NCBI RefSeq assembly: GCF_000196895.1
Contig: NC_014297.1
Span: forward strand, 682,001 to 746,000
Reading direction: 5' to 3'
Length of the DNA: 64,000 bases
Origin: Halalkalicoccus jeotgali B3
GTDB taxonomy: Archaea; Halobacteriota; Halobacteria; Halobacteriales; Halalkalicoccaceae
In this document: piece by piece, positions 1-64,000 of the stretch
Layout of the letters: every line of letters begins with the position of its first letter
Numbering within the stretch: the stretch's first letter is position 1
Notes under the pieces: model-generated
What the model was told of the DNA's origin: nothing
The model's input: the letters and a program-made list of their open reading frames with translations, nothing else
Database searches by the model: none
Made by a program: the position numbers and the translations under genes

Positions 1-1031
1 TCCGTGACCGCGCTCCGATAGGCGGCGTAGGCCGGTCGGTCCTCGCCGTCGATTCGCACGGTCGTCGTTCCGCGCGCGCCGTCGAACACCGCCCAGTCGG
101 TTTCCTTGTCGACATCGAACCAGTTGGCCATCCGGACGCCCGCGTCGGCGAAAAACTCGAACGCTCCGGCGATCCACTCGTCCTTCTGCTCGGAGTCGAA
201 CCCATCCTCGATCGCCGAGGAGCTCCCGAATTCGGGGATCGAAAGCGGCGTGTCGTCGCCGGCGAGCGCCCGCAACCGATCGATCATCGGGTCGAACACC
301 TCTCGGACCGATCGCCACGCCGACCACTCCCGGCTCGCTCCCCAGTTGTACCCGTCGATGCCGAGCCAGTCGACGTACGCGTCGCCGGGGTAATACTCCT
401 CGACGGCATGGCCGCCGACATCCTCCGAGTTGGGCGACCAGATCCACCGGACGTGCGTCGGTTCCAGGGCGGTTTCATCCAGCCGATCGTGGAGCGTTCG
501 CCACATCCGCACGTAATCCTCCGGGGTCGCATCGGGGTGGACGGTTGCCCACGGGTACCAGTCCCCGTTCATCTCGTGGGCGGGCCGGAAGTAAAACCGC
601 CGCTCCTCGTTGCCGGCAAACACCCACGATTCGAGCAGGCTCATCCACTCCTCAAGCAGGTCGTCGTAGTGCCCCTCCTGAAACCGCCGTTCGAGCGGCA
701 CGATCGCCTCGCTCTCGTCAGATACGAACGGCTCCCACGTGAGAAGCGGGACGTGCCCGCGCTCCCAGACGGCCGTCATCGCCCGCTCGACCCGCTCTCG
801 CGTTCGCTCGTCGTCGAGGTCCGTGCCGGTAAACAGCGTCACGACCGACGGCCGACCCGTGAGCCACTCCTCGTGGCGGTCGAGCGTCCGGATCTGCTCT
901 CGGAGTTCTCCCCCGCCGGGGAAGACCCCAACGAGCATCGTATGCTCCCCTCCGAGCCCCTGACAGCCCACGAGGCCACCGCTCGTGATCAGTCCCATCG
1001 TCCGAAGTGCGCGCCGCCGGGAGGTCAACAT
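1..1031 (-). CDS. GH26-type beta-mannanase-like Tat lipoprotein (3' end outside window)
   Basis: Probable secreted glycoside hydrolase acting on mannan-like or related beta-glycans. The N-terminus has a twin-arginine stretch (SRRRALRT, residues 4-11), a short hydrophobic segment and a lipobox ending at Cys23 (GGLVGC), so a lipid-anchored Tat substrate on the outer membrane face is likely. The GH26 acid/base motif HEMNG is at about residues 152-156 (Glu153) followed by DWYPW, and the likely nucleophile is Glu267 in IPEFGSS. About 343 codons are visible and the frame runs off the window, so the C-terminus is unseen. It is divergent from the broken glycosyltransferase at 1156. In a glycan locus it could trim or release the polymer made by its neighbours. 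The family call rests on motifs; the true substrate is unknown. Confidence 0.82.
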   Translation of the reverse strand, partial: MLTSRRRALRTMGLITSGGLVGCQGLGGEHTMLVGVFPGGGELREQIRTLDRHEEWLTGRPSVVTLFTGTDLDDERTRERVERAMTAVWERGHVPLLTWEPFVSDESEAIVPLERRFQEGHYDDLLEEWMSLLESWVFAGNEERRFYFRPAHEMNGDWYPWATVHPDATPEDYVRMWRTLHDRLDETALEPTHVRWIWSPNSEDVGGHAVEEYYPGDAYVDWLGIDGYNWGASREWSAWRSVREVFDPMIDRLRALAGDDTPLSIPEFGSSSAIEDGFDSEQKDEWIAGAFEFFADAGVRMANWFDVDKETDWAVFDGARGTTTVRIDGEDRPAYAAYRSAVT

Positions 1032-1043
1032 CGGTGGCTGTCG

Positions 1044-1059
1044 TCCCCTCTAGAGGGGA
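1044..1059. promoter_or_regulatory. Perfect 16-bp palindrome upstream of the mannanase gene
   Basis: TCCCCTCTAGAGGGGA is identical to its reverse complement. It lies 12 bases upstream of the mannanase start codon, in the shared intergenic region with the divergent glycosyltransferase. It could be an operator or an RNA hairpin in the 5' leader; nothing in the sequence decides between them. Confidence 0.5.
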
Positions 1060-1124
1060 TCTCCATGCAAAAGGATGCCTGCTGACCCCTGAGGAACGAC
1101 GAACACCTACCTGAATGTTAGAAT

Positions 1125-1138
1125 AAATTTATATACAA
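1125..1138 (+). promoter_or_regulatory. TATA-box region for the glycosyltransferase at 1156
   Basis: The AT-rich stretch AAATTTATATAC sits about 22-28 bases upstream of the ATG at 1156, the spacing expected for an archaeal TATA box driving a leaderless transcript. Confidence 0.5.
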
Positions 1139-1155
1139 AATAAAACCAACAATAA

Positions 1156-2406
1156 ATGGCAATGATCGATTTCTTCCTCGACTCTCCGGTCGTCGCTCTG
1201 CTCGTCATCTCCCTGTGGATCGCGCTGGCCTTGTACGGGCTTTCAGCGGTCTGGTGGCTCGTCGAGACGGTCATCCTCGCGCGCGGGTATGCTGTCGATC
1301 CCGACGAGGCCGAGTGGGGGTTCGACGAGATTCAGGTCCGGATTCTCACCGTTGACGCCGAATCCGTGGTCCAGGCGACCGTCAACGCCGTTCCCGAAGC
1401 GATCGACGACGTCCACGTGATCGCCGAAGCGCCGATCTCGATCGACGGGGCCGCCGTCCACGTCGTTCCCGACGACTTCGAGTGTGAGGCCACCAACAAA
1501 GGACGGGCCGTCGAGTGGGCGCGTCAGACGGTGCCCTGCAGCAAGGAGTACGTGCTATATCTGGACGAGGACACCGTCATGGCCGGCTTCTCGGGGCTTC
1601 CGGATGCGGACGTGATTCAGTTCACCGAGAAACCGATCTACACCGGCTCGCGGGTGGCGTATCTGTGTGAGGTGTTCCGCGTCGGCTACCAGTATGAGCA
1701 GTTCGGGTTCCATCGTCTACGATACCCGCTGTACGCCTGGGGTGGCGGCGTCGCGGTCCGTACGTCCCTCGAAGAACGGGTGACCTGGGACGTCTCGACG
1801 ATCACGGAGGACACGAACTTCATCTGACGTGCGGCCGACGCCGGGTCGATCTCCTTTGCCATGCTCGACTCGCGATTCAGGAACCAGGCGCCGCCGTCGA
1901 TTCGGGCGATGATCCGTCAGCGTCGGCGCTGGATCTCCGGGACGCTCGCCGACGGGGGGCTGTTGCCGCTCCACTATCGTCCGCTGTATCTCACCCGTAT
2001 CGTCGCGTGGGCGTTCTCGCCGCTGGTCCCGATCCTCGTCCTTGCGGCGGCGCTGTTTCCGACGACGGCCCCGACCATGGAGTGGTACCGGCCGATCTCG
2101 CTCATGCTGTTCGGAATGTTGTTCGTCTACATGGCCGTTGGCCTGCTCGGCTATCGCAAGCATCCGCTTTTGTGGCCTCTCTTTATCGTCGCGACGCCGA
2201 TCGCGTTCGTGACCCACTCGATCGGGGCGCTGTGGGGGATCGTTCGGCCGGTGGAAACGTTCGAGGTGACCGAAAAGGTCACCCCCGACGTGATCGAAGA
2301 GCGCCACAACGAGCTCGCTGCGGGCGATCTCACCGACCACGACGGGACCGAACGTCTCGTCCGCGAAAACGAGGGCGCGTTCGTCACGAACGTTTTTGAC
2401 GACTGA
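1156..2406 (+). pseudogene. Family 2 membrane glycosyltransferase interrupted by one in-frame TGA
   Basis: A GT2 transferase of about 416 codons split by a single TGA at 1825-1827. Both halves lie in the same frame. The first half (223 aa) has an N-terminal membrane segment, a LDEDT acidic motif (residues ~136-140), a GGGV segment and TEDTNFI directly before the stop. The second half continues as RAADAG, carries the RQRRRW motif typical of processive GT2 enzymes, then several membrane segments and a soluble tail. Related enzymes commonly have EDTNF followed by an aromatic residue and RAA, so TGG (Trp) to TGA is the simplest history. No frameshift is needed. Alternatives are a sequencing error or two separately translated halves (an ATG exists at 1861). 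It sits next to other glycan genes and probably acted in polymer synthesis at the membrane. Confidence 0.8.
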
Positions 2407-2879
2407 CCGCCGCGTAGTTCAGCCCCGTCAGTTGACGACCGCTGTCGGCACGTTCGGTGCCCTGTTCGATCCGCGTCGTGTTCGTCCACGAGAGGCCCTG
2501 CTTACGCAGGACATCGGGTAGATACTTGCGGTCAATGGGTCGCGGAACTGTTTGTATCCGGACACGAGCAGCGGGCGTAGAGCAACAGACGCCAGTCTTC
2601 GCCCTCGATCTGCACCCCTAGCGCGGCGACCGTTGTTCCGACGTACCCGCTGCTGACGACTGCGAGATCCATTGTATGAGTCGTCATCCCTCGTTGTGAC
2701 TGGGGTTGGAATCTCGATACCGTCGGTCGTCTGTTCGACCCTCCCGACGCGAACCATCGATCGATCGTGATCCGCAGTATCGGTTCCGAGGCGGACCCCG
2801 CTCGACAGTTTTCACCACCCGTTTGCCCGTACATATCAATTATCGGAATGCTTTTGTCCGCTGACGAGAGTGCTCGACC
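2407..2879. other. Gene-poor interval with degraded coding sequence
   Basis: No intact gene is visible. The minus strand holds the dehydrogenase remnant at 2532-2672. Further along the same strand, about 2400-2530, is an open segment with haloarchaeal codon usage reading KYLPDVLRKQG and ending in GLNYAAV; I cannot assign it to a family. The end next to 2880 presumably carries the promoter of the epimerase. This looks like a scar of deletion and decay. Confidence 0.5.
2532..2672 (-). pseudogene. N-terminal remnant of a UDP-glucose/nucleotide-sugar 6-dehydrogenase
   Basis: The 46-residue frame opens with MDLAVVSSGYVGTTVAA, matching the start and Rossmann GxGxxG-type turn of UDP-glucose dehydrogenases (usual form VVGSGYVGTTVAA; here the first Gly of the turn is Ser). 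After about residue 17 similarity stops and an unrelated tail of about 29 residues follows before the stop. An intact enzyme is about 400-430 residues, so this is a fragment left by a large internal deletion. Such enzymes make UDP-glucuronate for glycan synthesis, which fits the locus. The assignment rests on a short motif. Confidence 0.6.
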
Positions 2880-3770
2880 GTGAACATACTGATCACTGGT
2901 GGAGCCGGGTTCATCGGAAGCCACCTCGTTGACGCGCTCGTAGCCGACCACGAGGTTACCGTCCTCGACGACTTCTCCAGTGGTCGCCGGTCGAACGTTC
3001 ACGACTCCGCGACCGTCGTCGAAGGGGACGTCCGGGACGAGCAAACGATAGCGGAGGCCGCCGGTGACGTCGACGTGATCTTCCACGAGGCCGCGAGCGT
3101 CAGCGTCGAGCGCTCGGTCGCCGAACCAGAATACAGCCACGCCGTCAACGTCGATGCGACGCTCTCGCTGCTGGAGACCGCCCGGAAACGCGACGCACGG
3201 TGTGTCCTCGCGTCGAGCGCCGCGGTCTACGGCGAGCCCGCGTCGGTGCCGATCCCCGAATCCGAACCGCTGGCGCCCACGTCGCCCTACGGGATCGAAA
3301 AGACCAGCATCGACCAGTACGCCCGTGTCTACAACGAGCTCTACGACCTGCCGACGGTCGCCCTGCGATATTTCAACGTCTACGGACCCCGACAGACGGC
3401 CGGCGATTACAGCGGCGTCATCAGTACGTTTCTCGACCAAGCCCGGGCGAACGACCCGATCACGGTCCATGGCGACGGCACTCAGACGCGCGATTTCGTC
3501 CACGTCGAGGACGTCGTTCGGGTGAACCTGCTCGCGATGGAAACCGACCACGTCGGCGAGGCCTACAACGTAGGTACCGGCGATACCGTCACGATCGCGG
3601 AACTCGCTCGCGCCGTCAGGGAAGTCGTCGGGTCGGACTCGGAGATCGTTCACACCGAGGGCCGGGCCGGGGACATCAACCACAGCTGTGCGGAGATCAC
3701 GAAAGCCCGCGAGCGGCTGGGCTACGAGCCGACGGTCCCCCTAGCGGACGGACTCGGGACGCTGACGTGA
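2880..3770 (+). CDS. NAD-dependent sugar-nucleotide epimerase/dehydratase
   Basis: Extended short-chain dehydrogenase acting on a nucleotide sugar, most like UDP-glucose 4-epimerases. It starts with GTG at 2880. The NAD-binding GGAGFIG turn is at residues 7-13, the Asp that binds the adenosine ribose at ~30, the catalytic Ser region (ASSAAVYG) at 111-118, and the YxxxK pair at Tyr137/Lys141. At 296 aa it is slightly shorter than many family members (about 305-330), mainly at the C-terminus. It lies between the dehydrogenase remnant and the FemAB-like gene, 52 bases before the latter, so the two may be co-transcribed. The exact sugar cannot be told from sequence. Confidence 0.88.
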   Translation: MNILITGGAGFIGSHLVDALVADHEVTVLDDFSSGRRSNVHDSATVVEGDVRDEQTIAEAAGDVDVIFHEAASVSVERSVAEPEYSHAVNVDATLSLLETARKRDARCVLASSAAVYGEPASVPIPESEPLAPTSPYGIEKTSIDQYARVYNELYDLPTVALRYFNVYGPRQTAGDYSGVISTFLDQARANDPITVHGDGTQTRDFVHVEDVVRVNLLAMETDHVGEAYNVGTGDTVTIAELARAVREVVGSDSEIVHTEGRAGDINHSCAEITKARERLGYEPTVPLADGLGTLT

Positions 3771-3822
3771 GTCTATCGACGACGAACGTCTATCTGTACG
3801 ACGACATTCGACACCGATTACG

Positions 3823-4854
3823 ATGAAGATAACAAAATTGACAGACGCGGATCGATGGGAGGAGTTCGTGCGGGAAAACAACGGTCCTGTTTTCGACAGT
3901 TGGACGTGGGGGAAACTCTGTGAGGAGTGTGGCCACCGGACGTACTTCTGGGGCGTCGAGGAGGACGGGGAGTTGCTCGCGTGTCTCCCCCTCGTCTACA
4001 TGCGCAGTCGCCTGTTCGGCGATCAGCTCGTCTCGATGCCCTACAGCGCCTACGGCTCCGTCGTGAGCGCCCCCGATGCCCCCGAAGAGGCCGTTCACCT
4101 CCTGCTCGAACCGGTCCGGGACCTCGCCGACGAACTCGACGTCGACCTCGTCAGCCTCCGGGGACGCGATCTGGGCGACCCACCCGGGTTCGAACGTGCC
4201 GAGCGGTTCGTCACCTTCGACATCCCCCTGACCGGCGACCCCGAGGACGCCTGGGATGCACTCGACGGATCGACCCGCAACCACGTTCGCAAGGCCGAAA
4301 AGAACGGCGTCGAGTACCGGCGGGCGACCTCGAAGGCGGACCTCCGGCGGTACTACGACCTGTATCTGAAGAACATGCGAGCCTTCGGCAGCCCGCCCTA
4401 TTCGTTCTCGTTTTTCACCTACCTCTGGGAGGAACTCGGAGAGGGGATGGTGGTCGAACTCGCACTCAAGGACGACCACCTGATCAACGGCCAGATCCGG
4501 TTTCCCTACGGGGATCGCTGTTTCGACTGGGGCGGGGTCAGCGACTACGAGTACCGCGACCTCCAGGGCGGAAGCTTCCTGCTGTGGAACGCCATCGAGC
4601 GCGCCTGCGAGGCCGGGTACGGGACGTACACGCTCGGCCGAACGCGGGAGGGGACCGGCGTCTACAGCTTCAAAAAGAGCTGGGGCGGCCAGAAGGTCCG
4701 GTTTGCGGACTACCACTACTCTCCTAACGGATCGATCGACCTGCCGGATCCCGACGACGAGAAGTACGACCGCCTCAAAGACGTCTGGGAGCGCCTGCCG
4801 CTGAAGGTAACCGAGCTAGTCGGCCCGCCGATTCGGCGCGATATCAGCCTCTGA
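3823..4854 (+). CDS. FemAB-like GNAT-fold acyl/aminoacyl transferase
   Basis: The 343-residue protein resembles the FemAB/BioF2-like (Acetyltransf_6) group: an N-terminal half beginning FDSWTWGKL and ending with the first GNAT-like fold, then RNHVRKAEKNG at about 150-160, and a C-terminal GNAT half with WGGVSDYEYRDLQGG and FKKSWGG. In bacteria FemAB enzymes move amino acids from tRNA to peptidoglycan, and relatives occur in exopolysaccharide/exosortase loci. Archaea have no murein, so a role in amidating or acylating a surface glycan is an inference from its neighbours. Its 3' end overlaps the convergent GT4 gene by 39 bases. Confidence 0.78.
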   Translation: MKITKLTDADRWEEFVRENNGPVFDSWTWGKLCEECGHRTYFWGVEEDGELLACLPLVYMRSRLFGDQLVSMPYSAYGSVVSAPDAPEEAVHLLLEPVRDLADELDVDLVSLRGRDLGDPPGFERAERFVTFDIPLTGDPEDAWDALDGSTRNHVRKAEKNGVEYRRATSKADLRRYYDLYLKNMRAFGSPPYSFSFFTYLWEELGEGMVVELALKDDHLINGQIRFPYGDRCFDWGGVSDYEYRDLQGGSFLLWNAIERACEAGYGTYTLGRTREGTGVYSFKKSWGGQKVRFADYHYSPNGSIDLPDPDDEKYDRLKDVWERLPLKVTELVGPPIRRDISL

Positions 4855-6015
4855 TCGGGGTTCTTCGAGGATCGACTCGTAGAGGTCGAGATACCGCTCG
4901 GCGATCGAGTCCCACGAGAGGCGATCGCCCTGTAGGGCACTGTTCTCGCCCATCCGGGTGCGTTTCTCGGGGTCCTCGAGCAGGTCCACGATCGCGTCGG
5001 CGAGCGCGTTCGGGTCCTCCGGGGGGACGACCTCGCCACAGCCCGCCTCCCCGACGAGTTTCGAGAACTCGCCCGCCGTCGAGGCGACCACGGGCTTGCC
5101 GAAGGCAAAGGCCGTCGCGAGCGTTCCGCTGTGTCCCTTGGTACCACCGCTCTGGCGCCTGTAGGGGACGGCGACGAGGGCGGCCCGCGAGAAGAACGTT
5201 CCGACCTCGTCGTTGGGGATGAAGTGGTCGTGGATCTCGAAGGTATCGGGATGGCGGTCGATGATTTCGCGTGAGCGCCGTCCGAACCGTCCGTTCCCGG
5301 CGACCAGGAGCGTCGCGTCGGGAACCCGCTCGCGTACGAGCGCCATGGCCTTCACGAGCGTGTCGATCCCCTTTGCGGGGATGATGTGCCCGAAAAACAA
5401 CACCGTGTGGGGCTCTTCGGGGCGTTTCTCGTAGTCGTACTCGCCGAACATGTCGTTGACCCCGTGGGGGATGACCGACACCGACTCCGGATCCGAGACG
5501 CGCTCTCGCAGAACGGTTCGCTGGTTTTCGGTGTGGACGATCGAACGACGGACGTCGAGGTCGGGGATCAGCGCCTCAACGATCCCTTCGAGGGCGTCGG
5601 GCGGTCGCGAGAGCGGAACCCGTTCGACCGGGACTTCGTGGTGTGTCACGACGAACGGGTAGCGCTCGTCGAGGCGGTAGCGCTTCGCGAAGAACTTCAC
5701 CTGCGGGAACAGCCCCGTTGGATCGTGGACGATGTCGGGATCGACCGCCTCGATCAATCGGAGGTTCTTATAGGAGGCCAGCGCCTTCAGGTTGCGCCGA
5801 ACGTCGAAGTTGAACTTCCGCAGCTCCGGCAACGAGATGTTCATCGACTCGAACGTGTTCAGAACCCGCACGTCCTCGGAGAAGACGTCGTCGGCGGTCG
5901 TTTCTTCGGGTTTGAACACTGTCACGTCGGCGTGCTTGGCGACGGCGTTCGCGAGTTGCGCAGCATAGTGAGGGAGTCCGCCGCTGTTTTGAGAAAGCAC
6001 GTACGCTATTTCCAT
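4816..6015 (-). CDS. Family 4 glycosyltransferase (GT-B fold)
   Basis: A 399-residue retaining glycosyltransferase. The N-terminal Rossmann half begins MEIAYVLSQNSGGLPHYA, with the glycine-rich acceptor loop; the C-terminal half has VLFFGHIIPAKGIDTLV (residues ~205-221), the nucleotide-sugar-binding segment AFGKPVVAS and a downstream Glu (TAGEFSKL), as in GT4 enzymes. It is cytoplasmic or membrane-peripheral and presumably adds a sugar to a lipid-linked glycan. The TTATAT-like stretch upstream (about 6040-6050) may be its promoter. Donor and acceptor are unknown. Confidence 0.9.
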   Translation of the reverse strand: MEIAYVLSQNSGGLPHYAAQLANAVAKHADVTVFKPEETTADDVFSEDVRVLNTFESMNISLPELRKFNFDVRRNLKALASYKNLRLIEAVDPDIVHDPTGLFPQVKFFAKRYRLDERYPFVVTHHEVPVERVPLSRPPDALEGIVEALIPDLDVRRSIVHTENQRTVLRERVSDPESVSVIPHGVNDMFGEYDYEKRPEEPHTVLFFGHIIPAKGIDTLVKAMALVRERVPDATLLVAGNGRFGRRSREIIDRHPDTFEIHDHFIPNDEVGTFFSRAALVAVPYRRQSGGTKGHSGTLATAFAFGKPVVASTAGEFSKLVGEAGCGEVVPPEDPNALADAIVDLLEDPEKRTRMGENSALQGDRLSWDSIAERYLDLYESILEEPRSEADIAPNRRAD

Positions 6016-6134
6016 CGTCTCACACTACGCCGTGGCGACAGTTATATTGTACTAACGGATTCGACACGACGTCGAATTAATTGAGATCCGAGTAGTCGGG
6101 ATCCTACCGGGTTCGGGGACTCGGACGGGTCGAC

Positions 6135-6941
6135 TCACCGATCCGACCCGAGAACGACGTCGAACAGGAGGTAAAAGACGGCGCTCCCGAGCAGGCCGAC
6201 GACCGGGAGCGGGGAGACGCCGATCTGTAGCGAGCGACAGAAGTAGGCCATCGCGTCCCGATACTCCCCGTCGTCGTGGCGGTAGTACCCCATCGCGAAG
6301 TACATCTGTCGATAGAAGACGTACGTGAAGGGTCTGACCTCCGGAACGCGCTCGCTGGCGAGTGAGACGTACTTCTTGCCCTCGGTCAGGTAGTGGGTCG
6401 CGTCGATCCGGCCGGACGACATGCTGGTTTCGTGGTATCGGGCGGTGAACGTTTCGCGACAGAAACAGACGCCCTCGCTCGCAGCTTCGAGCGCGAACAG
6501 GTGGTCTTCCCACCGGCCGAGTTCCTCCTCGAAACGCACGTCGACCTGTGCGGTGTCGAGGACGATCGAGGACATCACCTCGTTGAGGTCGCCGACGAAC
6601 AGTTCGTAGAAGAAGTCGTCGCGCGACATCGAAGGATCGCCGTCGAGACAGAGCCCGGCACCGGTTCGGTCCATCCGGACGAGTTGGCGCTCAAGTTTGT
6701 CGGGTTTCCAGAGGTCGTCGGCGTCGAGAAAGGCGACGTATCGCGTCGAGGCACGCTCGATACCGCGATTCCGCGTTGCTGCCGGCCCGCTCCCGTCGGG
6801 GTCCTCGACGACGATGGTTTCGGTCCGAACGGACTGTCGATCGATCGACCGTTTCGCCTCCTCCAGCATCCGTTCAGGCGTATGGGCCGAACTGTAGGGG
6901 ACGACGACCGAGACCGTCGGATCCGACTCCGTCCTCGACAT
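6135..6941 (-). CDS. Family 2 glycosyltransferase
   Basis: I chose the ATG at 6941 because the next gene upstream ends at 6992 and the GT2 fold (SVVVPYSS) begins 11 residues after this start. The product is 268 aa. It has VVVPY, the nucleotide-binding region, FLDADDLW (residues 71-78, metal-binding DxD) and the later ED pair (GRWEDHLF). A hydrophobic C-terminus (about 20 residues, GLLGSAVFYLLFDVVLG) may anchor it to the membrane. It follows the DUF1616 gene by about 50 bases on the same strand and is probably in the same operon. The sugar transferred is unknown. Confidence 0.85.
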   Translation of the reverse strand: MSRTESDPTVSVVVPYSSAHTPERMLEEAKRSIDRQSVRTETIVVEDPDGSGPAATRNRGIERASTRYVAFLDADDLWKPDKLERQLVRMDRTGAGLCLDGDPSMSRDDFFYELFVGDLNEVMSSIVLDTAQVDVRFEEELGRWEDHLFALEAASEGVCFCRETFTARYHETSMSSGRIDATHYLTEGKKYVSLASERVPEVRPFTYVFYRQMYFAMGYYRHDDGEYRDAMAYFCRSLQIGVSPLPVVGLLGSAVFYLLFDVVLGSDR

Positions 6942-6991
6942 ACCTACACAGTCCATGTGGGTGACCTTTACTATTGTGACCCGTGCCCGGA

Positions 6992-7978
6992 CTACCCGCC
7001 GGATTCGGTCACGTTGACCCACACGTACGCGCTCCGGTACGCCTCGCTCCCGTCGATCGTTTCCGGGGGCGTCCCGGTGTAGAGCAGATAGGTCAAGCGC
7101 AGGTTCTCGCCGGCCCGGTCGGGCGTGACGACGTGTTCGTTCTCGACGGTCTCACCGCTTTCGAGCGTGACCTCGAACCGGTCGAGTTCGCTCGCTGACT
7201 GGACGCTCTGTTCGCCCTCCGTCCCGACTTCCTGTAGCTGGATGACGACGGTGTAGGTGGTCGTTACCCCCTCCTCGTTACCGATGCCGACCACCAGCGG
7301 TTCTTCTTGCCCGACGGTTAGCTCGTCGGGATACTCCTCGGAGACGGTCCCGTTGGCCCCTTCCTGAAGGAGGTACAGCTCGGTGTAGCCGTCGCCCTGG
7401 ACGGGCCCCATCGCGTACGCGACGCCAAGCGTGCTGAGGACGACTAAGACCGCCACCCCTACCGCCACCGCCGCAACCGGACTTCCGTCGGAACGCGACG
7501 GTCCGAGAGAGCCAACCGCGTCGATCCACGCCACGGCCGGGCGACCGAACCGCTCGGCCGGCGTAAGCGAGAGTCGTCGGATCGCCCCGATGCCGCCGAA
7601 GGCGACGCTCAGAACGACGAGGATCCCGAGCGTCGTCGAACTCCCCCCGATTCCGGCGGGGGCTCCTCTCGCGATCAGCACCAGGAGTCCGCAACTCGCG
7701 GCGATCGATAGCGCCGCCCGTTCGAGGTGGCCGATCCGAAACCGGCTCCCTTCTGTCTTCGGGCCGGTCGGAGAACGCGGGAACAGGGCCGTGAGGAGGG
7801 CGTAGCCCGGCACGAAGCCGACGAACAGCGCGCGGGCCACGGTTCGAACGGGCGTGTTCTCGAACGCCGGGAGCGCCATCAGGGAGACGATCAGCACGCA
7901 CGAACCGACGGCGATCAGATCGGCGGGCGCTCGCCGGAGCGAGGAGCGACCTGCGCGCCCCTCGACGGTATCTTGCAT
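6992..7978 (-). CDS. DUF1616-type membrane protein
   Basis: The 328-residue protein has two N-terminal membrane segments (about 20-65), two more around 85-135, a fifth near 175-195, and a C-terminal extracytoplasmic domain of about 130 residues with beta-rich character (ELTVGQEEPLVVGIGNEEG, TYTVVIQLQEV). This layout matches DUF1616 proteins, which recur in archaeal glycan and S-layer loci. Function is not established. It is divergent from the beta-helix gene and starts an operon with the GT2 gene downstream. The C-terminal domain resembles Ig-like extracellular modules, so a role in handling exported glycan or protein is possible. Confidence 0.72.
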   Translation of the reverse strand: MQDTVEGRAGRSSLRRAPADLIAVGSCVLIVSLMALPAFENTPVRTVARALFVGFVPGYALLTALFPRSPTGPKTEGSRFRIGHLERAALSIAASCGLLVLIARGAPAGIGGSSTTLGILVVLSVAFGGIGAIRRLSLTPAERFGRPAVAWIDAVGSLGPSRSDGSPVAAVAVGVAVLVVLSTLGVAYAMGPVQGDGYTELYLLQEGANGTVSEEYPDELTVGQEEPLVVGIGNEEGVTTTYTVVIQLQEVGTEGEQSVQSASELDRFEVTLESGETVENEHVVTPDRAGENLRLTYLLYTGTPPETIDGSEAYRSAYVWVNVTESGG

Positions 7979-8195
7979 CGTCCGTACCTACCGTCGCAAC
8001 TGATATAAGTATGACAGTTGCTACGGCGATCGGGTCTCTTAATCCATCACTACCGTCATACGCAGAGAGACGCCCCATCGGCCGATAGCCGTCGTTCTCG
8101 GGACCGATGTCGGTTTGATCGCGCGTATAGTCACTCGTCTAAAACGAGTTGCTATCAATCAATCAATATTTGTCAGAGGAGGACGAAATCATCCT
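7979..8195. promoter_or_regulatory. Divergent promoter region between DUF1616 and beta-helix genes
   Basis: These 217 bases separate two head-to-head genes. An ACTGATATAAGTATG stretch near 8000-8014 lies just upstream of the DUF1616 start, and an AT-rich stretch ending in a GAGGAGGA ribosome-binding motif (8176-8183) precedes the ATG at 8196. No gene is evident inside. Confidence 0.45.
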
Positions 8196-9470
8196 ATGGG
8201 GAGAGAGGAGGTGGTGACGGCCGAGCAGTTAGAGCGACTCGTCGACCGGCGGATCGAGCGGCGACTGGCCGAGATGACAAACGAGTACGCTTCGGGGCGG
8301 GTCCCCGACGTGATCGAGGAGGGCGTCTCCAGGCGGGAGGCGATGGCGATAGCGGCCGGCGGCGTCGCTGGCTACGGCGTCTCGACGCTGGTCGGTGGGG
8401 ACGGATCGGGGGGTGGGACCATCGTCGGCGAGGGGACCGACGACGAAGACGGCGGTGCGACGGCCGCGGACCTCCAGCAAGCGCTCGAGGACGAATCGCT
8501 CGTCCGGATCTCGGGCGAGATCGACCTCTCTGGAGAGACCCCGATCACGATCCCGCAAAACACCATCCTGTGTGGCAACGGGGTCTATCGCCAGTCCCTC
8601 GATCGCATCGGGGGCGACGGGCTGCGCGCCGACGACGAGGGGCCGTTGGTGGAGATGAGCGAAAACGACATCCAGGTGCTCGGTCTCGCGGTCGTGAACA
8701 CGGGCGAGGGGGGCGATGCGATCTCGATGAACGGCTTTTCGGGGCGGATCTCGCATACGGACCTGTTCGCGACGCGCTACGGGATCGACTGTGCGCCCGA
8801 CGAGCGCACCACTGAACCGCGGATCAACTTCAATCGCGTGATCTCGACGACCGGTGCGGACGGCGAGAGCGTCGGTATCCGGGTCGAGAACATGAACGAC
8901 GCGAAGGTGATCAACAACATCGTCGCGGGGTTCGACACCGAGATCGCGATCCTCCTAGAGAGCGCGATTGTCTCGCTGAACCACACCTACACCTTTCCGG
9001 CGTCGGGATCCTCCGTCGGGATTCGGGTCGACGCCCCCGCGGTCCGTCTCGTGAACAACCGGATAGAGGGCAGCTCCGAGCGAGCCGGTATCGAGATCAC
9101 GGCCAGCGAGCGCTCGATCGTCTCCCAGAACCTCGTTCAGGTCCCCCCCGGGGCGGACGGGATCGCCCTCGATGTCGGCTCGGAACTGATTGACAGCTTC
9201 ATCGCGTACAACCAGATCGAGGGCTACTCCTCCGACGAGATCGCCAGCACGGCCATCAGCGCGTCGAACGTCGATACCTTCGACCGATGCGTCGTCAGCC
9301 CGAACACCGCCCGCCACTTCGAAACCGAGGGGCTAACGGGGGTCGTGGAGGCGGCCGGTGCCGGAGGAACTCCGAGTGCACAACGGTACTTCTCGTATCA
9401 GGCGGTCGAGAACATCGACGACAACAGCCTCTGGATGAAGGCGAGCGAGGGAATGTATCGGATCGCGTAA
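8196..9470 (+). CDS. Right-handed beta-helix protein with internal Tat-like segment
   Basis: I chose the ATG at 8196 because GAGGAGGA lies 12 bases upstream. The 424-residue protein has a charged N-terminal helix (residues 1-40), then SRREAMAIAAGG (45-56) with a following hydrophobic run, a Gly/Asp-rich linker (65-85) and a long body of short repeated strands (RINFNRVIS, VKVINNIVA, IVSQNLVQ, FIAYNQIEG) typical of parallel beta-helices related to pectate lyases and glycan-binding proteins. The Tat-like motif starts only at residue 45, later than usual, so it may be an anchor rather than a cleaved signal. It sits in the glycan locus and may bind or process polysaccharide. No catalytic residues can be assigned. 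Confidence 0.75.
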   Translation: MGREEVVTAEQLERLVDRRIERRLAEMTNEYASGRVPDVIEEGVSRREAMAIAAGGVAGYGVSTLVGGDGSGGGTIVGEGTDDEDGGATAADLQQALEDESLVRISGEIDLSGETPITIPQNTILCGNGVYRQSLDRIGGDGLRADDEGPLVEMSENDIQVLGLAVVNTGEGGDAISMNGFSGRISHTDLFATRYGIDCAPDERTTEPRINFNRVISTTGADGESVGIRVENMNDAKVINNIVAGFDTEIAILLESAIVSLNHTYTFPASGSSVGIRVDAPAVRLVNNRIEGSSERAGIEITASERSIVSQNLVQVPPGADGIALDVGSELIDSFIAYNQIEGYSSDEIASTAISASNVDTFDRCVVSPNTARHFETEGLTGVVEAAGAGGTPSAQRYFSYQAVENIDDNSLWMKASEGMYRIA

Positions 9471-11699
9471 CTACGATTCGTTCCTGCCGAACTGCTGGCT
9501 TTCGGTCCCTTCGTAGCGGAACACGTCGGCTTCGCCGCTGGTGTAGACCTTGTTCGTGGACCGCTCGATGGCGTCGCGTTCGGCTTCCGTGAGGTAGTAC
9601 TGGGGCGTTTCGCCGTCGTACGCGGTCCCGTCCACGACGGCCCGATCGCGGACGTAGACGTACCCCTCGGAGAACTCGATACCGGGCAGCCAGTCGACCT
9701 TGATCTGTCTCACGCTCGCGTCCGAGTAGGTCTCCGGGACGATCGCCCTGAACATTTCACCGGTGTAGCTGTCCGTGTAGATCACCGGGCTCCCCGTGCT
9801 GGTGTCGTCGATCCACTCACCCCCGTCGATCTCCGCATCGGTGTACGCAAGCGAGTGGGTGTCGGCATCCAGACCGATGTCCGAGGTGACCGGTTCCCCG
9901 ATCGCGTTGTAGGCGACCCCGGTGTTGAGCAACAGAAGCACGGCCAGCGCCACAAGAACCGGCCGCCAGATCCCCGTATCGATGTCCCGGATTCCGCTGA
10001 GGAGACCCACGAGGGCGAGGTAACCGACCGGCATGAATCCTGCCAGCAGCGTGAGAACGATCTGGTACATCCGGTCGGCGCCGAGATTGCCGCTGACGAA
10101 GTACGAGGCACCCAGGAACATCAGCATCGGAACCGCGAGTATTGCCAGTCTGATCGGCTCGGTCGGGCGCGACTCCTCGGGCGAGAACAGCCGGACGAGT
10201 ATCTGCGACAGGACGCCGATCCCCGCCAACCCCATCAGGGCCATGTGGAGCAACAGGGTACTCGTGTAGGCGATTCCGGACTCCTCCTGGACGGCGCTCG
10301 CCCCCGAACGGTGGATGCTCTCGCCCGAGAGAACCGCGTAGATCTGCGTCGGGATATCCGCGAGCACGCCGGCCACGTTCTGGAGCATTCCCGGCGTCGT
10401 GATGGCGTACCAGCCCACCGCCGCGCCGCCGAACGCGACCGCGTAGACGCCGGCGATTCGCAGGCCGGCGTCCTCGCCCGAGTACGCCCTATAGATCCAT
10501 CCGAGGCCGTACGCGACCCCCAACGAAATGACGAAGATGTAGGTCGTGGTGTAATGCGAGAGGATCATCCCGGCCCCGAACAGCGCCCCGATCCACTCCT
10601 TGCCGGGGAGTCGTTCCCTGTCGGTGACCATCGTGAGAATCACCAGGATCATGAACAGCTGGGCGATGCGCGTCTTCCCCGGCGTCCCGTTGAACGACCG
10701 GAAGTAGAACACGAAGAAGTACGCCCCGACGAACGCGGCGTCCTTTCCGAAGACGTCCTCGAACGTGTAGTAGAGTACCACCGGGACCAGCGCGAACAAC
10801 AGCGAGTAGAGGAGCTTGAACACCATCGCGGGGTCGATACCCGTCACCACCGAATAGACGGCCGGAACCGCCCCGACGACCGGAATCGAGGAGTAAACGT
10901 CCCCCATCGCCGGCTCCCACGCACCCGCCTCGAGCAGCAACTCGACGAAGAAGTAGTTGACCTGAATGTCCGAACCGACGACCGCACCGGTGATCAGGTT
11001 GCGATGGAGGACGATCCCCACGGCGACGGTGAACACCGCAAGCGGGTAGAGCCGGGACGGGACCACCTTAATCGAGACGAGCACCACGACCGCTACCGCC
11101 AAGAGAAACGCGTACATCAGGCGGTTGCTCCCGATGGCGTTCATGCGCCCGGCCGCCAGCGCTGAGAACAACGGCAAACAGACGAGCACCGCGCCGATCG
11201 CGGCGTCCCGGGACGAGAACGACGGGACACGAACCACGAGGCGTCGATCGCGCCAGTAGGCGACGCCCATCGCTCCCATCGTCACCGCACTGACCGTGAG
11301 GGCGAACGGGAGAACCGAAAGGGGCGCATCGATACCGACCAGCGAATAGAGGACGCTCGTGAGGACGCTCGTGGCGGCGAGAAACACCAGGCTCGACCCG
11401 ACCGCGTACACGAGGAGTTCCCCGAACCGGTCGATGCGGTTGTCGATCAGCACGAACAGCATCGTCCCCGGGACGACCGTCAGAAACAGGATCCCGAAGA
11501 CCGCCCGTAGCAGGGACACCCCGACGCCGGCCACGGGGACCCCGACCGTGGTCCAGAACGCGACGAGGAGACAGCCGATCAGAACGGCGATCGAGCGACC
11601 CTGCAACCGGATCTCCCGAAACGACTGCTCTCCGTTGGCGGGCGTCCCGGTCTTCGCTCCGGATCGCGAGCGTCGTACCGATCCCTCCCCCGGTGTCAT
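9471..11699 (-). CDS. Polytopic membrane protein, DUF2206/GT-C-like
   Basis: The 742-residue protein has about 12-14 membrane segments between residues 35 and 600 and a C-terminal soluble domain (about 610-742) with TDSYTGEMFRAIVP and AEIDGGEWIDD. The overall plan resembles archaeal DUF2206 proteins and GT-C glycosyltransferases: a large extracytoplasmic loop after the first membrane pairs (GSDIQVNYFFVELLLEAGAW, with acidic residues), then many helices. It may transfer sugars from a lipid carrier outside the membrane or polymerise the glycan, but this is inferred from topology and context. Its stop codon directly abuts that of the convergent beta-helix gene. Confidence 0.7.
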   Translation of the reverse strand: MTPGEGSVRRSRSGAKTGTPANGEQSFREIRLQGRSIAVLIGCLLVAFWTTVGVPVAGVGVSLLRAVFGILFLTVVPGTMLFVLIDNRIDRFGELLVYAVGSSLVFLAATSVLTSVLYSLVGIDAPLSVLPFALTVSAVTMGAMGVAYWRDRRLVVRVPSFSSRDAAIGAVLVCLPLFSALAAGRMNAIGSNRLMYAFLLAVAVVVLVSIKVVPSRLYPLAVFTVAVGIVLHRNLITGAVVGSDIQVNYFFVELLLEAGAWEPAMGDVYSSIPVVGAVPAVYSVVTGIDPAMVFKLLYSLLFALVPVVLYYTFEDVFGKDAAFVGAYFFVFYFRSFNGTPGKTRIAQLFMILVILTMVTDRERLPGKEWIGALFGAGMILSHYTTTYIFVISLGVAYGLGWIYRAYSGEDAGLRIAGVYAVAFGGAAVGWYAITTPGMLQNVAGVLADIPTQIYAVLSGESIHRSGASAVQEESGIAYTSTLLLHMALMGLAGIGVLSQILVRLFSPEESRPTEPIRLAILAVPMLMFLGASYFVSGNLGADRMYQIVLTLLAGFMPVGYLALVGLLSGIRDIDTGIWRPVLVALAVLLLLNTGVAYNAIGEPVTSDIGLDADTHSLAYTDAEIDGGEWIDDTSTGSPVIYTDSYTGEMFRAIVPETYSDASVRQIKVDWLPGIEFSEGYVYVRDRAVVDGTAYDGETPQYYLTEAERDAIERSTNKVYTSGEADVFRYEGTESQQFGRNES

Positions 11700-11758
11700 G
11701 CTCGTAGAGATCGGTCAGATACGTATAACTATAACGGACCTAACATCCTTCGGGGACG

Positions 11759-13192
11759 TCAGGCCGGTCGGACCATCGAGACGAGCATTCGTATCCCCGG
11801 TCTGACAACCTCTCTGCGGAGCGAGGGGACGACAAAGGAAAACAGGAAGTAGCTGGCGACGCCCGCACCGATACAGCTCGCGAGCAACGCGATTCCACCG
11901 AACGGGAGCGCCGCGCGCACCCCGACGACGACCAGTCCCATCGCCGCCGCGCTGACGAGACACCACGCGATCAGTCGGTAGGGGATCTGCAGGGTGATGT
12001 TCTGCGAGAGATACCGGGCGTTGAGGAGCGTCTGGACGATCGCGGCGCTCGTCGTCGCGATCGCCGCACCCAGTAGCCCGATCGAGAGGACGAGCGCGAC
12101 GTTGAGCACGAGGTTGATCGCGATCGTCACCACCACGGCCCGCGCGACCAGATCCACCCGGTCGATACCCCGGAGGGTGCTTCCGAGGACGTCGTTTACC
12201 GACTGGAAGACCTTTTCGAGCATCAACACCACGAGGACGCCGGCAGCGATCGTATACTCCGAGCCGAAGATCACCGCGAGGACCTCGTAGTTCAACACGA
12301 CGATCCCGACGAACGCGGGAATCGAGAGGAACAGCGCGATCCCGATCGCGTTCGGGACGACGGCCTCGATCCGGTCGATGGCGGCCTCGGAACTCCACTG
12401 GCTCATCTGAGGGAACAGCGTGATCGAGAGCGTCTTACTCACCAGCAACACCAGCAGCGTCACCTCCCAGGCGACCTCGTAGGCCCCGACGTCCGCGTAG
12501 GTCAGAAACAGCCCGATGATCGCGACGTCCATCCACTGGTAGACCTTGCCGCTGACCGACGAGAGGAAGTAGTACTTCGCGTAATCGTACAGCGACCACG
12601 CCGAGAGTTCGGCCGGGCGTCCGACCGTCGTCTCCAGTTTTGCGAAGGCCCAGCAGGCGGCCGTCGCCGACCCCAACACGAGCCCGTACATCAACCCGAT
12701 CACGCCGTAGCCGGCCGCGACGAACGCCAGTCCGCTCGTGACCCACACCGCCTCGCGGGCGAACTCGATGATGGCGGTCTCGCCCACGCGCAGTTCGCCC
12801 CGCACCGCCTGGATGAACAGGTCGGCGAACTCCTGGACGACGAGGGCGACGACGAGCAACGCCGTGTACTCGCCGCCGAGATAGCCGTTGAGGTACGGCC
12901 GAGCCAGGAGGAGTACCCCGATCGCCCCGGAGACGGTGAGCAGTTTGAGCGCCATCGCGGTCGCGAGCATCGTATCGGGACGTTGCCCCTCGCTCAAGCG
13001 TTTCTCGAGGGCACCCCGCACCCCGACGTCCGCGACGATGGTCGTCAGTCCGAGCACCGTCTGGAAGAGGAAGAACACCCCGATCTGGCTGGCGCCCAGC
13101 TCGCGGGCGAAGACCGTGATCCCGGCGAAAAAGACGACCGCATTGCCCCCCTTCGCGAGAAAGACCTTTAGCGCTGACCGGGAGAGATCCAT
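11759..13192 (-). CDS. Wzx/MATE-type oligosaccharide flippase
   Basis: The 477-residue protein has about 12-14 membrane helices and the N-terminal pattern of polysaccharide export flippases (LAKGGNAVVFFAGI, then FARELGASQIGVFFL). It probably flips lipid-linked oligosaccharides across the cytoplasmic membrane. It lies 59 bases upstream of the DUF2206-like gene in the same direction, a sensible order for export followed by transfer or polymerisation outside. A weak AT-rich promoter (GTTATATATTC) precedes its start. Confidence 0.88.
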   Translation of the reverse strand: MDLSRSALKVFLAKGGNAVVFFAGITVFARELGASQIGVFFLFQTVLGLTTIVADVGVRGALEKRLSEGQRPDTMLATAMALKLLTVSGAIGVLLLARPYLNGYLGGEYTALLVVALVVQEFADLFIQAVRGELRVGETAIIEFAREAVWVTSGLAFVAAGYGVIGLMYGLVLGSATAACWAFAKLETTVGRPAELSAWSLYDYAKYYFLSSVSGKVYQWMDVAIIGLFLTYADVGAYEVAWEVTLLVLLVSKTLSITLFPQMSQWSSEAAIDRIEAVVPNAIGIALFLSIPAFVGIVVLNYEVLAVIFGSEYTIAAGVLVVLMLEKVFQSVNDVLGSTLRGIDRVDLVARAVVVTIAINLVLNVALVLSIGLLGAAIATTSAAIVQTLLNARYLSQNITLQIPYRLIAWCLVSAAAMGLVVVGVRAALPFGGIALLASCIGAGVASYFLFSFVVPSLRREVVRPGIRMLVSMVRPA

Positions 13193-13299
13193 TCGGGAGA
13201 TCGTACGAGGTCCGACGTTATATATTCTCAGTTATCGAACAGTACGTCCGTCGCGATCCGCCCCGAGCGCTTTGCCGACCAGGCAGGTCGGCCCCGGCC

Positions 13300-14406
13300 T
13301 CACCCGTCGTACAACGAGAGAACCCCCGAGAGGATCTCGCGACACGGCGGGCGGAGCGACCCGTGATCGCCCCCGTCGGCGAGCAACGACAGGAGGTAAA
13401 ACAGCGGGAGTCCCGAGTAGGTCTCCGAGTCGCCGTACGCGAGCGGGCCGACCTCCCGGGCGTAGTCGGCGGCGATGTCGCCGCCCGTCCCCCGACCGGC
13501 CATCATCTGCACGAACAGCCGGTGAACCGGGGCGTCGTACTGATGGATGACGAACGGCCTGAAGAAATCGTCGATAACGTAGTCGGTCCGGACGTCCTCC
13601 CAGTCGAGGACGTAGACGGCGTCGTTCACGAAGAGGTTGCCGGCGTGGAGGTCGCCGTGAACCGGCCCCCGGTAGAGGACCGGCGGCAGGTCGAGATCCC
13701 CGAGGAGTTCCAGTCCCGAACGGACGAGTCCGTCGAGTTGGCCCGCGGCCGAAAGCGCCGTTTCGAGCCCCGTGAGAACGTCCTGGGTCGAAACGGAGTG
13801 GCGGTCGGTTTCGTAGAGGGCGGTGAGTTGGACGAGTGCGTCGAGCAGCAACTTCCACTCCTCGACGGGATCGTCGAGTTCCCGTCCGTCCAGATACCGC
13901 TTGACGACGTACGGGTACTCGAGGTCGTATTCGAGCATCGCCGGCGTGTTGATCGACTCCGGCAGTCGCCGGCGGCGCTCGATCTCGCGCCGGAGTTTCT
14001 CCGGGTCGTCGGTGGCGATCGTACAGACCCGCCGCGCCTCCAACCCGAGCAGCGTGATCCGGTCGCCGATGACCGCGACGTCGAACGGGTCCTCGGCGTC
14101 GACGGAGAGGGTTTCCGAGCGAATCCCGGGGAGGGCGGGGAGCAACTCCGGGACGGTGAGGGCGGCTCTGAGCGCTCCGGCTCCGAGGAGACTCTTCCAG
14201 CCGCCACCGCCGACCCGATCGACGACCCACTCGATAGCCCCGGCCTTCGGCCGAAACGCGTACGTGTTGTAGCTCCCGGTATCGAGTACCATGTACCGCT
14301 CCGCCGCCGGCGTCACCCCTCGGTAGTCGTAGAACGCCCCGATCCGATCGAAGATCCCCTCCCGATCGAACGATCGCGGCGGTGCCGTCTCGATAGCGTT
14401 CCCCAT
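13300..14406 (-). CDS. APH-fold kinase in the glycan locus
   Basis: The ATG at 14406 follows a TATA region at the correct distance. The 368-residue protein has an aminoglycoside-phosphotransferase/choline-kinase catalytic core: HGDLHAGN at 250-257 (catalytic Asp and Mg-binding Asn) and LDWED at 267-271 (Mg-binding Asp). The N-terminal 100 residues are less typical and include a VIEW-like small lobe (AIEWVVDRVGG). Family members phosphorylate small hydroxyl-bearing molecules. Here a sugar, a glycan end or a lipid carrier is the likely substrate, judged from the neighbours only. It is followed by the flippase gene after about 100 bases. Confidence 0.75.
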   Translation of the reverse strand: MGNAIETAPPRSFDREGIFDRIGAFYDYRGVTPAAERYMVLDTGSYNTYAFRPKAGAIEWVVDRVGGGGWKSLLGAGALRAALTVPELLPALPGIRSETLSVDAEDPFDVAVIGDRITLLGLEARRVCTIATDDPEKLRREIERRRRLPESINTPAMLEYDLEYPYVVKRYLDGRELDDPVEEWKLLLDALVQLTALYETDRHSVSTQDVLTGLETALSAAGQLDGLVRSGLELLGDLDLPPVLYRGPVHGDLHAGNLFVNDAVYVLDWEDVRTDYVIDDFFRPFVIHQYDAPVHRLFVQMMAGRGTGGDIAADYAREVGPLAYGDSETYSGLPLFYLLSLLADGGDHGSLRPPCREILSGVLSLYDG

Positions 14407-14419
14407 TAGCAAATAGGTG

Positions 14420-14440
14420 TATATACGTATATATAAGCGT
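14420..14440 (-). promoter_or_regulatory. TATA-containing promoter of the APH-fold kinase, with 14-bp palindrome
   Basis: TATATACGTATATA (14420-14433) is a perfect palindrome and continues as TATAAGCG. On the minus strand the AT-rich core lies about 20-30 bases before the ATG at 14406, suiting a leaderless promoter. The symmetry could also serve a regulator. Confidence 0.5.
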
Positions 14441-14531
14441 CCCGAAGGGTCCTCGGTGTGGTCGAAACCACGGCTCAGCGCGCGGTAATTCGGGGAGAAA
14501 CGGCCCCCGGCTCGGTTGGCGGGCGTGGCAC

Positions 14532-15332
14532 CTATCGGAACGGGAGGACCTCCCGGAGCAGTCGCTGCCAGCGCCGGTCCCCGTCGACCATCCCCTCGAC
14601 GTCCCGCCGGTCGTGCTCGCGCATGACCGTGATCCGGGGGAGGGCCATCGGGGCGTCGAAATCGACGACGTCCGAGCCGATCACCGTGGTCGCGCTCTCG
14701 TATCCCGCGTTCTCGACCAAGCGCGCGGCCGTTCGATCGAACGCGCCGTAGGGATAGGCGAAACTGCGCGGGCGCTCGCCCGTGATCGTTTCGATGGCAT
14801 CGCGCGAATCGACGATCTCCCGGCGGGCGGTTTCCCGGTCGACCGTCGTCAGGTCCGGATGTGTCATCGTGTGGGCGCCGATCTCGTGGCCGTGTGCGTC
14901 GAGGTCGAGGACCTCCTCTCGGCTCATGACCCGCCTTCCCTCGAATCGTTCGCCGAGCAGTCCCGGAACCACGTAGTGTGTCGCCGCCACACCGTTGGCC
15001 TCGAGGATCGGTAGCGCCGTCTCGACGGTCGATCGGAACCCGTCGTCGAAGGTCACGACGGCCGGGTTCCGCGGCAGCGAGTCCCGCCGCCACCGGTCGA
15101 TCGCCCCGCTCATCGTGAGGGGTTCGAACGCGTCCGCGAGCCACTCTATCTGTCGCCGGAACCGTCCCGGCGTGACGGTCCACGGTCCTCCCGACTCGTC
15201 GATGCCGTGATAGAGGACGATCGGACAGCGGATCCCGTCGGGGTGGTAGCGGTCCTTGAGGGTGGCCCGGAACGCACGATCCACCCACAGTCGGCCGTTC
15301 TCTCCCGCGATCATATCCGTGTCCACGCCCAT
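14532..15332 (-). CDS. Polysaccharide deacetylase (NodB-type)
   Basis: I placed the start at 15332 (ATG), about 33 residues before the conserved fold; an ATG at 15314 is also possible. The 266-residue protein carries the CE4 motifs: LYHGI (40-44), TFDDGF (94-99, catalytic base and metal-binding Asp), HTMTHPDL (metal His154 and His158) and RSFAYPYGAFD. No signal peptide is evident, so it may act inside the cell or be released another way. It would remove N- or O-acetyl groups from the glycan made here. The gene is 125 bases upstream of the kinase on the same strand. Confidence 0.88.
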   Translation of the reverse strand: MGVDTDMIAGENGRLWVDRAFRATLKDRYHPDGIRCPIVLYHGIDESGGPWTVTPGRFRRQIEWLADAFEPLTMSGAIDRWRRDSLPRNPAVVTFDDGFRSTVETALPILEANGVAATHYVVPGLLGERFEGRRVMSREEVLDLDAHGHEIGAHTMTHPDLTTVDRETARREIVDSRDAIETITGERPRSFAYPYGAFDRTAARLVENAGYESATTVIGSDVVDFDAPMALPRITVMREHDRRDVEGMVDGDRRWQRLLREVLPFR

Positions 15333-15478
15333 CACCGACCTAACGGTGTCGGTCGAGTTACATACCACCCGGACGATCGGAGTTCCGGCCCGACGGGGCT
15401 CCGTCGGTGGCGTCAACTCGCGGCGTCCGAACGCGTCGGCGGCCCCTTGATGGGACTTGCGGGCGGCCGTGCCGCTTC

Positions 15479-16390
15479 CTATCGATTGAACATCCGTTCG
15501 TGTCGGTTATATCTCTCGAAGAGCTGCCGACACGTCCCGAACTCGTGTGTGGCAAGCAGGCTGTCGAGGACGTCGCGAGTTTGATCGAGCCCGTGGAAGC
15601 TGATGAATCGCTTGTGAAGGGGCGGCTCGTCGGTTCGCACGGCGGGGTTGAACTCCCAGGGATGGAAGTAGATCATCGCGGGGAGTCCGCGCTGATTGAG
15701 GTTCCTGATCCCCATCTCGACCAGCCTCGTCGGGAGGAGCCGCCCGTAGAACCCGCCCGCGATCGGGAGTCGGAGCCGCGGGTGGAACGTGGCGATCGGG
15801 AACTCGACCAAGCCGTTCGCGCTCGCCGACCCGTCGGTAAACGGCGCGTCGGGATCGACCCGGTACGGGTGAAGGGGCGCGCCGTTGACCCCGTACATCG
15901 GGGTCTTGACCGGAAACACGCTGGAGTCGTACAGGTATCCCGCCTCGACGAGCGCGTCGAAGGCCCACTGCGTTCGTGGCGTCACCGAGAAGTTCGGCGC
16001 TCGAAACCCGATCGGCCGTCGGCCGGTCGCTGCCGCAATCGCCTCGGCGCTCGCCTCGAGTTCCTCGGCGAACGCCGTCCGCGTGAGATCGAACAACGGC
16101 GTGTGGGTGTGCCCGTGGGACGCGACCTCGTGACCGGCGTCGGCGATCCGTCCGATCAGGGTCGGGTACTCCTCGGCAACCTCTCCGACCGTAAAGAACG
16201 TCGCGAGCGTGTCGTGTTCCGCGAGCATGTCGAGGACGATCCCGACCGACGTCCTGATCCGATCCGCCGGATCGGTCACTTCGTCTCTCAACAGCGTCGC
16301 CGAGTACCAGTGTTCGAGGTCGAACGAGATGACGTTCGCTACCTGTTCGCCGGATCCGCTCTGCGTGCCACCCCCCATGTGAAACGACAT
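15479..16390 (-). CDS. Polysaccharide deacetylase, DUF3473 type
   Basis: The 303-residue protein has the NodB motif variant SFDLEHWY (residues 22-29), SHGHTHT (91-97; metal-binding His), GFRAPNFS and a C-terminal FHPWEFNP, the signature of the DUF3473 deacetylases found in bacterial exosortase/exopolysaccharide loci. It likely acts on the acetylated glycan, perhaps at a different position from the first deacetylase. An in-frame ATG at 16378 is an alternative start. It is separated from the other deacetylase by about 146 bases and may have its own promoter. Confidence 0.88.
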   Translation of the reverse strand: MSFHMGGGTQSGSGEQVANVISFDLEHWYSATLLRDEVTDPADRIRTSVGIVLDMLAEHDTLATFFTVGEVAEEYPTLIGRIADAGHEVASHGHTHTPLFDLTRTAFAEELEASAEAIAAATGRRPIGFRAPNFSVTPRTQWAFDALVEAGYLYDSSVFPVKTPMYGVNGAPLHPYRVDPDAPFTDGSASANGLVEFPIATFHPRLRLPIAGGFYGRLLPTRLVEMGIRNLNQRGLPAMIYFHPWEFNPAVRTDEPPLHKRFISFHGLDQTRDVLDSLLATHEFGTCRQLFERYNRHERMFNR

Positions 16391-16519
16391 GTGATCGGGC
16401 CTTACTTAATTGTCACGTATGTAATACCACGTTCGTCGAGGATGTTTAGGATATCATTTGTCTGTCTACTTCGCGGACGTCACACCGGCTTTGTAATCGT
16501 CCGGCCCGTGTGCGCTTTG

Positions 16520-17665
16520 CTATCTGCGATTGGCGACCCGCATCGCGTGGAGGATGACGGCGGCGATACAGGCGAAAAAGCCGCCGAACCAGAACAGGGC
16601 CGACAGCGTCGTAAGGAGAAACGAGAGCGACCCCGTCGCGAGGTAGTCGGCGACGAGCCAGTAGGTGCCACTGACGCCGAAGAGGAGGGACACCAGCCCC
16701 GGGAGCCCGAGACTGAGCAGCGGGTGTGCGTTCTGGACGGTCGTCGAGATGTTGTTGACCAGGTTGTAACCGTGCGAGAACGGGTCGTAGCTGCTCGCGT
16801 TCTCGACGTCGTACCGGACGTCGATGCCGATTTCGTCGATATCGTACCCGCGTTGGTGGGCGTGATAGAGGATGTCCGTGCTGGCGTTCATGTGACTCCC
16901 GATCGCCGCATCCTCGGCCAGCCCCACGATCGCGCGGCGGTTGTACGCCCTGAACCCGCTTTGGGTGTCCGAGATGCGTTTGCTCGGGCGGAACGCGCCG
17001 ATACTCATGTTCGTGAGTGCGTTGACGACGAACAGGCCGGCCCGTCGGTACGGCGGTGCGTTGGTGCTCGCGCCGTCGCCGAACCGACTCCCGATGACGA
17101 TCTCGGTGTCGTTCTCGCGCTGTGCGGCGACGAGCCGCGGGACGTCCGCCGGGTCGTGTTGGTTGTCGGCGTCGAGGATCACGAGGTGGCGTGCCCCCTG
17201 CTGGTCGGCCGCCTGGAACAGCGTCTTGAGCGCGGCTCCGTACCCCCGGTTGTACTCGTGTTGGATGACGCTTGCCCCCGCCTCGCTCGCCACGAGTGCG
17301 GTCTCGTCGCGGCTCCCGTCGTCGACGACGATCACCCGGTCCCCGAACTCGCTGGCCGATTTGACGACGCTTGCGATCGAGTTCGCCTCGTTGTACGCCG
17401 GGATACCGATGACTACCGACGGGGTCCGTTGTAGGGTGGCTCCGGTCGAACTCGACCCCGCAGTGGCGTCGGTTCGCTCGGCGGGGGTGCTCTCGGCGTT
17501 GGCGTACTCGGCCGGCGTGCCCTCGCTCGCTCGCTGGACCAACTCCAACCCGTCGCCCGACCGCCCGGTCAGCGAACCCGTCTCGAACCCCCCGTCAGTC
17601 ACGGCCCGACCACACTCGGAACAGATTCCGCCGAATACGTCTCCAATGACATCTGCGCGACCCAT
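16520..17665 (-). CDS. Dolichol-phosphate-mannose-synthase-like GT2 with CxxC leader
   Basis: A 381-residue transferase. Residues 1-80 are an unusual leader with one CxxC pair (Cys15, Cys18) and a low-complexity Thr/Ser/Ala/Glu stretch. The GT2 domain starts near 82 (VVIGIPAYNEA), with VVDDGS, LDADNQHDP (metal-binding DxD type) and DTQSGFRAYN. Two or three hydrophobic segments at 310-375 anchor it. Such enzymes load sugars onto polyprenyl phosphate at the start of glycan assembly. It is the first gene of the minus-strand deacetylase/kinase/flippase series. The leader resembles half of a zinc ribbon. Confidence 0.85.
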   Translation of the reverse strand: MGRADVIGDVFGGICSECGRAVTDGGFETGSLTGRSGDGLELVQRASEGTPAEYANAESTPAERTDATAGSSSTGATLQRTPSVVIGIPAYNEANSIASVVKSASEFGDRVIVVDDGSRDETALVASEAGASVIQHEYNRGYGAALKTLFQAADQQGARHLVILDADNQHDPADVPRLVAAQRENDTEIVIGSRFGDGASTNAPPYRRAGLFVVNALTNMSIGAFRPSKRISDTQSGFRAYNRRAIVGLAEDAAIGSHMNASTDILYHAHQRGYDIDEIGIDVRYDVENASSYDPFSHGYNLVNNISTTVQNAHPLLSLGLPGLVSLLFGVSGTYWLVADYLATGSLSFLLTTLSALFWFGGFFACIAAVILHAMRVANRR

Positions 17666-17780
17666 CAGGAAAGTATCAATATCGGTGGAGACTGAACCGT
17701 TGCCTTCGACCTCGTTTCGCGTTTTCGTCCCGGTCGCGTTCGCCCTCGAAACCCCGCGCCGATCGCGATCGGACTATCGA

Positions 17781-17796
17781 CCTTCGATATCGAAGG
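17781..17796. promoter_or_regulatory. Perfect 16-bp palindrome between GT2 and bat-type regulator genes
   Basis: CCTTCGATATCGAAGG equals its reverse complement. It lies in the 230-base divergent intergenic region, 100 bases before the regulator start and 116 before the GT2 start. A shorter palindrome, GATCGCGATC, is 20 bases to the left. A dimeric regulator site is plausible. Confidence 0.5.
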
Positions 17797-17895
17797 ATGA
17801 CGGTGCTTTTTTAGCCGGGTCGGTCGATATCGGTATGTCCAGTAGTCCACATCGCCCGTGGTTCGCGCTACGGGGACACCTACTCACCCACACCT

Positions 17896-18549
17896 ATGAC
17901 CATCATCGCGGACATCACTCTTCCATCGGCGACGTTTCCGCTCGGACGCGTACTGCAGTCCTTCCCGGACGCCACGATGGACCTCGAGCGCGTCGTTCCC
18001 CTCCGAGAGTCGCTCATGCCGTTTATCTGGATCGAGGACGACGACACCGAAGCCCTCGAGTCGTCGCTGCGCGCTCACTCGCGGATCGAGGACGTCGAGG
18101 TCCTCATGACGGCCGACGCCGAGACGCTGTTCAGGATCGACTGGTCGCCGTCGTCCGACGGGCTCACCGAGGCGCTGATCGAGACGGAGGCGACGGTCCT
18201 CGAGGCCCGCGGTACCGCCGATAACTGGGACTTCCGACTGCGATTCTCGGCCCACGAGGACCTCTCGGCGTTCAACGTCGCGCTCACCGAGTCCGGGATT
18301 CCCGTCACGCTCCGACGGATCTACCACCCGCCCCTCGAGGGAGCGTCCTCGCCGATGTCCCCGGTCCAACGGGAGACGCTGCTGGCGGCGTATCGCAACG
18401 GATACTATCAGGTCCCGAGGCGAATCAGCCAGACCGAACTCGCCGAGCGACTCGAGATCAGCGACAGCGCGCTCTCCCAGCGGATCAGGCGTGCGGTCTC
18501 CACTCTCATCGAGCGGGAAGTCCTGGCCGAGGACGACCCGCTTCGCTGA
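17896..18549 (+). CDS. Bat-type (HTH_10) transcriptional regulator
   Basis: The 217-residue protein has an N-terminal sensing region of the bacterio-opsin-activator type (residues ~1-155: FPLGRVL, LMPFIWIEDDD, LFRIDW) and a C-terminal HTH_10 domain (about 160-215: SPVQRETLLAAYRNGYY, then ELAERLEISDSALSQRIRR). It likely binds DNA as a one-component or downstream regulator. It is convergent with the response regulator gene and divergent from the glycan GT2 gene, so it may control the glycan operon. The ligand is unknown. Confidence 0.88.
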   Translation: MTIIADITLPSATFPLGRVLQSFPDATMDLERVVPLRESLMPFIWIEDDDTEALESSLRAHSRIEDVEVLMTADAETLFRIDWSPSSDGLTEALIETEATVLEARGTADNWDFRLRFSAHEDLSAFNVALTESGIPVTLRRIYHPPLEGASSPMSPVQRETLLAAYRNGYYQVPRRISQTELAERLEISDSALSQRIRRAVSTLIEREVLAEDDPLR

Positions 18550-18561
18550 TCCGTCCACGTC

Positions 18562-18999
18562 TCAGCGCTCGAAGTCGAGGTCGTCCTCGAGGCGACGGCG
18601 CTCACGATACTTCCCGACGGCGGTACGTATCTGGTCGGCCAGCGTCTCGTAACGGTCGGGGACGTCCTTCTCGATGTAGTCGGTCACCCCCTTCGATCTG
18701 GCGTCGTCGGCGACCGCAGGCGTCCCCCGGCCGGTAAACAGGATAAAGGGGAGGTCGGGGAACTGCTCGCGTACCATCTCGAAGAACGTGAGGCCGTCTA
18801 TCTCGGGCATCTTGTAGTCGCTGACGACACAATCGATGGAGTGGTCCTCGACGTGTTCGAGGCCGCCCTCGGCGTCCGCGACCGTCTCGACCGAAAAACG
18901 TTCGTCGAGCTGTTCGAGCCGTATCGCCGTGAGGTCCGCGCTATCCAGCTCGTCGTCGACACAGAGGACCGAGACCGGCGCCGATAGCTCGTCGTTCAT
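18562..18999 (-). CDS. Single-domain response regulator (receiver)
   Basis: The 145-residue protein is a CheY-like receiver: acidic pair Asp15/Asp16, phospho-acceptor Asp61 (VVSDYKMP), Thr89 (FTGRG) and Lys111 (EKD). After residue 120 there is only a short helical tail, so it has no output domain. It is head-to-head with the histidine kinase across 135 AT-rich bases and probably receives phosphate from it or from a distant kinase. Confidence 0.9.
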   Translation of the reverse strand: MNDELSAPVSVLCVDDELDSADLTAIRLEQLDERFSVETVADAEGGLEHVEDHSIDCVVSDYKMPEIDGLTFFEMVREQFPDLPFILFTGRGTPAVADDARSKGVTDYIEKDVPDRYETLADQIRTAVGKYRERRRLEDDLDFER

Positions 19000-19100
19000 G
19001 CCTCTACCATCTCTTACATGAACAAAAAATAAGTGATTCTCTCCTATTGATTGAATGATGAGATTATCCTCATATCAGTAAACCTCCCTATATTATCAAA

Positions 19101-19117
19101 AGTTAGATATATTTATG
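19101..19117 (+). promoter_or_regulatory. TATA box of the histidine kinase gene
   Basis: AGTTAGATATATTTATG is centred about 25 bases upstream of the ATG at 19135, matching a leaderless archaeal promoter. Confidence 0.5.
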
Positions 19118-19134
19118 ACACCTTGACTCCATGG

Positions 19135-20700
19135 ATGGTAGAGAGTATGCGTATCCAGTGTTTCGCCGGGGAATCGGCGACCGCGGGGATCCGGACCGCG
19201 CTCGAAGCGGCCGACGGAACCGTCAGCGTCGTGGCGGCGGGACCGTCCGCGGGCGTCTCGGTCCCGATCGACGGGGTGCTCTACGATCACTCGACTCGTG
19301 GGCGCGAGGCGTTCGGGGCCGTTCGAGGGCTGTTGGCCCACTCGCCGTGGCTCCCGGTCGTCGTGGCCGTCGGAAGCGACACGGAGGTCGCGTCGCTCCC
19401 GTTCGAACGGGCGGCCGAGGCGCGGATCGCCCCCTCGACGATCCGCGAGACTCCGGAGCGAGTCCTCTCGGCGTTCCGCCGCGCCCACGAGCGCCTCCAG
19501 TCGAATCCCGCCGACGGTACGTCCCGGTCCCCGCCGACGCCGGCCGATGGAGACGATCCCGTCGCCGGAACCCGACTGGAGGTGCTGGGTGCGATCGACA
19601 CCGATCTACTACGCGCGCGAACCCCCGAGGAGGTCGCGCAGGTCGCCGGCCAGGCCGTCCGGGCGGGCCTCGGCGATCCGGTCGTCGGGGTTTGGCTCTC
19701 CGATCCCGACGGCGACGTCCTGCGACCCTGCCGAGCGACCGCCGAACGGGCCGATTTCGATGCCCCCGTCATCGAGCGTGACTCGGGGGCCCTCTGGCGT
19801 GCCCACGACACCGACGACCTCCTGAGGAGGACGCCCCCGTTCGACGGCGACCCGTTCGAGAGGGCCATTGGGGTCGAACGCGAACTCCTCGTGCCCCTGG
19901 ACGGGTACGGGGTGCTCGTCGTCGGTTCGACGGACTCGGCGGCGTTCTCAGCCGACGAGACGGCGTTCGTGAGGGCGCTTCGGGGGACGGTTTCGGGTGC
20001 GCTTGGACGCCTCTTCCGGGATCGGCGCCTCTATGCGTCCCACCGGGAGGTCGGGGCCAAGAACCGACGGCTGGAACTGCTCGCGGAGGTCCTCTCGCAC
20101 GATCTCACAAACCCGCTGATGGTCGCGCGGGAGTACGCCGTCCTCGCCTACGAGACCGACAGCGAGGAGTATCTCACGCGCTCGGACGACGCCATAGAGC
20201 GTGCACGATCCCTCTCGAACGGTCTCTTCGGTCTCGCCCTCGCGGGTCGGGGCCCGGTCACGGTCGAGGACGTCCCGATCGCGAGCCTCGCGGAAGACGT
20301 GTGGGCCGCGACCGAGACGGGGGCGGGGACCCTCGTCGTCGACGCCGGGCGCGTCGTTCGCGGGGATCCGCGACTGATCGGGCGTCTCCTCGAACACGCC
20401 TTCGAGAACGCCCTCGAACACGGGCCACCCGACGTGACCGTCCGCCTCGACGACGACGAATCGGGGCTCGCCATCGAGGACGACGGCCCCGGGATCCCCC
20501 CCGACCGGCGCGCGGCGGTCCTGTCCGATCCCGCCGACCCCGACGAGCCGATCCGCGCCGGCTTCCGAATCATCCGGGACGTCGCGACGGCCCACGGCTG
20601 GGGTCTGGCCCTCGAAGAGGCCGACTCCGGCGGCCTGCGTCTTTCCATCACGACGGACCGACCTCCCTCCAAACGTGATACATCCACAATAGATGACTAG
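19135..20700 (+). CDS. Histidine kinase with degenerate receiver-like and GAF domains
   Basis: The start at 19135 (ATG) fits a TATA box centred near 19110; ATG at 19147 is possible. The ~521-residue soluble protein has an N-terminal receiver-like fold (about 5-115) lacking the conserved Lys, a GAF-like domain (145-295), the HisKA H-box LSHDLTNP (His322), and an ATPase domain with ALEHG (Asn425) and DDGPG (449-453). The G2 box is poor (GFRIIRD). No membrane helices, so it senses a cytoplasmic signal. It is divergent from the receiver gene at 18562 and likely forms a phosphorelay with it. Confidence 0.85.
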   Translation: MVESMRIQCFAGESATAGIRTALEAADGTVSVVAAGPSAGVSVPIDGVLYDHSTRGREAFGAVRGLLAHSPWLPVVVAVGSDTEVASLPFERAAEARIAPSTIRETPERVLSAFRRAHERLQSNPADGTSRSPPTPADGDDPVAGTRLEVLGAIDTDLLRARTPEEVAQVAGQAVRAGLGDPVVGVWLSDPDGDVLRPCRATAERADFDAPVIERDSGALWRAHDTDDLLRRTPPFDGDPFERAIGVERELLVPLDGYGVLVVGSTDSAAFSADETAFVRALRGTVSGALGRLFRDRRLYASHREVGAKNRRLELLAEVLSHDLTNPLMVAREYAVLAYETDSEEYLTRSDDAIERARSLSNGLFGLALAGRGPVTVEDVPIASLAEDVWAATETGAGTLVVDAGRVVRGDPRLIGRLLEHAFENALEHGPPDVTVRLDDDESGLAIEDDGPGIPPDRRAAVLSDPADPDEPIRAGFRIIRDVATAHGWGLALEEADSGGLRLSITTDRPPSKRDTSTIDD

Positions 20701-20730
20701 GTTGACGTGGCTCTCGGTTCATCGTCTGGT

Positions 20731-21528
20731 ATGGTTGATGCGACCATCGACGTGATCGATCGCGGCGGGCTCTTGTGCGACCAGAACTACATGCTCGAGG
20801 GGAACACGCTCGCCAGCCACGACGAGCCCGATCCCGAGCCGGAGTACGCCGAGATCCCGGTCTACAACCTGGTGATCGACCACCCCGAGGGGACGATCCT
20901 CTGGGACACCGGCAACCACGAGGACGCCCTCGAGGGCCACTGGCCCGAGGGCCTGAAACAGGCGTTTTACCCCCACGACGCCGACGAACACGACCTCGAA
21001 ACCGATCTAGGGAGTGCGGGCTACTCGCTCGACGACATCGATTACGTCTTCCAGACCCACCTGCATCTGGATCACGCCGGCGGGCTCCATCACTTCGACG
21101 GGACCGACGTGCCGGTGTTCGCCCACAAAAAGGAGATCGAGTTCGCCTACTACAGCGCGAAGACCGACGAGGGAAGCGCCGCCTACATACTGGGGGACTT
21201 CGATCACGATCTGAACTGGCGGGTGCTCCATCGGGACCGCGAGACGCATTTCGAGGACGTCGAGTTCGTCCGCCTTCCGGGGCACACCCCCGGGCTGACC
21301 GGGACGGTGATCCACCTCGGGGGCGAGACACTGATCTTCGCCGGCGACGAGATCTACCGCGCGGAGAACTACGAGGAGGAAGTCCCGCTGGGGGCGGGCT
21401 TGCTGTGGAGTCACCGCCACTGGTTCGAGACCCTTCAGGAGATCAAAGAACTCGAACGCCGCCACGACGCGACCGTCGTCTACGGGCACGACCCCGAGCA
21501 GTACGCGGCGCTCTCGGGGTGGTCCTAG
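20731..21528 (+). CDS. N-acyl homoserine lactonase-like metallo-beta-lactamase hydrolase
   Basis: A 265-residue metallo-beta-lactamase-fold enzyme of the AHL-lactonase-like group. Metal ligands are in THLHLDHAG (His110, His112, Asp114, His115), LPGHTPG, FAGDEIY and a final YGHDP. The long N-terminal cap (DQNYMLEGNTLASHD) is typical. The start is ATG at 20731, 30 bases after the kinase stop. Its stop TAG overlaps the GTG of the following iron alcohol dehydrogenase (TAGTG), so the two are translationally coupled. Substrate is unknown; a lactone or thioester feeding the dehydrogenase is a guess. Confidence 0.85.
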   Translation: MVDATIDVIDRGGLLCDQNYMLEGNTLASHDEPDPEPEYAEIPVYNLVIDHPEGTILWDTGNHEDALEGHWPEGLKQAFYPHDADEHDLETDLGSAGYSLDDIDYVFQTHLHLDHAGGLHHFDGTDVPVFAHKKEIEFAYYSAKTDEGSAAYILGDFDHDLNWRVLHRDRETHFEDVEFVRLPGHTPGLTGTVIHLGGETLIFAGDEIYRAENYEEEVPLGAGLLWSHRHWFETLQEIKELERRHDATVVYGHDPEQYAALSGWS

Positions 21529-22835
21529 TGGGCTATGAGCGCTCGATTTCCGCACCCGAGCACGCCCAGACCCCCGAAACGGTCTGGAAACTCGAGATGC
21601 CTCGAATTCGCTTCGGCCGCGACGCGGTCGAGGAACTGGACTTCCAGTTCGAGGACTTGGGCGTCGAACCCGGCTCCCATGGGTTGCTCGTCACCGACGA
21701 GACCCTCCTCGGGCTGGGGCACGCCGAACGCGTCCGCGAGCAACTCGGCGAGTACGAACTCGACGTCTACGACGGCGTCGAGCGCGAGCCCTCCATCGCG
21801 GCCATAGAGGACTGCATCTCTTTCGTCCGCGACGAACGCGGCGAGGCGGGCTACGACTTCTACGTCGGCCTCGGCGGGGGGAGCTGCATCGACACCGCCA
21901 AGACCACCCGGGCGGTGATCGCCAACGGCGGCCAGCCCCTCGATTACGTCGCCGAACCGACGGGAAAGGGAGAATCGATCACCGAGTCGGGCCCGCCGTT
22001 AGTCCTCATGCCGACCACGGCGGGCACCGGTGCAGAGATCTCGCCGGTGGCGATCCTCTCGGTGGAGGAAAAGGGGATCAAGGAGGGGATCTCGAGCGAT
22101 CACATCCGGGCCGACGCCGCCGTCCTCGATCCGACGCTGACGACGACCCTCCCGCCCGAACAGACCGCCAAAACCGCGATGGACGCGCTGGGCCACGCAA
22201 TCGAGGGGTACACGACCCACTCGTACGACAGCCTGCTTCGCGCGGAGGATCCCGCGACCCGCCCCGTCTACGCAGGTCGTACCCCCGTCACGGAGATGTT
22301 CAGCGAGAAGGCCATTCACCTCCTCTCCTCGAACGTCCGGCGGGCGGTCCACAACGGCGACGACCTCGAGGCCCGCGAGAACATGCTTCAGGGGGCGCTC
22401 ATGGGAGCGATCTCCGGGCTGACAGCCGGTGCGACCCTCTGTCACGCGATGGCCTATCCGGTAGGTAATCGCTATCACACCTACCACGGCGAGACGATCG
22501 CCGCGCTCACGCCCGCCAGCACGCTTGGATACAACGCCGCGAGCGATCCCGAGCGATTTGCCGACCTCGCTCAACTGTTCGGCGTCGACACCACCGGGCT
22601 GAACACCCGCGAGGCCGCAGACGCGCTGAAAGAGGAGTACATACAGCTCCAGCGCGACCTGAACGTCATTCCGAGCGGGCTGGCCGAACTCGCGGGGATC
22701 GATGAGGACGACATCGGGTGGCTCGCGACCCAGACCGTCGAGACCCAACAACGCCTGCTGCGGTGTAACCCCCGGCCCGTCACCGAGGCGGACGTCGAGG
22801 GGATCTTCCGGGAGGCGCTGTACAACTGGGAGTGA
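21528..22835 (+). CDS. Iron-containing alcohol dehydrogenase (HOT-like)
   Basis: The 435-residue protein starts at the GTG overlapping the preceding stop codon. It has the NAD(P)-binding GGGSCIDTAK (residues 116-125), MPTTAGTGAEIS and the metal-binding region DALGHAIEGYT with later His residues (CHAMAY, YHTYHGET). The stretch ARPVYAGRTPVTE-like and the length resemble hydroxyacid-oxoacid transhydrogenases more than short alcohol dehydrogenases. It reduces or oxidises a hydroxy acid or alcohol with NAD(P). The 30-residue N-terminal extension before IRFG is longer than usual. Confidence 0.88.
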   Translation: MGYERSISAPEHAQTPETVWKLEMPRIRFGRDAVEELDFQFEDLGVEPGSHGLLVTDETLLGLGHAERVREQLGEYELDVYDGVEREPSIAAIEDCISFVRDERGEAGYDFYVGLGGGSCIDTAKTTRAVIANGGQPLDYVAEPTGKGESITESGPPLVLMPTTAGTGAEISPVAILSVEEKGIKEGISSDHIRADAAVLDPTLTTTLPPEQTAKTAMDALGHAIEGYTTHSYDSLLRAEDPATRPVYAGRTPVTEMFSEKAIHLLSSNVRRAVHNGDDLEARENMLQGALMGAISGLTAGATLCHAMAYPVGNRYHTYHGETIAALTPASTLGYNAASDPERFADLAQLFGVDTTGLNTREAADALKEEYIQLQRDLNVIPSGLAELAGIDEDDIGWLATQTVETQQRLLRCNPRPVTEADVEGIFREALYNWE

Positions 22836-22924
22836 ACCGCCCCGCGTCCGCCGTTGCCGTCCCGCCCTGATTTCGCGCTCGAATGTCAATAAACTGACTA
22901 AGTGTCTAGTATAATCTACGAAGT

Positions 22925-22942
22925 CGCAAATTATTTAAAATC
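22925..22942 (+). promoter_or_regulatory. TATA-box region of the aglF-like gene
   Basis: GCAAATTATTTAAAATCT lies about 25-35 bases upstream of the ATG at 22964, consistent with a leaderless or short-leader transcript. Confidence 0.45.
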
Positions 22943-22963
22943 TGGATATCGTCTGTCAATACG

Positions 22964-23701
22964 ATGAAGGCCGTTGTACTCGCCGCGGGGAAGGGGACGC
23001 GTCTGCGACCGCTCACCGAGGACAAACCGAAGGCGATGGTCGAGGTCGACGACAAGCCGCTGGTCGCCCACTGTTTCGACCGGCTGGCCGAACTCGGCGC
23101 CGAGGAGTTCGTCGTCGTCGTCGGCCATATGAAAGAACACATCATCGAGCACTTCGGTGACTCCTACCGGGACATCCCGATCACCTACGCCCACCAGCGC
23201 GAGCAGTTGGGGCTGGCCCACGCGTTGCTGTGTGTCGAAGAGCACATCGACGACGACTTCATGCTGATGCTCGGGGACAACGTGTTCAACGCGAACCTCA
23301 CGGACGTGGTCCGGCGCCAACGCGAAGAGCGGGCTGACGCCGCCTTCCTCGTCGAGGAAGTTCCCTACGAGGAGGCCGGCCGGTACGGGGTCTGTGATAC
23401 GAACCACTACGGCGAGATCACCGAGGTCATCGAGAAGCCCGACGACCCGCCGACCAACCTCGTGATGACCGGCTTTTACACTTTCTCGCCGGCGATCTTC
23501 CACGCCTGCCAGCTCGTCCAGCCCTCGAATCGCGGCGAGTACGAGATCAGCGAGGCGATCGACCTCCTCATTCGGTCGGGCCGGACCATCGACGCGATCG
23601 GGCTCGACGGCTGGCGGATCGACGTCGGCTACCCCGAGGACCGCGACGAAGCGGAACGACGGCTGCGCGAAGGGATCGAAGCACTGGCCGGGGCCGACTG
23701 A
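22964..23701 (+). CDS. aglF: Glucose-1-phosphate uridylyltransferase-like nucleotidyltransferase
   Basis: The 245-residue protein matches the haloarchaeal AglF type: GKGTRLRPLTEDKPKAM at 9-25 (nucleotide-binding signature), MLGDN near 105 (metal-binding Asp) and VIEKPDDPP. It transfers UMP to a sugar-1-phosphate to give UDP-glucose (or another UDP/dTDP sugar), which would feed the N-glycosylation or exopolysaccharide genes upstream. Length equals that of the Haloferax protein, as I recall it. It stands alone between the alcohol dehydrogenase and a CBS protein. The nucleotide and sugar are inferred from family likeness. Confidence 0.82.
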   Translation: MKAVVLAAGKGTRLRPLTEDKPKAMVEVDDKPLVAHCFDRLAELGAEEFVVVVGHMKEHIIEHFGDSYRDIPITYAHQREQLGLAHALLCVEEHIDDDFMLMLGDNVFNANLTDVVRRQREERADAAFLVEEVPYEEAGRYGVCDTNHYGEITEVIEKPDDPPTNLVMTGFYTFSPAIFHACQLVQPSNRGEYEISEAIDLLIRSGRTIDAIGLDGWRIDVGYPEDRDEAERRLREGIEALAGAD

Positions 23702-23806
23702 CGCGAACCCCGCGACCGTCCCCGTTCCTGTCATTCCTCTAATTGTACTAGGTCGTATAATCCATATCTACGATAGACTCAGGGGATGTGATGGATATTC
23801 TCACGC

Positions 23807-24259
23807 ATGATCGAACTCACCGTCGATACGGTGCTGACCCGATCCGACCGCGTTCTCGCCCCGTCGACACCGATCGAAGAAGCCGCCCAGACCCTCCGCG
23901 ATCCGGAGGTATCGGCGCTGGTCGTCTTCGAGGACGACGCCCTGGTCGGGATCGTCACCGAGTCGGATTTCGTCGCCTGCATCGCCGAAGCCTCGCGTCC
24001 CGCCCGGACCGAGGCCCTCATGTCCTCGCCCGTCATCACCGTCACGCCCGACACCTCGGTGACGGCCGCCGGCGCCCTCATGCGCGAGCGGGGCGTCAGA
24101 CACTTGGCGGTCGTCGACGGAGAGGGTATCTACTGCGGTCTCCTCTCAGCGGCGACCCTCGCGCTGTACCTCTCGCCACACAGCCTCGATATCGACTGGA
24201 ACGGCGACCCGTTACGACTCGATGTCGCCGACGACTCGCCGCTACCGGCCGACGAGTAG
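23807..24259 (+). CDS. Two-CBS-domain protein
   Basis: A 150-residue protein made of a tandem CBS pair: the first around 8-58 (STPIEEAAQTLRDPEVSALVVFEDD, VGIVTESDFV) and the second around 68-125 (VTPDTSVTAAGALM, HLAVVDGEGI). CBS pairs bind adenosine nucleotides or SAM and sense energy state. No fused enzyme domain is present, so a regulatory role with an unknown partner is likely. The ending is acidic. Confidence 0.88.
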   Translation: MIELTVDTVLTRSDRVLAPSTPIEEAAQTLRDPEVSALVVFEDDALVGIVTESDFVACIAEASRPARTEALMSSPVITVTPDTSVTAAGALMRERGVRHLAVVDGEGIYCGLLSAATLALYLSPHSLDIDWNGDPLRLDVADDSPLPADE

Positions 24260-24320
24260 CGACTCGTCGGGGGATCATCCATCATTTAATATCCCGGCAC
24301 AGGTAGGGGGAGGTTTCCGT

Positions 24321-24707
24321 ATGTCGGGCCCCGAATGGGAGGACATGGCGCCGCTTCGAAACGCGAATGCGAGTCGGTCCGTCGGCGCGCGCGCGAACAC
24401 CCGTCGGTGGTACGCGCTCCGCTATCTGCGGACCTGCCGGTATCCGGTGACGATCCCGGAGGTAGGCGAGTACGTCGCCCCCCGTGTCGGGCTCGGAACC
24501 GAGAGCGCCGAGAACGCGCTCCGGACCCGCGACGTTCCCGCCCTCGGGGCGTGTGGTGCGATCGAGTACGACCGCGAATCGGGGCTGGTCTGTCTCGACG
24601 GCCGGCTTTCGTTCGCCGACCGCGTCCGGCGGGCCATCGCCGCCGACGCGCTCACCCACCTCAGACCGCCCCGGCTCACGCGCAATCAGGACGGCGTCTT
24701 CTACTGA
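24321..24707 (+). CDS. Small DUF7344-like winged-helix protein
   Basis: I chose the ATG at 24321, with an AGGGGGAGG motif 10-17 bases upstream. The 128-residue protein has a helix-turn-helix-like core (NTRRWYALRYLRT, then VTIPEVGEYVAPR) typical of haloarchaeal DUF7344 proteins, which are thought to be DNA-binding. The second half (ALGACGAIEYD, LVCLDGRLSF) may form the wing. No partner gene is obvious; it is 62 bases downstream of the CBS protein. Confidence 0.65.
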   Translation: MSGPEWEDMAPLRNANASRSVGARANTRRWYALRYLRTCRYPVTIPEVGEYVAPRVGLGTESAENALRTRDVPALGACGAIEYDRESGLVCLDGRLSFADRVRRAIAADALTHLRPPRLTRNQDGVFY

Positions 24708-24814
24708 AGACCGAACTCGGACGGGCGTGATCGACCCCGTAGCCCGACCGGCAGGTCGATGGATCCGAAGGCGCCGTCCCCGCGGACCGGCGACGGTCTC
24801 GTCCGTTTCCCCGT

Positions 24815-25150
24815 TTAGACCCGTTCGTCGGATCGGTCCTCCCGGTCCGAGGAACGTTCCGTGATCGATGCCTCGCTTACGTCTCCCATCGTGATCCACT
24901 CGCTTTCCTCGTGTCGGACGTCGTACCGCCGGGCGACGGGGGTCTCCCACTCGTCGGTTCGGTACGTCGAACTGACGTCGTACCGGATCGCGCGATCTAC
25001 GTCCCCGCTTCGCAGTTCGACCCGGACGCGTCGTTCGGGCTCGAACTCGACCGGCTGTGCCCGCCCCTCGAGTCGGTCGCCGTTCAGGAGCGTCACTCGG
25101 ACGCGGTCGTGTGGAGCGACATCGGCGAGCGTTCGTATCGGGTCGTTCAT
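24815..25150 (-). CDS. Small acidic hypothetical protein with SH3-like N-terminus
   Basis: The ATG at 25150 starts a 111-residue protein beginning MNDPIRTLADVAPHDRVRV. The first 60 residues look like a small beta-barrel (VRVTLLNGDRLEG, RRVRVELRSG), and the rest is polar and acidic (RSSDREDRSDERV at the end). I do not recognise the family. It faces the CARDB lipoprotein gene 70 bases upstream, in the same direction, so they might be co-transcribed. Codon use is normal for the window. Confidence 0.6.
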   Translation of the reverse strand: MNDPIRTLADVAPHDRVRVTLLNGDRLEGRAQPVEFEPERRVRVELRSGDVDRAIRYDVSSTYRTDEWETPVARRYDVRHEESEWITMGDVSEASITERSSDREDRSDERV

Positions 25151-25220
25151 CGGGGCCCGTAGGATACGAAGCGCTAAAACGACGACCCTGCCATGGAAAC
25201 CACCAGAACCGACCGAGAGC

Positions 25221-26525
25221 TCACCACGTACAGCGTTCGATCTCGACGGCCCAGGTTCCCGAGCGCCACGGCAGGACCGCACCGTTGTCGAGGCGGACCG
25301 TGTAACGGCCCGCCGCCCGCGTCGTGACCCTTTCTCGGATCTCGGTACCGTTCGCCCCCTCGATCAGCCGTTCGCCCGAAGGCCCGACGACGGTGAGCGT
25401 CGGGTCGACACCCTCGCGCGTGCGCGAGACGACCGTGATCATGGCGTTCTCCCGCAGGTCGAAGGCGTACTCCTCGGCGGAACGACTCCCGACGGTGACC
25501 GTCTCGGAGACGGCGGTCGAACAGGCCCTGACGTACACCGTCCCGACGCCGCGCGGGGCGCCGACGGCCCGATCCGTCGCGGCGACGGCCAGTTCGTAGG
25601 CCCCGGCCTCGGAGAACTCGACGGGCATGTGAACCGTTACCGTCTCCGCGGGCGCGAGCGTCACCTCGCGCCGGGCGACGACCTCGCCGTCCCGTCGGAG
25701 TTCGATTCCGGTCGTCCCTTCGAGGTTACCGACGTTCGTGACCGTCGCGCGCACCTCGACGCGCTCGCCGACCCCGATCCTCGCCCGGTCGAGTTCGGTG
25801 GCCGTGATCTCGAAGGCCGCCGGCGGTGCGACCCGAATGGTATCGACGACGGTCGCGCCGACGCCGATCTCGTATCGGCCGGGGGCGTCGAACGCGTGCG
25901 TGAGCGTCACCGTCTCCTCGGCGCCCGCCTCGACGCGCACCTCCCGACTCGTCACGCTCCGCCCGTCGACCCGGAGTTCGGCGGCGTAGGTCCCTGCCTG
26001 CCCGCCGACGTTCGCTATCGTCGCCGTCACCGTTAGCTCCCCGCCGACGGCGACGGTCCGGCGGTCGAGTGTCGCCTCTCGGACCTCGAAGGCCGGCGGC
26101 GGGCGTTCGACGACGACCGTTCCCGCGGGCTCGCCGTTGACGTCGACCGCGTACTCGCCGGGCTCGGCGAACGTCCCCGAGAACGTCACCGTCTCCTCCG
26201 CTCCGGGGGCGACCGTGACCGATTCGGTCTTGACGATCACCTCGTCCATCCGGAGTTCCGCGTAGAAGGTCCCCTCGCTGTCGCCGCGGTTCTCGACGGT
26301 GGCTCGGACTTCGAGCGTCTCCTCGGTCGTCACCGTACTCGCGCTGACGGCGGCTTCGACGACGGCCATCGAGGGTTCATCCCCCGAACCCGAACCGTTC
26401 GCCCCGCTCTCCTCGCCGGCCCCGCGGTCCGTACAGCCCGTGAGACCGAGGGCCAGCCCCGCACCTCCAAGGCGCAACAAGTCCCGCCGGTCGATGGGGA
26501 ATCCGTCCCCGGTGTCCTCGTCCAT
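25221..26525 (-). CDS. Tat lipoprotein with tandem CARDB domains
   Basis: The 434-residue protein has a twin-arginine motif (DRRDLLRLGG, 12-21) and a lipobox ending in Cys31 (GLTGC), hence a Tat-exported lipoprotein. Three CARDB/Ig-like repeats follow (about 53-145, 147-240, 241-330), each with the pattern VRATVxNxGxxxGT and AGAEETVT. The C-terminal 100 residues (VTVGSRSAEEYAFDL, YTVRLDNG) resemble a PPC-type adhesive domain. It is probably a cell-surface adhesion or binding protein. No catalytic residues are seen. Adhesion is inferred from domain type. Confidence 0.85.
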   Translation of the reverse strand: MDEDTGDGFPIDRRDLLRLGGAGLALGLTGCTDRGAGEESGANGSGSGDEPSMAVVEAAVSASTVTTEETLEVRATVENRGDSEGTFYAELRMDEVIVKTESVTVAPGAEETVTFSGTFAEPGEYAVDVNGEPAGTVVVERPPPAFEVREATLDRRTVAVGGELTVTATIANVGGQAGTYAAELRVDGRSVTSREVRVEAGAEETVTLTHAFDAPGRYEIGVGATVVDTIRVAPPAAFEITATELDRARIGVGERVEVRATVTNVGNLEGTTGIELRRDGEVVARREVTLAPAETVTVHMPVEFSEAGAYELAVAATDRAVGAPRGVGTVYVRACSTAVSETVTVGSRSAEEYAFDLRENAMITVVSRTREGVDPTLTVVGPSGERLIEGANGTEIRERVTTRAAGRYTVRLDNGAVLPWRSGTWAVEIERCTW

Positions 26526-26605
26526 GTCGGTCCACCGATCAGTCGATACCGATTCGAGTGGGCGAGCGAACGTAGCCCCTTCGCCTCACCGTCGTCCGAA
26601 CCGCC

Positions 26606-27316
26606 TCAACACAGTGCGTCGGCCAACGCCCCCGCGTCCTCGACGACTAGATCCGGCCGGTGGATCCAGCCCCCGTAGGGGTTCTCGTGGCGATTGAGAA
26701 ACGCCCCGCGCATGCCGATCGCCTTCGCGCCCACCAGATCGAACGTGTGGGACGTCACGAAGAGCACCTCGTGTGGGGCGACGTCGAAACGCTCACAACA
26801 GCGATCATAGGAGGCCCGGTGGGGTTTGTACGCCCCGGCCTCCGCGACCGAGACCACCCCGTCGAGTTCGCTCTCGAAGTTGGGGCGGACCGCTTCGAGC
26901 ATATCGGGGTCCCCGTTCGAGAGTCCCACCAACTGGTATTCCTCGCCCAGACGCGCCAATGCGTCGTCGACGTCGGGATACGGTCGGAGTTCCTTCCAGC
27001 GGCGGATGACCTCGCGCACCGCCTCGTCGGGGACGTCGAGTCCGATCTGGTCGAGGCGGTAGGCCAGTGCCCGTCGGCTGATCTCCTTGAAGGGGGTGTG
27101 GGGGCCGGGGATCAGCGAGTCGATCATCGAGTCCCGAAAGTGCATCGCCAGGTATCGTCGCAGAAGGATCTCGGGGTCGTACTCGCTCCCGTGGGCAGTA
27201 AGCAACTCCCCGAGCGCGGGCACGAGTGTCGATTCGCGGTCCAAGAGCGTATCCCAGAGGTCGAACGCGAGCACCCGTGTCTCCTCGCGGATCGTCTCCG
27301 TGGCAATCGTCGTCAT
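26606..27316 (-). CDS. Haloacid dehalogenase-type hydrolase (type II-like)
   Basis: A 236-residue HAD-superfamily protein. The nucleophile motif is FDLWDTLLD (Asp19 region), the Ser/Thr motif LVGLSNGD, the Lys motif YKPHRASYD, and the acidic motif VTSHTFDLVGAKAIGM. The cap region and length fit haloacid dehalogenase type II or phosphatase-like relatives. Substrate unknown. The start is ATG at 27316. It lies next to a gene-free interval with hairpins. Confidence 0.85.
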   Translation of the reverse strand: MTTIATETIREETRVLAFDLWDTLLDRESTLVPALGELLTAHGSEYDPEILLRRYLAMHFRDSMIDSLIPGPHTPFKEISRRALAYRLDQIGLDVPDEAVREVIRRWKELRPYPDVDDALARLGEEYQLVGLSNGDPDMLEAVRPNFESELDGVVSVAEAGAYKPHRASYDRCCERFDVAPHEVLFVTSHTFDLVGAKAIGMRGAFLNRHENPYGGWIHRPDLVVEDAGALADALC

Positions 27317-27672
27317 CCCACGAGACTACCGACCGGAGGACGATATAGGTGTAGTACCCGCGAACCCGAATCGGAGGACACCCGCCCGAAGGCGGGGAGG
27401 CTGTCAGCGGTGTGAGGCCGTCGTTCGTGACCTCACCCGTATGTGGAACGCCACCGATGTCAGTATCCGGACCGTTCACTTCACGGATTCGATGTAATAT
27501 CGAACTACCGTCAGGTGTCGTTCGTGACCGATCCTGTAACCGCTTTATCGCGTCCCGATCGTGGTTTTCGCCGTACTCAGACGGTCTTAGCGGGCTCGTA
27601 GTCTCGACTTACGAGGGCTAACTGCTCGATAACAGTAGCCGTTCTCGCTCACCGACCTATCGCGACCATAGC
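27317..27672. other. Gene-free interval with two hairpins
   Basis: No gene is visible in these 356 bases. Two perfect inverted repeats stand out: CCCGCC-CGAA-GGCGGG at 27381-27396 and GTGAGG/CCTCAC at 27412-27436. The sequence after the first hairpin (GGGAGGCTGTCAGC) resembles my recollection of right ends of haloarchaeal IS200/IS605-type elements and their guide-RNA scaffolds, but no tnpB gene is nearby. The remainder may hold the promoter of the Tat protein at 27673. Confidence 0.4.
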
Positions 27673-28341
27673 ATGAGCGAACATCCATCCGAACAACGCG
27701 ACCGAACAGGCGATCGAGACGACCTGTCTTCCGAACGAGTCGATACGTCGCGGCGCAACTTCATGATCAGTGCCGGGACGGCCGCTACCATGATGGGCGG
27801 TGGCTACGCCGCCCAGGAACACCTACGCGAGGCGATGCGCGACGAACCCGCGAAGGGCGGCAAGGTCCGGCACTTCGACGTCCACGCGGTCGAGGTCGAC
27901 ATCGTTTACAACGCCTTCGGCGTCCACCAGCCCAACGGCACGATGTACGTCCTCGAGGAGAACGGCCAACTCACCGCAACGGTCCACGAGCCGAGCGACA
28001 TGGCTCCCGAGGGGGTGGTCGAGATGCTGAGCGATACGACGATAGAGGTCGTCAACGCGCCGATTGTCGAACCGGTCGAGGCCGTCGAGGACGGCGTCGA
28101 CGACGCTTCCGAGGACCCCGACGAGGTCGACGTCGACGATCCCCTCGCCGAACCGATGACCCCGTCGCTCGATGGGGAGCAACTGAACGGTTTCGCCGGG
28201 GCCGAGTTAATGGTCGATACCCCGACGATGGACGAACCCGCGAACTCCGGGACGCTGATCGAGGACGTGACGGTCGACGAGGGGACGGTCACCCTCGAGT
28301 GGGCCGATGAATCGACCACTACGTTCACGAACGTCGAGTAG
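27673..28341 (+). CDS. Tat-motif acidic hypothetical protein
   Basis: The 222-residue protein has a Tat signal (SRRNFMISAGT, 26-36) followed by a short hydrophobic stretch. Residues 60-105 (HFDVHAVEVDIVYN, HQPNGTMYVLEENG) vaguely recall the start of haloarchaeal multicopper-oxidase-like proteins, but no copper His clusters are present, so it could be a truncated or unrelated protein. The middle is extremely acidic (about 130-160). Role unknown. A hairpin (ACACGCC/GGCGTGT) just after the stop may be a terminator. Confidence 0.6.
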   Translation: MSEHPSEQRDRTGDRDDLSSERVDTSRRNFMISAGTAATMMGGGYAAQEHLREAMRDEPAKGGKVRHFDVHAVEVDIVYNAFGVHQPNGTMYVLEENGQLTATVHEPSDMAPEGVVEMLSDTTIEVVNAPIVEPVEAVEDGVDDASEDPDEVDVDDPLAEPMTPSLDGEQLNGFAGAELMVDTPTMDEPANSGTLIEDVTVDEGTVTLEWADESTTTFTNVE

Positions 28342-28349
28342 CCGACCGA

Positions 28350-28371
28350 CACACGCCTTGCCCGGCGTGTC
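28350..28371 (+). terminator. Hairpin after the Tat protein gene
   Basis: ACACGCC-TTGCCC-GGCGTGT forms a 7-bp stem about 10 bases after the stop codon at 28341. Archaeal terminators need only a U-rich tract, and a short T run follows (CATTTCCC), so this is a weak call. Confidence 0.35.
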
Positions 28372-28542
28372 GGGTCATTTCCCGTCCGACTCCGGTGTCC
28401 CACGGGACCGGCCCACCCCCCGAGGACCGCCGTTCGATCCGGCCACGGGGAGAGTTCACTGATATGATATTGAAATTACCTATTTGTTCAGGTAAAAGAT
28501 ATTTGATACTATCGACGAACTCACGTACTAGGTGTTGAAGAA

Positions 28543-28878
28543 GTGATAATCAATCTGAATCGACTGAGCCACGAACTCTCCGGTGCGGTCGCCGACCGCG
28601 AACGCTCGCGCATCGAAACGCAGCTGTCGGGCCTGAAGAACTGTCCTCACTGTGGGGTACCCGCAACCGTCGACGCGGTCATCGCCCCGTCGCCGGTCGA
28701 CGCCGCCGACTACGGGAGCGACGCCCGGCGGCGAGCGGCCCTGACCGATTACAGTGCCGGCATCCGGCTCGATCCGTGTGACCACGAGATCGATCTCGAG
28801 GCGATCGACGGTCTCGACGTGACCCTCCGAGACGGCCCCGTCGAGGTGGATTACGATCCCAACGGTGTGGTCAGTTGA
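28543..28878 (+). CDS. Small CxxC zinc-binding hypothetical protein
   Basis: Starts with GTG at 28543 and encodes 111 residues. A CPHCG motif (about residues 34-38) suggests a partial zinc finger, and a later DPCDHE motif (about 77-82) could supply the other ligands. The C-terminus is acidic. No family is recognised. It lies in AT-rich surroundings with its own likely promoter (TTTGTTCAGGTAAAAGATATTTG upstream). Function unknown. Confidence 0.55.
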   Translation: MIINLNRLSHELSGAVADRERSRIETQLSGLKNCPHCGVPATVDAVIAPSPVDAADYGSDARRRAALTDYSAGIRLDPCDHEIDLEAIDGLDVTLRDGPVEVDYDPNGVVS

Positions 28879-28984
28879 TCTATCAGTCGGCGGCGATGTC
28901 GAAAACGAACGACGTAGTATCCGAGTCGATTCACCCTCGCGAACCCGGTTTCGGGAGCGTTCGTCGCCACAAGTATATTTTTTC

Positions 28985-29010
28985 ATAATATTTTTCTTGT
29001 GAAATATTAT
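28985..29010. repeat. 9-bp inverted repeat in AT-rich promoter region
   Basis: ATAATATTT (28985-28993) and AAATATTAT (29002-29010) are exact reverse complements around an 8-base spacer. It lies about 50 bases upstream of the beta-helix gene, just before its TATA region, where an operator or a transcript hairpin would sit. Confidence 0.55.
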
Positions 29011-29018
29011 ACCGTGAT

Positions 29019-29030
29019 ACATTTATACGA
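29019..29030 (+). promoter_or_regulatory. TATA-box region of the beta-helix gene at 29058
   Basis: ACATTTATACGA lies about 30-38 bases before the ATG at 29058, a usual distance for a short leader. Confidence 0.45.
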
Positions 29031-29057
29031 CTGATTGATGTATTAAGATAATCTCAC

Positions 29058-30482
29058 ATGACGGACGTAGACCCCAACGGAGAGAACGAACGTATCACGA
29101 ACACTAGCCGACGGAGCTACCTCGGCGTGCTCGCGGGCGCTGCGAGCGTCCCGGTGTTCGGTTCGGTCGCTGCCGCAGACGACGGGACCGTCCTGACGGT
29201 CACGGGTCGCGGATCGACGGCCCACTACGAGTTCAGCGTCACGGGCGACGTCGAGAAATCCACGGCCCAGGGGGCGACGATAAAATCCTTCGACGAGATC
29301 GACGGCGCACACGTCTCGGGCCGGACGACGCGCGAGGCCGATTCCTTTGCGTTCACCGGCGAGATCACGGGTTTCGAGGCCGACGCGCCTGTCGACGTCA
29401 CCATCGACGGCCAACCCGCACAACTGTCCGACGGCGCCGACACCGCAAGTGCGCAAGCGGACTCGGACGACGACGGGGACAGCGAGGTCGACGAGTCGGA
29501 GTACTCGGAGGTAGTGGACATCGTGGAGGCAGGGGCCGACAACGACGGCGATAGCTCGATCATGTCGACGCTCGAACGCGTCGCCGACGACGGCACCCTC
29601 GTGAAGTTCCCCGCCGGCGAGTACCTCGTCGACGGCACCGTCCGCATCGCGGGCTACGAGCAGTTCGGCATGGTCGGCGACGACGCCACCATCCGCGTCG
29701 CCCCCACCGATGATTATACCTTCAAACTCGGTACCTATCGGAGCCCCATCGACGACCTCCACGTCGAGGGGTTCACCGCCGACATCAGCGGCGACAACAC
29801 CGGCGGCCGGGTCTTCGAACTCCAGGCCGGCGACGATCTCTACGCGGGTGACCTCACCGTCTCCGGGAAACACGACACGCCCAGCAAAGGTCCGATGCTC
29901 GTCGGGATGCAATCGAGCGACGGCGAGGGCCTCGTCGAGAACGTCGACCTCTCCGATGGCGGCGAGGACGTCTCCGGTGGCCGGGGCGGGACGGGCCTGC
30001 TGGTAAGCAACTACCACGAGGGCACCGTCACCCTGCGGGACATCCAGATCGGCCCCTTCCCCGACAACGGGATCTACTGCTCACAGGGCGACAGCAGCGC
30101 CGACGGAACCGTCCACGTCGAGGGTGGACGCGTCGAGAACGCCAACGTCGCGGGGGTCCGTCTGGGCGGCGACGGGAGTTCGATCGAAGGGACGGAGTTC
30201 GTCTACGATGAGGACATCGACGGCTTCGGCGGCCAGCGCCCGATCCGACTCGACGGCGGGTCGGGACTCGAGGTCTCGGAGGTCTCCATCGAGATGAGCA
30301 TTGACCAGACCGAAGCCATCCGCGTCATGCCCGGGGTCGACTCGGCGAGCATCCACGACGTCGACATGGACCTCTCGGGAACGGTCCGGGACGGCGTCTC
30401 GGTCACGGGCGGTGCGGGCTCGGTCGAGACCGACGATCTGAGTGTCAGCGGCAACGGCCGCTACGACGTCTTCGAGTACTGA
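29058..30482 (+). CDS. Tat-exported right-handed beta-helix protein
   Basis: The 474-residue protein has a Tat signal (SRRSYLGVLAGAA, residues 18-30) with likely cleavage after about Ala40. Residues 41-125 form a small beta domain, then an acidic Asp/Ser linker (130-150), and from about 170 to the end a parallel beta-helix of short repeated strands (DLHVEGFTADIS, VTLRDIQIG, VHVEGGRVENANV, VSEVSIEMS). Such proteins often bind or cleave polysaccharides. No catalytic triad is assignable. It resembles the beta-helix protein at 8196 in fold only. It stands alone behind an AT-rich promoter. Confidence 0.82.
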   Translation: MTDVDPNGENERITNTSRRSYLGVLAGAASVPVFGSVAAADDGTVLTVTGRGSTAHYEFSVTGDVEKSTAQGATIKSFDEIDGAHVSGRTTREADSFAFTGEITGFEADAPVDVTIDGQPAQLSDGADTASAQADSDDDGDSEVDESEYSEVVDIVEAGADNDGDSSIMSTLERVADDGTLVKFPAGEYLVDGTVRIAGYEQFGMVGDDATIRVAPTDDYTFKLGTYRSPIDDLHVEGFTADISGDNTGGRVFELQAGDDLYAGDLTVSGKHDTPSKGPMLVGMQSSDGEGLVENVDLSDGGEDVSGGRGGTGLLVSNYHEGTVTLRDIQIGPFPDNGIYCSQGDSSADGTVHVEGGRVENANVAGVRLGGDGSSIEGTEFVYDEDIDGFGGQRPIRLDGGSGLEVSEVSIEMSIDQTEAIRVMPGVDSASIHDVDMDLSGTVRDGVSVTGGAGSVETDDLSVSGNGRYDVFEY

Positions 30483-30560
30483 ACGCCGATCACCGAGAAA
30501 CGGGCGGTCTTTCCTTTCGTGCCGTGGGGATCGGGAGCCACCGGTCCCTTGATCCGGGCG

Positions 30561-30695
30561 TTATTTGCCGGTCACCACCCGCAACGCCACGCCCGCGAGG
30601 ATGACGAGCACCCCGGCGATCGTCGCGATCGGCGGGATCGGGACGAACAGCAGGACGATTCCCACGAGCACCACCAGCGACGAGACTCTGACCAT
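30561..30695 (-). CDS. Small two-helix membrane protein
   Basis: A 44-residue protein from ATG at 30695, made of two hydrophobic segments (SSLVVLVGIVLLFVPIPP and IATIAGVLVILAGVALRVV). Such tiny membrane proteins are common and conserved in haloarchaea. Function unknown. Convergent with the beta-helix gene. Confidence 0.6.
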   Translation of the reverse strand: MVRVSSLVVLVGIVLLFVPIPPIATIAGVLVILAGVALRVVTGK

Positions 30696-30772
30696 GCCTA
30701 TGTGAACACGTCCCAGTACTAATAGGTGGGGTCTGCAGGCCGGTCGGGCGACGCGAACTCGCCGTGTCGCCG

Positions 30773-31303
30773 TTACGACCGATGAAATACGCCGAGTCCG
30801 GGGGTTCCGTCCGCGATCCAGAGGCCGACGGTCGCCAGCCCCACGACCGCCGAAACGACCAGCGTCGCCGAGAGTGCGGGATCGAACGCACCCAGTTCGG
30901 CGAGCACGCTTTCCTGCTGGTCCGTCGGAACCGAGAGGAGCGGCCAGAGGACAAAGCGCGCGTAGGCGTACTCCCCGACCAGAACCGACTGTAGCGCGTC
31001 GCTCGCCACATGTGAGAGGTAGCCGACGGCGAAGGCGACGCCGTACTCCGTCTCGGACCGGCGCGCGAGGTACCACCAGACGCCGAAACACAGCGCCACC
31101 GCGACGATCGGTGCGTGAGCGAGCATCCGCCCCGAGTGGACCACCCCGACGGTCCACGCGAGGGGCTTGTCGATCAGGTCGGGCAACTGACTCGCGAACA
31201 CCGCCAGGAGGGCTGCGACGTCGCCCGGCGGCGCGTCGAGGCGGCGCCGCGTCAGCGCCGAATAGCAGACGTATCCGAGCGCCGCGTGTTCCCACGGCCA
31301 CAT
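30773..31303 (-). CDS. YdjM/DUF457-type membrane metal-dependent hydrolase
   Basis: A 176-residue integral membrane protein with about four helices. It begins MWPWEHAALGYV, has a LPDLIDKPLAW segment and an LSHVASDALQS motif carrying His and Asp residues typical of the DUF457/YdjM family of putative membrane hydrolases. The catalytic role of this family is largely uncharacterised. It lies 77 bases upstream of the two-helix protein on the same strand. Confidence 0.82.
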   Translation of the reverse strand: MWPWEHAALGYVCYSALTRRRLDAPPGDVAALLAVFASQLPDLIDKPLAWTVGVVHSGRMLAHAPIVAVALCFGVWWYLARRSETEYGVAFAVGYLSHVASDALQSVLVGEYAYARFVLWPLLSVPTDQQESVLAELGAFDPALSATLVVSAVVGLATVGLWIADGTPGLGVFHRS

Positions 31304-31466
31304 TGCCGCCGTCTACCCGCCACGCGCGTTTAGTGTTGCTGGTGTGATGATTACTGCGGCCGAAACGAAAATTCCGACAGCCGAGTATCGGTGATGTGTG
31401 CGAGACCCGTCGCGATCCCTGCCGATCGGGAGTAGACTCTTGGCACCTCGAATGGTAGTAATTCAC

Positions 31467-31868
31467 ATGATAAAGCGGTTGCTCGCGACCCTCGCCGTCG
31501 TCGAACTGCTCGTACCCGAACGGGTCATCGTGTTCGGGGAACGCCTCTCGCTCGAAAACCCCGGCGAGTGCTCGCTCCGGTCCTGGGTGCCGCTCGTTGC
31601 CCGTCTCGAGGGCCTGGTCGTTCTGGCGGCACTCGTCCGTCCGGGTGCGCTGTCGGGCTTGGTCCGTTCGGTCCTCGGTTGGTATGGGCTGCTGGCGGTT
31701 CTCTCACCCGAGGGCTATCTCGAGTACTGGACCGACCTCGTCTACGAGGACGCAGAACGCCTCGACTGGAAGCCGTGGGTCGTCCCGATGACGCGCGCGA
31801 TCGGCGCCTGCTACGTGGTGATCGCGCTGTTCGGCTGGGGTTCGAAGGACGGTAGACGAAACGACTGA
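31467..31868 (+). CDS. Small membrane hypothetical protein
   Basis: Starting at ATG 31467, a 133-residue protein with hydrophobic segments at about 5-20, 45-65, 68-85 and 110-128 and charged loops between them (VPERVIVFGERLSLENPGEC, YEDAERLDWKPW). The family is not recognised. Its 3' end is 6 bases from the convergent glmS gene. Divergent from the DUF457 gene. Confidence 0.65.
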   Translation: MIKRLLATLAVVELLVPERVIVFGERLSLENPGECSLRSWVPLVARLEGLVVLAALVRPGALSGLVRSVLGWYGLLAVLSPEGYLEYWTDLVYEDAERLDWKPWVVPMTRAIGACYVVIALFGWGSKDGRRND

Positions 31869-31874
31869 GACGGG

Positions 31875-33677
31875 CTACTCGACGGTGACGCTTTTCGCGA
31901 GGTTGCGTGGCTTGTCGATCGACCTGTCGAGACTGTTCGCGAGCCAGTACGACACCAGTTGCAGCTGGACGTTCGCGAGGATCGGGCCGACTCGTCCATG
32001 GGTCTCGGGGATCGAGAGGACGTGATCGGCGTAGCGCTCGACGTCGGACTGGCCGTCGGTCACGGCGATGACGGGCGCGCCCCGCGCCTCGACCTCCTTG
32101 ACGTTGCCGATGGTTTTCGTCGCCCGCTGGTCGTCGCCGGTCACCACGGCGAAGATCGGCGTCTCCCCGGTCACGAGCGCGAGCGGGCCGTGTTTGAGCT
32201 CGCCCGCCGCGAACCCCTCGGCGTGTTTGTAGGTGATCTCCTTCATTTTTAGTGCGCCTTCGAGGGCGACGGGGTAGTTGTAGCCCCGCCCGATGAAGAA
32301 GTACGCCCCGGCGTCCTCGTACTCGGCGGCGATCTCCTGTGCCTGTGACTCGTCGAGGATCGACTGGACGTGATCGGGCAGGTCCCGGAGCGCCCCCAGC
32401 AGTTCGCGGCGCTGGCCGTCGGCGACCGCGTCCGCAAGCAACGTCAGGGCGGTCTGCTGGCTCGCGAACGTTTTGGTGGCGGCGACCCCGATCTCGGGTC
32501 CTGCGCGGATGTACATCGTATAATCGCACTCGCGGGCGGCCGAGGAACCGACGACGTTGGTTACCGCCACCGTCGTCGCGCCGGCCTGTCCGGCCTGCCG
32601 GAGCGCCCGCAGGGTGTCTGCGGTCTCGCCGCTCTGGGTGACGCCGATCACCAGGGTCTCGTCGTCGATCGGCACCGACGCGCGGTCGTACTCGCTGGCC
32701 ATGAACGTCTGGGCGTTGACCCCCCGCTCCCGGAGGGTGAGTTCGCCGTAGAGCGCGGCGTGATAAGAAGTCCCGCAGGCGACGAACTGCACCCGCTCGG
32801 GGATCGAGAGTCCCGCGAGTTCCTCGATGGTGACGCTGCCTTCGAGTTCGTCGACCCGGCCGCGCAGACACTGGCGCAGCGAGCGGGGCTGCTCGTTGAT
32901 CTCCTTGAGCATGTAGTGGTCGTAGCCGCTCTTGCCGGCGTCCTCGGCGTCCCACTCGATGGTCTCGACCGACGGTTCGAGGACCTGTCCCTCGCCGTCA
33001 GTGACGACGATCTCGTCGTCGGTCAGCGCGGCGAACTGGCCGTCCTCGAGGTAGATCACCTGGTCGGTGTACTGGATGAACGCGGGGACGTCGCTCGCGA
33101 GGTACGTCCCCTCCTCGGAGAGGCCCAACACGAGCGGGGAGTCCTGCCGGGTGGCGTAGATCGTCTCCGAGCCCTCGAAGACCGCCGCCAGCGCGTAACT
33201 ACCCTCCAGCCGCGAGACGGCCGTGCGAAACGCCGATTCGGGGTCCAGCCCCTCGTCGAGGTAGTGTTCGATCAGGTGGGGGACGACCTCGGTGTCGGTC
33301 TCGCTGTAGAAGGTGTGACCGTCCGCCGCCAGTTCCTCGCGCAGGGACTCGTAGTTCTCGATGATGCCGTTGTGGACGATCGCGACCTGCTCCTCGCAGT
33401 CGGCGTGGGGGTGGGCGTTGCGGTCGGAGGGCGGGCCGTGGGTGCTCCAGCGGGTGTGGCCGATCCCGACGGGCGTGTCCGGGACGTTTCGGTCCTCGAG
33501 GACGCTCTCTAAGTTCTCGAGTTCGCCCTCGCTCTTGTAGACCGAGATCGCCTCGTCGGCCAGCGCGATCCCCGCCGAGTCATAGCCCCGATACTCCAGT
33601 CCCGACAGCCCCGTCAGCAGGACGTCGAGGACCTCCCGGTCGCGTCCGGTGCCGGCGTAGCCGATGATCCCACACAT
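31875..33677 (-). CDS. glmS: Glucosamine-fructose-6-phosphate aminotransferase
   Basis: The 600-residue enzyme makes glucosamine-6-phosphate from fructose-6-phosphate and glutamine, the first step to UDP-GlcNAc. It starts MCGIIGYAG, with Cys2 as the N-terminal nucleophile of the glutaminase domain (2-220). Two SIS isomerase domains follow (about 280-420 and 450-590), with CGTSYHAAL and SQSGETADT. The C-terminus ends KPRNLAKSVTVE, the usual signature. It follows the glmU-like gene with only a 2-base gap and is clearly in one operon, supplying amino sugar precursors. Confidence 0.95.
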   Translation of the reverse strand: MCGIIGYAGTGRDREVLDVLLTGLSGLEYRGYDSAGIALADEAISVYKSEGELENLESVLEDRNVPDTPVGIGHTRWSTHGPPSDRNAHPHADCEEQVAIVHNGIIENYESLREELAADGHTFYSETDTEVVPHLIEHYLDEGLDPESAFRTAVSRLEGSYALAAVFEGSETIYATRQDSPLVLGLSEEGTYLASDVPAFIQYTDQVIYLEDGQFAALTDDEIVVTDGEGQVLEPSVETIEWDAEDAGKSGYDHYMLKEINEQPRSLRQCLRGRVDELEGSVTIEELAGLSIPERVQFVACGTSYHAALYGELTLRERGVNAQTFMASEYDRASVPIDDETLVIGVTQSGETADTLRALRQAGQAGATTVAVTNVVGSSAARECDYTMYIRAGPEIGVAATKTFASQQTALTLLADAVADGQRRELLGALRDLPDHVQSILDESQAQEIAAEYEDAGAYFFIGRGYNYPVALEGALKMKEITYKHAEGFAAGELKHGPLALVTGETPIFAVVTGDDQRATKTIGNVKEVEARGAPVIAVTDGQSDVERYADHVLSIPETHGRVGPILANVQLQLVSYWLANSLDRSIDKPRNLAKSVTVE

Positions 33678-33679
33678 GG

Positions 33680-34858
33680 CTATCGGACCTCCGTTCGCTC
33701 GGCAATCGATCCGCCGACGTCCGCACCCGTCCGTACGGTCGCGTCCGGCCCGACCATCGTCCCCGGGGCGAACGAGGAGGCCCCGCCGATCTCGACGCGA
33801 TCGGCGAACAGCGCGCCCAGTCGCTCGCGTTCGAACATCCGGTCTCCGACGCGGACGTCGCCCGGTCCGCCGGGGACGGTCGTGCCCGCGCCGACGGAGA
33901 CGCCCTGCCCGGTGACACAGTCGATCAGCGTCGCGTTCGGTCCCACGCGCGTATCGGAATCCAGAAGCGATCCCTCGATGACCGCGCTCGACTCGACGGT
34001 GACGTTCTCGCCCAGACAGGTGTACGGTCCAAGCACCGTCCCCGGGCCGACCTCGGCGTCGGCCCCGATCACGACCGGGTCGCGGATGATCGCCGTCTCG
34101 TGGACGGTCGCGCTGTCGTCGATGCGCTCGTCGCGACCCTCGCCGGCGAGACCGGCGTCCGTCAGGTCGCGACTCACTTCGAGCAGGTCCCACGGGTAGG
34201 TCGCATCGACCCACAGTCCGTCGGTGACGGTTCCGTGAACGGCGGCATCCGAGTCGACGAGCCACGAGAGCGCGTCGATCAGCGAGTGCTCGCCGTCGCG
34301 CGGTTCGGCGTTCCTGATCGCCTCGAAGATCTTTGGATTCAGCCCGTAGATACCGGCGTTGAGACGGTATCTGCGTTCGTCGGTCGGGCGCTCGACGAGG
34401 TCGGTCACCCGGTCACCGTCCATGATGACGCCGCCGTAGTGTTCGACGCGGCTGTGATCGAGCACGCCGAGCGTGGCCACCTCCTCCCCGGTCGCCTCGA
34501 TGACGTCGCTGATGATGTTCGAATCGAGGATCTGATCGCCGTACGCGACGAGAAAGGGCTCCTCGAAGCGGTCCTCGAGCGACAACAACGCGTGGCCCGA
34601 GCCCAGTTGCTTCTCTTGGACGACGTACGTCAGCGGAACGTTCCTGTAGGTCGGTCCGAAGTGGTCCTGTACGCGGCTTCGACCGTAGCCGACGACGACG
34701 GTGATTTCGCTGACGCCGGCCTCGATCAACCCGTCGAAGACGTGGGCGAGGATGGGTTTGTTCGCCGCGGGCAACATCGGCTTGGGCCGATGGCGCGTCA
34801 GGGGTCGCAGTCGTACCCCTTCCCCGGCAGCGAGTACGACCGCAGGTAACGTGTCCAT
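33680..34858 (-). CDS. GlmU-like sugar-1-phosphate nucleotidyltransferase/acetyltransferase
   Basis: The ATG at 34858 begins a 392-residue protein. The N-terminal half has AAGEGVRLRPLTRHRPKPML (nucleotidyltransferase signature) and the metal-binding AYGDQ. The C-terminal half is a left-handed beta-helix of hexapeptide repeats (IGADAEVGPGTVLGPY, VESSAVIEGS). This is the usual layout of archaeal bifunctional enzymes making UDP-GlcNAc or a related sugar nucleotide. The coupling to glmS two bases downstream supports the UDP-GlcNAc role. A duplicate nucleotidyltransferase, the aglF-like gene at 22964, lacks the acetyltransferase half. Confidence 0.88.
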   Translation of the reverse strand: MDTLPAVVLAAGEGVRLRPLTRHRPKPMLPAANKPILAHVFDGLIEAGVSEITVVVGYGRSRVQDHFGPTYRNVPLTYVVQEKQLGSGHALLSLEDRFEEPFLVAYGDQILDSNIISDVIEATGEEVATLGVLDHSRVEHYGGVIMDGDRVTDLVERPTDERRYRLNAGIYGLNPKIFEAIRNAEPRDGEHSLIDALSWLVDSDAAVHGTVTDGLWVDATYPWDLLEVSRDLTDAGLAGEGRDERIDDSATVHETAIIRDPVVIGADAEVGPGTVLGPYTCLGENVTVESSAVIEGSLLDSDTRVGPNATLIDCVTGQGVSVGAGTTVPGGPGDVRVGDRMFERERLGALFADRVEIGGASSFAPGTMVGPDATVRTGADVGGSIAERTEVR

Positions 34859-35055
34859 ATACCACCGCATCGCCCGACTGGCACTTATGCCTTTCATCCT
34901 GCACCCGACGGTTCGGCGGAATCACAACGGTTTATCGACCGGAATCGGGTTCTCCCCGCGTTTTCGCGGTCGAACACCCGGTTTTTCCGAACGGTCGTGA
35001 GGCGGTGTGACGCGTGGTCGAACAGGTTTTTCGCCCCCCGGCCCGTACGGTGGGT

Positions 35056-35448
35056 ATGAGCGATCCGGACGCTTCGAGCGAGGCCGAATGGCGAGAACGC
35101 CTGACCGACGAGCAGTACCACGTCCTGCGGGAGGCGGGCACCGAACGCCCCTTCACGGGGGAGTACGTCGATCGCTTCGAGGACGGTACCTACCGGTGTG
35201 CGGGCTGTGGGGCCGAACTGTTCGACTCGGGAACGAAGTTCGAACACGGCTGTGGCTGGCCGAGTTTCGCCGACGCAAAGGAGGGGGCCGTCGAGTTCCG
35301 CGAGGACCACAGCCACGGCATGGAGCGCGTGGAGGTCGTCTGTGCGAACTGCGAGGGCCACCTGGGTCACGTCTTCGAGGACGGCCCCGAGCCGACGGGC
35401 GATCGCTACTGTATCAACTCCGCCGCCCTCGAGTTCGAAGGTCAGTAG
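35056..35448 (+). CDS. msrB: Peptide methionine-(R)-S-oxide reductase
   Basis: A 130-residue MsrB repairing oxidised methionine in proteins. It has two zinc-binding CxxC pairs (CAGC and CANC), GCGWPSF, and the catalytic Cys in RYCINSAAL near the C-terminus. The start ATG at 35056 is close to a GC-rich upstream stretch. It is a single gene convergent with a small coiled-coil protein. Confidence 0.95.
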
Positions 35449-35612
35449 CCCGGCGGCTCCTCGCGTTCTTCGAGGACCCACTCCAATTCCTCGATCGCGC
35501 GCAGTAGTTCGGCCTCCTGTTCGTCCTCCAGCGGCGAGGAGGGGGGATCCTGATCGTCGTATCTGTCCTCGAGTTCCGCGATGCGCTCGCGAACGGTGTC
35601 GGCTGATCGCAT
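35442..35612 (-). CDS. Small acidic coiled-coil protein
   Basis: A 56-residue protein from ATG at 35612: [18 protein letters not shown], then an acidic linker and a second helix ([18 protein letters not shown]). Its stop TGA overlaps the msrB stop region. Too short for a family call, but the heptad-like pattern and haloarchaeal codon use support a real gene. Confidence 0.55.
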
Positions 35613-35643
35613 GGCGGACGTTCATTCAGCACCTACAAAACAG

Positions 35644-35832
35644 CTACGCTGGGGGCTCGTATCGTCGCCAGAGCCAGCCCACGCCGAGTGCGAGGACGAG
35701 GGCCCCGGCCAGTACGTGCCAGTAGTCCCCGTGGAGCAGCGCGCTCGTGAAATACAGCGCCATAACCACCGCCACCATCGTCAGCGACAGCCAGTGAGCA
35801 CGGTAGAACCCCAGGGCGGTGCGAACCGACAT
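35644..35832 (-). CDS. Small two-helix membrane protein
   Basis: A 62-residue protein from ATG at 35832. It has two hydrophobic segments (LSLTMVAVVMALYFTSALL and VLAGALVLALGVGWLW) separated by HGDYWH. Function unknown. Divergent from the small membrane protein at 35926. Confidence 0.6.
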   Translation of the reverse strand: MSVRTALGFYRAHWLSLTMVAVVMALYFTSALLHGDYWHVLAGALVLALGVGWLWRRYEPPA

Positions 35833-35925
35833 CCGCAGAGGGTTCGCCCTCCAGCCGGATATACCCTGCGAGGCGCGGCGGGCGGGAACCGAGCGATTGA
35901 GGGTTCCGTGGCCCGAACCGTCGGT

Positions 35926-36165
35926 ATGGCAACGCTCTCGAGCAAGGCGGCGTTCGTCCTCGTGTTGGTGACGGGTATCCTCGTCCCCGGCGTGATGAAC
36001 TACGTCTTCTCGGTCGTGCTGGACCAGCAGATGCTGGGGCGGATCGTCTGGGTGGTCGGCTACACCCTGATGATCGCCGTGGTCTGGTACGGCTGGATCC
36101 GTCCGCTCGATATCACGGGGCCCGAACCCGACGCCGAGGACGTGGAACGGAAGGTTAAAGACTGA
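35926..36165 (+). CDS. Small two-helix membrane protein
   Basis: A 79-residue protein from ATG at 35926 with two hydrophobic segments (FVLVLVTGILVPGVMNYVF and GRIVWVVGYTLMIAVVWYGW) and an acidic C-terminus. Function unknown; 23 bases before another small membrane protein in the same direction, so probably co-transcribed. Confidence 0.65.
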   Translation: MATLSSKAAFVLVLVTGILVPGVMNYVFSVVLDQQMLGRIVWVVGYTLMIAVVWYGWIRPLDITGPEPDAEDVERKVKD

Positions 36166-36188
36166 ATCCCGCGCAGTTCCGGGCAAGA

Positions 36189-36446
36189 ATGCTTGAGTTC
36201 GTCCCACTCCAGCCGCTGGACGACTTCATCCAGAACTACTCGTTTGCACAGGTGCTGGTGGTCGCGTTCATCCTCTCGGTGCTCGGGTCGTTTCCCCTCT
36301 CGAAGAAGCTACTCTCGCTAAACGTGGTCCTCTTCGGCGTCCTGTTCTTGCTCGTTCCGGCGACCGTCTCCTCGGTGTCGTATAAGCTGCTGGGCGTGGC
36401 CCTGATCGTTATCGGCCCGATCCTCTTTACGACCGCGCGCGATTGA
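36189..36446 (+). CDS. Small three-helix membrane protein
   Basis: An 85-residue protein starting MLEFVPLQPLDDF, with hydrophobic segments at about 22-36, 44-60 and 66-82. No known family. It ends just before the convergent siroheme decarboxylase gene. Confidence 0.65.
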   Translation: MLEFVPLQPLDDFIQNYSFAQVLVVAFILSVLGSFPLSKKLLSLNVVLFGVLFLLVPATVSSVSYKLLGVALIVIGPILFTTARD

Positions 36447-36458
36447 GGTCGGTGTCGG

Positions 36459-37499
36459 CTACGCCGAGAGCAACTCGTCGTAGCGCGCGCCCGTCTGTTT
36501 CAGCGTCTCCGTCGAATAGAGCCGCTCGTGCTCGTAGGGGAGGTACTCCTCGGCGAGCGCGTCGATCCGGGCGTCGACGGCCGCCGGATCGCGCCCGTGG
36601 ATCATCGTAAAGAGGTTGTACTCCCAGCCGAGCTCGCTCCGGCGCGGGCGGTGATAACACAGCGTGACCGAGGGCAACGCCCCAACGGCCCGTCCGCGCC
36701 CGTCTAACTCCTCGTCGGGGACGTTCCAGACCACCATGCAGTTGGCCGTAAAGCCCGTCACGACGTGGTTTATCACGCAGCCGACCCGCTTGATACAGCC
36801 CGCCGCGAGCAGCCGGGTGACCGACTCGATCACCGCGTCGGTATCGTAGCCCGTCGCCCGCGCCACGTCCGCGTACGGCGTCCGCGAGAGGGGCAGCCCC
36901 TCCTGGATCTCGAGGAGGACGGCGGCATCGAGCGCCGTGAGGTCGCCGGTCGCCTCCTCGCTGATCGCCGTCGCCTCGACCCGATCCGTCCCGGAACTCG
37001 ACTCACGGGCGAACCGGTCCGCGTTCACGACGGGGAACTCCAGATCGATGTAGAAGTCCGTCAGCATCGGGAGGTTCAACACCGTACAGCCGGTCCGTTC
37101 TTCGATCTCCGCGAGGATCCGGTCGCGAGTCTCCCGCGAGCCGGCGGTGACGACGAACCAGGTGTTCCACTCGTGGTCCCGACGGTAGTTGTGGTTGACC
37201 TGCCGGTAGGAGTTGATCACTGCCGTGACCTCCTCCGTGCGCTCTTCGGGGGCACGCACCGCCGCGAGCGTCGAGGAGCCGATCACCGGCGGGTTGAGCA
37301 CCGCGCCGAACCGCCGGACGATACCGCGCTCGACGAGCGCCTCGACGCGCGCGAGCGCTTCCGTCTCGCTCACGCCGACTGCCTCGCCGATCGCCCGGAA
37401 GGGTCTGACTTCGACGGGAACGCCGCTTTGATAGCCGTCGATGAGGGCGGCGTCGACCTCGTCGAGGTCGGATCGCCAGTCGTCCTCCAGCGTACTCAT
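36459..37499 (-). CDS. Fused AhbA-AhbB-type siroheme decarboxylase
   Basis: A 346-residue protein with two Lrp/AsnC-like halves: HTH plus catalytic segment HNYRRDHEWNTWFVV (about 115-129) in the first, and CYHRPRRSELGWEYNLFTMIHG-type segment (about 295-316) in the second. These signatures match the AhbA/AhbB (NirDL-type) siroheme decarboxylases that convert siroheme to didecarboxysiroheme in archaeal heme synthesis. In many organisms the two parts are separate subunits; here both are in one chain. The gene is divergent from the TrpD-fold gene. Confidence 0.85.
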   Translation of the reverse strand: MSTLEDDWRSDLDEVDAALIDGYQSGVPVEVRPFRAIGEAVGVSETEALARVEALVERGIVRRFGAVLNPPVIGSSTLAAVRAPEERTEEVTAVINSYRQVNHNYRRDHEWNTWFVVTAGSRETRDRILAEIEERTGCTVLNLPMLTDFYIDLEFPVVNADRFARESSSGTDRVEATAISEEATGDLTALDAAVLLEIQEGLPLSRTPYADVARATGYDTDAVIESVTRLLAAGCIKRVGCVINHVVTGFTANCMVVWNVPDEELDGRGRAVGALPSVTLCYHRPRRSELGWEYNLFTMIHGRDPAAVDARIDALAEEYLPYEHERLYSTETLKQTGARYDELLSA

Positions 37500-37589
37500 T
37501 GCTCGGAGAAAGGGGTCGCGCACATTACAGCGTACCGGTTTTCGCGGGCGAAGGCGAGCGTTTTTGCGCCCGCCGTCCCAACCCCCGAT

Positions 37590-38648
37590 ATGGCACAAGC
37601 GACCCGGGAGTACGGCGAGTGGCCGCTCAAGCGCTTGATGAGCGAGGTCGTCGGTTCGGGACACAAGTCCGCCGACGACATGACCTACGAACAGGCCACA
37701 GAAGCGTTCCGTCGGATCCTCGACGCCGAGCCCGACCACACTACCTTGGGAGCCTTCTGGCTGGCGAACCGCTGGAAGCGAAACACCGCCGAGGAACTGG
37801 CCGCCTTCACCGACGTGATGCGCGAGTCGGTCGTCGTCGCCGAGCCCGATTGTGATCCCGTCGACTGCGGGGCGAACTACGACGGCAAACACACCTCCGC
37901 ACTCTTGGGCGTCGCCGCGGGCTGTGTCGCCGCCGGCGCGGGCACGCCCGTCGTCGCCCACTCGGGCGATCGCGTCCCTACCCAAAAGGCGACCGCGTAC
38001 AAGCACGTGCTCGACGAACTGGGCGTGCGTACGGAACTCGATCCCGACGAGAGCGCCGACATGGTCGACGAATGCGGGTTCGGGTTTTACTACCAGCCCG
38101 AGTTCAACCCCGGGATCGGTGCTCTCTTCGAGCGCCGGGACGCGATGGGCGTACGGACCTTCGTCAACACGATCGAGACGCTTGCGAACCCCGCGAACGC
38201 CGACGTTCATCTCGGAAGCTTCTATCATTTGCCCTTCGCAAAGCGGATCGTCGAGACCTTCGAGCGCAGCGAGCAGTCCCTCTCGAGCGTGTTGATGTTC
38301 CAGGGCATGGAGGGGTACGATGACGTCCGACCGGGACTGACGAAGGTCGCAGAATGGCGCGAGGGGGAGTTTTCGGACTTCGAGATCCAAACCGGAGAAT
38401 ACGGCATGGACTTCGAGAGCGAGGACCTCGAAGTCGAGGACGTCGAGGCCGATTCGGCGACCATCACTCGCGAGGTCCTCGCCGGCGAGCGAACGGACGG
38501 CTTTACCGACGCCGTTTCGCTCAACGCCGCGCTGCGGATCTACGCCCGCGGGGACGCAGGATCGATCGACGTGGGTCTGGAGACGGCGCGCGAGGCGATC
38601 GACGACGGGAGCGCAACGGCGGTTCTCGAGGACCTGCAGGCGTTCTGA
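37590..38648 (+). CDS. Divergent TrpD-fold (anthranilate phosphoribosyltransferase-like) protein
   Basis: A 352-residue protein with the TrpD helical N-terminal domain (LMSEVVGSGHKSADDMTYEQA) and the alpha/beta domain. In true TrpD the phosphoribosyl-diphosphate loop is GTGGD and a KHGNR motif follows; here the equivalents are CGANYDGK (about 89-96) and AHSGDR (about 127-132). The substrate is therefore probably not anthranilate. The C-terminus is very acidic. Its divergence from the siroheme decarboxylase gene is only positional. Annotated TrpD would be misleading. Confidence 0.75.
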   Translation: MAQATREYGEWPLKRLMSEVVGSGHKSADDMTYEQATEAFRRILDAEPDHTTLGAFWLANRWKRNTAEELAAFTDVMRESVVVAEPDCDPVDCGANYDGKHTSALLGVAAGCVAAGAGTPVVAHSGDRVPTQKATAYKHVLDELGVRTELDPDESADMVDECGFGFYYQPEFNPGIGALFERRDAMGVRTFVNTIETLANPANADVHLGSFYHLPFAKRIVETFERSEQSLSSVLMFQGMEGYDDVRPGLTKVAEWREGEFSDFEIQTGEYGMDFESEDLEVEDVEADSATITREVLAGERTDGFTDAVSLNAALRIYARGDAGSIDVGLETAREAIDDGSATAVLEDLQAF

Positions 38649-38694
38649 GTCGGCCCACCGACAACGTATTTGCCCCGGATACCCTCACGAGCGT

Positions 38695-39768
38695 ATGAGC
38701 GAACCGGACGTCGGGATGGCCGTTGGGCTGGAGGTCGAGTACTGGGTGATCGACGGGGAGGGTCACCTCTGTGCCGGCGAGGAGATCGTCGCCGCCCACG
38801 ACCGGATCGACCACGAGTTCGTCGCCCCGATGGTCGAGTTCGAGACGCCGCCCCGTTCGGACCTCAAGGCGGTGCGTGCGGATCTGCGGGAGGTCCTCGA
38901 AGCGGGACTCGCGGCCGCCGCGGACGCCGGCAAGGAACTCGTTCCGCTGGGAACGCCCCTCGTAAGCGAGACGATGCCCGCTATTTCCGATCGCGGGCGG
39001 TTGCTCGAACGCCTCTACGGAGAGGGCGTCGAGTACGCCAAACACTGTGCGGGCACGCACGTCCACTTCGACAAGCGGGCGGTACCGGACCAGATCAACC
39101 TGCTGACGGCGCTCGATCCGACGCTCGCGCTGGTGGCCTCCTCACCCTACTACGACGGCCGGCGCCTCGCGCACTCCTCGCGGGCGTACGTCTATCGCTA
39201 CGAGACCGGCCGGGCGTTCTCGCGACACCGTGACCTCTGGGAGTACGCCGACTCGATGAACGAGTGGAACGACCGCCTCACCGGGGCCTACGAGGAACTG
39301 CGCGCGCTGGCGGCCGAACGCGGGATCGACGACGCCGAGTTCGAGCGCCACGTCGAACCCGAAAATAGCGTCCTGACGCCGGTTCGCCTTCGGCTCGGCT
39401 CGCCGACCGTCGAGTGGCGCGCGCCCGACGCCACCCTCCCGAGCCAGCTGCTTGCGCTGCTCGCGGACGTGACGACGGCGGTATCGGCCCTCGAGGAGCG
39501 CTCGGTCGAGATCGGCGAGCCCGGGATCGAAGACGAGGCGGTGGTGATACCGACCTTCGAGGGGCTACGCGATCTCACCCGCGAGGCCATCGTTGAGGGA
39601 CGAACGCCGGCCATCGAGCGGTATCTCGGCGCCTTGGGGATCGATTCCGGTGGCTACGTCCCGATCTCGGAGACGATCGACGCGGGCGAGCACATCGACC
39701 GTGAGCGCGCCCGCGAACTCCGCCTCGAGTACGCGGCGCGGCTGCGCGAGGACGTCGCCACACTCTAG
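38695..39768 (+). CDS. gshA: Glutamate-cysteine ligase (GCS2/YbdK type)
   Basis: The 357-residue enzyme joins glutamate and cysteine to gamma-glutamylcysteine, the main low-molecular-weight thiol of haloarchaea. It starts with an LEVEYWVID ATP-grasp-like motif, has PMVEFETPP (about 45-53), HCAGTHVHFD (about 116-125) and SPTVEWRAPD (about 235-244). Its stop overlaps that of the convergent AstE-like gene by 4 bases. A single gene 46 bases after the TrpD-fold gene. Confidence 0.88.
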   Translation: MSEPDVGMAVGLEVEYWVIDGEGHLCAGEEIVAAHDRIDHEFVAPMVEFETPPRSDLKAVRADLREVLEAGLAAAADAGKELVPLGTPLVSETMPAISDRGRLLERLYGEGVEYAKHCAGTHVHFDKRAVPDQINLLTALDPTLALVASSPYYDGRRLAHSSRAYVYRYETGRAFSRHRDLWEYADSMNEWNDRLTGAYEELRALAAERGIDDAEFERHVEPENSVLTPVRLRLGSPTVEWRAPDATLPSQLLALLADVTTAVSALEERSVEIGEPGIEDEAVVIPTFEGLRDLTREAIVEGRTPAIERYLGALGIDSGGYVPISETIDAGEHIDRERARELRLEYAARLREDVATL

Positions 39769-40742
39769 TCGTCCTCGTTGTCGAGGGGCAACGCGACGTT
39801 CGCGAGCTTCCCGCCGGCGGTGACGGTCGCCTCCTTGGTCAGTGCATAGAGGATCCCGTCGCGGTCGGCGCGCGCCTCCTGGAGCACCTCGTAGGTCGTC
39901 GGGTCGTACAACGTTCCCAGGTAGGTACCGGCCTCGATCTCCCGGCCGACTTCGAGCGTGGACTCGGCTCGAAAGAGCCCCGAGTCGGTCGCGGTGACGC
40001 GCCCGAGGTGGTTGCGCGCGAGGCGGCGCTCGCCGCGGGGTTCGGGAGCCCCCGAGAGAACCGAGCGATCCCGAAGGACGTTCAGCGTCCCCTCGAGACC
40101 GGCCTCGACCGCGCTCTCGTCGATCCGTTTGTTGGACGCGAGTTCGGGCGTGATCGTCGGGATCCCCGCCCGCGTAGCCGCGACCCGGAGTTTGCCGTCG
40201 AAGCCGCGCTGGCTCCACTCCTCGTTTGCCGCCTCGCCGGCGCGCTCCGCTAAAAGGAGGTCGGTTCCGAACGCCTCGGCCAGCGCGCGCGAGCCGTCGT
40301 CGCCGGCCATGAACACGACGTGGGTCAGCATCTCGGGGCTGCCCGTGTGCAGGTCGACGACGGCGTCGGCCTCGCGTGCGCGCTCCCAGAGGGCTGCAGT
40401 CATGCGCTCGTGGAGGGTTCCGTCCGAGCTACCGGGCCACGCCCGGTTCATGTTGGCGTTGATGCTGTCGAGGGCCTCGGGGGTGGTGTAGGAGACCCGA
40501 TCGAAGGTGAGCGGATCGGCGACCGGGACCGCGATCACCTCGCCCGCGAGTTCCGCCGAGACGAGCCGGTCGTGCAGCCGCCTGAGGACCTCGACGCCGT
40601 TTACCTCCCGGCCGTGCTGGGCGGCCTGAACATAGATCTTCGGGCCGCTTCGCCCGCCGCGATAGCGGTGGATCGTCGTCTCTATCTCGATTCCCGAGGG
40701 AAGCCGGGCGAGCGTGAGTCGCTCGGCGTCGTGAGTGACCAT
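39765..40742 (-). CDS. Succinylglutamate desuccinylase/aspartoacylase family zinc hydrolase
   Basis: A 325-residue AstE/AspA-type peptidase. Zinc ligands are in AQHGREVNG (His and Glu, about 38-46) and DLHTGSP (His, about 124-130); an acidic catalytic residue lies later (TPELASN). The C-terminal 90 residues form the usual beta domain. It would hydrolyse an N-acyl amino acid or a similar amide. Substrate cannot be assigned. Confidence 0.85.
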   Translation of the reverse strand: MVTHDAERLTLARLPSGIEIETTIHRYRGGRSGPKIYVQAAQHGREVNGVEVLRRLHDRLVSAELAGEVIAVPVADPLTFDRVSYTTPEALDSINANMNRAWPGSSDGTLHERMTAALWERAREADAVVDLHTGSPEMLTHVVFMAGDDGSRALAEAFGTDLLLAERAGEAANEEWSQRGFDGKLRVAATRAGIPTITPELASNKRIDESAVEAGLEGTLNVLRDRSVLSGAPEPRGERRLARNHLGRVTATDSGLFRAESTLEVGREIEAGTYLGTLYDPTTYEVLQEARADRDGILYALTKEATVTAGGKLANVALPLDNEDD

Positions 40743-40827
40743 ACCCGCTCGATTCGCGCCCGACGACTATCAATACGCTCACGGGGCGATCACCAGCGTT
40801 TTACGCCGTCTCGACGACTGACCAACC

Positions 40828-41370
40828 ATGGGTACGACCGCGACGCTGCACACGACGAAAGGCGACATTACCATCGAACTGTTCGACGAGCGCGCGCCCC
40901 GCACCGTCGAGAACTTCCTGAACCTCGCGGAACACGACCCGGCCGCAAGCGACGACCCCGCCCCCGACACACCCACCTGGGAGGACCCCGAGAGCGGCGA
41001 GGTCCGCGGCGACGGGCTGTACAACGGCGTCGAGTTCCACCGCGTCATCGACGAGTTCATGATCCAGACGGGAGACCCGACCGGCACCGGTCGGGGCGGG
41101 CCCGGTTACAGCTTCGACGACGAGTTCCACGACGAGCTGCGCCACGATTCTGCGGGCACCCTCTCGATGGCAAACAGCGGCCCGAACACGAACGGCTCGC
41201 AGTTTTTCATCACGCTCGCGCCCACGCCCCACCTCGACGACCGCCATGCCGTCTTCGGGGAAGTGGTCGAGGGGATGGACGTCGTCGAGGAGATCGGCGC
41301 CACCGAGACCGACGCACAGGACAAGCCGACGACGACCATCGAGATCGAGTCGGTCACGATCGACGGGTAG
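40828..41370 (+). CDS. Cyclophilin-type peptidyl-prolyl isomerase
   Basis: A 180-residue cyclophilin. It has [19 protein letters not shown] (about 71-89), [17 protein letters not shown] (about 112-128) and [12 protein letters not shown], the active-site segments with catalytic Arg73-type residue and Gln/Phe pocket. An acidic insert ([12 protein letters not shown]) near 50-60 is common in halophiles. It assists protein folding in the cytoplasm. Small membrane protein gene follows on the other strand. Confidence 0.94.
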
Positions 41371-41372
41371 CC

Positions 41373-41669
41373 CTACGCGTACCGGCGCGCGCCGACGAGC
41401 AGCCACACCGACACCGCAAGCGTCAGCCCGACGAATCCAACGACGAACGTCCCCTCCCAGCGGGCCTCGGGGACGAACCCACTCGCGACGAGGGCGATCC
41501 CGAGGACGACCGTCCACCGGCCGACGAAGGCCGCCAACCCTTCCGGATCGCGCACCGCCTCGGGGTCGTACCCCGAGATCAGTTCGGGATGGCCCTCCCG
41601 GACCAGCAGGCCGAGTCCGACGAGGGCGAACCCGCTGACCCAGAGGACCACGGCGAGCGCGAGGGACAT
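41373..41669 (-). CDS. Small three-helix membrane protein
   Basis: A 98-residue protein with hydrophobic segments at about 3-23, 47-63 and 72-94. Typical unassigned haloarchaeal membrane protein. It ends 2 bases from the convergent cyclophilin gene. Confidence 0.65.
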   Translation of the reverse strand: MSLALAVVLWVSGFALVGLGLLVREGHPELISGYDPEAVRDPEGLAAFVGRWTVVLGIALVASGFVPEARWEGTFVVGFVGLTLAVSVWLLVGARRYA

Positions 41670-41751
41670 GCCGGCTCTGCTCCTTCGAGTGCCCTAATGC
41701 TGTCGGCCCCGAAACCGTAACCCGAAAGCCCGCCCGGTCCCTTCCTCGACT

Positions 41752-42087
41752 ATGAGCGATTCGACGCCCCGTCCGAGCGAGATCGGCGAAACGGACGCCC
41801 CGCCGATCGAGGAGAAACCCTACAAGATCGTCTTCGAGGCCAACAAGTGTTTTGGGGCAGGGAAATGCGCTGAAGCCTCCCGGAACTGGGAGCTCGATCT
41901 CGAAACGGGGATCGCGAAACCCCGTTCGTACTTCATCACCGAAGAGGAGTTAGAAGAGAACGTCCGGGCGGCCGAACTCTGTCCCGCCAAGAAGGACCGT
42001 GGCGTGATCCACGTCGTCGACCGGCGCACGGACGAGGAGATCGCACCCGATCCACACGGCGACGGCACCCTGAGCGTCGACTGGTAA
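41752..42087 (+). CDS. Small single-cluster ferredoxin
   Basis: A 111-residue ferredoxin. The cluster motif is CFGAGKC with five residues between Cys, then ELCPAKK near residue 78, so three Cys are placed as in [3Fe-4S] (or an incomplete [4Fe-4S]) ferredoxins. The rest is acidic, as usual for halophiles. It may pass electrons to a monooxygenase or other enzyme; no partner gene is adjacent. The bat-type regulator is convergent. Confidence 0.78.
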   Translation: MSDSTPRPSEIGETDAPPIEEKPYKIVFEANKCFGAGKCAEASRNWELDLETGIAKPRSYFITEEELEENVRAAELCPAKKDRGVIHVVDRRTDEEIAPDPHGDGTLSVDW

Positions 42088-42088
42088 C

Positions 42089-42775
42089 TCAGTGCGATTC
42101 CTCGAGGGGCTGTCCGGGCTGTTTCTTGGCGTTCGAGGTCGACAGCGCCCGGTCGACGAGGCTCCCATGGGCCCGACGGAGGCGTTCGGAGAGCGCCTGA
42201 TGGGAGATGTCGAGGCTGTCCGCGAGTTCTGACATCGTCGTCTCGCGGGGGACCTCGTAGTAACCCCGGTCTTTGGCCGCCGAAAGGGTGCGGTACTGTG
42301 AGTCGGTGAGCCCGAACTGTGATTCGCCCTCGTTGTCGAGACTGTAGATCGAATCGACGGTGAGATCGAGGCCGCGGTCCTCGCAGAATTCGTAGGTCCC
42401 CGATAGCGAGTCGTGATCGGGAAACATCACCTGCAGGTGCCACGTCCCGTCGTTCGCGTGGGCCTGCGTGATCACCCCTTCCTCTTCGAGGAGCAGGTGG
42501 ACGACGAGTTCGACCTCGTCGACCCAGTTCATCCGGTAGAACCGTTCGTCCTCGAACTCCGCGAGGACGGTGTATCGATCGACGGAGGGATCGGTCCCGA
42601 GGGCCGCCTCGAACGCATCGAAGTCCTCGGCCCGCACCCAGACGAACGGGATCGCCGAATCCGATTCCTGCGCGGCGAAGCGTTCGATCTCGACGTACAG
42701 ATCGGGGACCCGCGAGAAGGTATCGGCCAGCGCGAACTGCTCTACTGGCACCCGGAAGTCGGTGATCGTCGCCAT
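42089..42775 (-). CDS. Bat-type (HTH_10) transcriptional regulator
   Basis: I chose the ATG at 42775; the gene encodes 228 residues. The N-terminal half has the bacterio-opsin-activator-like sensing region (VPVEQFALADTF, FVWVRAEDFDAFE), and the C-terminal HTH_10 domain begins about residue 155 (LTDSQYRTLSAAKDRGYYEVPR, then LADSLDISHQALSERLRRAH). One base separates its stop from that of the convergent ferredoxin gene, so it may control an electron-transfer function. Resembles the regulator at 17896. Confidence 0.88.
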   Translation of the reverse strand: MATITDFRVPVEQFALADTFSRVPDLYVEIERFAAQESDSAIPFVWVRAEDFDAFEAALGTDPSVDRYTVLAEFEDERFYRMNWVDEVELVVHLLLEEEGVITQAHANDGTWHLQVMFPDHDSLSGTYEFCEDRGLDLTVDSIYSLDNEGESQFGLTDSQYRTLSAAKDRGYYEVPRETTMSELADSLDISHQALSERLRRAHGSLVDRALSTSNAKKQPGQPLEESH

Positions 42776-42841
42776 GGTACGCGAAGGACCCCCGTTCAAA
42801 TATGGGTTTCTACACCGCGCGGGAGTCCACGGCCGGGTCGC

Positions 42842-43594
42842 TCAGAGATACCCGCCGTCCCACTCGTCGGGCCTGTTGAGGTTGCCGCAGTTCTCACACT
42901 CGATCCGGTCCATCCCGTCGACGGCCTCGACGATCGACTCGCAGTTGCCACAGTAGAAGCTGTACTGCTGTTCGTAGTCCTCGTCGGTGTAGGCGACGAA
43001 GAAGGGGCCGCTCTCGCCGGCCAGTTCCTCGTCCCGGTCGACGTAGACGGTCCCGTCGTCGGTTTCGACCGTCCCCTGGGGTTCGCTGTCGGTTTCGTCC
43101 TCGCCCTCGGTGTCGGATTCGCTCTCGGCGAAGACATCGACGACGAGGTCCTCGCCCGCGATCTCGATGCGGTCCTGTTCTGCCTTCTCGAAGCCGAAGT
43201 ACTCGAAAAAGCCCTGTCCCTCCGCGTTGTCGGCCAGTTCGCGCGCGCGAACGCCCGAGACGCCCGCCTCGTGGAGGCGCTCGCGGGCGGCCTCGAAGAG
43301 CCCCGACCCGGCGCCCATCCCGCGGAACTCGGTCGCGACGTGCAGCCACGTCAACATCCCCACACCATCGTCGATCTCGGCCTCGACGAACCCGGCGACT
43401 TCGTCCTCGTCGGTCGCGACGAGGAGGATCCAGTCGTCGCTCTCGATGAGGTCGGTCAATCGCTCGGAGTCGAACTGCTCGTCGAGGATCGCCTCCAGCG
43501 TATCCGGACTGACCGCGTACGAGGCTTCCATCGAGCGTTCGGCGACCGATCTGATCGCTTGCGTGTCCTCCGCGGTGGCGTCCGTGATCTCCAT
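42842..43594 (-). CDS. GNAT acetyltransferase with C-terminal zinc ribbon (DUF5816-like)
   Basis: A 250-residue two-domain protein. The first 150 residues are a GNAT fold (LLVATDEDEVAGFVEAEI, LHVATEFRGMGAGSGLFE, GFFEYFGF). A strongly acidic linker follows (SESDTEGEDETDSEP), then a DUF5816-like C-terminal zinc ribbon with CGNC and CENC (about 218 and 235). The ribbon may bind a protein or nucleic acid. Start is ATG at 43594; ATG at 43615 is possible. The acetyl acceptor is unknown. Confidence 0.83.
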   Translation of the reverse strand: MEITDATAEDTQAIRSVAERSMEASYAVSPDTLEAILDEQFDSERLTDLIESDDWILLVATDEDEVAGFVEAEIDDGVGMLTWLHVATEFRGMGAGSGLFEAARERLHEAGVSGVRARELADNAEGQGFFEYFGFEKAEQDRIEIAGEDLVVDVFAESESDTEGEDETDSEPQGTVETDDGTVYVDRDEELAGESGPFFVAYTDEDYEQQYSFYCGNCESIVEAVDGMDRIECENCGNLNRPDEWDGGYL

Positions 43595-43642
43595 GACGTC
43601 CGTTTCGACGCCCACGGGAATAAAAGGCTACCCGGTTCGTCC

Positions 43643-44254
43643 TCACTCCTCGGGGTATTTCGGTTCGCGGCGTTCGGCGCGTTCGAGCGCGCGCTCGATC
43701 ACGCGCCGGACGTCGCCGTGAAACTCCCCGCCGTGGCCCGCGTACATCGACTCGACGCCCTCGGGGAGCCGATCGAGGATCCGCTCGATACTCTCGATCA
43801 GCTCCTCGCGGGACTGACCGGCCATGTCCGTGCGCCCGAAACTCCCGTCCTCGAACGCCCCGTCGTCGTGAACCACGACGTCGCCGCTGTATATCGTCGA
43901 CTCGCCCACGAACGACACGTGATCGTCGGCGTGGCCGGGCGTGTAGATCGCCTCGCAAGTCTCGTCGCCGACCTCGACTGTATCGCCATCGGACAGTTCG
44001 TGGGTTCGGTGGGCGTGCTCGCCGTAGGCGTAGACGTCGGGGTCGAACGCCTCGACGACCGCATCGAGCTGCTCGACGTGATCGCCGTGTTGATGGGTGA
44101 GGACGACCCGGTCGAGGTTCTCGACGTGCTCGCCGATCGCATCGACAATCCCCGGCATGGCGCCGGCATCGACCAGCGTCGTCTCCTCGCCGGTGACGAG
44201 AAAGACGTTACAGGTGAACGTCTCGGCGTCGGCGGTCAGGTTGTGAACGGCCAT
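43643..44254 (-). CDS. MBL-fold hydrolase
   Basis: A 203-residue metallo-beta-lactamase-fold protein: TLVDAGAMPG, THQHGDHVEQ (metal His/Asp), YTPGHADDHVS and YSGDVV. The short length and C-terminal ERALERAERREPKYPEE fit general thioester or lactone hydrolases of the glyoxalase II type. Substrate not assignable. Same strand as the GNAT protein, 48 bases upstream. Confidence 0.86.
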   Translation of the reverse strand: MAVHNLTADAETFTCNVFLVTGEETTLVDAGAMPGIVDAIGEHVENLDRVVLTHQHGDHVEQLDAVVEAFDPDVYAYGEHAHRTHELSDGDTVEVGDETCEAIYTPGHADDHVSFVGESTIYSGDVVVHDDGAFEDGSFGRTDMAGQSREELIESIERILDRLPEGVESMYAGHGGEFHGDVRRVIERALERAERREPKYPEE

Positions 44255-44380
44255 ACCGGTACCTCGCCGGCCGGTCGTATAAGGATTGTACCGCGATGCT
44301 ACACTCGTGTTGTTTCCGGGATCACGACAGCCTCCCGTCGGCGTAGATTTTTAGTAACAGGCTACATTATATCCTCGTGT

Positions 44381-44560
44381 ATGGGCTTCGGGAGCTACGA
44401 TGAATCCGAACAGGAGAACCAAGACTATGACACCGATTTCGAGGACGGCGACGGTGTCGATACGAACGAGAACACCCACGACGGTGCGATCACGTTCGAC
44501 AACGGTGCCTCGAACGACGAACTGCTCTCGAGGCTCGAAGAGATCAAGGACCAGGAGTGA
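44381..44560 (+). CDS. DUF5786-type small acidic protein
   Basis: A 59-residue protein beginning MGFGSYDESEQEN, a signature I recognise in the haloarchaeal DUF5786 family. Almost all residues are polar and acidic, with a C-terminal helix (ELLSRLEEIKDQE). Its stop abuts the ATG of the DUF99 gene, so the two are co-translated. Function unknown. Confidence 0.7.
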   Translation: MGFGSYDESEQENQDYDTDFEDGDGVDTNENTHDGAITFDNGASNDELLSRLEEIKDQE

Positions 44561-45133
44561 ATGAAATCCGGGGCCCGGGTGCTCGGCGTCGCCGAGTCCT
44601 TCCGGGGCGAGCGCTCGCCCGGTGAGCCGAGCACGCTCGCGGGCGCACTCGTGCGCGCGGATCGCGTCGTCGACGGGCTGGCGTTCGGCTCGCTGACCAT
44701 CGGCGGCGAGGACGCCACCGACGCGGTCGTTGCGCTCTTTTTGGAACTCGACCGTGCGGACGTCCAGTACGTCCTGCTGTCGGGGATCGCCCCCGCGTGG
44801 TACAACCTTCTCGACCTGCCCGCGCTGGCCGACGCGCTCGACCGACCGGTCTGTGCGGTGAGTTTCGAGAGGAGTCCGGGCCTCGAAGGACCCCTTCGTG
44901 AGGCGTTTTCGGGCGCGGAACTCGACCGGCACCTCGCGGTCTACGAGCGCCAGCCCGCACGCGAGCGGATCGAAATCGGGGAGGGCGAGTTCTTCTGGCG
45001 CGGGGTCGGCCTCGACGCCGCGGAGGCTCGGGAACTGCTCTTTGCCACCGCGACCGACGGCGGGCGACCCGAACCGCTCAGGGTCGCGCGACTGGCCGCC
45101 CGGGCTGCGGATCGCTTCCGAGAGGATTTGTAA
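44561..45133 (+). CDS. DUF99 family protein (endonuclease-like)
   Basis: A 190-residue protein with the DUF99 start VLGVAESFRGE, internal YVLLSGIAPAWYNLLDL and RIEIGEGEFFWRGVGL. The family is related to endonuclease V-like folds and may act on DNA; catalytic residues are not clear here. It is followed after 21 bases by a uracil-DNA glycosylase gene, so a DNA-repair context is plausible. Confidence 0.78.
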   Translation: MKSGARVLGVAESFRGERSPGEPSTLAGALVRADRVVDGLAFGSLTIGGEDATDAVVALFLELDRADVQYVLLSGIAPAWYNLLDLPALADALDRPVCAVSFERSPGLEGPLREAFSGAELDRHLAVYERQPARERIEIGEGEFFWRGVGLDAAEARELLFATATDGGRPEPLRVARLAARAADRFREDL

Positions 45134-45154
45134 CTCGCCGTCGAAACGGCGGGC

Positions 45155-45757
45155 ATGGAGAACATGGACGGACCCCGGGTCACGGAATGTGAGTGCTGTC
45201 CCGCCCTCGTCGAGTCGCGCTCGCGGATCGTCAACGGGACGGGACCGGAGGACGCAGACCTGCTGATCGTCGGGGAGGGTCCGGGCGAGCAGGAAGACGA
45301 GGAGGGCGAACCGTTCGTCGGCCGGAGCGGGACCCAACTCGACGAGAAACTCCGCGCACACGGCATCGCCCGCGAGGACGTGCGTATCACCAACTGCGTG
45401 CGGTGTCGCCCGCCGGAGAACCGCGACCCCACGAAGGAGGAACTCGAGAACTGCCGGGGGTATCTCGAACGCGAGATCGAACTCGTCGACCCCGCGTTGA
45501 TCATGACCGTCGGGAAGGTGCCAACCGAGCACCTCTTGGAGCGCGATGTGGCGGTGACGAAGGAGGCCGGGAGCGTCGTCGAACACCGGATCGGCGGCGA
45601 GTCGAGACGGGTCCTGATCAGCGTCCACCCGGCGGCGATGCTCTATGACCGGTCCCAGGAGGAAACTCTCGACGCGACGGTCGGGGAGGCCGCAACGCTG
45701 ATCGGTGCGGATGGGGCCGACGGCGGGGACGGCCAGTCACGACTCGACTCGTTTTGA
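45155..45757 (+). CDS. Uracil-DNA glycosylase (family 4-like, FeS)
   Basis: A 200-residue glycosylase removing uracil from DNA. Motif A is GEGPGEQEDEEGEPFVGRSG (about 43-62), and motif B is HPAAML (about 152-157). Cys residues at 12-15 and later (NCVRC, NCRGY) would bind the [4Fe-4S] cluster of family 4/5. Downstream of DUF99 in the same direction; probably one repair operon. Confidence 0.88.
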   Translation: MENMDGPRVTECECCPALVESRSRIVNGTGPEDADLLIVGEGPGEQEDEEGEPFVGRSGTQLDEKLRAHGIAREDVRITNCVRCRPPENRDPTKEELENCRGYLEREIELVDPALIMTVGKVPTEHLLERDVAVTKEAGSVVEHRIGGESRRVLISVHPAAMLYDRSQEETLDATVGEAATLIGADGADGGDGQSRLDSF

Positions 45758-45797
45758 GACGGAAAGTGCCTTTAGCAGGTGGGACGTACCCCGAGAC

Positions 45798-46466
45798 ATG
45801 AATTTGAGTACGCAGGCCGCCGAGGCGCCCGAAACGCTCGCGGAGGTCGTCGTCGTGGACTACGGGCTGGGGAACCTCAGGAGCGTCACGCGGGGACTAG
45901 AGCGGGCCGGCGCCGAGGTGGAGATCACGGACGACCCCGTGGCCTTCGCGGCGGCCGATGGAATCGTCCTTCCGGGCGTCGGCGCGTTTCGTGAGGGCGT
46001 CGAGAACGCCGGGCCGTACCGCGAACCACTCCTGGAGGCGGCCGAGCGGGGCCAGCCCGTCTTCGGGATCTGCCTGGGGATGCAGATGCTCCTGACCGAG
46101 AGCGAGGAAGCCGCCCACGACGGCGAGGGCGACGTGCGGGGACTGGACTTGATCCCCGGGACCAACCTCCGGTTCGATCAGGGCCAGAAGGTGCCCCACA
46201 TGGGCTGGAACGAGCTACGCGTCGAGCGCGAACACCCGCTCGTGGAGGGCATCGACGGCGAGTACGCCTACTTCGTTCACTCCTATTACGCCGAACCCGA
46301 GGACGCGACCAGCGTGGTCGCCACCACGGACTACGAGATCGAGTTCCCCGCGATCGTCGCCAACGAGGCCGGTAACGTCTTCGGCACCCAGTTTCACCCC
46401 GAGAAGAGCGGCGAGACGGGCCTGCAGATCCTGCGGAACTTCGTGGCGATCTGCGCCGAGGCGTGA
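45798..46466 (+). CDS. hisH: Imidazole glycerol phosphate synthase, glutaminase subunit
   Basis: A 222-residue HisH subunit that takes ammonia from glutamine for histidine and purine precursor synthesis. The nucleophile Cys is in GICLGMQ (about 91-97) and the catalytic His/Glu in FHPEKSG near the C-terminus. The ATG at 45798 is 9 residues before the fold starts; an N-terminal extension (MNLSTQAAEAPETLAEV) is slightly longer than usual. No hisF is adjacent, as is common when his genes are scattered. Confidence 0.92.
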   Translation: MNLSTQAAEAPETLAEVVVVDYGLGNLRSVTRGLERAGAEVEITDDPVAFAAADGIVLPGVGAFREGVENAGPYREPLLEAAERGQPVFGICLGMQMLLTESEEAAHDGEGDVRGLDLIPGTNLRFDQGQKVPHMGWNELRVEREHPLVEGIDGEYAYFVHSYYAEPEDATSVVATTDYEIEFPAIVANEAGNVFGTQFHPEKSGETGLQILRNFVAICAEA

Positions 46467-46505
46467 GGCCGGTACTGTTATCGGTTTTCAGGTAACAACA
46501 TTGCC

Positions 46506-46901
46506 ATGAGGAAATTCCCGGTCGGGTTCGGTGCCGTGATGCTCGCCCTGTTCACGGTCTTTTCGCTCGGTGCCGACCCGGTTTCGGATCCGGCCTTCGC
46601 CGTTCAGATCCTCTCGTTCGGACTCGCGGGCGTCTTACTGTTGGTGAGCGGTGTCGTCGACGCGGTTCCCGTCGGTGGCCGCCGGCTCCGTTGGTACGTC
46701 CCCTTCGGCGTCGGACTCGTCCTCGTCGGCGTCTCGTTCTCCGTTGGCCTCCTCCTTACCCCGCCCTTCGAGGGCTCTTTGGGGCGAGCGGTCGGTTGGG
46801 CGCTCGCGATCGCAAACGCCCTCGTGTTCGTCTCCGTCGGGGCCGACGCCGTCCGCGGCAACACCTACGTGAACGCGCTGAAACCCCACCCCGATCGGTG
46901 A
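46506..46901 (+). CDS. Small four-helix membrane protein
   Basis: A 131-residue protein with hydrophobic segments at about 7-24, 36-52, 60-80 and 97-114. No family is recognised. It directly abuts the convergent MOSC gene (stop codons one base apart). Confidence 0.7.
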   Translation: MRKFPVGFGAVMLALFTVFSLGADPVSDPAFAVQILSFGLAGVLLLVSGVVDAVPVGGRRLRWYVPFGVGLVLVGVSFSVGLLLTPPFEGSLGRAVGWALAIANALVFVSVGADAVRGNTYVNALKPHPDR

Positions 46902-47678
46902 TCACTCCGCGCGCTCGCCGCGGATCTCGACCCGGTCTCCGACCTCTATCTCGCCGGCCTCCGAAACCCGCGTGTTGACCATCAGTCGGAACGGGTGATC
47001 GAACCGATCGGAGTCGGTCCACTCGGGGCGGGTTTCCTCACGCTTCTCGACGAATCGCTCGCGGAAGTTCGCCATCTCCTCGCCGGTGTCGGGATCCCGC
47101 GAGGGGACCACACAGCGCTGGCAGGGATTGACGCCCGCGAGCCGGACGTCCCCTACGGAAAAGTCGACGACGTGACCGTGATCGGAGAAGAGCTGGTCCT
47201 CCCAGAACGCGGGGACACCGTCGATTTCGAGGTTCGCACGAAAGCGCCGCCGGATACTCCCCGTACTGAGATCGAACCACGAGGCGACTTCCTCGATGGT
47301 CGCGGTGCTGATCACGGTCGGGCCCGCGAGGTCGGTGTCGTCGGGCAGTCCGACCTCGTCGCGGACTAACTCGACGGGATCGCCGAAATGCTCGGTAAGG
47401 CGGTCAGTGAGAGGGTCGCAGTCGTCTCCAAGCGAGAACTCGCGGGGGTCGCTTTCGGGTGTCGAGAGCACGACCCGGTCGAGTCCGTCGTAACTCGCTC
47501 GTATCCGGTGGACTGCCGGGGTTCGCTTGCCGTTTACGTACTCGTCCTCGCTGTCGACGATCGCATAGCGTCTGTCGCCCGCGATAGGCCCCGACGGGGT
47601 AATCTCTGCGCGCTCGGGTTCGTAGGCGTCGAGGGACTTAATCGGAAATATCGAGATCCGCGCGAGCCGTGGGTTCAT
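46902..47678 (-). CDS. MOSC domain protein
   Basis: A 258-residue protein with the N-terminal beta-barrel of MOSC proteins (ISIFPIKSLDAY) and the C-terminal MOSC domain, including RFRANLEIDGV and NPCQRCVVPSRDP with the conserved Cys. Such proteins handle molybdenum cofactor sulfur or reduce N-hydroxylated compounds. Cofactor partner not present nearby. Confidence 0.88.
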   Translation of the reverse strand: MNPRLARISIFPIKSLDAYEPERAEITPSGPIAGDRRYAIVDSEDEYVNGKRTPAVHRIRASYDGLDRVVLSTPESDPREFSLGDDCDPLTDRLTEHFGDPVELVRDEVGLPDDTDLAGPTVISTATIEEVASWFDLSTGSIRRRFRANLEIDGVPAFWEDQLFSDHGHVVDFSVGDVRLAGVNPCQRCVVPSRDPDTGEEMANFRERFVEKREETRPEWTDSDRFDHPFRLMVNTRVSEAGEIEVGDRVEIRGERAE

Positions 47679-47991
47679 AGCGACGACTGGGAGCGAGGAG
47701 GCTTCGGTTTATCGACTCCCGTGGGGCGGTCACGGTGCGGTGGCCGGTGCGAGCGCGGGCGGCACGTTCGCCGCCCGCGTGAGCGGGACGGGGGAGGGCT
47801 GGTGTCCCCGGAAGCGGCGCGTCATCTTCTCGCGGTCAAAGGCCGCTCGAATGGTCCGCGGGACCGGAAGTCCCGCGCTTATCACGCGCCGCGACTCGGC
47901 GGTACCTGGACGATCTCGAAAATCGCTTCGCGATTTTCTGGACCCAGAAAGGCCGCGGAGTGCGACTGCCAAGGAGCGCTGAGGGCTTTCT
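47679..47991. repeat. Gene-free interval with three perfect hairpins
   Basis: No reliable gene is visible in these 313 bases. Three perfect inverted repeats lie in a row: GCGGGCGGC/GCCGCCCGC at 47755-47778, CGCGGGAC/GTCCCGCG at 47857-47877, and GAAAATCGC/GCGATTTTC at 47918-47938. They differ in sequence, so this is a cluster of separate hairpins rather than a tandem repeat. It could be an RNA gene, a decayed mobile element or a boundary between gene blocks. Confidence 0.5.
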
Positions 47992-48342
47992 TTAGAGGAA
48001 GCTCCGGACCTCGGAGTACCACATATCGTGTTCGTCGACCCGCCCGGTCGCCTCGGCGATCACGACCGCGAGTGCGTGCCAACAGCGCTCGGTGGGGTCT
48101 TCGGGGTCGAGGTTGTACGCCGAGTCCTTGCATGTACAGCCCCCGTCCTCGACGACGTACTCCGCCTCGTGGCCGACGACGACGGTGAAATCGCGGTACT
48201 CTTTGACCCGTCTCTCGGTGACGGCCTCGATCGCGCGCACGCCCCGGTCGCCGTGGGTCGCGATGATCCGCTCGGCTACGGGACCGGTGATCGCCCCGGC
48301 TCCCGCGAGTTCCTCGCGCCACGCGCCGAGCGGATCGGACAC
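47992..48342 (-). CDS. SWIM zinc-finger protein
   Basis: The start is taken as GTG at 48342 because the conserved region begins there ([13 protein letters not shown]); an ATG at 48387 would add 15 residues. The 116-residue protein has a SWIM-type CxCx(n)CxH arrangement: CTCKDSAYN and later [13 protein letters not shown] fingers bind DNA or proteins. Family members in haloarchaea are close in length. The Trm1 gene is divergent, about 90 bases away. Confidence 0.75.
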
Positions 48343-48431
48343 ACGCCACCTTGGGACGGACGGGGCTAAACCGGTTCGGTTCCACACGGGGATCGCATGG
48401 CTTTTCCCCCGCTCGCCGCCGTAGTACTTCC

Positions 48432-49520
48432 ATGCGCGTACGCGAGGGCGGGGTCGAGATCGAAACCGGGGAGGCGTTTTACAACCCCGATCAGGAACTG
48501 AATCGCGACCTGACGGTCGCCGTCCTTCGCGCCTATCGCGACCGAGAACCCCGCGCCGAGCGCTATCTCGATGCGATGAGCGCCTCCGGTATCAGGGGGG
48601 TACGGGCAGCCGCGGACGGCTGGACGGCGACGCTCTGTGATTACAAGACCGAAAACGCCGACCTCTGTCGGGAGAACCTCGATCGGAACGGGTTGGAGGG
48701 CGAAGTGGTGAATCGGGACGCGAACGCCCTGCTTCACGAAGGGCTGTTCGACGTCGTCGATCTCGACCCTTACGGCACGCCGATCCCCTTTGCGGACGCC
48801 GCCTTTGCGAACGCCCGCAACATGGTCTGTGTCACCGCCACGGACACCGCCCCGCTGTGTGGCGCTCATTTCGAAAGCGGCGTCAGGAAGTACAGCGCCG
48901 TCCCGCAGAACACCGATTATCACCCCGAGATGGGATTGCGAATCCTGCTGTCGGCACTTGCGCGCACCGCCGCGCGCTACGACGTCGGGATCGTTCCGAT
49001 CTTCAGCCACGTCACCCGCCACTACGTCCGGACCTATCTCGATCTGAACCACAGCGCGACCGACGGCAACCGCGCGATCGAGCGGTTGGGCTATCTCGAT
49101 CACTGCGAGGACTGTCTCCATCGCGAGGCCACGGAGGGACTGCTCCCCGAATCGTGGGAGAGTTGCCCCCTGTGTGGCTCGAATCGGGTGTTGACGGCGG
49201 GGCCGGTCTGGCTCGGTCCCACTCACGAGTCCGCATTCGTCGAGCAGGTCGGCGAACATGTCGACGATGAGTGGGGAAGCGCAACGCGTGCCCACCGACT
49301 GATCGAGGCACTCTCCGGGGAACTCCCTCTCCCGACCCACTACGACCAGCATCGCCTCTGCAAGGAGTGGGGTCGGCCCGCCGAATCGATGGACGAGTTC
49401 CTCGGGGCGCTGCACGAGGCGGGCTTCGGGGCCACGCGCGCACACTACCACGGGACCGCATTCAAAACCGAGGCGACTGTCGGAGAGATTCGGGAGGCGG
49501 TGGCGGGGTCGGCCGAATGA
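48432..49520 (+). CDS. trm1: tRNA (guanine26-N2)-dimethyltransferase
   Basis: The 362-residue enzyme dimethylates guanine 26 of tRNA with SAM. It has the [12 protein letters not shown] segment (SAM-binding, about 43-55), [11 protein letters not shown] (catalytic DPY-like motif) and a zinc site with CEDCLH and CPLCG (about 210-240). Start is ATG at 48432. Single gene. Confidence 0.94.
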
Positions 49521-49560
49521 CATCCCCCGAGTATTTGTAGCTCCCCACCCCAATTCCGGT

Positions 49561-50901
49561 GTGAATCGCCGCATGACGAGCGCCGTCGGCGTCGGCCGGG
49601 AGGTCGTCGAGGAGGTCCGTGAAAACGAGGCCACGTTTCTCGCGGCGAGCATCGCGTACTACGCGTTCGTCTCCCTCATCCCGCTGTTGTTGTTCACGTT
49701 CGCCGCCGTGAGCGCCGTCGGCGGTCAGGAGTTCGCAAACCAGATCCTCGATCGGACCAGCGCCTTTCTCGCGCCGGCCGGCCAGGAGGCCATCGAGGGG
49801 GCGATCACCGGCGAAACCGGCCGTGGCGGGGCGACGATCGCGGGGTCGGTCGTGTTGCTCTGGAGCGCGCTCAAACTCTTTCGCGGCCTCGATACGGCCT
49901 TCTCGATCATCTACGATTCCGGGCTGGATAAGTCGATCGTCGGCCAGATCGCAAACGCCCTGATCGTCTTTCTGTCGATCCTGCTGGCGATCGTAGGGAT
50001 GCTCGTCCTCGGAACCGTCTTCGCGCTCGTTCCCACGATCCCCTTCATCGGCTACGTTACCCCGCTGTTCGCGCTGATCGCGCTCTCGGTCGTCTTCCTT
50101 CCGATGTACTACTTCATGCCCGATGTCGAGGGCCTGACCGTGCGCGATGCGATCCCGGGGGCCGTCCTCGCGGGAGTAGGGTGGGCTCTCCTCCAGTCGG
50201 TGTTCGGGATCTACGCCTCGAACGCCGGCCAGTACGAGGCCTACGGCGTGATCGGCGGGATCCTCCTCTTGCTCACGTGGCTCTACATCGGCGGCGTTCT
50301 CATCATCCTCGGTGCCGTACTCAACTCAGTACTCATGAACCGCGACAACGACGCAGACGGCGCAGGCGAAGAGCTCACGGAAACGACCGAAGCGACCGAC
50401 GGCTCGGGCGCCCGCAAAGCATCCGATTCCCGCGGGCCCGATCCGGACATCGGCGCCGAGGCGGACGGGACGACCGACTCGACGCGTACCGCGAGCGAGG
50501 AGGCCGGAACCGGAAAGCGCGGGCCCGCACCCGACGTCGTCGGCCTGCAGGACGAGGTGCGCTCGCTGCGAACCGATCTCGACACCTTCCGGGACGACAT
50601 CGAGTCCAAAACCGTCGACAAGGAGGACGTCGAATCAGACCTCAAGAAGTACGTCAGAAAGCGCGTCCGCCGGGGTCACGCCACTGGTTGGGGACCGTAC
50701 CTCGTCTTGCTATACGGGACGATCATGACGCTGGGGGCGTTCTTCTTCCTCTCGGGGCTCGTCGCGATCGCCGCGATGATCGTCCTCTGGCTCTCGACGC
50801 TCGGCCTGTACGTCGTGATGGTCACGGTCGGTACCGGACTGGGCGTGCTCGGGTTCCCCGGCCGGGTCAACGACGCGATCCGCAACTGGCGCGGGGACTG
50901 A
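49561..50901 (+). CDS. YihY/BrkB family membrane protein with C-terminal extension
   Basis: Starts with GTG at 49561 (ATG at 49573 is an alternative) and encodes 446 residues. The first 260 form the six-helix YihY/virulence-factor-BrkB core (FLAASIAYYAFVSLIPLLLF). A long acidic linker (about 265-325) follows, then a short coiled coil (EVRSLRTDLDTFRDDIE) and two more helices (about 380-430). The extension is not part of the family core. YihY proteins are putative transporters or enzymes of unclear role, so no function is assigned. Confidence 0.85.
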   Translation: MNRRMTSAVGVGREVVEEVRENEATFLAASIAYYAFVSLIPLLLFTFAAVSAVGGQEFANQILDRTSAFLAPAGQEAIEGAITGETGRGGATIAGSVVLLWSALKLFRGLDTAFSIIYDSGLDKSIVGQIANALIVFLSILLAIVGMLVLGTVFALVPTIPFIGYVTPLFALIALSVVFLPMYYFMPDVEGLTVRDAIPGAVLAGVGWALLQSVFGIYASNAGQYEAYGVIGGILLLLTWLYIGGVLIILGAVLNSVLMNRDNDADGAGEELTETTEATDGSGARKASDSRGPDPDIGAEADGTTDSTRTASEEAGTGKRGPAPDVVGLQDEVRSLRTDLDTFRDDIESKTVDKEDVESDLKKYVRKRVRRGHATGWGPYLVLLYGTIMTLGAFFFLSGLVAIAAMIVLWLSTLGLYVVMVTVGTGLGVLGFPGRVNDAIRNWRGD

Positions 50902-50978
50902 TAGAGCCACCAAGCCGACGAATCGCAGGACGGTGCTACGAACGGCCAAGGCACGTACCGGCCCGCGGGAAACGGACC

Positions 50979-51176
50979 TCACGATCCGAGGTACTCTCGG
51001 ACCGTATCACGAGCCTCTCGTATCGCTGTCGTACTGCAACCAGTTGCAGTTTCGACCTCGTCCTGTGTGAGGTTACGAGCGAGCCGTTCACACGCATCGA
51101 CCAGGTCCATGCGGATCAGCTGTCGGTAGAGGCGGATCGCGTCTGGTGTCACCTCTTGAGTTCGAAACGCATACAC
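50979..51176 (-). CDS. Small helix-turn-helix protein, probable fragment
   Basis: A 65-residue frame from GTG at 51176. It has a helical stretch (IRLYRQLIRMDLVDACERLAR) and a helix-turn-helix-like segment (LTQDEVETATGCSTTAIREAR). The reading frame upstream is open without a good start, so it may be the 3' part of a longer decayed gene. It resembles no family I can name. Low confidence in the start. Confidence 0.4.
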   Translation of the reverse strand: MYAFRTQEVTPDAIRLYRQLIRMDLVDACERLARNLTQDEVETATGCSTTAIREARDTVREYLGS

Positions 51177-51335
51177 AGCCGGCGGCGTTCCGTTTCGGAC
51201 AGAATGGGTCCGGGAACTGGAACCACGACTCGATTTCGCGTCGCGTTGCTACGGATCGACACGGGTCATGACGGTAGCGAGCGCTAGGCCGGCTAGTTCG
51301 ACGACGATAAAAACGGGTTGCGTCGACCGGGTACG

Positions 51336-52688
51336 TCAGAACTTCTCGAGGTACTTCTCGGTCTCCCAACTGCTGACGTGAGTCCGATAATCGGCGTAGT
51401 CGGAGCGCTTTGCCTGGATGAACTTCTCGGTGACGTGCTCGCCGAGCGCGTCGGTGATGACCTCGTCGCTCTCGAGGGCGTCGACCGCGCGCTCGAGGTT
51501 CGGCGGGAGCGTCGTGATGCCGTACTCCTCGCGTTTCGCGTCGTCGAACTCGTAGATGTCCTCGCGCACGGGTGAACCGGGATCCGCGTCGGTCTCGATA
51601 CCGTGTAGCCCCGCACCGATGATCGCCGCCAGCGCCAGATAGGGGTTACACGAGGGGTCGGGGTTGCGGACCTCGAAGCGCGAACTCGCGCCCGCGGCGT
51701 CGGGTACGCGGATGAGCGCAGACCTGTTGACGTCCGACCACGCGATGTAGACGGGCGCCTCGTAGCCGGGCACCAGCCGTTTGTAGGAGTTCACCGTCGG
51801 ATTGGTGACCGCGGCGAAGGCCTCCGCGTGGTTCAGGATGCCGCCCATGAACTGGTAGGCCACCTCCGAGAGGTTGAACTCATCAGAATCGTTGGCGAAG
51901 GCGTTGCCGTCCTCGTCGAAGAGGCTGATGTGGGTGTGCATCCCCGAGCCGTTGATCTCGGCGATCGGCTTGGGCATGAACGTCGCGTGCAGGTCGTTCT
52001 GTGCGGCGACTGCTCGGACCACCGAGCGGAAGGTGGCGATGTTGTCCGCCGCTTCGAGCGCGTTCTCGTATTTGAAGTTAATCTCGTGTTGGCCCTCGGC
52101 GACCTCGTGGTGGGAGGCCTCGATCTCGAAGCCCATGTCTTCGAGCGCGAAGATGATGTCCCGGCGGACGTCGCTTGCGAGGTCTTTCGGTGCCAGATCG
52201 AAGTACCCGCCCGTGTCGTGGGGGATCGTCGTCGCGTTGCCCTCCTCGTCGGTCTTGAAGAGGAAGAACTCGGGTTCGGGACCGATCGAGACGGAGTAGC
52301 CCATCTCGTCGGCCTTCTCGAGGACGCTTTTGAGCACCTGTCGCGGCCCGCCGTCGAAGCGGGTCCCGTCGGTGTTGACGACGTCACAGATCAGCCGTGC
52401 GCTCGCGTGGTCATCGTCGCCGTTGGACCTCCAGGGGAGGATCTCGAACGTCGACGGGTCGGGCTCGAGGCGCATGTCCGACTCCTGGATGCGTACGAAC
52501 CCCTCGATCGAAGACCCGTCGAACCAGATTCCCTCGTCGAAGGCCTTCTCGGCCTGACTGGCCGGGATCGCGACGTTCTTGACCGTGCCCGTGATGTCGG
52601 TAAACTGCAGGCGGAGGAACTTGACGTTCTCCTCCTCGATGCGCTGCAGGACCGATTGTTCCTCAGATGTAATGTTTCCGTTTGCCAT
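51336..52688 (-). CDS. glnA: Glutamine synthetase
   Basis: A 450-residue type I glutamine synthetase joining ammonia and glutamate with ATP. I chose ATG at 52688 ([11 protein letters not shown]), just before the usual [13 protein letters not shown] at 52700 is also possible. It has the catalytic segments [17 protein letters not shown], and [19 protein letters not shown]. It is divergent from an Lrp/AsnC regulator gene across about 126 bases, a common arrangement, so nitrogen-responsive control is likely. Confidence 0.95.
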
Positions 52689-52814
52689 CGTTCTCGACAC
52701 TCACTCTGAACACAGATACCACCAAAATACTATCGCTCTACGCAAGTATTCCGTTTCGGATATAGAACTGGATATTCGTAAACTTCTAATGGGTGTAGTG
52801 GATCCGTAGAAGTG

Positions 52815-53273
52815 ATGACGTACGAAAATCTCGACTCGAAGTTAGTGAACGCGCTGCTGGACGACGGTCGTGCGAGTCTGCGAAGCCTCGCCGAGGAACT
52901 GGACGTGTCGGTGACGACCATCTCGAATCACCTCTCGGACCTCGAAGAGGAGGGTGCGATCACGGGCTACACCCCGAAGTTGGACTACGGTCTGCTGGGG
53001 TACGACGTCACGGCGATCCTCCAGCTCAAAGTCGAGGGCAACGCACTGCCCGACGTGACCGAACGCCTCAGAGAGTCCGACCGGATGATCAGCGTCTACG
53101 AGGTCACCGGCGACCACGACATCATCGCGATCGCGAAGTTCGAGGACACCGACGCGATGAACGAGGGGATCAAGGCCCTGCTCGTTGACCCCGACATCCG
53201 CGAATCGAACACCAGCGTCGTGCTGAACGCCCCCGTCGAGAACCGCCAGTTCCCCCTCGAACTCGAGGAATAG
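52815..53273 (+). CDS. Lrp/AsnC family transcriptional regulator
   Basis: A 152-residue regulator from ATG at 52815 (a GTG at 52812 is in frame). The N-terminal winged helix is [21 protein letters not shown], with recognition helix [14 protein letters not shown]. The C-terminal effector domain (about 60-140: [26 protein letters not shown]) binds amino acids. It probably controls the divergent glnA gene. Confidence 0.92.
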
Positions 53274-53349
53274 AAGCGATTTCTGCGGAAAAACTGCGTT
53301 TCGCAATCGGCCCCGTATCTACATGTCCGTCCGGTTCGTTCGCCCGCCA

Positions 53350-53647
53350 ATGAGACGACTGGCGTTCTAGACCGGGATCACTGCTACTACTGTTCGCATG
53401 CGTGGGACTGCTCGCGCTACTCGCGCTGTCGCCGCCCCTTCCACTGTCGGGATGTACAGAAGTCGCCGCGGTCGGCGAGCCGCCGGGTGGGCCGGTGCTG
53501 TACGGTCTCAACGGCACCGATCTCGGCTACACGCCCGACCGTGGCGTCAACGAGTGTTCGACACACGTCGCCGTCCCGGGGCTCCCGCTTTCGGTTCTGG
53601 TACTCGGCGGCGTCCTGGTGGCCGTCTCGCTGTCCGGGCGCGACTGA
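53350..53647 (+). pseudogene. Small membrane protein gene with a +1 frameshift near the start
   Basis: The open frame from GTG at 53402 encodes about 81 residues with a hydrophobic leader (GLLALLALSPPLPLS) and a second membrane segment (LPLSVLVLGGVLVAV). In the next frame, an ATG at 53350 gives MRRLAF followed by a stop; skipping one base would join MRRLAF to RPGSLLLLLFACVG and give a good membrane leader. So the gene may be frameshifted near codon 7, or the start may simply be 53402. Function unknown. Confidence 0.4.
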
Positions 53648-53682
53648 CCGCCGCGATCGAATCCCGCGAGACGGCCGGAACG

Positions 53683-53693
53683 AATATATATTT
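53683..53693 (+). promoter_or_regulatory. TATA-box region of the small protein at 53712
   Basis: AATATATATTT lies about 20-29 bases upstream of the ATG at 53712, suiting a leaderless promoter. Confidence 0.5.
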
Positions 53694-53711
53694 CTAATGA
53701 TACGTCGGTAT

Positions 53712-53852
53712 ATGATCGACGTGATCTTCTGGGGCCTGATTGGGTTCGTGCTCCTCGCCAGTGCGGTCTACGTCGGCGTACTACGGGCGCTCGACGTCTA
53801 TTTCAGCGAGAACGAGGACAGCCTCTTTCTGAGCGACGATCCGCGCCGCTGA
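53712..53852 (+). CDS. Small one-helix membrane protein
   Basis: A 46-residue protein with one hydrophobic helix (VIFWGLIGFVLLASAVYVGVL) and an acidic tail (ENEDSLFLSDDPRR). An in-frame ATG at 53697 is an alternative start. The TATA box favours 53712. Function unknown. Confidence 0.6.
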   Translation: MIDVIFWGLIGFVLLASAVYVGVLRALDVYFSENEDSLFLSDDPRR

Positions 53853-53914
53853 TCGGTCGGAAACGGGAAGAAATCGGTTCGTCGGTAGTTGGATAGTGGG
53901 CTTTAGGGCCTACT

Positions 53915-55615
53915 TCACATCGCGCCGCCCATGCCGCCCATACCGCCCATGCCACCCATACCGCCGCCCATGCCGCCCATACCGCCACCGCCCGGGGGCA
54001 TCTCGTCGTCGCCGCCGTCGTCGGCGTCGACCTGCCCACCGGAGAGGTCGCCCGCGGCGATCACGTCGTCGATCCGGAGAATCATGACCGCGGCCTCGGT
54101 GGCGCTCTCGATGGCCTGCGTCTTCACGCGCAGGGGCTCGACGACGCCCTCCGCTTCCATGTCGATGACGTCGCCGGTGTAGGCGTCCAGCCCGGCGCTC
54201 TGTGCGCCGCCGTCGTGCTGGCTGCGCAGTTCGACGAGCGAGTCGATCGAATCGAGACCTGCGTTCTCCGCCAGCGTGCGCGGGTTGATCTCGAGGGCGT
54301 CGGCGAAGGCCTCGACGGCGAGCTGTTCGCGCCCGCCGACCGAGTCGGCGAAGTCACGCAGCGCAAGCGCGAGTTCGATCTCGGGTGCGCCGCCGCCGGG
54401 CAGCACCTTTCCGTCCTCGAGGGTGACGCTGACGACGCCCATCGAGTCGTCGATTGCGCGCTCGACCTCGTCGACGACGTGCTCGGTGCCACCGCGGAGG
54501 ATCAGCGTGACCGATTTGGCCTCCTCGACGTCCTCGACGAAGATGCGCTGGTCGCCGCCGATGTCCTTCTGTGCGACCGAGCCGGCGTAGCCCAGGTCGT
54601 CCTCGTCGAGGTCGTCGACGCTGGAGACGACGCTCCCGCCCGTCGAACGGGCGAGTCGCGAGAGGTCCGAGTCCTTCGCGCGCCGGACGGCGATGATGCC
54701 CTCCTGTGCGAGGAAGTGCTGGGCCATGTCGTCGATGCCGCTGCCGACGAAGACGACGTCCGCGCCGACGTCCTTGATCTTCTGGACCATCTCCTCGAGC
54801 TGGGATTCCTCCTGGTCGAGGAACTGCTGGAGCTGGTCGGGGTCGGTGACGTTGACCTCGGCGTCGATCTCGGTCTCCTTGACTTCGAGGGCACCGTCGA
54901 GCAGCGCGACGTTGGCGTCCTCGGCGAAATAGGGCATGTTGTCGTGAACGCGCTCCTTGTCCACGATAACGCCCTCGATGAGCTCGGATTCGGCGGTCGC
55001 GCCGCCGACGACCTTCTCGACTTTGACGTTCTCGGTGTCGATGTCGTCCTCGTCGGCGACAGACTGGACGGCGTCGACGACGAGCTCGGCGAGCACGTCA
55101 CGGGCGTTTTCGGCGCCCTTGCCCGTCATCGCGGTCGCGGCGATCTGGGTGAGGATCTCGGTGTCGTCCGCGTCGACGTCGATCGCGATGTCCTCAAGGA
55201 CCTCCTTTGCCTTCTCTGCTGCCTGTCGATACCCCTGTGCGAGCGTCGTCGCGTGGATGTCCTGATCGAGCAGTTCTTCGGCCTGCTTCAGCAGTTCGCC
55301 CGCGACGACGACCGCCGAGGTGGTGCCGTCCGCGACCTCCTCCTCCTGGGTCTGGGCGACCTCGACGATCATGTTCGCGGCGGGGTGCTCGATGTCCATC
55401 TCCTTGAGGATGGTCACGCCGTCGTTCGTGACGACGACCCCACCCGAGGAGTCGACGAGCATCTTGTCCATTCCTTTCGGACCGAGGGTCGTCCGTACGG
55501 CCTCGGCGACGGCCTTCCCGGCCGTGATGTTCATCGACTGTGCGTCCCGTCCGGACGTGCGCTGACTGTCGTCCGAGAGTACGATGAGGGGCTGGTTACC
55601 CATCTGCTGAGCCAT
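53915..55615 (-). CDS. thsA: Thermosome (group II chaperonin) subunit
   Basis: A 566-residue CCT-type chaperonin subunit that folds proteins in a double-ring complex. It has [12 protein letters not shown] (about 42-53), the ATP-binding GDGTTS-type segment (ADGTTSAVV, about 95-103), and NDGVTILKE. The C-terminus carries the usual GGM repeats (GGMGGMGGG and further copies). A strong TATA box (TATATAAAAG read on the other strand at 55643-55652) lies upstream, as in heat-responsive chaperonin genes. Acts in the cytoplasm. Confidence 0.95.
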
Positions 55616-55639
55616 GGTCAGGAGATGGATTGTTTGTGC

Positions 55640-55656
55640 TTCTATATAAAAGCATC
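55640..55656 (-). promoter_or_regulatory. Promoter (BRE/TATA) of the thermosome gene
   Basis: On the minus strand the sequence reads GATGCTTTTATATAGAA, about 25-40 bases before the ATG at 55615. The purine-rich upstream part could be the BRE. Haloarchaeal heat-shock promoters look similar. Confidence 0.6.
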
Positions 55657-55729
55657 GGAAACGTCAGAATATCCGTGGGAATTGGTGTCCTCCCACGTTG
55701 TGACAGGTTATCGCATGAACGTTTATATA

Positions 55730-56293
55730 CTACGCCGACTCCCCGCCGCCGGGGAAGCGGTGGTAACTCAGGTCGTCGCGTTTCTGCTCGTTGTGCTTGC
55801 GTTCGAGAAAGGAATAGGCCGCCCCGTGGGGCGCGCCTTCGAGGATCATCTCTGCGGCCTCCCGCACCATCGAGACCTGTTCGGGCCGCCCGATGACACC
55901 CATCGTCGACCCGTAGATGACGACGTTCGCGCCCGAGAGCTCCTCCATGATCTGGCGGGTACGCCCGCCCTCGCCGATCAGGCGGCCCTTCTTTCGCTGG
56001 AGGTCCTTCTTGTTGCGGGCGGCGGCGTCGATGTCGATCAGGTCGAACAGCATCACGTCGTCTTCGAGCAGTTCCATGGCGTCCTCGGGGGCGAACCCCC
56101 GGCCGATGGCGCGGACGATTTCGGGGCCCTTGAGACCCGTAACGGGGTCACCGACGGTTTCGACCTGTACCGCACCGTTCTCCGAATCGACGTCGAGGCG
56201 CACCTCCGCACGGGATTCGATCTCCCGGAGCGTCTCGCCGCCGGCACCGATCAGCGCGCCGACGCGGTCCTGCGGAATCTTCACGTGGTTCAT
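55730..56293 (-). CDS. KH-domain rRNA-processing protein (Dim2/Pno1-like)
   Basis: A 187-residue protein with two KH folds. GxxG loops are GAGG (about 16-19) and GEGG (about 107-110, in RLIGEGGRTRQ). This is the archaeal Dim2/Pno1-like small-subunit assembly factor normally encoded next to rio1. Here rio1 (58244) is separated from it by an aldolase and a hydrolase gene on opposite strands. It binds rRNA in the cytoplasm. Confidence 0.9.
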   Translation of the reverse strand: MNHVKIPQDRVGALIGAGGETLREIESRAEVRLDVDSENGAVQVETVGDPVTGLKGPEIVRAIGRGFAPEDAMELLEDDVMLFDLIDIDAAARNKKDLQRKKGRLIGEGGRTRQIMEELSGANVVIYGSTMGVIGRPEQVSMVREAAEMILEGAPHGAAYSFLERKHNEQKRDDLSYHRFPGGGESA

Positions 56294-56438
56294 ATCGGAT
56301 CTACTGGCTCGGTTAGGTTAAACGTTCGGCCATCGGCCGACGGATACGGGTCGTGGGGTCGTCTCACAGGCACGGACGACGGTCTCGGCGAGACGGGGCC
56401 GCACACTTATTCGACGGCTGCACGTACGGGAAGACGGG

Positions 56439-57245
56439 ATGAAATCCGACTCCGCTGGTGACGACCGGGTACGGGGGAACGGACTGCGAGCCACCGTCGA
56501 GGACGGCGGTGTCGCGCTGGGGGTGCTCGACGACCTCTACAGCCCGGAGATGGTCGAGATCTACGGCGATCTCGGCTTCGACTTCGTCTGGCACGACCTC
56601 GAACACGCCGGTCCGTCGCCCCGCGACGCCGACGCGCTCGCGAGCCTGCTCCGGGCGGCCGACCTCGCGGGCACCGAACTCCTCGTCCGGGTCCCCTCGC
56701 CGGACCCGGCGACGATCCGCAAGGCGCTCGATACCGGGGTGCGAAACCTGTTCGTCTCACACGTCGAATCCGCCGAGGCGGTCCGCCGGGCGGTCGAGGC
56801 CGCACGATTCGAGTACGACGGCGACCCCGGAAAACGGGGCTTTGCGAACCCGCGGGCGAGCCGCTGGGGCCGGACGGAAGACTACGTCGCGAGCGAGGAC
56901 CGCGAGACGATGATCGGCATCACAGTCGAGGAACCATCGGCCGTCGAGGAGATCGAGGAGATCCTTTCCGTGCCCGAACTGGGCTTCGTCTTCCTCGGTC
57001 CGCTGGATCTCGCGGTGGCGATGGGTCATCCGGGCGAACCAGATCACCCCGAGGTCGAGGAGGCCGTCGGGACGGTCGTGTCGGCCGCGCGCGAGGCGGA
57101 CGTGGCGATCGGCGGGCTGGGTTTCGGCGAGGACGACGTCGTAGAGAAGATCGACGACGGCTATCAGATCCTGCACACGGGCTCGACGACCGGCGCCGCG
57201 GCGGGCGCGCTGGAATCGTGGCCCGAACGGTTCGGCGATCGCTGA
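56439..57245 (+). CDS. HpcH/HpaI aldolase-type protein
   Basis: A 268-residue TIM-barrel protein of the HpcH/HpaI aldolase/citrate lyase family: GVLDDLYSPEMVEIYG, FDFVWHDLEHAG (about 49-60, catalytic His/Asp/Glu area), NLFVSHVES and FVFLGPLDLAVAMG (about 180-193). Such enzymes cleave or form pyruvate-derived hydroxy acids with a divalent metal. Substrate unknown. Convergent with the alpha/beta hydrolase. Its presence interrupts the KH-rio1 neighbourhood. Confidence 0.85.
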   Translation: MKSDSAGDDRVRGNGLRATVEDGGVALGVLDDLYSPEMVEIYGDLGFDFVWHDLEHAGPSPRDADALASLLRAADLAGTELLVRVPSPDPATIRKALDTGVRNLFVSHVESAEAVRRAVEAARFEYDGDPGKRGFANPRASRWGRTEDYVASEDRETMIGITVEEPSAVEEIEEILSVPELGFVFLGPLDLAVAMGHPGEPDHPEVEEAVGTVVSAAREADVAIGGLGFGEDDVVEKIDDGYQILHTGSTTGAAAGALESWPERFGDR

Positions 57246-57303
57246 CCGGATTCGCGCCGGTCCTACCTGTTTCCCGCTCGAAACGCTCCCGCCTCGGGCG
57301 ACC

Positions 57304-58080
57304 TCAGCCGGTGGTCTGGAGGATCAACCGAGTCGCCTCTTCGGGGGAGTCCCAGTGGGGGTAGTGGCCACCCTCGTCGAACCAGTACAGCCGGGCCTCG
57401 GGGAACCGCTCCATCGCCCGGCCCGCCTGACGGGGAAGGGTGAGCCGGTCCTTGCGCCCCCAGCCGATCACGACCGATCCCGGCGTGGAGTCGGCTCCCT
57501 CCTGTGGGGGCCCGAACGCCAGCCGATCCACCAACTCGTCGAACACGGGCGAGTCGGCGAAGGTCCGTAGCTCCTCGAGCGTGACGTCCGCGGGCAGGGC
57601 CCACGGGCGCGCCGAGAGCTGTGCCAGAAGCAGGGTCCGACCCACGGGGCTCCCGGTGAGAGTCCCCGTGACGGGCTGGAGCGCCCGGACGAGGCGGATC
57701 GACGGGGCGATGGTCCCGTAGAAGAAGCACCGCTCCCAGCCCTCCCAGAACCCGCCGGGATCGAGCGCAACGGTGTCACCGACCTCGCCACGGCGCGCGA
57801 GTTCGAGCACGAGCCGCCCGCCCATCGAGTTCCCGACCACGTCGACCCCGGCGAGGTCCCGAGCCTCCATGAACCTCTCGACCGCATCAGCGAGCGTGGC
57901 GATGGACGTCTCGCCGTCGAGCGGCGGGGTGTCGCCGTGACCCGGGAGATCGAGAGCGATCACCTCGCGTTCGGCGGCCAGCGCGTCGAGGACCGGTTCC
58001 CACGACCGCCAGCTCCCGCCCAGCCCGTGGATCAACAGGAGCGATTCGCCCGTCCCCCGTCGGACGTGGTTTAGCTCCAC
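57304..58080 (-). CDS. Alpha/beta hydrolase
   Basis: A 258-residue alpha/beta-hydrolase with oxyanion loop LLLIHGLGGSW (about 14-24), nucleophile elbow VGNSMGG (Ser86-type position) and C-terminal catalytic His in FDEGGHYPHWD. The catalytic Asp is probably near PVG region to GWGRKDRL (about 202-210). Esterase or related activity; substrate unknown. Lies 160 bases downstream of rio1 on the same strand. Confidence 0.88.
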   Translation of the reverse strand: MELNHVRRGTGESLLLIHGLGGSWRSWEPVLDALAAEREVIALDLPGHGDTPPLDGETSIATLADAVERFMEARDLAGVDVVGNSMGGRLVLELARRGEVGDTVALDPGGFWEGWERCFFYGTIAPSIRLVRALQPVTGTLTGSPVGRTLLLAQLSARPWALPADVTLEELRTFADSPVFDELVDRLAFGPPQEGADSTPGSVVIGWGRKDRLTLPRQAGRAMERFPEARLYWFDEGGHYPHWDSPEEATRLILQTTG

Positions 58081-58243
58081 CGGTCATCCTCCATCAGGTC
58101 GTTCGGCCGACAGTCGTCCGACAGACAGTCGTCCCTGCACTCGTTCACGCGAGTCGCGTGAGGTGACATAGCACTCGATACGGACGAGACGCGTAAAAGC
58201 GTGCGTCCGTTGGCCGTGTTCCCGATCGCACTCCTCCCGTCGA

Positions 58244-59110
58244 TCACTCCTCAGGCACGGACTCGCCGGTGACGAAGGCGTAAAGGTCGTCGGCATCGGT
58301 TTCGAGCCCCTGACGGGCGAAGAAGTTCACGACGTTCTCACAGTCCCGCCGGAGGAACGCCTCGGAGTTCGGGTGGTGGACGGTGACGGCTTGGCCCATG
58401 TCCAGAAAGACCAGCTGGCCGTCGTGGAAGACGATGTTGTACTCCGAGAGGTCGCCGTGGACCAGCCCGGCCTCGTCGAGCCGGCGCATGTACTCGCGGA
58501 CGACGTTGTAAGCGGTTTCGGGGTTCTCGATCTCGACTTCGTTGAGCCGTTTGGCGCGCTCGCCGTCGGTGGCGATGTACTCCATGACCAACACGTTTCG
58601 CTCGACGGCGATCGGTTTCGGTACTCTGACGCCCGCCTTGCGGGCGCGCTCCAAGTTGGCGTACTCCTTTCGAGTCCAGGCGAGCACGACCCGTTTCTTG
58701 TCCCCACCGAGCTCCTCGAATCGGGGGTCGCCGATGAGGTACTCGCGCATGTCCTTGAAGTCGCTGGCGTTGATCCGGTAGATCTTCACCGCGACCTGTT
58801 CGTCTGCGCCCATCGCCTCGTAGACGTTCGCTTCCTTGCCCGTCGAGATCGGCCCGCCGAACGCCTGGAGGTGGCCGTGATGGACCAACTGGTAGAGCGC
58901 CAGCAGTGTCGCCTCGTCGAAGACCGACGCCTCGACCTTGAACTGGTCCGCGTCCTTGATCCGTTTGCGAAACTGGTTGAACTCCCGGTCGCGCTTTCGG
59001 GCGACGCGATCTGCCTCCGTATCCGAAACGTCGATCTCCTCCCACTCGTCGCCGACGCCCTCCGCACCCTCGGGATCGAGCAGTCCGAACTCGCCCTCCG
59101 TGTTGCTCAT
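58244..59110 (-). CDS. rio1: RIO-type serine/threonine protein kinase Rio1
   Basis: A 288-residue RIO kinase acting in 40S/30S subunit maturation. The ATP loop is STGKEANVYEAMG (about 83-95), the catalytic loop LVHGDLSEYNIVF (about 216-228) and the metal-binding motif FLDMGQAV (about 235-242). The N-terminus is acidic (EEIDVSDTEAD). An eIF1A-like remnant lies 39 bases upstream, the usual place of the intact eif1A gene in relatives. Confidence 0.93.
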   Translation of the reverse strand: MSNTEGEFGLLDPEGAEGVGDEWEEIDVSDTEADRVARKRDREFNQFRKRIKDADQFKVEASVFDEATLLALYQLVHHGHLQAFGGPISTGKEANVYEAMGADEQVAVKIYRINASDFKDMREYLIGDPRFEELGGDKKRVVLAWTRKEYANLERARKAGVRVPKPIAVERNVLVMEYIATDGERAKRLNEVEIENPETAYNVVREYMRRLDEAGLVHGDLSEYNIVFHDGQLVFLDMGQAVTVHHPNSEAFLRRDCENVVNFFARQGLETDADDLYAFVTGESVPEE

Positions 59111-59149
59111 GCACGCAGTACACGTGCCAGGGGTAAAAGTCCGAGTCCG

Positions 59150-59341
59150 CTAGACGTGTCCCTCCCGACGCACCCGACCAGCTGTGCGCTGCTCGTAGTG
59201 CCACGTCACGTCGGCCTTCCCCTCCCGCCAGTCCCATGGCTCGACTAGCACGACGGCGTCTCGCCCATACGCCGCGGTTCGACGGGGCGCAGTTCGAATC
59301 CGACGGAAGCCCGTGTCAGGGGGTTTATCCCGACCGCACTC
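59150..59341 (-). pseudogene. C-terminal remnant of translation initiation factor eIF1A
   Basis: Only the last ~45 codons look like eIF1[21 protein letters not shown] followed by a helical tail and the end RREGHV, matching the conserved C-terminal half of archaeal eIF1A. Upstream the frame is open as far as a TGA at 59342-59344 but has no credible start codon and little similarity (a possible RI near position 16). The intact protein is about 95-100 residues. The start of a divergent membrane protein gene (59353) now occupies the place of the missing 5' part. It is therefore probably dead; another eif1A copy must exist elsewhere. Confidence 0.72.
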
Positions 59342-59352
59342 TCAGGCCCGGT

Positions 59353-59541
59353 ATGCTCGATCGCCTCGGCCTCGCCGGTATCGCCGGTTTCGTACTCGTT
59401 CTGGTCGGTCTCGCGCTCGTCGCCGTCAAGAGCCCCCTGATCGCCGCCGGACTCGCGCTCGTGCTCGTCGGGCTCGGACTCGCGGTCAAATCGCTCGTCT
59501 CGGGACTGCTCTCGACCTTCGGCATGGGCGGGATGTTCTGA
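59353..59541 (+). CDS. Small two-helix membrane protein (DUF7470-like)
   Basis: A 62-residue protein from ATG at 59353: MLDRLGLAGIAGFVLVLVG, then LIAAGLALVLVGLGLAV and an end FGMGGMF. The pattern is like the haloarchaeal DUF7470 small membrane proteins. Function unknown. It is divergent from the eIF1A remnant. Confidence 0.68.
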   Translation: MLDRLGLAGIAGFVLVLVGLALVAVKSPLIAAGLALVLVGLGLAVKSLVSGLLSTFGMGGMF

Positions 59542-59665
59542 GTCGCGACGCCCGACTCGGCGTGCTGGGGGAGTGGGGCCGCTCGAACGGCAGATCGGAT
59601 ATACGTCCTTTCAGTTTAGTAGAATTTAGGAGAAAAATTATGCTGTCTTAGTTTACATCCTATCT

Positions 59666-59839
59666 ATGAATTGTGCGACGAAATCGCTCGTCGGCATCCA
59701 AGCGACGCTCGGCTGTCTCTACCTGGCGCGTGATTTCACCGGTTCGTTCCTTCCGGTTTTCGGCGTGGCGCTGATCGTAATCGGGATACACAGCGTGACC
59801 AAAACCGTTCTCGATGCGCCGACACGGGCCGAGAACTAG
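59666..59839 (+). CDS. Small one- or two-helix membrane protein
   Basis: A 57-residue protein starting MNCATKSLVGIQATLGC, with hydrophobic segments (LVGIQATLGCLYLA and FLPVFGVALIVIGIH). An AT-rich stretch upstream (TAGTAGAATTTAGGAGAAAAATTATG) may hold its promoter. Function unknown; convergent with the DUF460 gene. Confidence 0.55.
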   Translation: MNCATKSLVGIQATLGCLYLARDFTGSFLPVFGVALIVIGIHSVTKTVLDAPTRAEN

Positions 59840-59863
59840 ACCGCGAGCGCACCACTTGCCGGC

Positions 59864-61837
59864 TCAGACCTCGTTGTCGCCCGCGCGGTGTTCGCTGATC
59901 ACCTGATCGACCATCGAAGCGTTCTGCTCGCGTCGGCGCTCTTCAGCGCGTTCGTGCCAGCCCTCGATCACCGCCTCGACATCGCTTTCTCGCGCGACGG
60001 CGAGTTCGTCGATCTCCTGGATCGTTACCTCGCTTGCATCCCCCACAGGAATTTCCGCCTCGAAGAGGATCTCGTCGGCACTATCGGAGAGCCCGCCGTT
60101 CTTGAGGACGACCCGCGGCCGGCTGTCGGCGAGCCGTTTTGCGGTCTTCGGCCCCGCCCCGCTCGCGTCCCGGAGCCAGATCACGTCGCCCTTCGAGAGG
60201 CCGTAGGACTCCTCGGCGCGCTCGATCGCGTCCAGCGTGAATTTCTCGATCTGTTTTACCGAAATCAGATCGCGTTTCTCGTCCTCGATGTCCGCGAAGT
60301 TAGAGTGATCGAGCTTCCAGAGTTTCTTGAGCCGGTCTAACTTCTCCGAAAGCGCGTCGCGCTCCTCGTGCGCCTCGTCGCGTTCGCGTTCGAGGCGGTC
60401 GGTTTCGCGTTCGAGGCGCGTGATTTCCCGCTTCCTGCGGACCCGTTTTCGCTCTTCGCTGCGGCGCTCGGTGAGGTCGGCTTCGAGTTCGTCGATGCGG
60501 TCGTCTTTCGTCTCGACGGTTCCCTTCAGGTCGCTTACGTGCCCCTTCAGTCGTTCGACCTGCGTTTCCAGGCGGGCGATCCGCTTCTGTTCGGGGCTGC
60601 GCTCGGGCTCGGAGTGCTCCGGGGATTCCTCGTCGTCCCCGCCGTCGTCCTCGCGGTACGAATCGAGGACGGCCTCGACGCTCTCGCCGCCGACGACGCT
60701 GGCGATCACCTCGCCGGTATCGATCGGTGCGGGGACTTTCCGGGCGACCCGCTCGAACTGTTCTTCGTGGTCGTCGTAGGCAAAGAGCGCCGCCGCGATC
60801 GCATCGCGCTCGTGGTCGTTGTCGTAGCCCACCTCGCGGGTCCGGTGTTGTTTCTCGTCGATCGGTAAGTCGGTCCCGGGGATCCAACTCGCGGCGTCGA
60901 AGCTCCGGCGGATCTTCTCGACGGTGTTGGGCATCGGCCTGACGTCCGCGGCGACGATGAAGGGCCGCCCGCGTTCGACGATCCACTCGATGACCGCGGC
61001 GGTATCCGCGGTTCTCGTGCTCAGGACGTCGAGGACCTCGCCGTCGATCCCGACGATCGCCACCGCGGTCGTGGTTCCGGGGTCGATCCCCACCAGCACG
61101 TGATCGCGCCGCTTTGCGAGGGGCTCGAACTGGATGCCGTCGGTGCGTTCTCGCTCCATCTCGACGCGGACGTCGCCCGCCCGCCCGGTCGAGACGGGGA
61201 TCTCGTGGGGGTCGGCCTCGACAACGAAGACGGCGCTCGAATAGCCGCCGTACTTCTCCGTGACGGTCTTTTCGTAGGTCAGTCCCGCCCCGTCGAGATC
61301 CGACTCGACCTCGCGCGAGCGCTTTTTGACCGCGCCGTGGATCCGGCGGGTGTAGCGATCCGCACTCCAGCCACCCTTGCCGGTCGAGCGCCCCCGCGAG
61401 ACTTTCACGCGAGTCGTGTTGGTGAATGCGCTCACCTCGTGGCCGACGTTGCCTGCTGCGAGTCGGGCGGCGGCTTCGGCCTCCTTCATCGGTTTTTTAC
61501 CGTAGGGAACGCCGTGACGTGAGGCGACCCGCGAGAGGGGTTCGGGCCGTTGTGCGCCGGTGACCTGGACCAGCTTGGTTTGGCTCGGTAGCTCCCGGAG
61601 GAAATGGACGAGAGCGTCCTTGTCGGCGGCGAGTTCGTAGACGTTGTCGGTCGCTACGATCGAGGGCTCTTCCCTCGCGATCAGCCGCCGGAGCTTCCGG
61701 TAGGAGACCACATCTCGGTCGATGTGTTCGCCGTCGAATGCCACGACGGCGTACGAGGGTGCATCGCCACGGACGTCGCCGCTTTGGATGTCGACGCCGA
61801 AAATCAGCGTATCGAGGGCACTCGTTCGCGCGCTCAC
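59864..61837 (-). CDS. DUF460 RNase H-fold protein with coiled coil
   Basis: Start is taken as GTG at 61837 (after the TATA-like GATATATTAAC at 61857-61867). The 657-residue protein has an N-terminal domain beginning LIFGVDIQSGD, a second RNase H/RuvC-like domain with VLVGIDPGTTTAVAIVG (about 244-260) and VAADVRPMP, a long coiled coil (about 410-525, with many Arg/Glu heptads) and a C-terminal helical domain (GDVIWLRDASGAGPKTAKRL, like a helix-hairpin-helix). Archaeal DUF460 members are poorly characterised; nucleic-acid binding is likely. Single gene, convergent with the membrane protein. Confidence 0.83.
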   Translation of the reverse strand: MSARTSALDTLIFGVDIQSGDVRGDAPSYAVVAFDGEHIDRDVVSYRKLRRLIAREEPSIVATDNVYELAADKDALVHFLRELPSQTKLVQVTGAQRPEPLSRVASRHGVPYGKKPMKEAEAAARLAAGNVGHEVSAFTNTTRVKVSRGRSTGKGGWSADRYTRRIHGAVKKRSREVESDLDGAGLTYEKTVTEKYGGYSSAVFVVEADPHEIPVSTGRAGDVRVEMERERTDGIQFEPLAKRRDHVLVGIDPGTTTAVAIVGIDGEVLDVLSTRTADTAAVIEWIVERGRPFIVAADVRPMPNTVEKIRRSFDAASWIPGTDLPIDEKQHRTREVGYDNDHERDAIAAALFAYDDHEEQFERVARKVPAPIDTGEVIASVVGGESVEAVLDSYREDDGGDDEESPEHSEPERSPEQKRIARLETQVERLKGHVSDLKGTVETKDDRIDELEADLTERRSEERKRVRRKREITRLERETDRLERERDEAHEERDALSEKLDRLKKLWKLDHSNFADIEDEKRDLISVKQIEKFTLDAIERAEESYGLSKGDVIWLRDASGAGPKTAKRLADSRPRVVLKNGGLSDSADEILFEAEIPVGDASEVTIQEIDELAVARESDVEAVIEGWHERAEERRREQNASMVDQVISEHRAGDNEV

Positions 61838-61857
61838 GAACGAATGTACGGAAGCGA

Positions 61858-61868
61858 GATATATTAAC
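61858..61868 (-). promoter_or_regulatory. TATA-box region of the DUF460 gene
   Basis: ATATATTAACA read on the plus strand gives TGTTAATATAT on the minus strand, 21-31 bases before the GTG at 61837. Confidence 0.45.
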
Positions 61869-61969
61869 ACCACGCCCGCTACGAAACGGCTATGATCCGG
61901 GCCGGAACCGCCCGGTTCGAACCGGCAGGATACCTCCACATCGTCGAGTGGTCTCCCGGACGATAGCGT

Positions 61970-62890
61970 CTACTCCGGGAACGGGACCTCGATCTCCAGC
62001 CCGTCCTCGGCGACAAAGGCCTCGTGGTGTTCCTCGCTCGCCTCGTTTGCGAGCCGTGAGGCGTCGCCGGCATACCGCGAGGAGATATGCGTCAGCGCGA
62101 GGCGCTTGACCCCGGTGCGAGCCGCAAGTTCGCCGGCCTCGCGGGCGCTCGAGTGACCGGTTTCGCGGGCGCGCTCGGCCCAGTCGTCCCCGAAGGTCGC
62201 GTCGTGGATCAGCAAGTCGGCGTCCTCGCTCGCATCGACGGTTTCCTCGGTCGGGCGCGTATCGCCCGTGTAGACGACCCGCCGTCCGGGACGGGGCGAG
62301 CCGACCACCTGCTCGGGCTTGATGACGGTGCCGTCCGCCAGTTCGACGGGCTCGCCAGCGTGGAGCCGGCCGAACGCCGGGCCGACGGGCACGCCCAGTT
62401 CCTCGGCCCGTTCGCGGTCGAACCGGCCTTTCCTGTCGGCTTCGACCAGCACGTAGCCGACCGAATGGGTTCGGTGGTCGGTCCGAAAGGCCTGTATCTC
62501 GTAATCCTCGCCGTCGCGGACGACCTCGCCGGGGGCGACCTCACGGACCTCGACGGGAAAGCCGAGGCGAGCGTCGAGCGCGCCGACGAGGTCCTCGACG
62601 GTGCGGCGGGTTCCGCGGGGCGTGTGGACCACCAGGGGGTCGGCCCGGTCGTTGAAATCGAGCGTCTGGAGGAGCCCCGGCAGCCCGAGGACGTGATCCC
62701 CGTGGACGTGGGTCAGAAAGATCGCCGAGATCGAAAACCCGGTCGAAAAGCGCATCATCTGGCGCTGGGTGCCCTCGCCGCAGTCGAAGAGCAGCTCCTC
62801 GCCCTCGCGGTTGAGGTAGATCCCGCTCGGGTTGCGCCGCGCGGTGGGGACCGCACCGCTGGTCCCCAGAAAGGTCACGCGTAAGGTCAT
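61970..62890 (-). CDS. rnz: Ribonuclease Z
   Basis: The 306-residue metallo-beta-lactamase-fold endonuclease removes the 3' trailer of tRNA precursors. Motifs: FLGTSGAVPT (7-16), FDCGEGTQRQ, LTHVHGDHVLGL (metal-binding, about 59-70), YTGDTRP and HDATF, with a final LTHISSRYAGD. Length is normal. Same strand as the DUF460 gene and mptA. Confidence 0.95.
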   Translation of the reverse strand: MTLRVTFLGTSGAVPTARRNPSGIYLNREGEELLFDCGEGTQRQMMRFSTGFSISAIFLTHVHGDHVLGLPGLLQTLDFNDRADPLVVHTPRGTRRTVEDLVGALDARLGFPVEVREVAPGEVVRDGEDYEIQAFRTDHRTHSVGYVLVEADRKGRFDRERAEELGVPVGPAFGRLHAGEPVELADGTVIKPEQVVGSPRPGRRVVYTGDTRPTEETVDASEDADLLIHDATFGDDWAERARETGHSSAREAGELAARTGVKRLALTHISSRYAGDASRLANEASEEHHEAFVAEDGLEIEVPFPE

Positions 62891-62936
62891 TGGCGGCTCT
62901 GCGGGCGGCGCGCCTAAACGGGTGTCGGATCCGTTT

Positions 62937-63866
62937 CTACTCGCCGTTGAACTCTTCTTTGAGCGTCTCCAGCTGTGCGACCCGCTCGGCGTGGGCGTTG
63001 TGCTGGTGGATCGACTCGTCGTTCGACTGTTTCATCGTCACGACCGCGTCCGCGGGCAGGTCGGGGAACTCCCTGATGACGCCCTCGGCCATCGCGCGCA
63101 CGCAGTCCTCGACGAACTTCGCGTCGGCGTGGGACTCGTAGGTCATGTGGTCCTCGTCGGGGCGTTTCGCGAGGTTGTAGATCCGCGCGCTCATCGAGTC
63201 CCGAGCCACGTCGATCAGGTCGTTCAGGTCGACTTCGGGTGCGCCCTCGCTCTCGACCGTGAGGGTCGCGTGCCCGCGCTGGGAGTGGCCCGGTTGGGGG
63301 ACCTGATCGAGGAACTCGGTGATGACCTCGTCGTCGACGTCGAGCCCTTCGAGGGTGTCGCGGGCGCGCCCGACGGACATCCCCTGCGAACAGGGACAGA
63401 CGGTCATGCCGGTGACTCGCGTCCCGATCTCCTCGCGGGTACCCTCTTCCGTGGCGGTCGCCCCGGCGATGATGTCGACGGTGCCCTGGGTCTCCCGATC
63501 CGATTCGGGGGTGCGATCGCGGGTCATGTACTCGGCTTCCATGTGGACTTCCGCCCGCGAGGTGTAGTCGTGTCGCGAGAGCAGGCGTTCCGCGGCGTCG
63601 CCACAGACGTCCTCGACCCGATAGGTCGGCTCGCTCACGGCGTCTTCGAGGATCTCGTTGATGACCTCCATGTTCCGGCTCATGTCCGCGCCCTTGCGCC
63701 AGCTCGGCAGGTCGACGAAGACCTCGAACTCGGCCATCAGCACGATCGGGCGCTCGTCGGGTCGGGCGACCTTGACGAGTTTCTCGACCCCGGTGACGCC
63801 GACCTGACTCAGTCCGACGGTGACCTCGGGGCTGTCGGCTTGTACGTCCGGCAGTTGCCTGCTCAT
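62937..63866 (-). CDS. mptA: GTP cyclohydrolase MptA
   Basis: The 309-residue iron-dependent GTP cyclohydrolase catalyses the first step of archaeal pterin (methanopterin/tetrahydrofolate-type) synthesis. It has VCPCSQGMS (about 160-168, conserved Cys), HSQRGHATL (about 200-208) and [18 protein letters not shown] at the end, all in line with the MptA/FolE2 family. 46 bases upstream of rnz. Confidence 0.92.
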
Positions 63867-63916
63867 TGTATATCAGCTAGGGCCGACGCCGATTCAACGT
63901 TTCCATCTCGCCCCGA

Positions 63917-64000
63917 TCAGTCGAGTTTGCCGAGCGCTTCGAAAAAATCCACCGGCGGGCCGGCGATGTGGGCCGGTTCCTCGGCGAGGCCGACCTCGAC
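63917..64000 (-). CDS. C-terminal end of an unidentified protein (5' end outside window)
   Basis: The last 27 codons before a TGA at 63917-63919 read VEVGLAEEPAHIAGPP and end FFEALGKLD. No family can be named from such a short piece. It lies upstream of mptA in the same direction, so they may be in one operon. Confidence 0.4.
   Translation of the reverse strand, partial: VEVGLAEEPAHIAGPPVDFFEALGKLD

Follow-up and report, generated by a model that had tools for sequence, protein, structure and literature searches.

A premature TGA at an invariant tryptophan codon of a GT2 membrane glycosyltransferase gene in Halalkalicoccus jeotgali B3: probably a recent null allele

The solved folds nearest to the protein considered here are those of the bacterial cellulose synthase BcsA and of the hyaluronan synthases. 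The TED and QxxRW motifs and a GT-A core with flanking membrane helices are common to this protein and to BcsA and the Class I hyaluronan synthases; unlike them, however, the Halalkalicoccus GT2 is only 416 aa in size, has low identity (10–16%) and high rmsd relative to them, and its gene carries a premature stop. A PcManGT-like GT2 mannosyltransferase (6yv7) is likewise archaeal and of similar size (Foldseek E-value = 2.1 × 10−8), but the identity is only 13%, and the substrate of the Halalkalicoccus GT2 is not inferable from this match. With respect to the lesion itself, the closest likeness is to recent nonsense pseudogenes, or null alleles, of prokaryotic accessory surface-glycan genes, in which a single stop, a patchily distributed gene and independent lesions in relatives are likewise found; the difference is that TGG to TGA was the sole type of nonsense change found in the GT2 family, a pattern that could be accidental or could point to a leaky UGA. 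In other organisms, phase variation is common among genes for surface polysaccharides. An in-frame stop within an otherwise intact gene is also a property of archaeal recoding (selenocysteine at UGA and pyrrolysine at UAG), and according to a review, stop readthrough in archaea has been reported only for Sec and Pyl (PMC8211752).

In the window, i.e., the whole analysed stretch of 64,000 nucleotides of H. jeotgali B3 (designated G000), an in-frame TGA at positions 1825–1827 was identified as codon 224 of a 416-codon GT2 ORF (1156–2406, plus strand), flanked by ...STITEDTNFI upstream and RAADAGSISFAML downstream. The ORF opens with ATG at 1156 and closes with TGA at 2404–2406, and the frame is unbroken beyond codon 224; both halves, 1156–1827 (223 aa) and 1828–2406 (192 codons; first ATG at 1861), lie in one frame. 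The features of the locus are as follows:

1–1049, minus strand: most of a GH26-family glycoside hydrolase gene, the divergent neighbour (L088:7931-9049; extends to the left of the window)
1128–1135, plus strand: TATA-box-like TTTATATA, 20–28 bases upstream of the GT2 start codon (from sequence; presumed promoter)
1156–2406, plus strand: GT2 membrane glycosyltransferase gene, 416 codons with read-through, broken at codon 224 (Pfam PF13632 across the stop)
1156–1824, plus strand: 5′ part with the N-terminal helix, GT-A core, and LDED and TED motifs; a 223 aa peptide if TGA terminates (alignment, AlphaFold2)
1825–1827, plus strand: TGA at codon 224, where Trp is otherwise invariant, five residues past the Asp of TED (sequence, ortholog alignment)
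1828–2403, plus strand: 3′ part with the QRRRW acceptor motif, interface and membrane helices, and conserved tail; untranslated if TGA terminates (alignment, AlphaFold2)
1861–1863, plus strand: ATG, proposed restart (sequence)
2623–2697, minus strand: 75-bp fragment like the beginning of the nearby UDP-sugar dehydrogenase gene
2880–3770, plus strand: NAD-dependent sugar epimerase/dehydratase gene, intact, the downstream neighbour

The promoter of the GT2 gene is presumably located at the TATA-like TTTATATA, and a similar sequence, TTTTTATATA, was found upstream of the GT2 ortholog of a sister species (G006); the GT2 mRNA likely has a leaderless start.

When the stop was read through, the Pfam domain PF13632 (Glyco_trans_2_3) spanned the site (E-value = 2.1 × 10−18, 67.3 bits vs. 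a cut-off of 27), whereas the matches to the separate halves were far weaker (E-value = 9.6 × 10−4 and 1 × 10−6); thus, the occurrence of the two halves in the same frame is not due to chance. The read-through protein aligned with full-length relatives over its whole length (query 1–416), and the claim of the initial annotation that a single TGA splits an otherwise complete GT2 gene was confirmed, with the stop in frame and both halves matching full-length relatives. Among the approximately 157 best-scoring PF13632 domains listed across 391 haloarchaeal genomes, the TGA at codon 224 was the only in-frame stop; in the control family PF01943 (flippase), another surface-polysaccharide family, there were 0 stops in approximately 157 listed domains. 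Trp occupied the codon-224 column in each of the 43 further distinct orthologs of the alignment, as well as in every more distant homolog covering this column, down to approximately 44% identity. The initial annotation had placed an aromatic residue, "often Trp", at this position, which was correct as regards Trp and understated its frequency. The homolog search that it had proposed as a check recovered intact homologs with Trp, and none of the aligned homologs examined ended, was split or restarted at codon 224. The motifs T217-E218-D219 (TED) and Q255-R-R-R-W259 were invariant in the ortholog alignment, and the remainder of the gene proved to be intact as had been claimed, with TED, QRRRW (within RQRRRW) and the membrane helices all encoded.

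The AlphaFold2 model of the read-through protein (mean pLDDT 81.7) had a GT-A core flanked by an N-terminal helix on one side and by C-terminal membrane helices on the other, and residue 224 was located in helix 218–229, which begins inside the TED motif. The top PDB matches in Foldseek were 9b8v, 4p00, 4hg6 and the Chlorella virus HAS, while a PDB sequence search with the GT2 alignment gave no match. Placement of the model near BcsA and the hyaluronan synthases is a fold-class assignment only because of the low identity (10–16%) and the rmsd of at least 6.5 Å. The PF13632 score above the cut-off and the presence of TED and QxxRW are those of a processive-type GT2 glycosyltransferase, the processive activity being putative.

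Lesions were also found in relatives. Among seven genomes of the same genus, the only other GT2 carrier was G006, in which the gene occupied the same neighbourhood and had 89–90% amino acid identity to that of B3. This ortholog (L004; G006:C25:57646-58887, minus strand) had TGG at codon 224 and its own single TGA at the conserved Trp54 (GAG TGA GGG), and was otherwise intact. The ortholog of genome G084, which belongs to another family (L014, G084:C52), contained a single TGA at the conserved Trp340, and a second GT2 copy of G084 (L090, G084:C41) was apparently intact across 301 residues on its short contig. Nonsense changes were present in three close orthologs (G000, G006 and G084), each at a different Trp, and a frameshift or truncation was present in three more. 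The close copy in G238 had a frameshift at residue 246 (the same break was found in L047), that in G128:C7 had one near residues 266–279, and the copy of Halorubrum amylolyticum (L054) broke off at residue 281, where unrelated sequence follows. More distant GT2 paralogs included one with TGA at the W34 column (L130, G375:C26) and a decayed one with TGA at a Trp column together with a frameshift (L137, G089:C3); TAG or TAA nonsense was not seen in the GT2 family. In a survey of the class, 48 full-length close GT2 matches (at least about 530 bits) were counted, of which three had an internal stop, TGA in all cases. Several other relatives were flagged as having one TGA, and those checked were natural ends of shorter proteins.

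An all-against-all search for single internal stops in 1.46 Mb of loci yielded, as well-supported mid-gene cases, the GT2 ones and two transposases, most of its other matches being N-terminal over-extensions or natural ends. In the ORF-by-ORF comparison of an approximately 123 kb contig of the sister species with the corresponding region of B3, GT2 was the sole clear-cut interrupted case, with antisense and out-of-frame ORFs swamping the output. When 534 kb of the B3 genome were scanned for further interrupted genes by coding potential, the scan proved to be without power for such genes, the GT2 site itself falling below a useful threshold. As a separate observation, the truncated GT2 of L054 runs, around position 5837, into a gene that by eye resembles a pyrE-type phosphoribosyltransferase. 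In G276, a gene close to the GT2 ortholog (L112, position 3848) has an internal TAG where a close relative has Trp, and thus Trp-to-TAG lesions do occur in haloarchaea.

The lesion in B3 appears to be young. For the G000/G006 pair of GT2 sequences (pairwise NG86), dN was 0.054 and dS was 0.45, while the dN values of the five neighbouring genes compared ranged from 0.094 to 0.162 and were above that of GT2. In the leave-one-out analysis, G000 and G006 each departed from 0 of the 146 columns nearly invariant in the remaining orthologs (TGA aside), against a neutral expectation at dS 0.45 of approximately 79 changes in those codons over the whole branch; on this count, no more than about 4% of the branch could have been free of constraint (rough Poisson bound). 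Of the amino acid changes between G000 and G006, 28/42 lay downstream of codon 224, the mean share in 79 intact pairs being 0.50 (sd 0.08), a skew that hints, weakly, at incipient relaxation of the 3′ part. The features expected of a recent nonsense allele were thus found, namely, a premature stop missing from homologs and a frame intact to the natural stop with none of the invariant columns changed. A recent one-base change from TGG to TGA is well supported by the invariant Trp in relatives, the unviolated invariant columns and the low dN.

The gene is probably a recent null allele, caused by a TGG-to-TGA nonsense change, of an accessory, BcsA/hyaluronan-synthase-like GT2 that haloarchaea lose repeatedly. 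Transcription would start from the TATA-like promoter, and the ribosome would stop after codon 223; the resulting product of 223 residues would keep most of the GT-A core and TED and should be inactive, since QRRRW and the C-terminal membrane helices would be missing. We infer that termination at codon 224 really occurs and abolishes activity, and loss of GT2 appears to be tolerated or favoured in haloarchaea. It should be noted that, for this strain, the claim rests on one base of one assembly. It should also be noted that both carriers in the genus (2/2) have a TGG-to-TGA change and no other decay, which argues against a null allele, as on that reading it is a coincidence.

The restriction to TGA bears on another explanation, in which tRNA-Trp(CCA) decodes the UGA at codon 224 inefficiently but sufficiently, so that a little full-length Trp224 enzyme is produced and the gene stays under selection. 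All five nonsense changes in the family (G000, G006, G084, G375:C26 and G089) were TGG to TGA at Trp columns, with no TAG, although TGG to TAG is equally easy, being likewise one G-to-A change; from codon usage, TGG to TGA would be expected to make up approximately 0.14–0.28 of single-base nonsense changes (kappa 2–8), and six single-stop copies among the listed matches of a transposase control comprised four TAG, two TAA and no TGA. That the coding sequences of the two Halalkalicoccus copies are strictly constrained is in line with such decoding. However, the TGA-only counts are small and the comparison is post hoc, Trp to TAG was seen in the neighbouring gene of another species (L112), and dead copies occur, as seen from the frameshift that accompanies the TGA of G089 and from those in other copies. 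Moreover, there was no stimulatory RNA fold downstream of the stop (z = +0.82) and no Rfam match in positions 1–8000, the tRNA-Trp candidate had the anticodon loop CTCCAGA, i.e., a normal CCA, no UCA anticodon was present among the called tRNAs, and TGA was the commonest natural stop among the long ORFs here (134/242). Sufficient decoding of this UGA is thus unlikely, and the more general proposition that haloarchaea read UGA as Trp often enough to make TGG-to-TGA changes in low-dose enzymes nearly neutral is considered improbable. If it held, such genes would not be pseudogenes despite an in-frame TGA at conserved Trp codons, and they would be systematically miscalled by annotation; in the same way, annotation of interrupted haloarchaeal genes would change if the TGA-only pattern reflected leaky UGA decoding. 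The locus differs from archaeal Sec and Pyl recoding in that the GT2 relatives carry Trp rather than Cys or Sec and neither an Rfam match nor a suppressor tRNA was found in the ranges given above. Selenocysteine, for which Cys or Sec in homologs and a SECIS element would be expected, is argued against by the Trp in all homologs and the Rfam result, and reassignment of UGA to Trp or a suppressor tRNA is argued against by the anticodons of the called tRNAs and by the use of TGA as a common stop. Searches of the literature on haloarchaeal readthrough, Halalkalicoccus pseudogenes and Haloferax nonsense suppression returned nothing on the GT2 gene.

The initial annotation had described the mutation as recent, phase-variable or a sequencing error; the recent one-base change was upheld, the phase-variable origin was not, and an error retains a small share of the probability. 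The recurrence of disruption across the family lay beyond what that annotation, made from the sequence alone, could show. If the genome really had TGG at 1825–1827 and an intact gene, a sequencing or assembly error would leave exactly the picture observed, in which the remainder of the gene is pristine and one base decides. Such an error is nevertheless rather unlikely, given that lesions of this class are found at other codons in G006 and G084, showing that GT2 does acquire real ones, that there is no homopolymer or repeat at codon 224, and that the assembly comprises 7 contigs with 98.58% completeness. An error is not needed as an explanation, judging from the TGA at another Trp in the syntenic sister gene and the nonsense and frameshift lesions in other orthologs. 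Far less probable is a functional split gene, with the N-terminal half and a separately initiated membrane half acting together. Although both halves are conserved and an in-frame ATG occurs 33 bases past the stop, at 1861, where a start had been suggested, no homolog is split at codon 224, the column of this ATG has no Met in any aligned relative (Val in 45%), the Met would fall within a predicted beta strand, 1861 is not preceded by a purine-rich ribosome-binding motif, and the break would sever the conserved helix directly after TED. Reinitiation at this ATG is accordingly considered unlikely. A phase-variable switch toggling a surface polysaccharide on and off would agree with the recurrence of lesions in GT2 relatives, but it is the least credible of these explanations: the site has no repeat tract, invertible segment or convincing inverted repeat, only chance-level repeats of 8–16 nt being present, and the lesion is a plain point substitution that falls at different codons in different species.

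The null allele, which thus remains the preferred reading, belongs to a gene of patchy distribution, with a match in 30/98 relatives and in 2/7 genomes of the genus. To the left of GT2, a UDP-glucose/GDP-mannose dehydrogenase gene lies beyond the GH26 gene, outside the window; to the right, the epimerase gene is followed by genes encoding a FemAB/GNAT-like protein and a GT4. This gene context suggests a role of GT2 in surface polysaccharide or exopolysaccharide synthesis. The dehydrogenase–GH26–GT2 block (L088:5523-10410; G000:C1:679523-684410) was common to G000 and G006 and absent at the syntenic position in G002 and G004; next to the GT2 orthologs searched in Halorubrum and elsewhere, neither the GH26 nor the dehydrogenase gene was found. 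The finding is of an ordinary kind, its uncommon feature being the parallel TGG-to-TGA lesions in sister species. As a recent null allele, it would represent a clean small case of parallel gene loss, affecting two sister species and at least four other haloarchaeal copies with the neighbouring genes intact, and would point to a surface polymer the loss of which is frequently tolerated or favoured, e.g., under virus or culture selection. The 75-bp dehydrogenase-like fragment at 2623–2697 lies within an approximately 300-bp stretch missing from the G006 locus and is perhaps a recombination scar bounding the GH26–GT2 pair.

Follow-up and report, generated by a model that had tools for sequence, protein, structure and literature searches.

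Bacterial three-component extracytoplasmic glycosylation is described as the combination of a polyprenyl-phosphate-sugar synthase, a MATE flippase, and a GT-C glycosyltransferase, GT136 (PMC11127046). In the haloarchaeon Haloferax volcanii, the AglD-AglR-AglS system is reported to make a DolP-sugar inside the cell, carry it across, and transfer it outside by means of a membrane enzyme (PMC3871713). The acidic, AepG-dependent exopolysaccharide (EPS) of Haloarcula hispanica is likewise reported to require a DolP-linked sugar from a DPM-like GT2 (PMC9943897), and at the succinoglycan locus, secreted glycanases, ExoK and ExsH, are said to act on the locus's own product (PMC4916376). In the literature searched, which took in few subscription papers and no preprints, the name DUF2206 was not found and DUF1616 appeared in a single paper.

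Here, we analyzed 64,000 nucleotides of Halalkalicoccus jeotgali B3 (NC_014297.1, positions 682,001 to 746,000; referred to as “the window”), focusing on positions 6992 to 11699, which encode a DUF1616 protein, a beta-helix-like protein, and a DUF2206-like protein. The reading that we modestly favor is that DUF2206 is an outer-face GT-C glycosyltransferase of haloarchaeal surface-polysaccharide or exopolysaccharide assembly, with DUF1616 as its likely partner.

Organization of the locus

A first-pass annotation had placed the three genes side by side between glycosyltransferases and a flippase. This arrangement was confirmed, frames and flanks alike: the open frames of all three genes (3/3) are real, and the trio is flanked by a GT2/GT4 pair (6135 to 6965 and 4816 to 6015) and a MOP/MATE-type flippase (11759 to 13192). 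Gene order and strands are the same in 3/3 same-genus loci examined (L052 to L054), so the trio is not a chance reading. The beta-helix gene lies on the opposite strand: it runs tail-to-tail with the DUF2206 gene (ends at 9470 and 9471, respectively) and diverges from the DUF1616 gene; the three genes are therefore not one operon. The features of the locus are given below, where control loci are flippase loci lacking DUF2206, of which 40 were fetched and 38 retained after L121 and L136 were dropped for a DUF2206-like frame at E<1e-10.

3823..4854, plus strand, FemAB / XrtA-type acyl- or aminoacyltransferase (TIGR03019, 211.7 bits; cut-off 260)
4816..6015, minus strand, GT4 glycosyltransferase (in 13/40 DUF2206 loci versus 0/38 controls)
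6135..6965, minus strand, GT2 glycosyltransferase (PF00535, E 1.7e-12)
6992..7978, minus strand, DUF1616 protein, 328 aa, with 4 TM helices, a fifth TM, and an acidic outer domain (PF07760; hydropathy and charge)
6995..7420, minus strand, DUF1616 outer domain, residues 187-328 (27 D+E and 4 K+R past the last TM)
8196..9470, plus strand, putatively exported protein of 424 aa resembling a beta-helix (PF13229 at E 1.7e-4, short of its cut-off)
8328..8396, plus strand, possible twin-arginine-like signal or anchor of the beta-helix-like protein, residues 45-67 (SRREAM...; from sequence, with a weak hydrophobic peak at 49-67)
9471..11699, minus strand, predicted GT-C glycosyltransferase, a DUF2206-like membrane protein of 742 aa (PF09971, AF2 model, and GT-C structural neighbors)
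9510..11069, minus strand, predicted GT-C core and C-terminal outer domain, DUF2206 residues 211-730 (VIA range versus STT3/PglB/AglB; conserved D244, H382, and R543)
11205..11612, minus strand, N-terminal membrane module, DUF2206 residues 30-165 (hhalign to the DUF1616 membrane half; HMM cross-hits)
11759..13192, minus strand, MOP/MATE-superfamily flippase (PF13440, E 1e-16; MatE, E 2e-7)
14532..15416, minus strand, second polysaccharide deacetylase (PF01522, E 2.8e-30)
15479..16390, minus strand, XrtA-type polysaccharide deacetylase (TIGR03006, 214.5 bits; cut-off 276)
16520..17665, minus strand, candidate donor maker, a GT2 similar to polyprenyl-phosphate sugar synthases (NCBIfam PpgS, 119 bits, and AglJ, 102 bits, both below cut-off)

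Likened by kinds of part, this polysaccharide locus resembles the bacterial three-component system in having a candidate synthase-like GT2, a MOP/MATE flippase, and a predicted GT-C protein. It differs in being archaeal, in that the three genes are not contiguous (the donor-maker-like GT2 is not adjacent to DUF2206), in that the GT2 scores below the NCBIfam cut-offs, and in that the DUF2206 protein has an extra N-terminal module in common with DUF1616. Likened by the roles of its parts, the locus is also close to AglD-AglR-AglS, being haloarchaeal and having the same proposed scheme; unlike that system, which is described as completing an N-glycan on the S-layer protein (PMC3871713), DUF2206 has EPS-type neighbors. 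The AepG-dependent EPS is a further haloarchaeal parallel, its DolP-linked sugar being reportedly supplied by a DPM-like GT2 (PMC9943897), much as we propose for the DUF2206 locus. Finally, relatives of FemAB (TIGR03019) and of a polysaccharide deacetylase (TIGR03006) liken the window to bacterial XrtA/PEP-CTERM exopolysaccharide loci, although both matches fall below their curated cut-offs.

Predicted fold of the DUF2206 protein

The DUF2206 protein matches PF09971 across residues 373-705 only (E 8.6e-27; 94.4 bits versus a curated cut-off of 35.6) and its structure is predicted with confidence to be that of a GT-C glycosyltransferase. The AF2 model (pLDDT 79.2, pTM 0.84) has a multi-TM core with outer loop 1 behind the first core TM, as in GT-C enzymes, and the first 17 rows of a Foldseek search with it were GT-C chains or GT-C-containing complexes (E 3e-6 to 3.8e-3). 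VIA gave yeast STT3 (Z 22.4), AglB (21.5), and PglB (19.6) across residues 211-730, followed by AftA (17.4) and ArnT (16.6), with the first non-GT-C row at Z 7.2. Structure prediction thus upheld the GT-C topology that the first-pass annotation had ascribed to this protein, and the acidic active-site residue that it had suggested looking for has a counterpart in D244, located in the first outer loop downstream of core helix 215-236 and conserved in 33/38 aligned rows (the remaining 5 are gaps). His382 and Arg543 are invariant (38/38 each).

The closest solved folds, AglB, STT3, and PglB (GT66), match with the C-terminal outer domain included, as might be expected if DUF2206 were an oligosaccharyltransferase-like ligase with a surface protein or lipid as its glycan acceptor. 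We consider such a role improbable, given that the STT3 family of Pfam has no match in the protein at E<=0.1, where DUF2206 is the sole family matched, that WW[DNE] is absent from all 38 DUF2206 proteins searched, and that the genes of the locus are EPS-type. WWDYG is the motif of oligosaccharyltransferases. A PDB sequence search with the DUF2206 protein gave no matches. PHROGs yielded none.

A membrane module common to DUF2206 and DUF1616

The N-terminal ~130 residues of DUF2206 form a membrane module of their own, whose homology to the membrane half of DUF1616 is detectable. Aligned by hhalign, the two gave a probability of 92% (P 6e-7) and a score of 45.2, compared with maxima of 2.1% probability across 6 control segments and a score of 23.0 across 60 block shuffles. 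Searched at E<0.1, the module HMM matched 9 DUF1616 proteins and nothing else beyond DUF2206 itself; the first match outside both families had E 0.45. In Pfam, DUF1616 was the family with the most member matches to the module (4/27; best E 0.063).

The DUF1616 gene product itself is a full-length member of PF07760 (E 1.7e-69; profile 4-307 of 307), and its Haloferax relative, HVO_2173, appears in a list of N-glycosylated proteins (PMC8241124). A DUF1616-type frame or outer domain is present at 18/40 DUF2206 loci versus 7/38 control loci, a moderate enrichment whose p value of 0.016 is, like those below, optimistic because the compared genomes are related. In one locus (L084), DUF1616 lies one base upstream of DUF2206. 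Across 292 sampled genomes in the class, DUF1616 was found in 245 and DUF2206 in 47, and DUF1616 occurs far from DUF2206 too. Haloferax mucosum and H. massiliensis are among the carriers of DUF2206. Read by eye, some DUF1616 loci have DUF58/MoxR-like neighbors.

The beta-helix-like protein

The beta-helix fold of the 8196-9470 product is weakly supported by sequence. Its matches to PF13229 (21.7 bits versus a cut-off of 25.9) and NosD (E 8.4e-4) are both below curated cut-offs, which makes the first-pass naming of this protein a weak call, although 4/4 orthologues match both families at E<=0.1. The RR of the twin-arginine-like segment is invariant in 4/4 orthologues. A structure model from two sequences was discarded (pLDDT 40), the best period, 24, was equalled by 53/500 shuffles, and a PDB sequence search gave chance-level matches only.

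An orthologue is clear in 4/292 genomes, with weak fragments in 2 more, and is confined to the genus; the exact trio is for this reason not a general module. Different beta-helix proteins lie <=5 kb from DUF2206 in four genomes among the matches listed, which extend to about E 1e-5 and 6e-5 (G275, G269, G281, and G207); outside the genus the link is only by proximity. Comparing profiles of the window protein and other loci's beta-helices gave a best probability of 0.18%, no better than controls.

These distributions bear on whether the three genes are merely co-resident in a glycan island where genes of this kind accumulate. The genus-restricted, opposite-strand beta-helix gene would fit, as would the presence of DUF1616 at control loci and beside DUF58/MoxR-like genes. 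We nonetheless judge co-residence doubtful as a full account, considering the homologous membrane module, the one-base coupling in L084, the gene order retained within the genus, and the joint presence or joint absence of beta-helix and DUF2206 in 6/6 near-complete Halalkalicoccus genomes, save a weak DUF2206 fragment in G001. Under the co-occurrence check suggested in the first-pass annotation, an association therefore holds for DUF2206 and DUF1616, which are linked and have a module in common, but not for the beta-helix gene beyond Halalkalicoccus.

Neighbors of DUF2206

Counts of glycosyltransferase, FemAB, deacetylase, APH, and flippase genes at 40 DUF2206 loci and 38 controls come from single-sequence searches, which replaced iterative profiles. 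An iterative GT2c count (32/40 versus 9/38) was discarded because the “GT2b” and “GT2c” profiles drifted into one another, and the iterative counts for the deacetylases PDAa (17 versus 1) and PDAb (14 versus 0) and for FemAB (16 versus 8) were replaced for the same reason. By single-sequence count, relatives of the polyprenyl-phosphate-sugar-synthase-like GT2 occur at 19/40 DUF2206 loci versus 0/38 controls, those of the XrtA-type FemAB at 15/40 versus 0/38, and those of the XrtA-type deacetylase at 12/40 versus 0/38. Weaker differences were seen for PDAa and GT2b (each 4 versus 0, p 0.12) and APH (3 versus 0), and none for the flippase (25 versus 18).

GH16 was found at 8/40 DUF2206 loci versus 0/38 controls and in 15/47 genomes with DUF2206 versus 17/245 without (p 1.1e-5); it lies <=15 kb from DUF2206 in 11/15 DUF2206 genomes that have it. 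ExoK and ExsH are also GH16 members. GH16 near DUF2206 may act on the locus product, as is reported for succinoglycan (PMC4916376); in contrast to that locus, no match to GH16 was found in the window genome, where the beta-helix protein occurs instead.

Could DUF2206 be the polymerase of its locus, a Wzy-like enzyme that takes complete lipid-linked repeat units outside the cell and joins them en bloc? Its closest folds are oligosaccharyltransferases, described as using lipid-linked oligosaccharides (PMC10920833), a flippase is the next gene in 18/37 non-window loci among those listed, and every Wzy_C match is more than 20 kb away from DUF2206 (42 matches in 22/47 DUF2206 genomes; the one in the window genome is 262 kb off). 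The DUF2206 protein itself has no Wzy_C (PF04932) match at E<=0.1. We think a polymerase unlikely: known polymerases and O-antigen ligases are placed outside GT-CA, the GT-C group that DUF2206 resembles and whose donors are described as mostly lipid-phosphate monosaccharides (PMC10920833), and the enriched GT2 is donor-maker-like.

Proposed role

Under the favored reading of DUF2206 as an outer-face GT-C glycosyltransferase, the GT2 at 16520-17665 would load a sugar onto polyprenyl (dolichyl) phosphate, the MOP/MATE flippase would carry the lipid-linked sugar to the outer leaflet, and DUF2206 would move the sugar onto the glycan, whether still growing or already finished. D244, H382, and R543 would probably lie within or close to the active site of this enzyme. 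DUF1616, which has a copy of the N-terminal membrane module of DUF2206 along with an outer domain, may serve as partner or scaffold, and the exported beta-helix protein (elsewhere GH16 or another beta-helix) may trim, modify, or bind the polymer outside the cell. The first-pass suggestion of an extracytoplasmic polymerization/processing module is partly supported and describes a reasonable role, in which polymerization and side-chain addition are both possible; the DUF2206/DUF1616 link and GT-C fold agree with it, but the exact trio is conserved only within Halalkalicoccus. More tentatively, DUF1616 and DUF2206 might be two halves of one complex built on the common four-helix module, fused in one case to a GT-C enzyme and in the other to a scaffold or acceptor-binding outer domain, the whole being a haloarchaeal exopolysaccharide outer-face transferase or polymerase in place of Wzy.

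If true, the proposed role would close a gap in the account of how archaeal slime coats are built, and it provides a candidate enzyme that can be tested, residues of its proposed active site for mutagenesis, and, as a probable partner, DUF1616, a family present in 245/292 genomes.

Organization of the locus

All three frames of the trio are present and coding-like in the window, which belongs to a 7-contig haloarchaeal genome of 3,698,650 bases. The trio and its neighbors with family or cut-off information are as follows:

6992-7978, minus strand, P0001, DUF1616 protein (PF07760, E 1.7e-69)
8196-9470, plus strand, P0002, weak right-handed beta-helix protein (PF13229, E 1.7e-4, under the cut-off)
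9471-11699, minus strand, P0003, DUF2206 protein, 742 aa (PF09971, E 8.6e-27)
near the trio, FemAB protein (TIGR03019, 211.7 bits against a cut-off of 260)
near the trio, two polysaccharide deacetylases, one of them TIGR03006 (214.5 bits against a cut-off of 276)
near the trio, GT2 glycosyltransferase resembling polyprenyl-phosphate sugar synthases

The beta-helix gene is divergent from DUF1616 and converges on DUF2206, the two frames meeting tail to tail at 9470 and 9471. Other neighbors are a GT4, a GT2, an epimerase, a MOP/MATE flippase, and an APH-like kinase. The block flippase-DUF2206-beta-helix-DUF1616-GT2-GT4-FemAB-epimerase is intact in all three same-genus loci (L052 to L054), and Halalkalicoccus paucihalophilus encodes a P0003 relative that is 70% identical. 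The APH-type kinase (13300-14406, minus strand) adjoins the flippase and is conserved in the genus; a single-sequence search found no relative among the 37 DUF2206 loci outside it. Elsewhere in the window, a GT2-type glycosyltransferase frame (1156-2406, plus strand) is broken by an in-frame stop at 1825-1827, and an unbroken 356-aa frame at L052:17644-18714 is labelled as its relative.

DUF2206 proteins and the GT-C fold

A model of P0003 predicted from an 11-sequence alignment of the window protein and relatives' loci (pLDDT, 79.2; pTM, 0.84) bears out the GT-C topology proposed in the first-pass annotation. The first 17 Foldseek rows were all GT-C chains or GT-C-containing complexes (STT3, PglB, AglB, AftA, and ALG9). 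VIA-align gave Z 22.4 against yeast STT3 (424 residues; rmsd, 5.2 Å), followed by AglB (21.5), PglB (19.6), DPY19 (17.7), AftA (17.4), and ArnT (16.6); GT-C or GPI-transamidase-complex rows continued to Z 9.3, and the first unrelated chain appeared at Z 7.2. The part matched to GT-C structures is residues 211 to 730. GT-C enzymes carry an acidic residue after the first core helix, and D244 of P0003 comes after its first core helix (215 to 236). A set of 38 proteins, made up of the window's and others with 16 to 76% identity to it, shows no variation at H382 or R543; W430 is found in 37, and D244 and W261 are each found in 33, with five gaps for D244. P0003 has no Pfam match to the STT3 family and the WW[DNE] motif is absent from all 38 proteins, so membership of the oligosaccharyltransferases is not supported. 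On the predicted model, DUF2206 is a GT-C protein, a member of the known GT-C category rather than of a new one.

A membrane module common to DUF2206 and DUF1616

Ahead of the GT-C core, residues 30 to 165 of P0003 matched the membrane half of DUF1616 in a profile comparison (probability, 92%; P 6e-7; score, 45.2; 87 columns). Six control segments, three from elsewhere in DUF2206 and three from flippase, reached a probability of at most 2.1%, the reversed profile scored 16.65, and shuffles scored at most 23.0 in 60 within ten-column blocks and 13.65 in 60 full shuffles. Searched against predicted locus proteins, an HMM of the module picked up at E<0.1, besides DUF2206 proteins, nine DUF1616 proteins (1.3e-5 to 0.014); a tenth came at 0.27, and the first match of another kind at 0.45. 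In Pfam, four of 27 modules matched DUF1616, the highest number for any family, with a best E of only 0.063; the window's own module had no DUF1616 match in that search. From the profile comparison and HMM matches, we therefore conclude that both families contain module A (four helices), joined in DUF2206 to a GT-C core and in DUF1616 to part B, which is made up of an outer domain and one helix.

HVO_2173, a Haloferax DUF1616 protein, is listed as N-glycosylated by AglB, with peptide LVRGEPASLVLGVGNQE included (PMC8241124), and LTVGQEEPLVVGIGNEE of P0001, after the last helix, resembles that peptide by eye. Because of the listed glycosylation, the similar peptide, and the charges, part B is placed outside the cell.

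Forty DUF2206 loci of about 20 kb each were sampled. A DUF1616-type frame occurs in 18, full-length in eight (L052 to L056, L065, L087, and L088) and as part B only in ten (L063, L064, L072, L073, L078, L081, L082, L084, L085, and L090). It lies directly upstream of DUF2206 on the same strand in L063, and in L084 the DUF2206 ATG follows one base after the stop codon of the DUF1616-type frame. DUF1616 was found in 7 of 38 control loci (p 0.016), a comparison in which the profile, built from DUF2206 loci, favors those loci. The trio had been read as a possible extracytoplasmic polymerization or processing module; for DUF1616 this is likely.

A further DUF1616 copy in the window's genome (L103, G000:C1:312000-331500) lies, by eye, with glycosyltransferases and one beta-helix-like and one deacetylase-like protein, repeating the theme. 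Other copies (L102, L106, and L107) lie, by eye, near DUF58- and MoxR-like genes, which suggests that DUF1616 has at least two subfamilies or contexts.

The beta-helix-like protein

Of 292 genomes, four carry a P0002 orthologue, each of them from the genus of the window, and two weak fragments were also seen; two of the four orthologues match CdrL_M (PF24252; best E, 0.00099). G000, G002, G004, and G006 each carry P0002 together with P0003; G001 and G003 have neither, bar one weak P0003 fragment in G001. Exported beta-helix proteins unrelated to P0002 lie at or near the same place in other genera: those of L058, L059, L063, and L067 are alike in sequence by eye and form one family, the L067 gene meeting DUF2206 tail to tail, the arrangement seen in the window, and others occur in L055/L056 (PF12708 in L055) and L076 (PF13229). 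The place beside DUF2206 seems to be occupied by varying glycan-active proteins, which would fit polymers of different structure; the beta-helix part of the module reading is unproven.

Gene content and a proposed role

Single-sequence searches with window proteins compared the 40 DUF2206 loci (three same-genus) with the 38 controls, which are flippase loci without DUF2206.

Gene content of DUF2206 loci and control loci
Polyprenyl-phosphate-type GT2: 19/40 versus 0/38 (p 2.5e-7)
FemAB: 15/40 versus 0/38
GT4: 13/40 versus 0/38
Relatives of the deacetylase at 15479-16390: 12/40 versus 0/38
Epimerase: 18/40 versus 8/38 (p 0.03)
Flippase: 25/40 versus 18/38 (no difference)
Deacetylase at 14532: 4 versus 0 (no difference)
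GT2 at 6135: 4 versus 0 (no difference)
APH: 3 versus 0 (no difference)
P0002-type beta-helix: 3/40, genus only, versus 0/38 (no difference)

Sulfatase/phosphotransferase-like frames also recur near DUF2206, at L064:14898-16181 (PF00884, E 1.5e-15) and, by eye, in L060, L069, L072, L073, and L082; these are possibly polymer-modifying enzymes.

Bacteria have three-component systems that are described as adding sugars to a glycan on the outer side of the membrane by means of a GT-C enzyme, a MATE-family flippase, and a polyprenyl-phosphate sugar synthase (PMC11127046), and candidates for the same three kinds of part are all found in the window. Equivalent outside sugar addition to the Haloferax N-glycan is attributed to AglD, AglR, and AglS (PMC3871713). 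Structural class GT-CA is described as relying mostly on lipid-phosphate monosaccharides; GT66 is the exception (PMC10920833). Acidic exopolysaccharide of Haloarcula is reported to require a DolP-glucuronate synthase, the remaining pathway being given as unknown (PMC9943897). With candidates for all three kinds of part in the window and the donor preference of GT-CA, we favor, by analogy, a role in which DUF2206 would transfer a sugar from a polyprenyl-phosphate donor to exopolysaccharide. The main rival is that DUF2206 itself acts as the polymerase. Wzy_C gave 42 matches in 22 of the 47 genomes with DUF2206, the closest 24 kb from any DUF2206 match (G119, under the cut-off) and that in the window's genome 262 kb away.

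A secreted GH16 was present at 8 of 40 DUF2206 loci versus 0 of 38 controls, and across 292 genomes GH16 occurred in 15 of 47 with DUF2206 versus 17 of 245 without (p 1.1e-5). It lies 1.2 to 13.1 kb from DUF2206 in 11 of the 15 genomes having both and is distant in four: G294 (48 kb), G012 (91 kb), and G288 and G002 (other contigs). The linkage is striking in G025, G064, G091, G108, G114, G132, G188, G243, G255, G258, and G284; because these 11 genomes are drawn from 7 genera, they represent fewer than 11 independent events. Linkage of GH16 to DUF2206 could aid the prediction of beta-glucan-like exopolysaccharides.
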